From positions 1 to 26,895 of the IMG/VR virus record IMGVR_UViG_3300042518_000237: DNA of 26,895 nt. One strand, given 5' to 3'. Each line of letters opens with the position of its first letter. The first letter of the stretch is position 1. The notes under the pieces are model-generated. The model was not told the origin of the DNA. It was given only the letters and a program-made list of their open reading frames with translations, and did no database searches. This DNA comes from a virus. Shown in pieces: positions 1 through 26,895 of the stretch. The translations under genes were made by a program, and so were the position numbers.

Positions 1-206
1 GCTTCACCGATAGCATCTAATTCATGCTCTTGTAGACGTTGATGTCCCTGCTGTAGAGCAAACTCTGCTTGCATCTTAGCGATAGAGACTTCAACATCTA
101 ACTTCTTCAGTTCATGTTCTCTTTCAAACTTCCTATCTAAGATCTTTAAGACCTCTGGAGCAAGACGAAAGACACCACCGATAAGAGCACCAATGAGTTC
201 AAACAT
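1..206 (-). CDS. Membrane-associated/coiled-coil phage protein, C-terminus cut off
   Basis: The gene starts with ATG at 204-206 and runs off the window edge, leaving 68 residues. It begins MFELIGALIGGVFRLAPEVL, a short hydrophobic/amphipathic stretch, and continues as a charged helix (KILDRKFEREHELKKLD...) likely to form a coiled coil. Many phages carry proteins of this layout, with a helix followed by C-terminal membrane segments, and these are loosely called holin- or spanin-like. The C-terminal part that would decide this is missing. The start overlaps the end of the upstream 670-aa gene by 8 bp. A strong ribosome site (AGGAGG on the minus strand, about 8 nt upstream) supports it. Function is not established. 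Confidence 0.75.
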   Translation of the reverse strand, partial: MFELIGALIGGVFRLAPEVLKILDRKFEREHELKKLDVEVSIAKMQAEFALQQGHQRLQEHELDAIGE

Positions 207-2211
207 TGATGAAACCTCCTAAAAGGTCTCCAACAATACTGCTTTGCTTCATGGGTTGTTTCTTCTCAGGCTGTGGAGGAGGCTGTGTAAGGTTTCTAAG
301 CTCATCCATCTGCTCTGGTGTTAAACCTTGTGGTGGTTGATCCTGTGTAGCCGCTTCAGGAGCACCAAAGTCTGATGTTGTTACACGAGCATCATTGTAT
401 ATTTTTGCTAACTTAGCAGCAGCAGCACCTGTCATACCTGTTTTACTAATCTCTTTCTCTAAACCAACTAATTGATTAGCTGCTTTAGGGTTAGTGGCTA
501 TCTTAGCTAATATCTTTGGCGTTAAAAGTACACCAGCACCAACAGCAGCACCAAGTAAAGGATCTTGATATAGTGCTGTTCCTGTTCCTAACACAGCAGC
601 AACAGAACTAGCAGCGTCTGCTTGTTTACCAGCAATAAACAAAGATAGACCTGATCCAGGTGTCTTTGCACTTAATTCAGCAGATTTACTTAATGCCCTT
701 ATGCTGTTCTGTGCTTCAGGGCTAAGTGCTTCTTCAAACGTCCTACGAAACTTAGCATCTTTTCTAAGCTTATCGTTGATGTTAACAAACTCTTTAAGCG
801 TATTCTCAGCACCTTGTTCGCCTAAGAAAGACTCAACATAGCCTCTATTCAATGATTGTTGAATAGCTTTACTATCTAAGGCAGGATCAATCGTTTTAGC
901 TTGTGCTAAAGCATCTTTAATAGCACGTATCTCTGATTGGTTACCAGCTTTGTATATAGCCTCTCCAATACGTTCAGGCTCTTTGACAAGTATCTTAAGA
1001 ACTGTTTCAGGAAATAACTTATCTAGTGATTCTTTGTAGAATTGCTGTGTGCTACGATAACGAGCAAGGAGTTCTGGGTCCATTTGTTTAGCTGATGTAT
1101 CCATCGCATCGTCAATACTTTTAACTGCTTTGGACAGTTCAGCAACAACAGGACTATTCTTACCTACTTCTACTTTGAGATCACGTAGACGACTATTTAA
1201 GATAGATCTTAGTTGATGTGCTTGAGCAAATGATACATCAGAAGATAAATTACTAATGTCTTTTAAGACACGAGCAACGTCATCACCATACACAGCAGCA
1301 GGATTACCTGTTTCTGTTAACTTCTCAGCTCTTTTTAGTGTTTCAAAAGCCTTAGACTTTATAGGGTTAAAGTCAACAAGTAAGTTAAAACCTCTAGCAG
1401 GTAACTCTTGTTCATAGAAAGGAGAAACAGCCTCAGATAATCTTGTGTTAGCTGTCTGTATAATATCTCTTACACCTTGACCAGCCTGAATAGATGGAAT
1501 AGCTTCATCAGACACAGTATCAAGAATCTTATCTCTTTCCTGACGTAAAGCATTTAAGTTAGTCTCTGCTAGTTGATCAAAGGTACTTTGACCTGAGAAA
1601 CCACTACGCCCTACTGATTCACGTACTTTAGCACCTGTAGTGCCTGTGATTTGATATTCTGTTAGCGAACCACCATACTTCTGTAAAAGCTCTTGAGCAA
1701 CACGTTTAGCTTCTTGTGCAGAAGTATCCATTGGTGGTAATACACCAGCTTTTAACAATGCGTCTTTGGTAACACGGTAACCTTTTCCAAGCATGTTAAA
1801 GACTACGTTACCAGTAGCATCTAAAGCCATGTTCGTTACGGAGTTAGACAACATATCTGCTGCTGTCTTTGTCAGAGGCACTGGCATACCCATTGCAGAC
1901 TTGACACCAGACTCTAGAGCTGTTCCTGTCGCTGCTCCAAGACCAGAGCCAATAACACCTCTAACAGCTTGTTGCGCTAAAGCTCTACCTGTCATAGCCC
2001 CTTGTGGGGTTCGTGTTGTAGCTGCTCCAATAACACCACCAGCTAAACCACCAATATCAGGTAATGCTTCTATGGCTAAATCAGTAAACGTCTTTCCTGG
2101 TTGTTTAGCACCCTCCATGACTGATGTAGGCTGTACTGGTGCTGGTGCTCCTTGAGAACCTAATAAACTCTTAAGTTCATCAAGTTCTTGAGGTGAAAGT
2201 CCTGTTGCCAT
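199..2211 (-). CDS. Candidate internal virion / DNA ejection protein (670 aa)
   Basis: I do not recognise a named family. The protein has a Gly/Ala-rich, mildly hydrophobic N-terminal third (residues about 48-110, rich in GG and GA pairs). A long charged helical middle (about 160-500) is likely coiled coil. A second hydrophobic Gly/Ala segment lies near 540-575 (LFIAGKQ...LLGAAVGAGVLL). This mix of amphipathic helices and membrane-active segments is typical of podovirus ejection proteins, and the gene sits at the end of the structural operon after adaptor and nozzle genes, where such genes usually lie. The same short motif occurs near both ends: GLSPQELDELKSL at residues 4-16 and GLTPEQMDELRNL at 629-641. 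The assignment is by position and composition only. Confidence 0.6.
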   Translation of the reverse strand: MATGLSPQELDELKSLLGSQGAPAPVQPTSVMEGAKQPGKTFTDLAIEALPDIGGLAGGVIGAATTRTPQGAMTGRALAQQAVRGVIGSGLGAATGTALESGVKSAMGMPVPLTKTAADMLSNSVTNMALDATGNVVFNMLGKGYRVTKDALLKAGVLPPMDTSAQEAKRVAQELLQKYGGSLTEYQITGTTGAKVRESVGRSGFSGQSTFDQLAETNLNALRQERDKILDTVSDEAIPSIQAGQGVRDIIQTANTRLSEAVSPFYEQELPARGFNLLVDFNPIKSKAFETLKRAEKLTETGNPAAVYGDDVARVLKDISNLSSDVSFAQAHQLRSILNSRLRDLKVEVGKNSPVVAELSKAVKSIDDAMDTSAKQMDPELLARYRSTQQFYKESLDKLFPETVLKILVKEPERIGEAIYKAGNQSEIRAIKDALAQAKTIDPALDSKAIQQSLNRGYVESFLGEQGAENTLKEFVNINDKLRKDAKFRRTFEEALSPEAQNSIRALSKSAELSAKTPGSGLSLFIAGKQADAASSVAAVLGTGTALYQDPLLGAAVGAGVLLTPKILAKIATNPKAANQLVGLEKEISKTGMTGAAAAKLAKIYNDARVTTSDFGAPEAATQDQPPQGLTPEQMDELRNLTQPPPQPEKKQPMKQSSIVGDLLGGFINV

Positions 2212-2212
2212 A

Positions 2213-3433
2213 TTAGTATCCTAATTGTCTACGCTGTTCAGGAGTAGCTCTTTCTAACAACTGGTTAATTCTCCTAGCTTTTTGTCTTGCTTCTGTACGA
2301 GCACCTGCAAAATCAAAGTCATTAAGATTTTTACCACTACGTTGATAATCAAAAGCTTGCTTATATGCTTCTTTATCAGCAATAGCATCTTCACGCATAC
2401 GACCAAGCATAGCCTGTAGTGTTTGCCTAGTCATACCACCAGTACCAATAGCCTCTCTTAAGAACAACAATTCTTTTTCAGACAAAGAACCAGGAAGTGT
2501 TCGTGCCTGTCCTTGAGCCAGTTTAGCTAACAACTGGTTCAACTGCTCTGATTCTGTTGTTCCTGTAACTGTTACACCAAGAGCATTAGCAACCTGCCCT
2601 GCTTTAAGAGCAACACCGCTACCAACACCAGTGAAAGCATTCCCTAATACTGAACTGATTGCATTAACATTGTTAATTACTGAATCAGCATTAACAGCAG
2701 CATTCTCAAACTCATTTAGTCTAGCTACTTTTGTTTTGTTGATGTCTTTTTCTTGAGCTGCTGATGCAGTAGCACTAACATTAACTTGTGATGCTTTATC
2801 AATAGACTCAACTTTACCTGTTCGTAGGTTCTTTTGGACAACAATCTTCCTACCATCAGCTCCTGTTGTTTCATAGGGATCAGAATACTGTTCAGGATTA
2901 GACGGAACTAAGTCTTTATAGTCTCTTGTTTCATTAAACTTCTGAATACTTTCTGGTGTGAACTTATCAGGACTTACTGGACCAATTGGCGTTCCTTCTC
3001 TCTTAGCCTTTGCAGCCTCTGCCAAAGCCTTCTCAGTCTGTGCTCCTTTCAATCCAATCTCTGCTTGAGTCTTAAGCGATGTAGCTTTAACATCTTCATA
3101 CTTAGCTGCTGCTACGATAGCTTTGTCAATCATACCTCTGGACTGATAAGCATTAATCAATGCAGGGTATAGCTTCTCAGAGTCAGTGAAGTCAACACCA
3201 CTATCCTTCAGTTCTTTGAAGATAGCTTCTTGCTGTGCTGCTTCCTTCAGCCTAGGATCTTCGATACCGAACAAACCACCTAAGGATCTAGCAGCTCTTT
3301 GTGCAGACGTTATACCAATATCAGCAACACCAGCCCAACCAGTCCTTCCTTGTCTGACATTCTGCTGATCTTGTTGTTCAATGGCTAACTGTGTTTCTGC
3401 AACACTAGGGCCAAATAAACTTGGTTGAGCCAT
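2213..3433 (-). CDS. Candidate internal virion protein (406 aa)
   Basis: This is a helical, Ala/Gln/Lys-rich protein without signal peptide or clear membrane segment. Residues about 60-150 (EAIFKELKDSGVDFTDSEKL... then AKYEDVKATSLKTQAEIGLK...) and the C-terminus (ARQKARRINQLLERATPEQRRQL) look like long helices. A central Ser/Ala/Asn-rich stretch includes NAISSVLGNAFTGVGSGVAL, and QGQARTLPGSLSEKELLFLREAIG precedes the C-terminal helices. The gene lies 2 bp from the downstream 670-aa gene and 2 bp from the upstream DUF4214 gene, so it is in the same operon. Its place among the last virion genes suggests a minor structural or ejection protein. No catalytic motif, such as a transglycosylase, is visible. 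Confidence 0.55.
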   Translation of the reverse strand: MAQPSLFGPSVAETQLAIEQQDQQNVRQGRTGWAGVADIGITSAQRAARSLGGLFGIEDPRLKEAAQQEAIFKELKDSGVDFTDSEKLYPALINAYQSRGMIDKAIVAAAKYEDVKATSLKTQAEIGLKGAQTEKALAEAAKAKREGTPIGPVSPDKFTPESIQKFNETRDYKDLVPSNPEQYSDPYETTGADGRKIVVQKNLRTGKVESIDKASQVNVSATASAAQEKDINKTKVARLNEFENAAVNADSVINNVNAISSVLGNAFTGVGSGVALKAGQVANALGVTVTGTTESEQLNQLLAKLAQGQARTLPGSLSEKELLFLREAIGTGGMTRQTLQAMLGRMREDAIADKEAYKQAFDYQRSGKNLNDFDFAGARTEARQKARRINQLLERATPEQRRQLGY

Positions 3434-3435
3434 TA

Positions 3436-5415
3436 TTAAACTCCAATCTTAGTGAATGCGTTTGTAAGCAGGTTTGTTAGTAACTGACTACCTACATTAG
3501 ATCCAGCCTGTACGGATCCTGCTTTTAATCTGGCTATCTCTGCTGCTATATCAGATTCAGCTCTTTGACCTGCTGTAGTCAGTAAACCTCTCTGGTAGGC
3601 TGTGTTAGCTGCTTGTTGACCTAATGTAGCACCTAACTGTCCTGCTGCAAGTTGTTGCTGAGAAAGCTGCTGTAGAGGTGTAAAGGCTGCTTGTGCTTGA
3701 GACAGTAACGTACCACGTTCACCTAATGCAGCCTGTCTAGACTGTAGTTCACGCTGTAGTTGCTGCTGTGCTATAGCCTGTTCCTGAGCTAACAACTCTG
3801 GTGACGTACCACCATAAGCAGAACCACTTACACCCAATCTACCTTGCGAACGTAAACGTTCTTCAGTGGCTAGACGTTGACGTTCCTGTGCTGGTGCTGA
3901 CAATGCAGCTAACTTGTTGTAATAGTCCTGAGCTAGTGTATCAACATTAGTTAACTGTGCTTGTTCTGCTGATCCTGAAGCAGCCTTTAACAAGTTATCT
4001 ACTAATGTTTGTTGATCAGGGCTGAGAGAAGTCTTCATTGTACCGTCAGCAAACGAAGTACCAAATAAGTTTGTTGTTACGCCATAAGGAGTAAAGTTAA
4101 TACCACTAGCAGCATCCTTATATGCGTTTCTAATATCTGTCTGAGCTTTTGATAACTCAGATGCTGCTGTATTCCTAGCAGCCATATCAATACCAGTACC
4201 TAACAAACCCTTTAAACCAGCAGCATCAGTGATACCAATTGTTTTTAGTAAATTACCTAACGGATTATCACCAAATAAGTTAGTAGGTGTTGTCGGAGTA
4301 ACCCCAGGAGGGGTTGTCCCAGGTGGTACTACCGGAGGTACTACTGTAGGTGTTGTTGGTGTAGTAATCAGCTTGTCTGTATTCGTAATAACATCGGTTA
4401 AAGCTTCCTCCCCTGTAGGTAACAACGTAGTTGCACCTATACCGCCTGCAATAATCTCAGGAGGTATGATCGACGGTGGTGGTAGAGGTGTTGAAGTTAC
4501 TGTAAGAGAAGGACCACCACTAGGGGGTGTAACTGTAGCTGGGACGGTTGCTGCTAAACCAGCATCTAATAAACCACCTGTAGTATTTACAATTTCAGGT
4601 ATCGCTGTTTGACCAACAGCGTCTAATGCTGCTAATGTTTCTGCTGATAAGCCACCAGAAAGAAGTCCTCCAGCAGCTAATCCGGCATCAAGTAAACCAC
4701 CAGTGCCTGCAATAATCTCACTAACAGCACCAGGACCAATAGCATTGAGTGTAGCTAATGATTCTGCGGACAAACCACCAGCAGCTAAGTCAGCTCCTAA
4801 GCCAGCAGCAGCTTCAGTACCAAACAAAGAACCAGCTAGCTGTGGTGCTGCAATCAAAGCAGCCATTGTACCTATCAGTACTTTACCTAATCTATCAGTT
4901 GTCTTATTACGATCCAACACTCTTGTGGTAACTTCACCAGTAGCAGGATCTAAGAAGTCTGCCCTGTATTGTCCGCTACCAATACCACTCTGATCCGCAT
5001 TAAGTGTTGAGATTTGAACACCACCATCAGGACTTCTGAAGGCTGTCCAGTTCCTACCACCAAAGTCTACAGAACCAGTTTTAATGTCAGACTGTATTCC
5101 AGGCTGTTCTTGGTTAGCTACTTCAGCATCCCATAACGAGTTCAATGATCGAAGTTGTGTACCTAAGAATTCTGTACTGCCTTTAAAGGCATTAGATACA
5201 TCATTCAAGGTAGCTTTACCGCTATTAACCTGATCAACCCAATACTGTAAACCACCAGCATCAGGGGATCTTTGAAGCATGTTCTGATACAGGTTACTAA
5301 TACCTGAAGTTACTTGATCAAAAGCAGTTCTTGAAGCGTCTTCAGACATTGTTAAAGGAGTGTCTTCTAAACCTCCCTCCATCATCCTAAACCCAGTATT
5401 CTGCTGAATAGCCAT
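3436..5415 (-). CDS. DUF4214-domain virion protein with Pro/Thr-rich linker (659 aa)
   Basis: Residues about 42-83 match the DUF4214 pattern (LYQNMLQRSPDAGGLQYWV... ending in STEF), a module found in secreted, S-layer-linked and phage structural proteins. Hydrophobic Gly/Ala segments follow at about 178-210 (VLIGTMAALIAAPQLAG). Next comes a two-copy tandem repeat (residues 213-246 and 254-287, GGLSAES/T...GGLLDAGL). A Pro/Thr/Val linker spans about 292-378. The C-terminus (about 500-645) is a Gln/Ala-rich coiled coil (LLAQEQAIAQQQLQRELQSR). Known phage proteins of this layout are virion-associated. The gene lies directly after the nozzle-like gene, with abutting start/stop, so a tail or ejection role is likely but inferred. 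Confidence 0.6.
   Translation of the reverse strand: MAIQQNTGFRMMEGGLEDTPLTMSEDASRTAFDQVTSGISNLYQNMLQRSPDAGGLQYWVDQVNSGKATLNDVSNAFKGSTEFLGTQLRSLNSLWDAEVANQEQPGIQSDIKTGSVDFGGRNWTAFRSPDGGVQISTLNADQSGIGSGQYRADFLDPATGEVTTRVLDRNKTTDRLGKVLIGTMAALIAAPQLAGSLFGTEAAAGLGADLAAGGLSAESLATLNAIGPGAVSEIIAGTGGLLDAGLAAGGLLSGGLSAETLAALDAVGQTAIPEIVNTTGGLLDAGLAATVPATVTPPSGGPSLTVTSTPLPPPSIIPPEIIAGGIGATTLLPTGEEALTDVITNTDKLITTPTTPTVVPPVVPPGTTPPGVTPTTPTNLFGDNPLGNLLKTIGITDAAGLKGLLGTGIDMAARNTAASELSKAQTDIRNAYKDAASGINFTPYGVTTNLFGTSFADGTMKTSLSPDQQTLVDNLLKAASGSAEQAQLTNVDTLAQDYYNKLAALSAPAQERQRLATEERLRSQGRLGVSGSAYGGTSPELLAQEQAIAQQQLQRELQSRQAALGERGTLLSQAQAAFTPLQQLSQQQLAAGQLGATLGQQAANTAYQRGLLTTAGQRAESDIAAEIARLKAGSVQAGSNVGSQLLTNLLTNAFTKIGV
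4555..4779 (-). repeat. Two-copy tandem protein repeat inside the DUF4214 gene
   Basis: Two units of about 34 codons, 4678-4779 and 4555-4656, lie 123 bp apart. Both encode GGLSAE(S/T)LA(T/A)L(N/D)A(I/V)G, ending in GGLLDAGL. The DNA has diverged but clearly aligns. The likely origin is an internal duplication within the hydrophobic Gly-rich part of the protein. Confidence 0.75.
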
Positions 5416-6935
5416 TATATGACCCTACCTGTTTTCACAAATACGTCCAATTGTTGAATAGAAAAGATGTCAGATCCTATGTCAGCTTCAATACCGACCT
5501 GAAACACTCTTCCTGAGCCGCTAATAGGTTTACGAATACTATTGATAAGTAAACCAGCGTTGTATTCGTTAATGTTGTATTGAGCAATGTTGTACTCTGA
5601 CCGAGTAAAACTATCTAATGTTGTCTGTGTTGTTCGATAAGCAGTACCATAATCAGTACCCCATCTGAAGGTAACTCTAGTAGACTGTCCACCGATAACT
5701 AACAGAACTAACTTCTTAAGTATCTTAAAGATTGAAGCAGCACCGGCATCAATGTGTGCTGTGTAGTAAGCAAACCTGAATGTTTCTCCGTTATCGCTTG
5801 TACCTGTGTACTCAGCTAAGTAACCAGATCTACTTATGTACAGTTTACGATCATTCGTGCTGCATAGTGCTTTAGGTGCTAGTGTCCACACTGTAGTTTT
5901 ACATGAAGTATCTTGTAGTCTTTGTTTTGTGTCAAAACAGTAGGATACACCTCTTGTAGGTAAACTTAAGAGATAGAACCCATCTTTCTCGTAGAAGACT
6001 GATCTGATGTTTTCGTTGTCGTTGTTGGCGATAACATCTGAGATAAGATCATCTCTGACATTTTTAGACACATCGAATATAGGTGCTGATTTTTCTTGTA
6101 TGACTCGTCCAAGACTTCTAACACCTGTCTCGGATAAGAAGAAAATATCTGTACCGACATCCTGGATAGAATCACGGCTAATACACCCAACTCCATCAAT
6201 AACCTCTTCTAAAACTAAATTGCTTGTGGGATTACTAGCAGCACCGCTATAGATAACTATAGACTTCTTACAGAATACAATTAAGCGACCATTAAAGGCC
6301 GCCAGAGCTACGATACTATCTGTTCCGTTAGTAAACACAGCCTCAATATCAACAGACCCTGAAGAGCCTCCTGTCCAAGCATAACCAATTAAGGTATCGG
6401 ACCAAGTAACCAATGTTTTGTTAGATGTTGTATCAGCAACCCATAGACGACCGTAAGCAGCTAAGACTTCATTACCTTGTGGTACTGTTCCTGTGTAGCC
6501 TGAATAAGCGGACACAAGAGAATAGTTACCTGTGGTGTGGTCGTATATGATTGGTGCGTGAGCACGTTGAAAGAAGTAAGTAAAGCCATTGAAAGTTACT
6601 ACTTTCCAGTTCTGTGCTGTCCATGTAGTACCAGTGTACTTCAGTGTTAATGAAGTAGTACCTGAATAGATCTTATTGTCACCAATGGTTAGGATCTCTG
6701 TAGAACCATCTTCTTTGATGACTTGGTGAATAACTGTAGGTTCTGTGCTATTAAAACCAGAGGATGTATTGACATTATCCCATCCACGCCTAGCAGCAAT
6801 ACGACCATATTGATCAATAACTGCATTGTCAGCTCTTAAAGCAAATTCCTTAGGTAAAGTTACAGAAGAATCTTGTGTATTTAACCCAAAGAATCCTGGA
6901 GCAACAATAGTGACTGGTTTTAACTGATCAGCCAT
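5415..6935 (-). CDS. Tail nozzle / DNA-stabilisation-like protein (506 aa)
   Basis: The protein starts MADQLKPVTIVAPGFFGLNT and is almost entirely beta-type, with many short aromatic/Gly-Thr strands such as IYSGTTSLTLKYTGTTW, FNGRLIVFCKKSIVIYSG and FFLSETGVRSLG. This suggests a beta-propeller-like fold. In podoviruses of the P22 and SU10/phiEco32 types, the gene immediately following the adaptor encodes the tail hub or nozzle with such a fold. Here it directly follows the adaptor gene, with abutting start and stop. The opening segment (FALRADNAVIDQYGRIAARRGWDNV) resembles the N-terminus of phage proteins annotated as packaged-DNA stabilisation or nozzle proteins. I infer the role from fold character and gene order. 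Confidence 0.6.
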   Translation of the reverse strand: MADQLKPVTIVAPGFFGLNTQDSSVTLPKEFALRADNAVIDQYGRIAARRGWDNVNTSSGFNSTEPTVIHQVIKEDGSTEILTIGDNKIYSGTTSLTLKYTGTTWTAQNWKVVTFNGFTYFFQRAHAPIIYDHTTGNYSLVSAYSGYTGTVPQGNEVLAAYGRLWVADTTSNKTLVTWSDTLIGYAWTGGSSGSVDIEAVFTNGTDSIVALAAFNGRLIVFCKKSIVIYSGAASNPTSNLVLEEVIDGVGCISRDSIQDVGTDIFFLSETGVRSLGRVIQEKSAPIFDVSKNVRDDLISDVIANNDNENIRSVFYEKDGFYLLSLPTRGVSYCFDTKQRLQDTSCKTTVWTLAPKALCSTNDRKLYISRSGYLAEYTGTSDNGETFRFAYYTAHIDAGAASIFKILKKLVLLVIGGQSTRVTFRWGTDYGTAYRTTQTTLDSFTRSEYNIAQYNINEYNAGLLINSIRKPISGSGRVFQVGIEADIGSDIFSIQQLDVFVKTGRVI

Positions 6936-7591
6936 TATACTGCTTCCCAGAGAACTAAATCACTCTCTCTACCAGCTTCAATAGAGATATAGTTAGCAAG
7001 TGTCTTACGATAAAGATCTGCTTGCTGATCAGATAGACGACCACCATCCTCTCCACGTTCATTGATAGCACGTAGGTAAGCACCTTGGATAACAACATCT
7101 GATGGTACATAGATAACATCAGTATCATTAACAAGATCTGCTTGAGGTACAATGCAATCAAACTTCAGTGTGTAAACTGCATCTGGAACAGGGAATACAT
7201 CAACGGACAATACACCAGCAGAGCTTGTCGTAGCCATAGCATAGCTGCTAGGACGACCAGTAGGAGCACTGAGAACATTTAAGTACATGTTCATCTCTGC
7301 TGCTGATAGCTGACGTAGATACCAGTGTGCAGCGGGTATGAAAGCATCTTCAATCTTAGTTCTTAGATTAGAACCAGACAAAGCATAATTCGTTGTTGAT
7401 GCTGCTGTAGTGACTGTGATCGTTTGACGAAGCACAGACCAGTTCCAAGCATCTTCAACTTCTCTCTTAGCTTCATTGACCATATCACCAATCAACACAG
7501 CATAGTCACTATCTGTGATTGAAGTAACTTGGTCTTCTCTAATGCGCCTAAGAACGCCATTAACACAATCAAGAAAGGTAGCCATTACCAT
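6935..7591 (-). CDS. Head-to-tail adaptor protein (218 aa)
   Basis: The N-terminus (FLDCVNGVLRRIREDQVTSI...) leads to the helix LIGDMVNEAKREVEDAWNWS followed by VLRQTITVTTAASTTNYAL. This is the pattern of phage adaptor proteins of the SU10/phiEco32 type, which form the ring beneath the portal. About 218 aa is a normal length for them. The start is either ATG at 7589-7591, overlapping the upstream 85-aa gene by 7 bp, or the second ATG at 7583-7585, directly after that gene's TAA. The gene ends against the nozzle-like gene. Family membership is by visible sequence pattern, with gene order in agreement. Confidence 0.75.
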   Translation of the reverse strand: MVMATFLDCVNGVLRRIREDQVTSITDSDYAVLIGDMVNEAKREVEDAWNWSVLRQTITVTTAASTTNYALSGSNLRTKIEDAFIPAAHWYLRQLSAAEMNMYLNVLSAPTGRPSSYAMATTSSAGVLSVDVFPVPDAVYTLKFDCIVPQADLVNDTDVIYVPSDVVIQGAYLRAINERGEDGGRLSDQQADLYRKTLANYISIEAGRESDLVLWEAV

Positions 7592-7842
7592 TTCACCTTA
7601 TTGGCCCAGTAAGCCGCTGACATCTTACCTTTTGAGATGTTTTCTGCATGACGAGCTTTAAAGGCTTTGTTCCTTGCTGAACCTTCAGGAGAACCTTTAA
7701 CACCTTGTTGTCCGAAGCGAATCGTCTTTACTTGATCACCGTCCTTTGCAACAACAATGTGAGATTTCGTAGGATGGTCCGGTGTACGCTTCGGTTTGTT
7801 GTACCCAGACACTCCTGCCCTTTCCAATCTAGAGTCTTTCAT
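7585..7842 (-). CDS. Small basic conserved phage protein (85 aa)
   Basis: This is a Lys/Arg-rich protein with a conserved-looking core: VVAKDGDQVKTIRFGQQGVKG, then NKAFKARHAENISKGKMSAAYWANKVKW at the C-terminus. The C-terminal signature (FKARHAxNIxKGKMSAAYWANKVKW) recurs in many uncharacterised small proteins of environmental phages, usually among head-tail genes. Its function is unknown to me. The start ATG overlaps the upstream stop as ATGA, and the end overlaps the adaptor start. It is probably a virion- or DNA-associated basic protein, but that is a guess from charge and position. Confidence 0.7.
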   Translation of the reverse strand: MKDSRLERAGVSGYNKPKRTPDHPTKSHIVVAKDGDQVKTIRFGQQGVKGSPEGSARNKAFKARHAENISKGKMSAAYWANKVKW

Positions 7843-8021
7843 TTCTTCTTAGCAGTTTTAGCTGCCTCCTTGAAATCTTTAGCTGTTGGAGCACCTTTAC
7901 TTCCAGGCTTCTTCATCTTTTCACCAGAGCCTTCGGCAATACGCTTACGCTTAGCTTGGATGTTAGCGTATAGTCCTGGTTTCACTTTGTTCTCTTTGCT
8001 TCTTTGGCTTTCATCATACAC
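7839..8021 (-). CDS. Small Lys-rich conserved phage protein (60 aa, GTG start)
   Basis: The core KPGLYANIQAKRKRIAEGSGEKM then KPGSKGAPTAKDFKEAAKTAKKK is a recurrent small phage protein of unknown function, very basic at the C-terminus. An in-frame TAA lies immediately before the GTG at 8019-8021, so the start is that GTG or one farther in; the family core begins near residue 13. The gene overlaps the 3' end of the Cys-rich micro-gene (7982-8077) by 40 bp in another frame, and its stop overlaps the next gene as ATGA. A frameshift or slippage relation with the Cys-rich gene is possible but not shown. Confidence 0.6.
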   Translation of the reverse strand: MYDESQRSKENKVKPGLYANIQAKRKRIAEGSGEKMKKPGSKGAPTAKDFKEAAKTAKKK

Positions 8022-8077
8022 TTACCAGCTTTCTTGCACTTAGCTGGGGTAGGACATCCTGGACAGGGTTTCATCAT
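7982..8077 (-). CDS. Cys-rich micro-protein (30-31 aa)
   Basis: The gene starts at ATG 8075-8077 or the adjoining ATG 8072-8074 and ends with TGA at 7982-7984. The product is MKPCPGCPTPAKCKKAGKCM then MKAKEAKRTK. Four cysteines in a CxxC-x5-C-x5-C arrangement with many lysines suggest a tiny zinc-knuckle-like protein. Short CxGC...KCKxAGKC proteins occur in the same neighbourhood in other phages. The start overlaps the stop of the upstream 53-aa gene, which supports translational coupling. It is too short for standard gene callers. Function unknown. Confidence 0.6.
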   Translation of the reverse strand: MMKPCPGCPTPAKCKKAGKCMMKAKEAKRTK

Positions 8078-8235
8078 TTCTTCTTTCCTTTCTTCTTAGC
8101 CATACCAGCCTCTGATAAGGCAATGGCAACTGCTTGCTTACGTGACTTAACTACAGGACCACCTTTACCGCTATGCAGTGTTCCTTCTTTATATTCACGC
8201 ATAACCTTCTCAATCTTCTTTGGTTTTTGTTTCAT
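8074..8235 (-). CDS. DUF6496-like small phage protein (53 aa)
   Basis: The gene runs from ATG at 8233-8235 to TGA at 8074-8076. The sequence reads KVMREYKEGTLHSGKGGPVV and then KSRKQAVAIALSEAG followed by a Lys-rich tail. The KVMREFKxGTLHSG...VxSRKQAIAIALSEA pattern is the DUF6496 family, small basic proteins common in phages and some bacteria with no established function. A GGAAGGA ribosome site lies just upstream. The first 26 bp overlap the end of the holin-like gene, in another frame. It belongs to a run of four tiny basic genes that precede the adaptor. Confidence 0.8.
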   Translation of the reverse strand: MKQKPKKIEKVMREYKEGTLHSGKGGPVVKSRKQAVAIALSEAGMAKKKGKKK

Positions 8236-8416
8236 CTTTCTTCCTTCCAAAGATCATCTGTACTGTATCTGTTTCCCATATCCTGATTGCAGTCCATACA
8301 ATGGTAAGGATAGCTGCAATAGCTGGTAACAGGTTAGCTAAGGTACCAACAACAGTGATGATTGATAAGGCATCACCAATCTGTTTTACGTGTTCGTCTG
8401 CTTGGAGAGCCATCAC
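8210..8416 (-). CDS. Holin-like small membrane protein (68 aa)
   Basis: A short charged N-terminus (MMALQADEHVKQIGDAL) is followed by a hydrophobic stretch at about residues 18-46 (SIITVVGTLANLLPAIAAIL, then TIVWTAIRIW), enough for one long or two short membrane helices. A very basic/acidic C-terminal tail ends in GRKKDETKTKED. This size and layout is that of small phage holins, which make the membrane lesion at lysis. Close relatives in podoviruses are usually annotated as hypothetical or holin. No endolysin is visible nearby, so the lysis role is unproven. The start overlaps the stop of the Gly-rich fibre gene as ATGATG/TGA. Confidence 0.65.
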   Translation of the reverse strand: MMALQADEHVKQIGDALSIITVVGTLANLLPAIAAILTIVWTAIRIWETDTVQMIFGRKKDETKTKED

Positions 8417-9303
8417 ACATCTCCGGTATTAGTTGACGGGAATGAACGTCCTGCTCCCCATATAATCCTTACACCACCACCAGAACCATTACCTCCAGTA
8501 GTACTGCCTGTGGTTGCTCCAGCACCTCCACCACCACCATAGACAGCACCAGCACCACCTGTGGAAGATCCGTTAGATCCTGTAGATCCTGACGAACCTC
8601 CAACACCACCAGATCCATTTGAACTACTACCGCCAGATGCGCCACCAGAGCCACTAGAACCACTACCTAATAACCCTGTACCGCCTCCGCCTCCGGCAGT
8701 ATAGCCACTTCCTCCGGCACTACCACCTCCACCACCACCAGCACCACCAGAACCTGCTGTGGCAGTTACATAACCTGTGTTAGATGTACCACCAATACCA
8801 CCATTACCACCAGTGCCTGAATAACCTCCAGCACCTCCACCACCAGCGGAATATAATGGGGGATCTGCTGTGGAGTGTGTACCTCCATTACCACCACCAT
8901 CACCAGTGTATGTACCACCAGTGCCTTGAATATAACCTAAACTATTGCTTGTTCCACCGCCTTTACCACCACCACCTTTAACAGTTGCTGTGCTGATAAA
9001 GTAACTGTCTCCACCATCACTTCCATAACTAAAAGTACCGTCACTATAAAAACTTCCTACACCACCAGCACCAACAACAACTGTGTATGAGTTACCAGGG
9101 ACTACAGTGATGTTATTCTTGTAGCCTAAACCACCCCCACCACCAGCCCAGGCTCTTCCACCACCACCGCCTGCACCAATAGTGACAACACAAACAGAAG
9201 TAACTCCTGGTGGAGGAACAAACGTATATGTCCCAGGTGTTGTATAAGCTATCTGTTTAGGATAGTTTTCTATGGCTGTAGTAAGAAGAGCAGCAGAACT
9301 CAT
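8413..9303 (-). CDS. Glycine-rich tail fibre/tip protein (296 aa)
   Basis: Residues about 18-50 (QIAYTTPGTYTFVPPPGVTS...VVTIGAGGGGG) are the typical entry into the glycine-rich domains found in phage fibre tips and adhesin-like proteins. Gly-rich runs with Ser/Thr/Tyr then continue nearly to the end, closing with GNGSGGGVRIIWG. Such polyglycine-type domains form receptor-binding tips in some phages. The matching DNA is a long CCACCA-type low-complexity tract at 8460-9180. The gene overlaps the upstream fibre-like gene by 4 bp and is probably part of the same appendage. Confidence 0.75.
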   Translation of the reverse strand: MSSAALLTTAIENYPKQIAYTTPGTYTFVPPPGVTSVCVVTIGAGGGGGRAWAGGGGGLGYKNNITVVPGNSYTVVVGAGGVGSFYSDGTFSYGSDGGDSYFISTATVKGGGGKGGGTSNSLGYIQGTGGTYTGDGGGNGGTHSTADPPLYSAGGGGAGGYSGTGGNGGIGGTSNTGYVTATAGSGGAGGGGGGSAGGSGYTAGGGGGTGLLGSGSSGSGGASGGSSSNGSGGVGGSSGSTGSNGSSTGGAGAVYGGGGGAGATTGSTTGGNGSGGGVRIIWGAGRSFPSTNTGDV

Positions 9304-9851
9304 ACAATGCTACCAGTAACCACACAAACAGTACCAGAGATAAAGAATACCGTAGCTAACCCTCTAGTAGCTAAGGTTACAGAGCTTCTGTCTGTGTTAA
9401 CACCAGATACATAGGCTGTAGTGATGTTAAGAGTGATAGTGATAGAGCCTGTGGTGTTGTTAAAGATCACCACATTCTGACCAGCAGAGAATGTTGCATC
9501 AGGAACAATGATTGAACCACCACTACCAACTTCAATGAAGTTACCATTGTCAGTGGTTGCTAACGTATACGAAGTAGTTTTAGCTGATCCAGATTGTGGT
9601 ATTGACCGGACAGAACCATCAGCATCTGACAAAGGATCAACACCTGTGATAGAACCACCAGTAACGGATACAGCACCTAATGATTGATAAGCTAGGGAAC
9701 CTAAACCAGAAGTATCTTGTTTGGTTGCAATTGCGGTAGCAATGTTGGTAAACTCTAAGTCAAAGTCAGAGCCTTTAACAAGTTTACCTGTATTACCTGA
9801 TGGTAGAGAATCTTTGGCAGTAAAGTTGGTTGTCTTCGTATAGTTAGACAT
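9300..9851 (-). CDS. Tail fibre-associated protein (183 aa)
   Basis: The N-terminus (TTNFTAKDSLPSGNTGKLVKG then DFDLEFTNIATAIATK) is a common opening of phage fibre or baseplate-attached proteins. The C-terminal part (about residues 100-183) is a beta-rich module ending NTDRSSVTLATRGLATVFFI then SGTVCVVTGSIV. The same module ends the 136-aa gene at 15774-16184, so these two are partial paralogues. It starts 2 bp after the 53-aa gene and overlaps the Gly-rich fibre gene by 4 bp. It is probably a fibre connector or trimerising cap, by inference. Confidence 0.65.
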   Translation of the reverse strand: MSNYTKTTNFTAKDSLPSGNTGKLVKGSDFDLEFTNIATAIATKQDTSGLGSLAYQSLGAVSVTGGSITGVDPLSDADGSVRSIPQSGSAKTTSYTLATTDNGNFIEVGSGGSIIVPDATFSAGQNVVIFNNTTGSITITLNITTAYVSGVNTDRSSVTLATRGLATVFFISGTVCVVTGSIV

Positions 9852-9853
9852 TT

Positions 9854-10015
9854 CTAATCCTCTTTAGATTTCTTTACCTTAGTAGCCTTTTCAGTTTCTT
9901 CTTTCTTTTCTTCTTCTACTTCATCATAGTCAGGATGCTTACGCATCTGTGCTACATCATATTCAACCTCAACACCAATTACATTGTTGGACCACTTACA
10001 TCTAAAGTAAACCAT
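9854..10015 (-). CDS. Small charged protein (53 aa)
   Basis: The gene runs from ATG at 10013-10015 to TAG at 9854-9856. It encodes MVYFRCKWSNNVIGVEVEYD then VAQMRKHPDYDEVEEEKKEE and a Lys/Glu-rich tail. A GAGGT ribosome site lies a few bases upstream. The compact N-terminal half looks folded and the C-terminal half is a charged, probably disordered tail. I do not recognise a family. It sits between the decoration-like gene and the fibre gene, just after a hairpin, and it fills what would otherwise be a 200-bp gap. Confidence 0.6.
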   Translation of the reverse strand: MVYFRCKWSNNVIGVEVEYDVAQMRKHPDYDEVEEEKKEETEKATKVKKSKED

Positions 10016-10034
10016 AATGACCTCTATATGTTGA

Positions 10035-10052
10035 AGGGGCTACAAAGCCCCT
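10035..10052. terminator. Hairpin downstream of the decoration-like gene
   Basis: AGGGGCT (10035-10041) pairs perfectly with AGCCCCT (10046-10052) around a 4-nt loop. On the plus strand a T5 run follows. On the minus strand, the operon's direction, the stem is followed by TTCAACAT, a weak U-tract. It may be a partial terminator or an RNA-processing/stability hairpin. Confidence 0.55.
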
Positions 10053-10057
10053 CCTTT

Positions 10058-10378
10058 TTATACGAACCTAGCTACAGCAATCTTGATCGTAGTGGATGCT
10101 AAGTTAACAGCACCACCAGTATTGTTGTTAGCGGCAATCGTTACCGTATCAGCAGCCGTGACATCAGCAGTAATACTGAGCCCAGCAACATCGACACCGA
10201 ACGAAACACCAAGAACAACATCACCAAGAGCAACACCAGGAACCGTAACAGTATCAACTTGTGTTTCAGCATCAGCAACCGAAGCCAAGTCCAGCGTAGC
10301 TGTCACTGACCAAGTATCACTGAATAGACCACGAAACTGATCTGTACCACGACGAGAAACAACAGAAGTAGCAGCCAT
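10058..10378 (-). CDS. Capsid decoration-like protein (106 aa)
   Basis: This is a small beta-rich protein: MAATSVVSRRGTDQFRGLFS, then VTATLDLASVADAETQVDTV, a VTVPGVALGDVVLGVSFGVD core and C-terminal strands GAVNLASTTIKIAVARFV. It lies directly downstream of the major capsid gene with a good AAGGAG ribosome site. Proteins of about 100 aa with a VPGxxLGD...VxxxV pattern are frequent there in phages and are thought to be capsid decoration or head-completion proteins. Hairpins sharing the same stem sequence flank the gene on both sides, which would set it apart as its own transcript segment. The role is inferred from position. Confidence 0.6.
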   Translation of the reverse strand: MAATSVVSRRGTDQFRGLFSDTWSVTATLDLASVADAETQVDTVTVPGVALGDVVLGVSFGVDVAGLSITADVTAADTVTIAANNNTGGAVNLASTTIKIAVARFV

Positions 10379-10396
10379 AATTATCTCCTTAGTTAG

Positions 10397-10415
10397 AGGG
10401 GCTGATTAGGCCCCT
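10397..10415. terminator. Hairpin between the capsid and decoration-like genes
   Basis: AGGGGC (10397-10402) pairs with GCCCCT (10410-10415) around a 7-nt loop. It lies in the 44-bp gap between the capsid stop and the next start. No U-tract follows on the minus strand; instead the ribosome site of the next gene follows. It may protect the capsid mRNA 3' end or attenuate read-through. Confidence 0.5.
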
Positions 10416-10422
10416 AATGTTA

Positions 10423-11397
10423 TCAACCAGGGATAATGAGGGCGATACCAGCATCGTTACGAAGCTCTGCAACACCATAAAGGGTGTCAGCAGTGTACAG
10501 CGTAGAGAGATACTCTTGCTTGTACTGAGCCTGTGAACGAACAGCCATCTGCTCTGCATGAACCATTGCATCCTTGTGGAACATCAAGCAAGCACGAGGA
10601 GCAGTACCAGAAGAGCTGTAAGCTGTGTCAGCGTTCGTAGAAACAAACACTTTAACACCGTATACATCACCGATCTGACCATTGCGGATGGTGTTGCTAC
10701 CGCCTTGCTCACCAACGAAAGCCTGCTCGGTGAAACGAGAAAGACCCATCATGGTGTTACGAGCAACAGGAGGAACGAGGAAGTAACGCTGATCCATAGG
10801 AACATCAGCATCATCAAGACGCTGAATGGTACGGCGGATAGCAGCATCAGTCAGTGCAGAAGCGTTACCAGCACCAGCACCGCCTGAGAAGGCAGTCGTA
10901 CCATCACCACCGATGTAGGCAGTGGTTGTACCAGTAACAGAGTAGTCACCAGTTGCACCAGCAGCGTGTGAGCCATTGAAGAGACGACCGATACGAACAA
11001 GGTCAGTATCTACTTGCGTAGCAAGAGCGTAACCAGCGTCTTCGGTGTAGAAACGACGAAGGGAAGCCAATGCTTGCACTTCAACGATGTCCTCAATCAA
11101 ACGTGAGTATTCGTAGTGCTTGTTAATTGAAACTTGCACTTCGTCTTCAACGTTAGCCTGAATGGTAACGGCAGTGTTAGCAGCTTTGGCAGCAGCTACG
11201 CCACGGGTGGGCTTAGGAATGTGAAGCAGATCACCTTTCTTGCCACGCATAGACATCTTGTTGACAAGGTTTGCCATAACAAGATTCTTCTTGTAGGCAG
11301 CGATGATTTCATCAGACCAAATCTCTGGAATAAATTTATCAGCATTGGTCTTGTTAACGATGGAGGAACTACCTCCAGGATAAGTTACAGCAGCCAT
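10423..11397 (-). CDS. Major capsid protein (324 aa)
   Basis: The protein builds the icosahedral head, assumed HK97-like. The N-terminal part (NADKFIPEIWSDEIIAAYKK then NLVMANLVNKMSMRGKKGD and LLHIPKPTRGVAAAKAAN) and the segment VSINKHYEYSRLIEDIVEVQ match the highly conserved capsid protein of many environmental podoviruses. The middle has a Gly/Ala-rich insertion (residues about 145-180). The C-terminal domain includes FLVPPVARNTMMGLSRFTEQ. The gene is preceded by the scaffold gene and followed by the decoration-like gene, as expected. GC is slightly higher than its neighbours, usual for a highly expressed capsid gene. Confidence 0.9.
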   Translation of the reverse strand: MAAVTYPGGSSSIVNKTNADKFIPEIWSDEIIAAYKKNLVMANLVNKMSMRGKKGDLLHIPKPTRGVAAAKAANTAVTIQANVEDEVQVSINKHYEYSRLIEDIVEVQALASLRRFYTEDAGYALATQVDTDLVRIGRLFNGSHAAGATGDYSVTGTTTAYIGGDGTTAFSGGAGAGNASALTDAAIRRTIQRLDDADVPMDQRYFLVPPVARNTMMGLSRFTEQAFVGEQGGSNTIRNGQIGDVYGVKVFVSTNADTAYSSSGTAPRACLMFHKDAMVHAEQMAVRSQAQYKQEYLSTLYTADTLYGVAELRNDAGIALIIPG

Positions 11398-11421
11398 TTT
11401 AAATTTCCTTTAAAATTAAGT

Positions 11422-12198
11422 TTAACGGACACGTCCATCAGCGTATGCCTGCATGATCTCTGGTTGCAGGTTTAGGTAACGCTCTGGATCTGTCATTTGA
11501 AGCCGAATAAGATCGCTTCGACGGTAAATTTTCTTGCTCGTTTCTCCAGTAGCACCATCAAGAGCTACAGTAGCAGCTTTAAGTGTCTTCTCTGTCTGTT
11601 CTTGGAGTTGTTGAGAAGCTTGATTAACAGTTTCCTGTTTGATCTTTCTCAGTTCCTTAAACGTAGTGAGTAGTTCGTTAGCAGAGTCAAAGTCAAACTG
11701 TTGATCCGCTGCTGCGTACAGCCTTTGGCGAACACTAGAGCCTTTAACCCATTCAGCAAACTCAGGATCAGCAATGACCTGTGTATAATCTGGATGTGAT
11801 TGAGCTAGCCTGTTCGCAGTCTGCATACGAGCCATCTGTGCTGCTGCTAGTTGAGCTTGCTGCACAGCAGGATGCGTAGCTACTGCTTTGTTAACTGCCT
11901 TAACAGGATCGGCAAAAAAATCAGTCTCTTCTTCAACAGCTTCTTTTGCTTCTACCTTAGGGGTAGTGATTTGCCTCTTGATTAACTCATCAGCAAGTTT
12001 TCGAACTTCACCAACCTCTTGTGCTTGACGACCAATTAACTTCTCAGCCTCTTGGTGCATCCTTATGATCTCATCTAGAGATTTACCCTTATACTTCTCA
12101 GGGATCTCATGCTGAGTAGGTGTTGCTTGCTTTACTTCCTCCGCTTGAAATTCATTAACTTGTTGTTCGTCATCAACAGAATCTACAAATTCAGCCAT
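11422..12198 (-). CDS. Capsid assembly scaffolding protein (258 aa)
   Basis: This is an acidic, Gln/Glu-rich helical protein directly upstream of the capsid gene. The segment IPEKYKGKSLDEIIRMHQEA then EKLIGRQAQEVGEVRKLADE is characteristic of scaffolding proteins in this group of phages. A central acidic patch (EAVEEETDFFADPVKAVN) and helices around SHPDYTQVIADPEFAEWVKG follow. The C-terminus (RRSDLIRLQMTDPERYLNLQ then PEIMQAYADGRVR) is the likely capsid-binding tail. It is expected to guide procapsid assembly and leave before or during DNA packaging. Confidence 0.85.
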   Translation of the reverse strand: MAEFVDSVDDEQQVNEFQAEEVKQATPTQHEIPEKYKGKSLDEIIRMHQEAEKLIGRQAQEVGEVRKLADELIKRQITTPKVEAKEAVEEETDFFADPVKAVNKAVATHPAVQQAQLAAAQMARMQTANRLAQSHPDYTQVIADPEFAEWVKGSSVRQRLYAAADQQFDFDSANELLTTFKELRKIKQETVNQASQQLQEQTEKTLKAATVALDGATGETSKKIYRRSDLIRLQMTDPERYLNLQPEIMQAYADGRVR

Positions 12199-12252
12199 TT
12201 GCGTCTCCTAGTCGGGTTAAACCCAATTGTTAGGATGTTAAAAAAATCTAAG

Positions 12253-12492
12253 TTATCCCTCGTAGTAGGACTTAGACTGTGCTACTTTAGCAGCCTGTTC
12301 GTGTACCTTAGCCCATCGATCTGCTGCACCAGGGAATGAGCCAGTAATACCTTCTAGCTTACTTCTCGGTGCAGCTAATTGCCTTTGTGCTCTTTTACCG
12401 CAAACAGGACAAACTACAGTGTTCTGGGTATACTCAACTAAATGCTCTGTTGTGTGACCTTCAGAGCATTGAAAATCATTTATAATCCTCAT
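12253..12492 (-). CDS. FmdB-like zinc-ribbon protein (79 aa)
   Basis: The N-terminus MRIINDFQCSEGH...VCPVCG carries a zinc-ribbon pair (Cys9 with His13, and Cys33-x2-Cys36) like the FmdB-type ribbon. The C-terminal half (SFPGAADRWAKVHEQAAKVA) is helical and basic. Such short proteins are common between portal and scaffold genes of podoviruses, with unknown function. The start overlaps the end of the 80-aa gene by 17 bp. A 54-bp gap separates it from the scaffold gene. Confidence 0.7.
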   Translation of the reverse strand: MRIINDFQCSEGHTTEHLVEYTQNTVVCPVCGKRAQRQLAAPRSKLEGITGSFPGAADRWAKVHEQAAKVAQSKSYYEG

Positions 12493-12718
12493 TCGTTAAA
12501 TCCTCATAGGCTTTTTCTGATACTTCTTTGAGTGTCAGGAGCCAATCTAAGATGTCTAGTTGACCTTTTTTAAAGAATAGGTTGTTTGAGTCAGTGATGG
12601 AGGTGACTTTGTTGTATGCTTCGAACAGTTGTTGAGCATCTTCCATCAAATCAAGCCAACCTGGATGAGAAAATAAGTCAAACCTATTTTCATAGTATCT
12701 TTGTAGTTTTTCTTCCAT
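12476..12718 (-). CDS. Conserved small phage protein (80 aa)
   Basis: This is an all-helical acidic protein: EKLQRYYENRFDLFSHPGWL, then LMEDAQQLFEAYNKVTSITD and LFFKKGQLDILDWLLTLKEV. The pattern xxYYExRFxxFxxxGWxDLxED...FxKGxLxILxWLxxLKE recurs in podovirus genomes near portal and scaffold genes. The function is unknown. It is the first gene after the inserted nuclease and has its own promoter-like sequence just upstream (12725-12754). Confidence 0.7.
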   Translation of the reverse strand: MEEKLQRYYENRFDLFSHPGWLDLMEDAQQLFEAYNKVTSITDSNNLFFKKGQLDILDWLLTLKEVSEKAYEDLTNEDYK

Positions 12719-12724
12719 GTTGTA

Positions 12725-12754
12725 ATTTTACCACACCTATTTTGTTGCTGTAAA
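12725..12754 (-). promoter_or_regulatory. Leftward sigma70-like promoter before the 80-aa gene
   Basis: On the minus strand TTTACA (12749-12754) is followed, after 18 nt, by TAAAAT (12725-12730) with an upstream TGG, an extended -10. It restarts transcription of the capsid block past the opposing nuclease gene. The -10 is only about 6 nt from the start codon, so the transcript would be nearly leaderless. Confidence 0.5.
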
Positions 12755-12759
12755 GCCCC

Positions 12760-12788
12760 TTGACTGCGTTACTAAAGTGTGATACAAT
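12760..12788 (+). promoter_or_regulatory. Rightward sigma70 promoter of the HNH-like gene
   Basis: TTGACT (12760-12765), a 17-nt spacer and TACAAT (12783-12788), with TG one base upstream of the -10. Start of transcription is expected near 12795, which rules out the ATG at 12760 as the gene start. Confidence 0.75.
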
Positions 12789-12807
12789 CCTGCTTTTTGG
12801 AGACACT

Positions 12808-13392
12808 ATGCAGGCACATCACTTTGCTAAAACATCACTAACTTCTCAGGAAAGGTTAAACCTTGTCCAACACTTAGTTGCTCATGGAAAACCTACTGAA
12901 GAGATACGTAAAGCTTTAGGTAATGTAAGTAGACAACGAGTACATCAACTGATTGATAAACTAGTCAAAGAAGGTCGTATCACTGATGAACAACGTCCTC
13001 GAACACAGCGTAGAGAGCTTCTAAGACAGAACTATAAGCAGAAATGGGGTCATTACCCAGAAGAGGCATCAGTGCGTGAACAAGATGCCTATCAAGCCTT
13101 TAGAGAGAAGTTTAGACGTAAGAAAGCTTCTAACTATAAACATGAATGGACTATAGAGTTTGGTGATCTAGCATTCCCTACTCATTGTCCGATACTAGGT
13201 ATTGAACTTAACTACTTTGCTCCTGAAAGACAGGAGAACTCGGTTAGCTTTGACCGTATAGACGCTACCAAAGGCTACATCAAAGGTAATGTAGTGGTAG
13301 TGTCTTGGAGAGCTAACCGTATCAAGAACGATGGTACTGCTGAAGAACATCAGAAGATTGCTGATTTCCTTAAACAGTGTCAGCACCAATAG
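12808..13392 (+). CDS. HTH plus HNH-like endonuclease (194 aa), inserted on the opposite strand
   Basis: The start is set at ATG 12808 because a clear promoter lies over the earlier ATG at 12760 and GGAGA (12799-12803) is a good ribosome site. Residues about 31-56 (TEEIRKALGNVSRQRVHQLI) form a helix-turn-helix. The C-terminal part has CPILGIEL (127-134), SFDRID (147-152) and KGYIKGNVVVVSWRANRIK (155-173), the signature of an HNH-type nuclease family widespread in phages, often as free-standing mobile or homing-type enzymes. The gene breaks the leftward structural operon. It is flanked by convergent overlap (23 bp) with the fibre-associated gene and is divergent from the 80-aa gene. Cleavage target unknown. 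Confidence 0.75.
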   Translation: MQAHHFAKTSLTSQERLNLVQHLVAHGKPTEEIRKALGNVSRQRVHQLIDKLVKEGRITDEQRPRTQRRELLRQNYKQKWGHYPEEASVREQDAYQAFREKFRRKKASNYKHEWTIEFGDLAFPTHCPILGIELNYFAPERQENSVSFDRIDATKGYIKGNVVVVSWRANRIKNDGTAEEHQKIADFLKQCQHQ

Positions 13393-13681
13393 AATCAGCA
13401 GCGATGGAGTCAGCAAAGATTGCTTCAACAGTTACAACCTCATCCACCGTTGTTGCATACTTACCCTCAACCCATGTCTTGTCAGAGTGGTTCCAGTTCC
13501 ATTGGTAACCTGCCCTGTCTGCTGGCTTTGGTGGACGTACAACCCACTCATGTGACCACCAGATAACTTCCATACCTTCAGGGCAGTCCGGTGCATCAGG
13601 CACTTGTACCCAGCCCTCTGTGCCGTCAGTCTCAGGCTTGGGAATACTTCCGTTTTTACTGTAGAGCATGGTTGGCCTCAC
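13370..13681 (-). CDS. Small fibre-associated protein (103 aa)
   Basis: The text is MLYSKNGSIPKPETDGTEGW then VQVPDAPDCPEGMEVIWWSH and EWVVRPPKPADRAGYQWNWN. This Trp/Pro-rich pattern recurs in small proteins next to phage tail fibre genes and may be a fibre assembly or connector protein. The start is GTG at 13679-13681, overlapping the LamG gene's stop, or ATG at 13667-13669. The C-terminus repeats ADSI/ADSIGADTV, a short degenerate repeat. The last 23 bp overlap the 3' end of the convergent nuclease gene. Confidence 0.6.
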   Translation of the reverse strand: MRPTMLYSKNGSIPKPETDGTEGWVQVPDAPDCPEGMEVIWWSHEWVVRPPKPADRAGYQWNWNHSDKTWVEGKYATTVDEVVTVEAIFADSIAADSIGADTV

Positions 13682-15771
13682 TGAACTGGGAAGGGTGCTG
13701 TTGGTGATGCAGTGATGGTTCTGGCGTATCCCTTGGTGATACGAAAATCATCAACATAACCATTCCAATCACGACCTGCTGATAACTCTGGTGTATGTCC
13801 AAGAAAGAATGGCCTGGAAGTATTGTCGTAATTAGTTGTCATGGTTGCTTGTGTATCAAGCGATCCATTGATATACAACTTAAAATTATTACTTGCTGAA
13901 CCACTTCTAACAAAAGCTATGTAATACCAAGCGCCTGTGTTTAATGTTGCGCTTGACGTTATGGTAAAAGAACTTGACGCACCGTTATACCAACATATTT
14001 TATTTCCTGTTACGTCTGCAAGTATTTGCCATACATTTTCTCCAGCAACGGCCAAGTTGCCGCAAAGTGTCATATAAGCAGTATTGGCAGATTTATAAAC
14101 CCATCCCTCAACGGTAAAATCACCACCTCCTAATGCTAATAAAGCACTTCCTGGCATGGTTGCACGATCACCATTGCCATCAAAACTAATACTCCCACCA
14201 CCCCACTTGCTCTGTGTTGTGCTGATCTGAGCATTCCCAACAGTCTCCAAGACATTCTTGGCAGTGGCATCGACCACGCCAGCGTTGGTGAAGTTGAGGA
14301 GGAGGGCTGGAGCTGATGATCCTTGAGAGGTTGTTGTAGGCGGTGCTGTTGGAGGATCAAATATGGCAGTGCCATTGGTTGTGCTACTGGTCTGATACGT
14401 TGTTGGAATCGACCCAAGCACTGTCCTGATGCTAGATATATAACCAACAAAATAATTACCAGCACCTGCGGATGCTATGGTTTGCGTTGTAAGGGAGGCA
14501 AAACTAATACTATTTACTGCATTACCTCTTAAAACACCGTTTACAAATAGTCGATGTGTATTGCCACTCCTTGTTGCAAGAATGTGCGTCCATTGATTCG
14601 CCAAAGACGATTGAGCAACTGTGTAAGACACTACTGAAGCAACACCATATCGACCAATTGATAGCGTCCCACCTGAAACGTCATAAGATATTTGAAAACC
14701 ATCCGTAGCAGGGTTTGTGATTATTTGCGGGAAAGAAGCACTTTGAGTACCCCAGTAAACCCAAGCCTCCACTGAATAATCTTGTGTTCCACTTGGCAGT
14801 GCTGCGCTTGATGACGCAATACTAAGGTAATCCCCCGTCCCATCAAAGTACCCGCTACCACCCACTGCTGCTGCTGAGTAGGACTGTGTAGGGGCGAAGG
14901 GGGAGAAGGGGGTGACGGAGGTTCCGCTTCCGCTAGTTAACGTAAAGTTATAAGTGCTGTTGTCCTTAAACCTATTGTTTTGACAAGTGAGTAATGAAGT
15001 CTGTGTTCCAGTAATAGCGGAAATATTTGTTCCCGCTGACTGAGTAGCCGCAAGAGGAACTATCGGAGGTGTAAAGTTACCTGTGTAAACAACCACGTCT
15101 TTAACAATACGGGCATTAGAAATGTACCCAGTGTAGTTTCCGTATGTTCCCCCGCTTAATGCTGCTCCTATGGAAATTGGCGTTGTACTTGCAAGAGAGT
15201 TACTTTGCGCACCACTACCTGATGCAACACCGTTTATATAAAAAGTGATTGTTCCACTACTGCGTACACAAGCAACATGAGTCCATGTATTAAGAGGAAC
15301 TATTGAACTGCTTGTAACAACAGAAGAAACTTCAAATTCTAAATAACCTGTTTGGTTTAATCGGAACGTAAAATTAAAGCCGGATCCATTCCAGTTATGT
15401 GCAGATATGATATTTGCTCTAACAGTTCCCGCTGAAGGATAAGACGTACAATACAAATACGCTTCAAGCGTAAAATCACCTGTCCCAAAAGCAAATGCAG
15501 TGTCTGTGACAGCATTCAAAAACCCAGAGCCACCGCCATTGAAATAATTCCCCCACCCAGTCTGGCTGAACGGCGAGAACGTACCCTGCGTTGTGTTGCC
15601 GTTGCGGGTGATGGTGAATCCTGAACCACTGTTAGCGGTTCCAGAGTCTAAGAACGTATTGTTCTGCGCTCCGTTAGTGCCGTTGCCTGGGAGGAGGAGC
15701 GATGTTAAGTTAAAGTACTGGTCTTTTATTACTCCAGCACCACTCATGAGTAAACCAAAGATACCAGCCAT
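13678..15771 (-). CDS. Tail fibre with three LamG/concanavalin-like domains (697 aa)
   Basis: Three LamG-type jelly-roll domains are visible: about 98-232 (GDFTLEAYLYCTS...TWTHVACVRSSGTITFYING...YISNARIVKD), 330-452 (DYSVEAWVYW...QWTHILATRSGNTHRLFVNG...YISSIRTV) and 550-683 (DFTVEGWVYK...AWYYIAFVRSGSASNNFKLYING...VDDFRITKG). Each is preceded by a lead-in such as SLLLPGNGTNGAQNNTF or SLLTCQNNRFKDNS. LamG domains bind glycans, so a receptor-recognition role is likely. No signal peptide. The gene lies between two small fibre genes and ends overlapping the 103-aa gene. Confidence 0.8.
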   Translation of the reverse strand: MAGIFGLLMSGAGVIKDQYFNLTSLLLPGNGTNGAQNNTFLDSGTANSGSGFTITRNGNTTQGTFSPFSQTGWGNYFNGGGSGFLNAVTDTAFAFGTGDFTLEAYLYCTSYPSAGTVRANIISAHNWNGSGFNFTFRLNQTGYLEFEVSSVVTSSSIVPLNTWTHVACVRSSGTITFYINGVASGSGAQSNSLASTTPISIGAALSGGTYGNYTGYISNARIVKDVVVYTGNFTPPIVPLAATQSAGTNISAITGTQTSLLTCQNNRFKDNSTYNFTLTSGSGTSVTPFSPFAPTQSYSAAAVGGSGYFDGTGDYLSIASSSAALPSGTQDYSVEAWVYWGTQSASFPQIITNPATDGFQISYDVSGGTLSIGRYGVASVVSYTVAQSSLANQWTHILATRSGNTHRLFVNGVLRGNAVNSISFASLTTQTIASAGAGNYFVGYISSIRTVLGSIPTTYQTSSTTNGTAIFDPPTAPPTTTSQGSSAPALLLNFTNAGVVDATAKNVLETVGNAQISTTQSKWGGGSISFDGNGDRATMPGSALLALGGGDFTVEGWVYKSANTAYMTLCGNLAVAGENVWQILADVTGNKICWYNGASSSFTITSSATLNTGAWYYIAFVRSGSASNNFKLYINGSLDTQATMTTNYDNTSRPFFLGHTPELSAGRDWNGYVDDFRITKGYARTITASPTAPFPVQ

Positions 15772-15773
15772 AG

Positions 15774-16184
15774 TTAGCTCACGTTACCGGTGATAACACA
15801 CTCTGTACCGCTAATGAACAAGACAGTAGCTACGCCTCTGGTTGCTAGTGTTACGGTAGCTTTGTCTGTGTTTGTACCAGCAATGTATGCTGTAGTGATC
15901 GTACAAGTAACAGTAAGATCTCCTGACGTATTGTTGTACAGTGATACAACATCACCAGCGGTAAAGGTTGAGTTAGGAATGGTGATACCAGCGGACAAAG
16001 AGATAACCTTGCCTACATCGCTAGTAGCCATTGTGGTCGTGGTAGAGCTAACAGGTACGTTTAGGAAGCCAAGCGTTGTATCCGCATCAGGCAACGTAGC
16101 AGTACGGTTAGAGTTAGTATTAGCGGACTGAATCGTGTGTGTACCAGTACCGCTAGCATTTCCTTGAACTTTAATTGCAGACAT
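15774..16184 (-). CDS. Small tail fibre protein (136 aa)
   Basis: The opening MSAIKVQGNASGTGTHTIQS then NTNSNRTATLPDADTTLGFL is a standard phage fibre segment (the T(A/V)TLPDAD motif). The C-terminal module (about residues 50-136, ending NTDKATVTLATRGVATVLFI then SGTECVITGNVS) is closely similar to the end of the 183-aa gene at 9300-9851. It probably sits at the end of, or caps, one of the two adjacent large fibres. It lies 2 bp from the LamG gene and 9 bp from the collagen-type fibre gene. Confidence 0.65.
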   Translation of the reverse strand: MSAIKVQGNASGTGTHTIQSANTNSNRTATLPDADTTLGFLNVPVSSTTTTMATSDVGKVISLSAGITIPNSTFTAGDVVSLYNNTSGDLTVTCTITTAYIAGTNTDKATVTLATRGVATVLFISGTECVITGNVS

Positions 16185-16193
16185 TATGTCTCC

Positions 16194-18770
16194 TTAATCC
16201 ATGACTAACCATCGTTGTCCAGTACCTACAGTGACAGCGATTCCGGTGTTGATTGTAACAGGTCCAACGCTAATACCATTCTTAGCGGCAGTGACTGTAT
16301 AGTTTGAAGAAATTGTTTGATCATTCTCTAAGATCGTTGATGATCCTCCACCACCGCCACCACCTGTGGCAGATAACGTACCAGCAGAGAAACTTAACCC
16401 AGTGCCTATCGTAACGTTGCTAAAGCCACCAGAGCCATTACCGTATAGAATGGATGTACCACTGGTTGCTGGTGCATAGTCAGTACCGGATACAGCAGCA
16501 GTGAATGCTGAAGAACCATTACCTTTTACGATACCTGTTATGCTTGAAACACCAGTACCACCATTAGCAACTGCTACTGTACCAGTGACATTGCCTGCGT
16601 TACCACTGATGTCTCCTGTTATCTTTGATCCAGCTAAGGCTGTAAGCCATGTTGGGTTTGAATAGCTACCACCTGTAGATACACCGTCAGCGATGCTGTA
16701 ACCACTTAGCGTTGTAGGTGTACTGCTTATTTTACTCCAAGCTAACGATGTAATCCATGTTGGATCTGCATAACTACCATTTGTGTATACACCATTCGTT
16801 ACTGTACCAGCATTACCTGTGATGTCAATACCCCAGGTTCCTGTAACTGACGCTGGTGCAATGTTCTTCCAGTATTGGTTTGCTGAATCATACTGAAGTA
16901 TATCATTATTGGCAACAGAAGTAATCTTAACATTGTGTAGCTCATCCAGTTCCCAACCGTTGTTAATATTCAGGAACAACTCACCTGAAGAGGCGTTAAC
17001 CTTAACAACCCAACCTAGAAATACCGTATGTGCTGGTGCTGATGGTCTTGTTGCTGTAAACCCACCAGCAGTCTGTGATAAGTACACATCGTCACCAGCA
17101 GTGAATGCACTGGTATCAATACCTCTAATCACACCAAAGGTGGCTACAAAGCCTTCTGCACCGTTAGCAATGTCTTCTGCTGTTACACCTAGTGTAGGTG
17201 CGGACAAGGATTCCGTATCTGCATCAGCAAGTACTACACTGGGTCGTTGTCCTTGAGCACCTGATACAGCAACTACCTTACCTTTTGTAATCGTAGAGCC
17301 TGAACCATTGTATACTAAGACAACATTCTCCTGACCTACCTGGAGATCAACATTGTTACCCTTTAGGCGTGTAACTAATGATCCATCACCATTGTCATAC
17401 CATAATTTACCTACAGCACCAGTAACCGTAGCTGCTGTGTCAAACTGTATGAAGTCTGGTGAGCTAATACCACCAGTGATACTGTCTAGGCTTGTGATGT
17501 TTGTGTTAGCACCTGAGTTAGCAGCACCTAAGGTGTTGTAACTGATTGTTCTTGCTACAGAACCATCAAAGGTAGTTCCTGATGCGTCACCACTACCACT
17601 ATTGTTGAAAGTAACTGCATTGGTTGTTGTACCACCACTACCAGCAGCAACAGTATCCCAACCGAATGCTGTCCCACTCCACTTAAGGTAGGTATTTGAT
17701 GTGGTAGGAGCATCAATAAAGCCTGTGGTGTCAGCACCAAGCTGGTAAACAATCTTGTTAGCAGCACCACCAGCAATCGCTGTTGCAGTACCTGCATTAC
17801 CACTGATGTTACCAGTGATCTTTGATCCAGCCAGTGATGTAATCCACGTAGGATTACTATAGCTACCACCAGTGCTTACACCATCAGTGATACCATAGCC
17901 TGACAGTGTTGTTGGTGTTGATGTAATCTTAGACCAAGCTAATGCTGTGATCCATGAAGGATTACTGTAGCTACCAGTCGTGTATACACCGTTAGTGACA
18001 GTACCTGCACTGCCTAGAATATCAATATTCCAAGTACCAGTAGCATTCGTACCTGTGATGCTAGGAGCACCAAGGGTGTTGTAGCTGATTGTACGGGCTA
18101 CCGAGCCATTAAAGGATACTGGTGAGGCTGCGCCAGAACCGCTGCTGTTAAACGTCACTGAGTAGGTTGTAGTGCCTCCACCACCTCCTCCGCCGCCACC
18201 AGCAATCCAAGATAGGTTACCTTCACCATCTGTGGAGAGAACTTCTCCAGCATGTCCTGTCTGATCTGGTAGTAGTTCTGTGATGCTCATCTGTCCTTGT
18301 TTGAACATCTGAACCACAGCATCACTAGCGATACGTGTTACGTAACCAGCATTGATTTGTTGTCCGTTAGATAGTTCAACAACTAACTGATCATCAAAGT
18401 CAATGAATACATTGGTAACACTTACACCATCAACACCATCCCTACCATCTTTACCATCAATACCATCTTTACCTGGACGACCATCAATACCGTTTGTACC
18501 GTCACGGCCATCCTTACCGTTTACACCATCCTTACCATCTCTACCAGGATCACCTTTCTTTGTAGAAAGATCTTTGATCTCGTTGTACTTAGCGGTAAGT
18601 CTATCTTCAATCTGTTTAAAGGCATCAACGATGTAAGCGGATTTAGTCTTGTTTACCTCCAGATCATGTTTCTGTTTCTCTTCACGAAGACCAGCAATTA
18701 ACTCTTTCAACAAGAGTTTCTTATCTCGTGAAGAAGCCTGCATTACTGCATCAATAAGTTCTTTAGCCAT
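16194..18770 (-). CDS. Collagen-repeat tail fibre (858 aa)
   Basis: A helical N-terminus (residues 1-70) probably attaches to the virion or forms a coiled coil. Residues 73-115 are 14 uninterrupted collagen-type Gly-X-Y triplets (GDPGRDGKDG...GKDGRDGVDG). A globular segment and a run of nine glycines (191-199) follow. A repeated beta block occurs at 244-328 and again at 643-727. Between them lies a conserved domain at about 455-610 (KLWYDNGDGSLVTRLKGNNV then GKVVAVSGAQGQRPSVVLAD) seen in many environmental phage fibres. The C-terminus (NYTVTAAKNGISVGPVTI...GQRWLVMD) is a typical fibre cap. The start overlaps the portal gene end by 8 bp. Confidence 0.85.
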   Translation of the reverse strand: MAKELIDAVMQASSRDKKLLLKELIAGLREEKQKHDLEVNKTKSAYIVDAFKQIEDRLTAKYNEIKDLSTKKGDPGRDGKDGVNGKDGRDGTNGIDGRPGKDGIDGKDGRDGVDGVSVTNVFIDFDDQLVVELSNGQQINAGYVTRIASDAVVQMFKQGQMSITELLPDQTGHAGEVLSTDGEGNLSWIAGGGGGGGGGTTTYSVTFNSSGSGAASPVSFNGSVARTISYNTLGAPSITGTNATGTWNIDILGSAGTVTNGVYTTGSYSNPSWITALAWSKITSTPTTLSGYGITDGVSTGGSYSNPTWITSLAGSKITGNISGNAGTATAIAGGAANKIVYQLGADTTGFIDAPTTSNTYLKWSGTAFGWDTVAAGSGGTTTNAVTFNNSGSGDASGTTFDGSVARTISYNTLGAANSGANTNITSLDSITGGISSPDFIQFDTAATVTGAVGKLWYDNGDGSLVTRLKGNNVDLQVGQENVVLVYNGSGSTITKGKVVAVSGAQGQRPSVVLADADTESLSAPTLGVTAEDIANGAEGFVATFGVIRGIDTSAFTAGDDVYLSQTAGGFTATRPSAPAHTVFLGWVVKVNASSGELFLNINNGWELDELHNVKITSVANNDILQYDSANQYWKNIAPASVTGTWGIDITGNAGTVTNGVYTNGSYADPTWITSLAWSKISSTPTTLSGYSIADGVSTGGSYSNPTWLTALAGSKITGDISGNAGNVTGTVAVANGGTGVSSITGIVKGNGSSAFTAAVSGTDYAPATSGTSILYGNGSGGFSNVTIGTGLSFSAGTLSATGGGGGGGSSTILENDQTISSNYTVTAAKNGISVGPVTINTGIAVTVGTGQRWLVMD
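16590..16844 (-). repeat. Second copy of an 85-codon fibre block
   Basis: It encodes TGTWGIDITGNAGTVTNGVY through ALAGSKITGDISGNAGN and aligns without gaps to the block at 17787-18041. It is an internal duplication of the shaft segment of the collagen-type fibre. Confidence 0.75.
17787..18041 (-). repeat. First copy of an 85-codon fibre block
   Basis: It encodes TGTWNIDILGSAGTVTNGVY through SLAGSKITGNISGNAGT. The partner copy is at 16590-16844, offset by 399 codons. A second repeated unit, TFNxSGSGxAS...GSVARTISYNTLGA, occurs at residues 206-235 and 387-416 of the same protein. Confidence 0.75.
18426..18554 (-). repeat. Collagen-type Gly-X-Y coding repeat
   Basis: Fourteen Gly-X-Y triplets plus a closing Gly (residues 73-115 of the 858-aa fibre), mostly GKD, GRD, GID and GVD. 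The DNA appears as a 9-bp-like periodic ACCATC/ACCGTC tract. Such repeats trimerise into a collagen-like rod. Confidence 0.85.
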
Positions 18771-20763
18771 TGTCGGTCAACTTATCAAGTAGTTCGTTGA
18801 GCATATCTTCATCACCAGGGAGTACACCAGCTTTACTCATCTGCATTTCTACAATCTTGGTGTTGTTCGCTAAGTCAGCTTCTTTGAGCATTAACTCTGC
18901 TATCTTGACTCTACGGTCAAACTCAGTCTTAGCAGCATCGTCTTGGTTTGGTAAGTTCTTAGACACTGCTGCCATTATTTTAGCACGAGTCTCTTCAGGA
19001 AGCAACTGTGCTTCTATCGCTGTCTTCTGAGCCTCAGCAGCATCCTTAGCGGCTTTAGCTTGTTTCTCTCGGACACTAGCTTCAGCATCTGCTAACTGCA
19101 ACTGTGCTGCTTGCTGTTGTATCTGCTGCTGTTGTGGATCTGGTTGAGCAAGTTGAGCCAACTGAGCTAACAATGTTTCTTTGTTAGGCAACGAAGAAGT
19201 CTCAATAACACCTTGTAGCAACAAAGGAACGATAGGACTGTTCGGACCAAGTGTAGACAATAGCGCAAGTATCTGTGCTTGTTCAAACTCTCTTGCTATC
19301 ATGCCCATCGTACCTGTAGCAACAAAGTCAAAGTCTTGTACTGGATAGCGATCAGGACTAAACTGCATGTATCTCCATGCTGCTTTCTCTACAAAAGGAA
19401 TCAAGAAGTCTTCTTGGAAGTTAACCAACGATCTCTTGTTCTTTTTAATCAGTCCGGACACTGCCATAGCAAGTCCAGCAGTGGCTGCTTCACCACCAGA
19501 GACCTGTGCAGGGAGGTTTGCTGTGTCTAATGTACCTGTAGCCTGCAACATCATCCTTTCAAAGACCTGTGCAGACTGTAAATTAGCTGGGTCTGTGTTA
19601 CCAAACTTGAATGGTGTTAAGATTTCGTTAGGATTACCGTTAGTTAGGATGGTTTTACCAGGACGAATCTCAAATTTAGCTCCTCTAGGCAGTCTTGTAG
19701 CGTCTACAGCCATCATAGGAGCTGTTGTAAGCCCCAAAGAGTCTAAATGACTACGTAACTGAGCATCAACAGCCTTTTGCATGTTGTATGCCTTCTCAGC
19801 CGTTCCTCGACCCCAGAAACGACCAGGAATTGAGTCAGCTTGGTAAGCAACTACAGGTCTATCTTGCATCATAAACGGGTTTTCTTCAGCCTTTAGCAGG
19901 GCTTCTCCGTTAGCAATGACCACCATAGCCTCAACCATGTCTGAATATAGCTCATCATCCTCATAAGCCATGTCATCAGGGTTTGCTAATAGCTTTCTAG
20001 GCACTAAACCATAGTACCTTAACATAAGAATCTTGTCATTCTGGTAATATGTTAGGTCTTGATCAGGCTCTAAGTCAGTATCTACAGCAGCATCACCAAG
20101 TGCAACTGCTTTGTATACACCATCTTCCATGCCTTTGATGACTGCATGTCTACCTACATACTCTTCAATGGCACAACCCATAGCATCTTCAATGCTTGTT
20201 GAGTTAGGATCAATGATAAAGTTCTTAGGATTGATGGGTTTTAACTGCACAGCAATGCGATTGTTGGTTCGGACACCAATCATAGACAGTCCAGGCTGTG
20301 CTGAAGGCTGTGTAGCTGGAGCCATCTCCTTCTTTTGCTTAACAATGATCTCACCGATACCAGTACCATAGATCTCAGCTAAGGTCATGACATTACCAAT
20401 AGCTTTTCTGATCTTGTCTTTCTTAAAATCTTCAGACAAACGAGTACGTAAGATCTCAATGTCTTGTTTATCCTGGTCAGCAACGTCATCACTGATGTCG
20501 AAGAACTGTCCTTTAGCGAACACAGCTTCTTCAAGATCAGCTTGTTTGTTGTCTACTGCTTGCTGTAGGGCAGGGGAGATGATCTTTGAACGCTCAGACT
20601 GTCTGGTTTTATCTTCATCAGCCCAGATTCCACGCCAAAGACGTTCATACTCTTCCCATCTTGGGAGGTAATTCTCATCTCTGTGGTCCCTCCAGTTGTT
20701 GCATCGATCCATCACAAATGCTACTAGAGCATTCTGAGGAGTGATTTCGGATTCAAATTTCAT
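18763..20763 (-). CDS. Portal protein (666 aa)
   Basis: The portal forms the dodecameric DNA entry ring at one capsid vertex. Its N-terminal part (FVMDRCNNWRDHRDENYLPR then WEEYERLWRGIWADEDKTRQ and SERSKIISPALQQAVDNKQA) is typical of large podovirus portals. Further conserved-looking parts are AEIYGTGIGEIIVKQKK and FWGRGTAEKAYNMQKAVDAQ. The C-terminal 120 residues are Gln/Ala-rich and coiled (QQQQIQQQAAQLQLADAEAS), as expected for a portal barrel or tail. It lies 11 bp downstream of terL and overlaps the fibre gene by 8 bp. Length fits the P22/SU10-type class. Confidence 0.85.
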   Translation of the reverse strand: MKFESEITPQNALVAFVMDRCNNWRDHRDENYLPRWEEYERLWRGIWADEDKTRQSERSKIISPALQQAVDNKQADLEEAVFAKGQFFDISDDVADQDKQDIEILRTRLSEDFKKDKIRKAIGNVMTLAEIYGTGIGEIIVKQKKEMAPATQPSAQPGLSMIGVRTNNRIAVQLKPINPKNFIIDPNSTSIEDAMGCAIEEYVGRHAVIKGMEDGVYKAVALGDAAVDTDLEPDQDLTYYQNDKILMLRYYGLVPRKLLANPDDMAYEDDELYSDMVEAMVVIANGEALLKAEENPFMMQDRPVVAYQADSIPGRFWGRGTAEKAYNMQKAVDAQLRSHLDSLGLTTAPMMAVDATRLPRGAKFEIRPGKTILTNGNPNEILTPFKFGNTDPANLQSAQVFERMMLQATGTLDTANLPAQVSGGEAATAGLAMAVSGLIKKNKRSLVNFQEDFLIPFVEKAAWRYMQFSPDRYPVQDFDFVATGTMGMIAREFEQAQILALLSTLGPNSPIVPLLLQGVIETSSLPNKETLLAQLAQLAQPDPQQQQIQQQAAQLQLADAEASVREKQAKAAKDAAEAQKTAIEAQLLPEETRAKIMAAVSKNLPNQDDAAKTEFDRRVKIAELMLKEADLANNTKIVEMQMSKAGVLPGDEDMLNELLDKLTDNG

Positions 20764-20774
20764 GTTTGGTTATC

Positions 20775-22028
20775 CTAATAGCCTGCTACTTGGTCCAATA
20801 CTTCAAACTCTTCTTCATCAAGGTTTTGATTCCAGTTTGCAGTTTGTATTTGATCAATGTAGCTAAGTGCATCAATCAAATCATCATGTGTCTTAGTGTC
20901 TGGGAACTGCATCAGTTGGTCTAAGAACTGATAATTCCAGTCACCTTCATTTAAAACAATCCTACCATGCTCAAATCGACCCTGTAGTGACCAAACAATC
21001 CTATCTGCTTTCTTCTTATTACCATGCGTTAGTTCTTCAATCCTAGGATAGAACCCATTCCTACGCATTAGATCGTGCATATAAGGCATCACTGCATTCT
21101 TCAGCGCACCTTTCTCTATCCCAACACAACTAACTCTGTAATCCTTTGCAGCCTTTAATATACGTACTGCTGTCTCTCGGACATCCCACCTACCGTGTAG
21201 TATGTCAGCAACCCACCAACCTTTGGTGTTAACCTTAACAATGGCTATCGCTGTCTCATCCAGTTTCGAATTCTTCGACTTGTTCGTCTGAGAAGAATCC
21301 GAGAAACCACATAGATCCACCGCCATAAAGTAGTTACCTTCATCAGGTTCCTCGTCGCTTACCTTAATCCATTCTTCCTTAAATATCTCACTCTGAGATG
21401 CTTCAAACGAAGCCATAAACTCTTGTCTGAAAGCAAAGCTAGACATTGAACCTTTAGCAGCTTCAATCTCTGCTGGATCTAACAATGGATTATCAAAGCT
21501 AGTGAAGTGCCATGCCTTGTAATCCTTATCCTTACCACTATCACCTAGCCTATACAGTTCATAGAAGTGGTTTCTACCCATTGGTGTACCAATGAACATT
21601 GCTCTACCCTTCTGATCCGCTAAAGCAGGTCTTAAGATCTGTTCGAACACCTGTGGCTTCATATCAGCGTATTCGTCCATCACTAGATACTTTAAGCTGA
21701 CACCACGCATTGTCTCTGGTCTATCTGCACCCTTTAGTGAGATCATTGCACCATTGACTAAGGTAATCTGCATGTTGTTAACATGACTACCTTTAATGAC
21801 TGTATGGCCTAGCTCTAACAGCGTAGTCCACATAATATCTCTAGCTTGACCTTGCGTTGGCGCTACATACCAGACATGACCCTTTTCAGTCTGTAGTGCC
21901 TCTATGATCAGTGTCCAAGCTGCTAACCTAGATTTACCTGTACGTCTACCAGCAGCGATGATTTTAAACCTTGCTGGATCTTTAAAGACATCTTGTTGCC
22001 AGGGAAGTAACTTAACTTGTAGATCCAT
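20775..22028 (-). CDS. terL: Terminase large subunit
   Basis: This is the ATP-driven DNA packaging motor and headful nuclease. Counting from the longer possible start (TTG at 22049, 424 aa): Walker A AAGRRTGKS at 32-40, Walker B YLVMDEY at 121-127, coupling motif FIGTPMG at 152-158. The RNase H-like nuclease has acidic residues in MAVDLCGF (Asp245), CVGIEKG (Glu312) and THDDLIDAL (Asp389/390). I prefer ATG at 22026-22028 (MDLQVKLLPWQQDVF), the usual beginning in relatives, giving 417 aa; TTG at 22049 is also open. It overlaps terS by 17 bp from this start. All catalytic residues are present. Confidence 0.92.
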   Translation of the reverse strand: MDLQVKLLPWQQDVFKDPARFKIIAAGRRTGKSRLAAWTLIIEALQTEKGHVWYVAPTQGQARDIMWTTLLELGHTVIKGSHVNNMQITLVNGAMISLKGADRPETMRGVSLKYLVMDEYADMKPQVFEQILRPALADQKGRAMFIGTPMGRNHFYELYRLGDSGKDKDYKAWHFTSFDNPLLDPAEIEAAKGSMSSFAFRQEFMASFEASQSEIFKEEWIKVSDEEPDEGNYFMAVDLCGFSDSSQTNKSKNSKLDETAIAIVKVNTKGWWVADILHGRWDVRETAVRILKAAKDYRVSCVGIEKGALKNAVMPYMHDLMRRNGFYPRIEELTHGNKKKADRIVWSLQGRFEHGRIVLNEGDWNYQFLDQLMQFPDTKTHDDLIDALSYIDQIQTANWNQNLDEEEFEVLDQVAGY

Positions 22029-22509
22029 CCTCTTCTTCTTCGTAATCAATCAACGTGGTTTCTACCTCAACAGGTTCATGCTCAATCATTTCTACTGGAT
22101 TATCATTTACTCCAGTGATGTTGATGGTAATGGCTCTAGAGCCTCCTCCAACACCTTTCTCTTCAAAATAAGATACTGGCAACATCCTATCAACACACAA
22201 CTTCAGTGCTGCCATCTGATCCTTATCCTCATCATTCAATGCTTTGTGAACAATCTTACGGATAATAGCCTGTGAGTGTGTCAGCAACAGCGAAGCTGTT
22301 AACTCTTTAATCCTTGCCGCTTCACCAGGAGGTCTACCTCTTTTAGCTCTTTTGATGTACTTCTGTACCTCTTCCTTCTTTGGTCTTCCTCTTTTCCTTT
22401 TTTTGGCAGGCACTTTCTTTTCTTCATTGACTGCCACAACATCCTGGCTGACCGATGAAGGTAGCGAACAAAGATCAGATGATACAACTTCAGTTTTAAT
22501 TTCGGACAT
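22012..22509 (-). CDS. terS: Terminase small subunit with AT-hook-like motifs (165 aa)
   Basis: It lies immediately upstream of, and overlaps, terL. Residues about 38-62 contain two GRP-centred basic motifs, KRKRGRPKK and KRGRPPG, resembling AT-hooks that bind AT-rich minor groove. A helical part follows: EAARIKELTASLLLTHSQAI then DKDQMAALKLCVDRMLPVSY, the latter found in small terminases of related phages. The C-terminus is acidic (IDYEEEEDGSTS). It should recognise the packaging site. The start is ATG 22507-22509; a GTG lies just before it. An AGAGGT ribosome site supports this region. Confidence 0.8.
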   Translation of the reverse strand: MSEIKTEVVSSDLCSLPSSVSQDVVAVNEEKKVPAKKRKRGRPKKEEVQKYIKRAKRGRPPGEAARIKELTASLLLTHSQAIIRKIVHKALNDEDKDQMAALKLCVDRMLPVSYFEEKGVGGGSRAITINITGVNDNPVEMIEHEPVEVETTLIDYEEEEDGSTS

Positions 22510-22532
22510 CACTACCTCTATATAGTTTCTCT

Positions 22533-22546
22533 GCCGGAAGGCAGGA
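22533..22546. other. Small hairpin in the terS leader
   Basis: CTGCC and GGCAG form a 5-bp stem around GGAA, about 25-40 bases before the terS start. No U-run follows. It is a possible mRNA leader structure. Confidence 0.3.
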
Positions 22547-22662
22547 CTGTAGGGTGTATATAATTTTATGTATCTACAATGTAGTGTATGACGATAAGTT
22601 ATAAGTCTATTACTGAATTGTTTTTATACAATGTTTTGTTCATAGCCTACATAGAAGGACTT

Positions 22663-22692
22663 ATTGTAGCATACAAATGATATTGTTGTAAA
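22663..22692 (-). promoter_or_regulatory. Leftward promoter candidate for the terminase/structural operon
   Basis: On the minus strand TTTACA (22687-22692), an 18-nt spacer and TACAAT (22663-22668) with TGC before it, an extended -10. It has the same architecture as the promoter at 12725-12754, including the CTTTACA(A/G)CAA context. It leaves a leader of about 150 nt before terS. Confidence 0.5.
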
Positions 22693-22722
22693 GACTCTTG
22701 ACTACTACTGTAGGGTTATTGT

Positions 22723-22762
22723 CAGTGCAGACTGTGCTTTAACCAGTGCAGATTCAGTGCAG
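22723..22762 (+). repeat. CAGTGCAG repeats, first cluster
   Basis: Exact CAGTGCAG copies start at 22723, 22744 and 22755. A partial copy CTGTGCTT starts at 22732, 9 bp after the first. All are on the same strand. Together with the cluster at 23037-23147 they form an iteron-like set. Confidence 0.7.
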
Positions 22763-22840
22763 ACTACACACCAATCAAGGCTTTAGCGGGACTCCATTAA
22801 CATGGTGTCTTAGGCTCCGCAGAGGCTTTATAGATAACCT

Positions 22841-22920
22841 ATTGATTCTTAAGAGATTTCTTAATAGTAATGAATTATCATTATCAAGTTACTTTTTAGC
22901 TTTTTTTGTGGCTAAGAAGC
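22841..22920. other. AT-rich stretch, candidate unwinding region
   Basis: This stretch is strongly AT-rich compared with its flanks and ends in a T7 run. It includes two small perfect dyads: TTAAGA-GATT-TCTTAA and AATGA-ATTA-TCATT. It lies about 50 bp to the left of the DnaA-box array, the usual relation between an unwinding element and DnaA sites. No convincing gene covers it. Confidence 0.5.
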
Positions 22921-22960
22921 ACCACAACAATTTACTACACAACTCTACCCCCTCCCCCTA

Positions 22961-23024
22961 TGTTGATAACCTGTGGATAACTATGATGTTATCTGTGGAT
23001 AACCTGTTAGTAACCTGTGGATAA
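22961..23024 (-). promoter_or_regulatory. Array of DnaA boxes (TTATCCACA), candidate replication origin
   Basis: Exact TGTGGATAA, which is TTATCCACA on the minus strand and the DnaA-box consensus, occurs at 22972-22980, 22994-23002 and 23016-23024. The starts are exactly 22 bp apart. A one-mismatch copy, TGTTGATAA, lies 11 bp earlier at 22961-22969. All are in the same direction and on one helical face. This is the arrangement of DnaA-dependent origins of chromosomes and plasmids. Confidence 0.75.
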
Positions 23025-23036
23025 CTATGTTGGTAG

Positions 23037-23147
23037 CTGTGCAGGCTGTGCAGATAGTAAAAGGGTGTGACTGTGTAGCACCCTATTGAGATACATAGAG
23101 ATACTTTATCATCGCCTAAGACTGTGCAGCCAGTGCAGGCTGTGCAG
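23037..23147 (+). repeat. CTGTGCAG/CAGTGCAG repeats, second cluster
   Basis: Exact CWGTGCAG copies start at 23037 and 23046, then at 23122, 23131 and 23140, each group at strict 9-bp spacing. Between the groups is a hairpin AGGGTG/CACCCT (23062-23067 with 23079-23084). The last repeat ends one base before the parS-like site. Confidence 0.75.
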
Positions 23148-23148
23148 C

Positions 23149-23164
23149 TGTTCCACGTGAAACG
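23149..23164. promoter_or_regulatory. parS-like centromere site
   Basis: TGTTCCACGTGAAACG matches the chromosomal parS consensus TGTTnCACGTGAAACA at all defined positions but the last. It contains the palindromic core CACGTG with the flanking GTTC/GAAAC arms. ParB-CTP clamps load at such sites in most bacteria. No parA or parB is in this window. The site may use host ParB or a phage ParB encoded elsewhere. Confidence 0.6.
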
Positions 23165-23171
23165 TTGTATT

Positions 23172-23207
23172 CGAACAACACTACCGTTCATCCTGGATTA
23201 TTGTTCG
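23172..23207. repeat. Inverted repeat CGAACAA/TTGTTCG next to the parS-like site
   Basis: A perfect 7-bp inverted repeat (23172-23178 and 23201-23207) with a 22-bp spacer. The left arm lies in a second imperfect dyad around TTCGAA (GTTGTATTCGAACAAC). It lies upstream of the rightward promoter and could be an operator. Confidence 0.4.
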
Positions 23208-23232
23208 TTCGTCGGATAGGCCTGAAATGCCA

Positions 23233-23261
23233 TTGACAAGGCAAAATCAGCTAGGTAGTAT
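23233..23261 (+). promoter_or_regulatory. Rightward early promoter
   Basis: TTGACA (23233-23238), a 17-nt spacer and TAGTAT (23256-23261). It leads into a leader of about 45 nt and the GGAG ribosome site of the first rightward gene. Confidence 0.75.
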
Positions 23262-23310
23262 GAACACATCGACAAAGCAATTCCGCTAAGTCAACTACGG
23301 AGAAACAATC

Positions 23311-23541
23311 ATGAGCAAAGCAACTTACAACGGCTGGACTAACTACGCTACCTGGAGAATCAACCTAGAAATGTTCGATGGTTCTGAGGATACTTGGAGT
23401 GCTGACAGTGCACGGGAATTTGTCGAAGAAATAATCTATTCGACCACCACTGAAGGTGTTGCCCGTGATTATGCATTGGCATTTATCGCTGATGTAAACT
23501 GGTATGAGATCGCTGCACACTATCAGGAAGAAACAGTATGA
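23311..23541 (+). CDS. DUF7249-like small protein (76 aa)
   Basis: The opening SKATYNGWTNYATWRINLEM is the characteristic NGWTNYxTWxVNL signature of a small domain family (DUF7249) common in phages and mobile DNA, with no known function. A helical acidic middle (SADSAREFVEEIIYST) and a DVNWYEIAAHY C-terminus follow. It is the first gene after the rightward promoter, so it is probably expressed early. The stop overlaps the next start as ATGA. Confidence 0.8.
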   Translation: MSKATYNGWTNYATWRINLEMFDGSEDTWSADSAREFVEEIIYSTTTEGVARDYALAFIADVNWYEIAAHYQEETV

Positions 23542-23720
23542 ACTTAGACATAAAGACGAAAGACGGTGATAGAGTATGCTTAAGTCAGCATGAGGATGGA
23601 CTGTGGTTGTCTATCTGGTTGTTTAGGGGACATGCTAGCGTACCTATCTCGTTAGATGATGCTACTGAGCTTAGAGATGCTTTAAACATATTCTTGGAGG
23701 ATGCTGATGATTACGAATAA
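23538..23720 (+). CDS. Unknown small protein (60 aa)
   Basis: The product is MNLDIKTKDGDRVCLSQHED then GLWLSIWLFRGHASVPISLD and a helical acidic end (DATELRDALNIFLEDADDYE). It looks like a small alpha/beta fold with several strands followed by a helix. I do not recognise the family. Translational coupling with both neighbours is suggested by the 4-bp overlap at its start and the overlap of its end with the micro-gene at 23707. Confidence 0.65.
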   Translation: MNLDIKTKDGDRVCLSQHEDGLWLSIWLFRGHASVPISLDDATELRDALNIFLEDADDYE

Positions 23721-23799
23721 ATCTAGTGATCTTGTGTTGTATCTTGGTGGTAGTGCTTTCGGTGTATTGTTCGCTGTACTTATCTTTTTAGGGGTTTAG
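23707..23799 (+). CDS. Micro membrane protein (30 aa)
   Basis: The gene runs from ATG 23707 to TAG 23797-23799. The product is MITNKSSDLVLYLGGSAFGV then LFAVLIFLGV, a single hydrophobic helix with a short polar N-terminus. The start is inside the end of the 60-aa gene, GGAGG (23696-23700) lies 6 bases upstream, and the stop is 1 bp before the next gene. The fit in the operon suggests a real gene, below usual length cut-offs. It could act on the host membrane; nothing more can be said. Confidence 0.55.
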   Translation: MITNKSSDLVLYLGGSAFGVLFAVLIFLGV

Positions 23800-23800
23800 T

Positions 23801-24097
23801 ATGTATAAACTTCATTATTTTCACGGTACAGAAAGGTTAAAAGACATTAGAGCCATCACTAATGAGCAATTCAATGCACTGGGTGGTAAGCGTTCAAAGG
23901 CTAATTACTACGACTCATTCAAGCGATTAGCAGGGCTAACCGAAGATAACGTGCTTTTGCCAGTAGAACGTGCAATCCAATATCGGAAATATGCTAGCTT
24001 GCATACTTGTAATGCTAAATGCTTGAATGGAAAAGAGACCGGTATATGTGAGTGCCAATGTGGAGGAAAAAACCACGGCTTAGGTTCTATACAATAG
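23801..24097 (+). CDS. Zn-motif protein with CxCGGKNHG signature (98 aa)
   Basis: The N-terminal 65 residues are helical and basic (ITNEQFNALGGKRSKANYYD, VERAIQYRKYASL). The C-terminal part has the motif HTCNAKCLNGKETGICECQC then GGKNHG, with Cys and His positions suited to a small zinc-binding knot. The C-x3-C...CxCxCGGxNHG signature occurs in many short phage and mobile-element proteins of unknown function, sometimes as a tail on larger ones. It is in the early operon and one base after the micro-gene. Confidence 0.7.
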   Translation: MYKLHYFHGTERLKDIRAITNEQFNALGGKRSKANYYDSFKRLAGLTEDNVLLPVERAIQYRKYASLHTCNAKCLNGKETGICECQCGGKNHGLGSIQ

Positions 24098-24109
24098 GGA
24101 TTCAATAAA

Positions 24110-24322
24110 ATGATTCAGTTATACTTCAACGGCAAGCCTTGTGAGATAGTTAGCAGGGACTCTACAGACGGTACAGTCTGTATACGCTATGCTGCTGATC
24201 ATCCGAATTGGCCCTTCCCTAATTATACTTGGGTAGATCCTAGCGTATTGTCTAAACTTAGGCAGTCTAAACACGCTAAGCGATTAGAGGCTCTACAAGG
24301 CATTGAAGATGCACTCATGTAG
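24110..24322 (+). CDS. Unknown small protein (70 aa)
   Basis: The product is MIQLYFNGKPCEIVSRDSTD then GTVCIRYAADHPNWPFPNYT and WVDPSVLSKLRQSKHAKRLE. It looks like a small beta barrel (an SH3- or KOW-like length) followed by a basic helix. I do not recognise the family. It is 12 bp after the Zn-motif gene with a weak ribosome site. It is probably the last gene of the first early transcript. Confidence 0.55.
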   Translation: MIQLYFNGKPCEIVSRDSTDGTVCIRYAADHPNWPFPNYTWVDPSVLSKLRQSKHAKRLEALQGIEDALM

Positions 24323-24354
24323 GTTAACTACAATGTAAGGGTCATGTAAGTTTA

Positions 24355-24366
24355 GTGTGGTAAAAT
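24355..24366 (+). promoter_or_regulatory. Extended -10 promoter candidate before the HNH gene
   Basis: GTGTGGTAAAAT contains TG-G-TAAAAT. No clear -35 is present. The same GTGTG(A/G)TA(A/C)AAT block precedes the other HNH-like gene (12777-12788) and, on the minus strand, the 80-aa gene (12725-12736). Confidence 0.45.
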
Positions 24367-24400
24367 AGCAACACTATGTATGCTATGGAGACTGCACGTC

Positions 24401-24886
24401 ATGAACAAAAGAAATCTACTCAAGGAACGCAAAAGGCTTAATCAATTACACGGGCATAAGTATAAACGACACTTTATCAGCGAAGGCTTTTATTGTTTTT
24501 ACTGCGCCGACCCTGCTAATGTCTTAGATCATGTTCCGCCATTAACGGTTATGGACAATTTAGACTATGACTATAGGAGAAAAAACGACATTCCATGCTC
24601 ATTGATTACATGTTGTAATGAGTGTAATACGGCTCTAGGCAACAAAAAACTGTTTACAGTGATGGATAGGCTTATTTTCTTAGAATCTTACTATGACGTT
24701 AAACTTCAAAAGCAAAGGAGCTTATGGACTGATGACGAAATTGACGAACTTGGACGAAACCTTAAAGACTTTGTTAGAGCTAGGCAAGAAATGGCTAGTC
24801 GTTTCATGTACAAAATACGAGCCATTCAAAACCGTCAAATAAGGCCTGAGACGTTTCCGTCCTTTGCGGAGTCCACCTTAGCCTAG
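24401..24886 (+). CDS. HNH endonuclease (161 aa)
   Basis: The start is placed at ATG 24401 (MNKRNLLKERKRL) because GGAG lies about 11 nt upstream. An in-frame ATG at 24380 would add seven residues. A zinc-binding HNH layout is visible: FYCFYC (Cys32, Cys35), LDHVPP (Asp43-His44) and TCCNECNTALGNK (Cys72, Asn73, Cys75, Asn76). The C-terminal half is a charged helix. It is a free-standing HNH nuclease, perhaps homing or involved in packaging or host DNA attack. It has its own promoter-like upstream block and its own terminator, so it looks like an inserted cassette. Confidence 0.75.
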   Translation: MNKRNLLKERKRLNQLHGHKYKRHFISEGFYCFYCADPANVLDHVPPLTVMDNLDYDYRRKNDIPCSLITCCNECNTALGNKKLFTVMDRLIFLESYYDVKLQKQRSLWTDDEIDELGRNLKDFVRARQEMASRFMYKIRAIQNRQIRPETFPSFAESTLA

Positions 24887-24910
24887 ATCGTCGCTTCTAG
24901 GCCTGTTTTA
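24881..24910 (+). terminator. Rho-independent terminator after the HNH gene
   Basis: GCCTAGA (24881-24887) pairs perfectly with TCTAGGC (24896-24902) around an 8-nt loop and is followed by CTGTTTTA. The stem begins inside the HNH stop codon region. Confidence 0.7.
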
Positions 24911-24931
24911 ATCGATTCTAGAGGGTATTCT

Positions 24932-25105
24932 ATGACTAAAGAAATGTTGGATGAATTGCTGTACCTGATTGAGCTTCAAATCAAGGCTAACATTGCCATT
25001 GCATTAGGTCATGCTGATGCTGCGGACAAAGAAGCGGAAAAGGAGCATGTTCAATACTACAGACTTGTTTCGTTGATTGACTCTATGAAGGATGATCTTA
25101 AATGA
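24932..25105 (+). CDS. Unknown small helical protein (57 aa)
   Basis: The gene runs from ATG 24932 to TGA 25103-25105. The product is MTKEMLDELLYLIELQIKAN then IAIALGHADAADKEAEKEHV and a short charged helix. It has a coiled, dimer-like character. An AGAGGG ribosome site lies upstream. The stop overlaps the next start as ATGA, which supports it as a real gene despite its length. No family recognised. Confidence 0.6.
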   Translation: MTKEMLDELLYLIELQIKANIAIALGHADAADKEAEKEHVQYYRLVSLIDSMKDDLK

Positions 25106-25287
25106 GATGTTTATCATGCAATGAAGCCTTAAGCGACTACGAAGCCTCTAGGCGTAGTGTTCGAACACACCAGTACATTGACCTATGCAATGGATGTTTC
25201 AAGTATGTTCGAGATGAAATAGCTGCTGTTGGTAATGTACGATTGATCAATGAAGGAGATGAAGACAAAAAACTTACTGATGAATGA
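25102..25287 (+). CDS. Small zinc-finger protein (61 aa)
   Basis: MRCLSCNEALSDYEASRRSV and DLCNGCFKYVRDEI carry two CxxC pairs (Cys3/Cys6 and Cys29/Cys32), a compact zinc-ribbon pattern found in many small phage proteins. An acidic C-terminal tail follows. It may bind nucleic acid or a host protein. It is translationally coupled to the 57-aa gene. A promoter begins just after its stop. Confidence 0.7.
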   Translation: MRCLSCNEALSDYEASRRSVRTHQYIDLCNGCFKYVRDEIAAVGNVRLINEGDEDKKLTDE

Positions 25288-25288
25288 C

Positions 25289-25317
25289 TTGACAACTTTG
25301 GTTTTTTCTGATACCCT
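25289..25317 (+). promoter_or_regulatory. Rightward promoter upstream of the repeat/palindrome region
   Basis: TTGACA (25289-25294), a 17-nt spacer and TACCCT (25312-25317), with TGA directly before the -10. Transcription would start near 25324, just inside the repeat region. Confidence 0.65.
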
Positions 25318-25326
25318 AAATCTATA

Positions 25327-25411
25327 TAGGCTATGTAGGCTACTTAGGCTATGTACTAAGTATATACATATTTAATATATACTTAGTACTTAGTCTAAAT
25401 AGCCTATGTAC
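25327..25411. repeat. Tandem 9-mers and a perfect 14-bp inverted repeat
   Basis: TAGGCTATG, TAGGCTACT and TAGGCTATG lie head to tail at 25327-25353. Then GTACTAAGTATATA (25353-25366) and its exact reverse complement (25376-25389) flank a 9-nt loop. An inverted partner of the 9-mers, TAGCCTATGTAC, lies at 25400-25411. The whole sits in the leader between the promoter at 25289 and the gene at 25423. It may be an operator array, an RNA leader structure or an origin-like site. Confidence 0.75.
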
Positions 25412-25422
25412 AGTAGGGCTTA

Positions 25423-25632
25423 ATGAAAGGATTGTTCGAAATGTACCCTGACGATGAGTTTTTACCTGAAGAAGCATTTGATTACACTAAAGGTGAGTAT
25501 GAAGATATGCACGAAGACCATAACATCAATGATGTACTGAATCGTTTTGTTCGCTTATGCCAGGAATATGGTTTTTACTTTATGATGCGTCAGTTAACTA
25601 AGGCTTTGAATGCTAAAGGGTTCAACGTATGA
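25423..25632 (+). CDS. Unknown acidic protein (69 aa)
   Basis: The product is MKGLFEMYPDDEFLPEEAFD then YTKGEYEDMHEDHNINDVLN and RFVRLCQEYGFYFMMRQLTK. The N-terminal half is strongly acidic, then a hydrophobic helical end follows. ATG 25441 is an alternative start with an AAAGGA site upstream. An acidic, DNA-mimic-like character is possible but speculative. The gene is first in the transcript with the unusual repeat leader. Its stop overlaps the next start as ATGA. Confidence 0.6.
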   Translation: MKGLFEMYPDDEFLPEEAFDYTKGEYEDMHEDHNINDVLNRFVRLCQEYGFYFMMRQLTKALNAKGFNV

Positions 25633-25916
25633 TTAAGCGTATACAGCCACGAAAGCGCAAGGTTAACCCCTACGTAGCCTACCTAGAGAATCATGGCCGT
25701 CATGCCACCTTAGAAGACCTCCTAGAGGCATTCCCTAACAAGACCTCCAAGCAGATAAGAGACTCTATGTCTAAGTTAGTGGATAACTACACTGTTGATA
25801 GGGATATTAGGAAGGATGATCATCAATACTTGATATCATATTCTCTTGGTGGTTACAACACCAGGGACAACACTGGTATCTGTTGGCATAACCCTTTTAA
25901 TCTGAGGACAACATGA
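25629..25916 (+). CDS. Putative winged-helix-like protein (95 aa)
   Basis: A basic N-terminus (MIKRIQPRKRKVNPYVAYLE) leads to NHGRHATLEDLLEAFPNKTS then KQIRDSMSKLVDNYTVDRDI and a short beta wing (HQYLISYSLGG). A helix, a turn with T-x-E, a second recognition-like helix and a wing are consistent with a small DNA-binding fold, possibly a regulator acting on the repeat region upstream. That role is inference. Coupled to both neighbours by 4-bp overlaps. Confidence 0.55.
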   Translation: MIKRIQPRKRKVNPYVAYLENHGRHATLEDLLEAFPNKTSKQIRDSMSKLVDNYTVDRDIRKDDHQYLISYSLGGYNTRDNTGICWHNPFNLRTT

Positions 25917-26380
25917 GCAGAGAAGCTATGCAGATGGCGCTTGAGGCGCTGGAGGATTCAAACGATGTGGCTCGCATGGAATTTGGTGACGAAGATTACT
26001 ACTCGGAAGCGATTAACGCCTTGCGCCAAGCACTTGTCGATGCCGACGACACATCGCAAAAACGTGTCGATGAAATGGTGAAAACTGAACACGGCAAAAA
26101 AATCGAGATTGCACTGGCTTATCAGCGAGGATGGGATGCAGCAGTGGCGCAACAAGAGCCGGTGGCGTGGATGTATGTCAATGAAGACGGTGAATGTGAG
26201 CAGATTGAGTACGGCCCTGTATTTGATGACCCTGGGGTAACGCCGCTTTACACCGCACCACCAAAGAAAGAATGGGTGGGGCTGACGGCTTATGAAATAC
26301 AAGAGATCCATTCAGGAAATCAGCACTGGGGTGATTTTGCGGAATCTATTGAAGAAAAACTCAAGGAGAAGAACACATGA
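25913..26380 (+). CDS. EPVAWMY-type phage protein, first paralogue (155 aa)
   Basis: The opening MSREAMQMALEALEDSNDVA, then EAINALRQALVDAD, then QQEPVAWMYVNEDGECEQIE, then TPLYTAPPKKEWVGLTAYEI is a very common modular phage protein: a helical ALEAL/ALRQAL part, an EPVAWMY strand segment, a PLYTAPP linker and a WVGLT... helix. The function is unknown. It shares this order with the next gene. Its GC content is visibly higher than the genes to the left, consistent with later acquisition. Coupled at both ends by ATGA overlaps. Confidence 0.65.
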   Translation: MSREAMQMALEALEDSNDVARMEFGDEDYYSEAINALRQALVDADDTSQKRVDEMVKTEHGKKIEIALAYQRGWDAAVAQQEPVAWMYVNEDGECEQIEYGPVFDDPGVTPLYTAPPKKEWVGLTAYEIQEIHSGNQHWGDFAESIEEKLKEKNT

Positions 26381-26778
26381 GCGACAGAGACCTAATGCAG
26401 CAGGCGCTGGATGCAATGATGACGATCAGACCATACGAAGTAGTCGACTACGACCAGCTGGAAGCGTCTATCACCGCCCTGCGCCAAGCACTGGAGACAG
26501 AGCAAGAGCCGGTAGCGTGGGCAAGTAGCCTAGATTTTGATGATGACGATCAAGAAATCATTCCAGCTAAAGACAAAGGCAAATTAGGCACTAGCAATTG
26601 CGACATACCGCTCTACACCGCACCACCAAAGCGTGAATGGGTTTCGCTGACGGATGAGGAGATTGACGCCCTGCGCCAAGCACGTTCGTTGACCGATGAA
26701 TTGATGGACTGCGTTGAGGCGTGCACAACATGGTGTGGACTATGCGGTCGCAACCCTTGGCACCGCAACCAGCCTTGA
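26377..26778 (+). CDS. EPVAWMY-type phage protein, second paralogue, 3' end disrupted
   Basis: It repeats the module order of the preceding gene: MSDRDLMQQALDAMMTIRPY, SITALRQALETEQEPVAW, IPLYTAPPKREWVSLTDEEI, then DALRQARSLTDELMDCVEA. The reading frame continues to 26778, but from about 26720 the DNA matches dnaG in another frame. The last 20 or so residues (TTWCGLCGRNPWHRNQP) are therefore probably not the native C-terminus. The gene is best read as truncated at a junction near 26711-26723. Confidence 0.6.
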   Translation: MSDRDLMQQALDAMMTIRPYEVVDYDQLEASITALRQALETEQEPVAWASSLDFDDDDQEIIPAKDKGKLGTSNCDIPLYTAPPKREWVSLTDEEIDALRQARSLTDELMDCVEACTTWCGLCGRNPWHRNQP

Positions 26779-26895
26779 GCACTTATCCAAACTCATTAAG
26801 CTAGTTGACCGGGTTGTCTTTTGCTTTGATGGCGACGCTGCGGGTCGCCGAGCTGCTTGGAAGGCGCTCAACACAGCATTGCCGCTTGCCATCGA
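26723..26895 (+). pseudogene. dnaG: dnaG primase fragment (TOPRIM region), 5' end missing
   Basis: In the frame starting at 26723 the DNA encodes AQHGVDYAVATLGTATSLEH then LSKLIKLVDRVVFCFDGDAA and GRRAAWKALNTALPLAI. This is the TOPRIM domain of bacterial DnaG, including the DGD metal-binding motif, of proteobacterial type. An in-frame stop at 26702-26704 and the absence of the preceding catalytic VEGYMD segment in frame show that the gene does not begin here. It overlaps the 3' part of the phage gene in another frame. Either a recombination junction or a chimeric assembly; the window ends inside it. Confidence 0.8.

Follow-up and report, generated by a model that had tools for sequence, protein, structure and literature searches.

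Why should a phage whose relatives encode their own DNA polymerase carry, between its structural and its early genes, an array of sites for the bacterial initiator DnaA? The question is raised by a linear IMG/VR record of 26,895 bp from an uncultured phage (the window, which here means this whole stretch), a fragment without the later early genes, so that statements on replication genes rest on relatives. An intergenic region of about 0.8 kb with divergent flanking genes parts a minus-strand structural arm (portal, capsid, terminase) from a plus-strand early arm, and the initial annotation had rightly placed the array between the two. On one side are the large terminase subunit gene terL (20775..22049, minus strand; phrog_2, E=1.3e-43) and the probable small subunit gene terS (22012..22512, minus strand), which has no family match and is named from its place before terL; on the other side the early genes begin with a DUF7249-like ORF (23311..23541, plus strand) that scores below the curated cut-off. 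Within the minus-strand structural arm there is also a lone plus-strand HNH/endonuclease VII-like gene (12760-13392), possibly a homing endonuclease.

Three exact DnaA boxes, TTATCCACA, are found on the minus strand at 22972..22980, 22994..23002 and 23016..23024, which in terminase-strand reading are 22, 44 and 66 bp from a G-tract. Their start-to-start spacing is 22 bp and there are no other exact boxes in the window. A box with one mismatch, TTATCAACA (22961..22969, minus strand), lies 11 bp from both the G-tract and the nearest exact box, in identical orientation; the coordinates thus bear out the first description of the array in number, spacing and direction of its boxes. The same is true of the claim that chance would hardly produce it: a first-order Markov null predicts 0.27 exact boxes per window, three exact boxes within 60 bp on one strand appeared in none of 4000 simulations under this null, and an analytic estimate gives about 1e-8. 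Direct repeats with 9-bp spacing are present on the plus strand beside the array (TGTGCAG, 23038..23053) and beside the parS-type site described below (GTGCAG, 23123..23147). The strand of the GTGCAG repeats differs between lineages (window 23038-23147 and relatives), and TGTG of the DnaA box is on the strand of GTGCAG in both array orientations seen.

Pattern matches to sigma-70 promoters point towards both arms, one of them towards the early genes (TTGACA-17-TAGTAT, 23233..23261, plus strand) and another towards terS (TTTACA-18-TACAAT, 22663..22692, minus strand); sites of this kind occur in both directions in the region, in numbers no higher than expected by chance. A sign switch of the GC skew, named in the initial annotation as a possible check, is indeed observed at the intergenic region, but gene direction switches there too. 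Since skew follows gene direction, the switch provides no independent evidence and was dropped as proof of an origin. A search of the region for structured RNA with Rfam gave no match, and no tRNA was found in the two relatives examined.

Searches with the terminase, TerS and early genes yielded 78 distinct homologous intergenic regions, in 14 of which (window included) DnaA boxes occupy the slot before the G-tract. Twelve of these 14, again with the window, have boxes at -66, -44 and -22 from the G-tract; all three are exact in ten regions and two are exact in L370 and L399. Moreover, L360 has an additional exact TTATCCACA box at -11, the position of the mismatched box of the window. A different, second array of opposite orientation is carried by L023 and L418. 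Box spacing, for which an alignment of related phages had been proposed, therefore recurs, and so does the distance to the G-tract. Over eight lineages the spacings between boxes give a cosine score of 0.89 near 10.8 bp, a value reached in none of 20,000 jitters. Helical phasing is also a feature of viral contigs in general (L238-L357), where 151 of 170 spacings within pairs of exact DnaA boxes are close to 11, 21 or 32 bp; phages may thus commonly carry phased arrays of this kind.

The G-tract itself, GGGGGAGGGGG (22948..22958, minus strand; C-rich on the plus strand), is the constant core of nearly all relatives and is present as a single copy in each full-length genome. Past it lies a conserved element (22900..22928, minus strand) which reads GTTGTGGTGCTWCYTAGCC-A-tract in close relatives and GTACCYRCTCAGAYACAAAAAAGAG in distant ones. 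The succession of G-tract and A-rich element is constant over the 78 distinct regions, including most relatives at about 70% terminase identity. The stretch from the G-tract to terL is about 500 bases longer in L031 than in relatives, and by eye the surplus reads like an insertion of HNH/endonuclease VII type. Helix stability, as computed along the whole window, is lowest over 80 bp at about 22828..22907, which is 51-131 bp beyond the G-tract, on the side away from the boxes. The stability minimum is also near the G-tract in G007, G008, L040 and L067; some full-length relatives have their absolute minimum elsewhere, and in some relatives the DNA next to the G-tract ranks among the lowest 1% or less. 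By computed stability, then, a candidate DNA unwinding element adjoins the DnaA array of the window, and melting is predicted at this place. A basal unwinding (BUS) geometry, with DnaA-trios past the GC-rich block, was considered and rejected, as the triplets are unconserved by eye and box orientation varies.

The initial annotation held that relatives lacking the boxes would speak against an origin. Such relatives are in fact the majority (64 of the 78 regions), but in them precisely this slot is filled by repeat arrays of other kinds, which points to an exchangeable module and not to an artefact. With classes set by eye from simple patterns, the slot contains DnaA boxes in 14 regions, GACAATCT repeats in 11, CTATCTTGC repeats in 18, arrays of CATTCTCATTAG type in 13 and of TATGCC type in 11, and others in 11. 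All classes are enriched for direct repeats, the non-DnaA types included: repeated 8-mers are 6 to 33 times as frequent as under a Markov null, compared with 2.5 times in control sequence. Identical terS genes are accompanied by different arrays in L012, L427 and L432. When regions with near-identical terS are compared (135 pairs), the median share of common 9-mers is 0.87, and never less than 0.2, for the non-coding stretch from the G-tract to terS, whereas for the arrays it is 0.04, and 70% of the pairs have unrelated arrays. Because the neighbouring non-coding DNA is alike where arrays are unrelated, the variability is specific to the array and does not extend to the whole intergenic region.

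The replication genes of this family can be seen in G002, a full-length relative with a terminal repeat of 127 bp, hence probably a circular assembly. It encodes a primase-helicase, PolA, an exonuclease, ribonucleotide reductase, ThyX and a RusA-like resolvase, and PolA has also been found in G001, G005, G006, G007 and the DnaA-box relative G008. Single-subunit RNA polymerase (PF00940) gave no match in nine records, nor did it in the control genomes; no unassigned early ORF of G002 has the size of an RNA polymerase. By polymerase, the closest cultured phages are marine podoviruses of Pelagibacter and Roseobacter in which this enzyme is of family A (42-49% identity), and the ribonucleotide reductase is 64-66% identical to that of Roseobacter phages. 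Relatives by polymerase and reductase infect Pelagibacter, Roseobacter and rhizobia; relatives by capsid are cyanophages. The kinship with the Pelagibacter and Roseobacter podoviruses is at gene level only, terminase and capsid relatives being distant. An attempt to find the host through genome assemblies gave two matches, in MAGs of different phyla that were judged likely mis-binned.

It seems moderately probable that the intergenic region is a replication origin in which a constant core is joined to an initiator-binding cassette that can be exchanged; host DnaA boxes would be one allele of this cassette, often together with a borrowed parS. The fixed core would consist of the G-tract, the A-rich element and easily melted DNA, and the direct-repeat cassette alongside would bind the initiator. 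In the present phage and about a fifth of its relatives this cassette would be a set of host DnaA boxes on one helix face; host DnaA would assemble on it and open the adjoining unstable DNA, after which the phage primase-helicase and PolA may take over. Origin function, DnaA binding and this order of events are read from sequence layout. Such an origin would explain why the boxes are phased and keep their distance to the G-tract, why unstable DNA is found there, and why repeat arrays of other kinds can stand in for the boxes. The earlier proposal of a DnaA-type origin is thus a fair inference from the phased boxes, their recurring register and an origin-like layout of boxes, G-tract and least stable DNA. 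On the other hand, box orientation relative to the G-tract varies by lineage (window versus L023), and in plasmid RK2 inversion of one DnaA box abolishes replication (PMC4980987). A second counterpoint is that no early-arm gene within the first 6.5 kb tracks one cassette type exclusively, so that the non-DnaA arrays have yielded no cognate initiator.

A further element of the region, overlooked in the initial annotation like the G-tract, the unstable DNA and the GTGCAG repeats, is a palindrome, GTTCCACGTGAAAC (23150..23163), which is identical to the chromosomal parS core, conforms to the chromosomal parS palindrome GTTNCACGTGNAAC, and is present as a single copy in the window, where 0.001 copies are expected by chance. 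It is about 130 bp from the DnaA array. Of the 78 regions, 52 have the site intact and a further three have it in degenerate form; in L418 it deviates by one base. Over 21 loci, 13 of the 14 columns of the core are identical as against a column identity of about 0.3 in the flanks, the perfect columns being in part a matter of ascertainment, as only two of the 14 positions were left free in the search and 12 were fixed. The fair points in favour of parS are that it recurs at one place amid divergent flanks and that the two open positions show solely T/C and A/G (GTTTCACGTGGAAC 47 times, GTTTCACGTGAAAC four times and GTTCCACGTGGAAC once). In the distant relatives L040 and L049 it sits inside a five-box DnaA array, and nine of the 14 DnaA-type regions have no parS within the 420 bp examined. 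Searches for ParB_N and ParA-type proteins in these phages found none, so that no ParABS system of their own was recognised. Beside the site is a partly palindromic element, GTTGTATTCGAACAAC (23164..23179), which is conserved in close relatives and persists in some of those that miss parS. Proximity of DnaA boxes to parS was also considered as a general feature of viruses and was not seen among 80 parS contigs.

Within the origin proposed here, host ParB would be drawn to the chromosome-type parS and might, for instance, help to position, spread or compact newly made copies. Since some relatives lack the site or have it in decayed form, this role would be accessory. It could instead be the operator of a phage-encoded regulator that host ParB does not bind, a possibility that we consider doubtful. 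It is favoured by the position of the palindrome, which precedes the early promoter-like site by about 70 bp, and by the fact that binding of ParB is predicted from a match of sequence. An operator would leave unaccounted for the restriction of variants, within the searched pattern, to T/C and A/G at the two open positions, and the agreement of the fixed half GTGAAA with the conserved half of Caulobacter parS (PMC5815017). Neither does it fit the frequency of the exact 16-bp parS palindrome TGTTTCACGTGAAACA in viral contigs (L105-L184), at least 120 occurrences as against 11 and 1 for two composition-matched palindromes, that is, at least tenfold commoner. ParB_N was absent from 45 of 49 tested viral records with this palindrome. 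The site is best described as a putative target of host ParB.

The location directly upstream of terS and terL suggests another explanation, namely that the region is a packaging site, with the G-tract as cos or pac core and with repeats to which TerS or a packaging host factor binds, the DnaA-box match being secondary. In its favour, the G-tract and A-rich element are the most conserved part. Repeats bound by TerS should, however, track terS, and the distribution of array types over a tree of 74 TerS sequences is close to random: it requires 43 changes compared with a mean of 47.6 after shuffling, a number as low being obtained in 4 of 200 shuffles. Many branches of this tree are weak, but even if the well-supported ones alone are counted, the DnaA type has to change four times or more. 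Contig ends do not pile up at the G-tract, which argues weakly against packaging there and was also the reason for discarding a physical genome end at this point. As the exact, phased DnaA consensus would be left unexplained too, a packaging site is regarded as unlikely.

Another function for the boxes themselves would be that of a sink or switch, either because multiplying phage genomes titrate host DnaA and keep the host chromosome from entering new rounds of replication or because DnaA regulates the divergent promoters. Plasmids with few boxes measurably titrate DnaA in E. coli (PMC5835720), the boxes of the window are between divergent promoter-like sites, and their orientation is not fixed among lineages. 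We nevertheless find this quite unlikely, since it explains neither the unrelated repeat arrays in the same slot, nor the 11-bp register of boxes to the G-tract, nor the unstable DNA beyond it. A temperate, plasmid-maintained phage that uses a DnaA origin and host ParB for stable inheritance is very improbable: DnaA boxes and parS are what a stable low-copy replicon needs and SGI1 uses parS mimics in this way (PMC10954446), but no integrase, ParA, ParB or Rep_3 was found in nine records (the window and some relatives being incomplete), the nucleotide metabolism and PolA genes are of lytic type, and the parS site is missing near most of the DnaA arrays, as noted above. The plasmid-like replication suggested in the initial annotation is likewise unsupported, in view of these absences and of the DNA polymerase that full-length relatives, including one with DnaA boxes, encode.

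The proposed origin resembles several known systems and differs from each. Bacterial oriC of E. coli type also has phased DnaA boxes beside easily melted DNA, and parS is near the origin of many chromosomes; the phage region, however, is compact, no DnaA gene was seen with it, relatives have their own PolA and primase-helicase, and sister phages replace the boxes by other arrays. Iteron plasmid origins with DnaA boxes (RK2, pSC101, P1 oriR; PMC4980987) share direct-repeat initiator arrays, DnaA boxes and an unwinding element, whereas in the phages a single slot seems to take either DnaA boxes or other repeats, which do not look like partners. The direct-repeat arrays have the layout of iterons and no cognate Rep was found with them; the initiator search for non-DnaA arrays gave no Rep_3, which leaves room for Rep types of other kinds. 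In the PLE satellites of Vibrio cholerae, origin repeat sets are swapped between otherwise similar elements, but there the origin covaries with the RepA binding domain (PMC8263062), while in the present phages, which are not satellites, no covarying initiator gene was found. The mobile element SGI1 borrows the partition system of an IncC plasmid, and so the ParB of another replicon, through a parS-like site (PMC10954446); the phage site differs in having the chromosomal parS sequence, and its binding of ParB is putative. Phage-plasmids of P1 and N15 type are set apart by rep/par maintenance genes, which were not found in the present phages, the window itself being a fragment.

Taken singly, DnaA boxes, iterons and parS are familiar, and DnaA boxes have been predicted by software in the putative origin of another phage (PMC11512268). 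An origin slot in which near-identical phages swap DnaA boxes for unrelated arrays has no precedent in the literature searched. It is possible, and is put forward tentatively, that a lytic phage family swaps the initiator-binding array beside a fixed core by frequent recombination and that some alleles have captured host DnaA boxes and a host-type parS. What drives the swapping would be a conflict with co-infecting phages, satellites or host defences over how the origin is recognised, and host replication start and chromosome segregation would be parasitised in cis by phages encoding neither an initiator nor ParB. If the region is an origin, its relatives would constitute a natural set of swap experiments on the determinants of initiator specificity, and the boxes suggest that phages with their own polymerase may still need the host for the first opening step. 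Besides, the presence of parS in many viral contigs without ParB raises the question of whether host chromosome segregation is used by phages.
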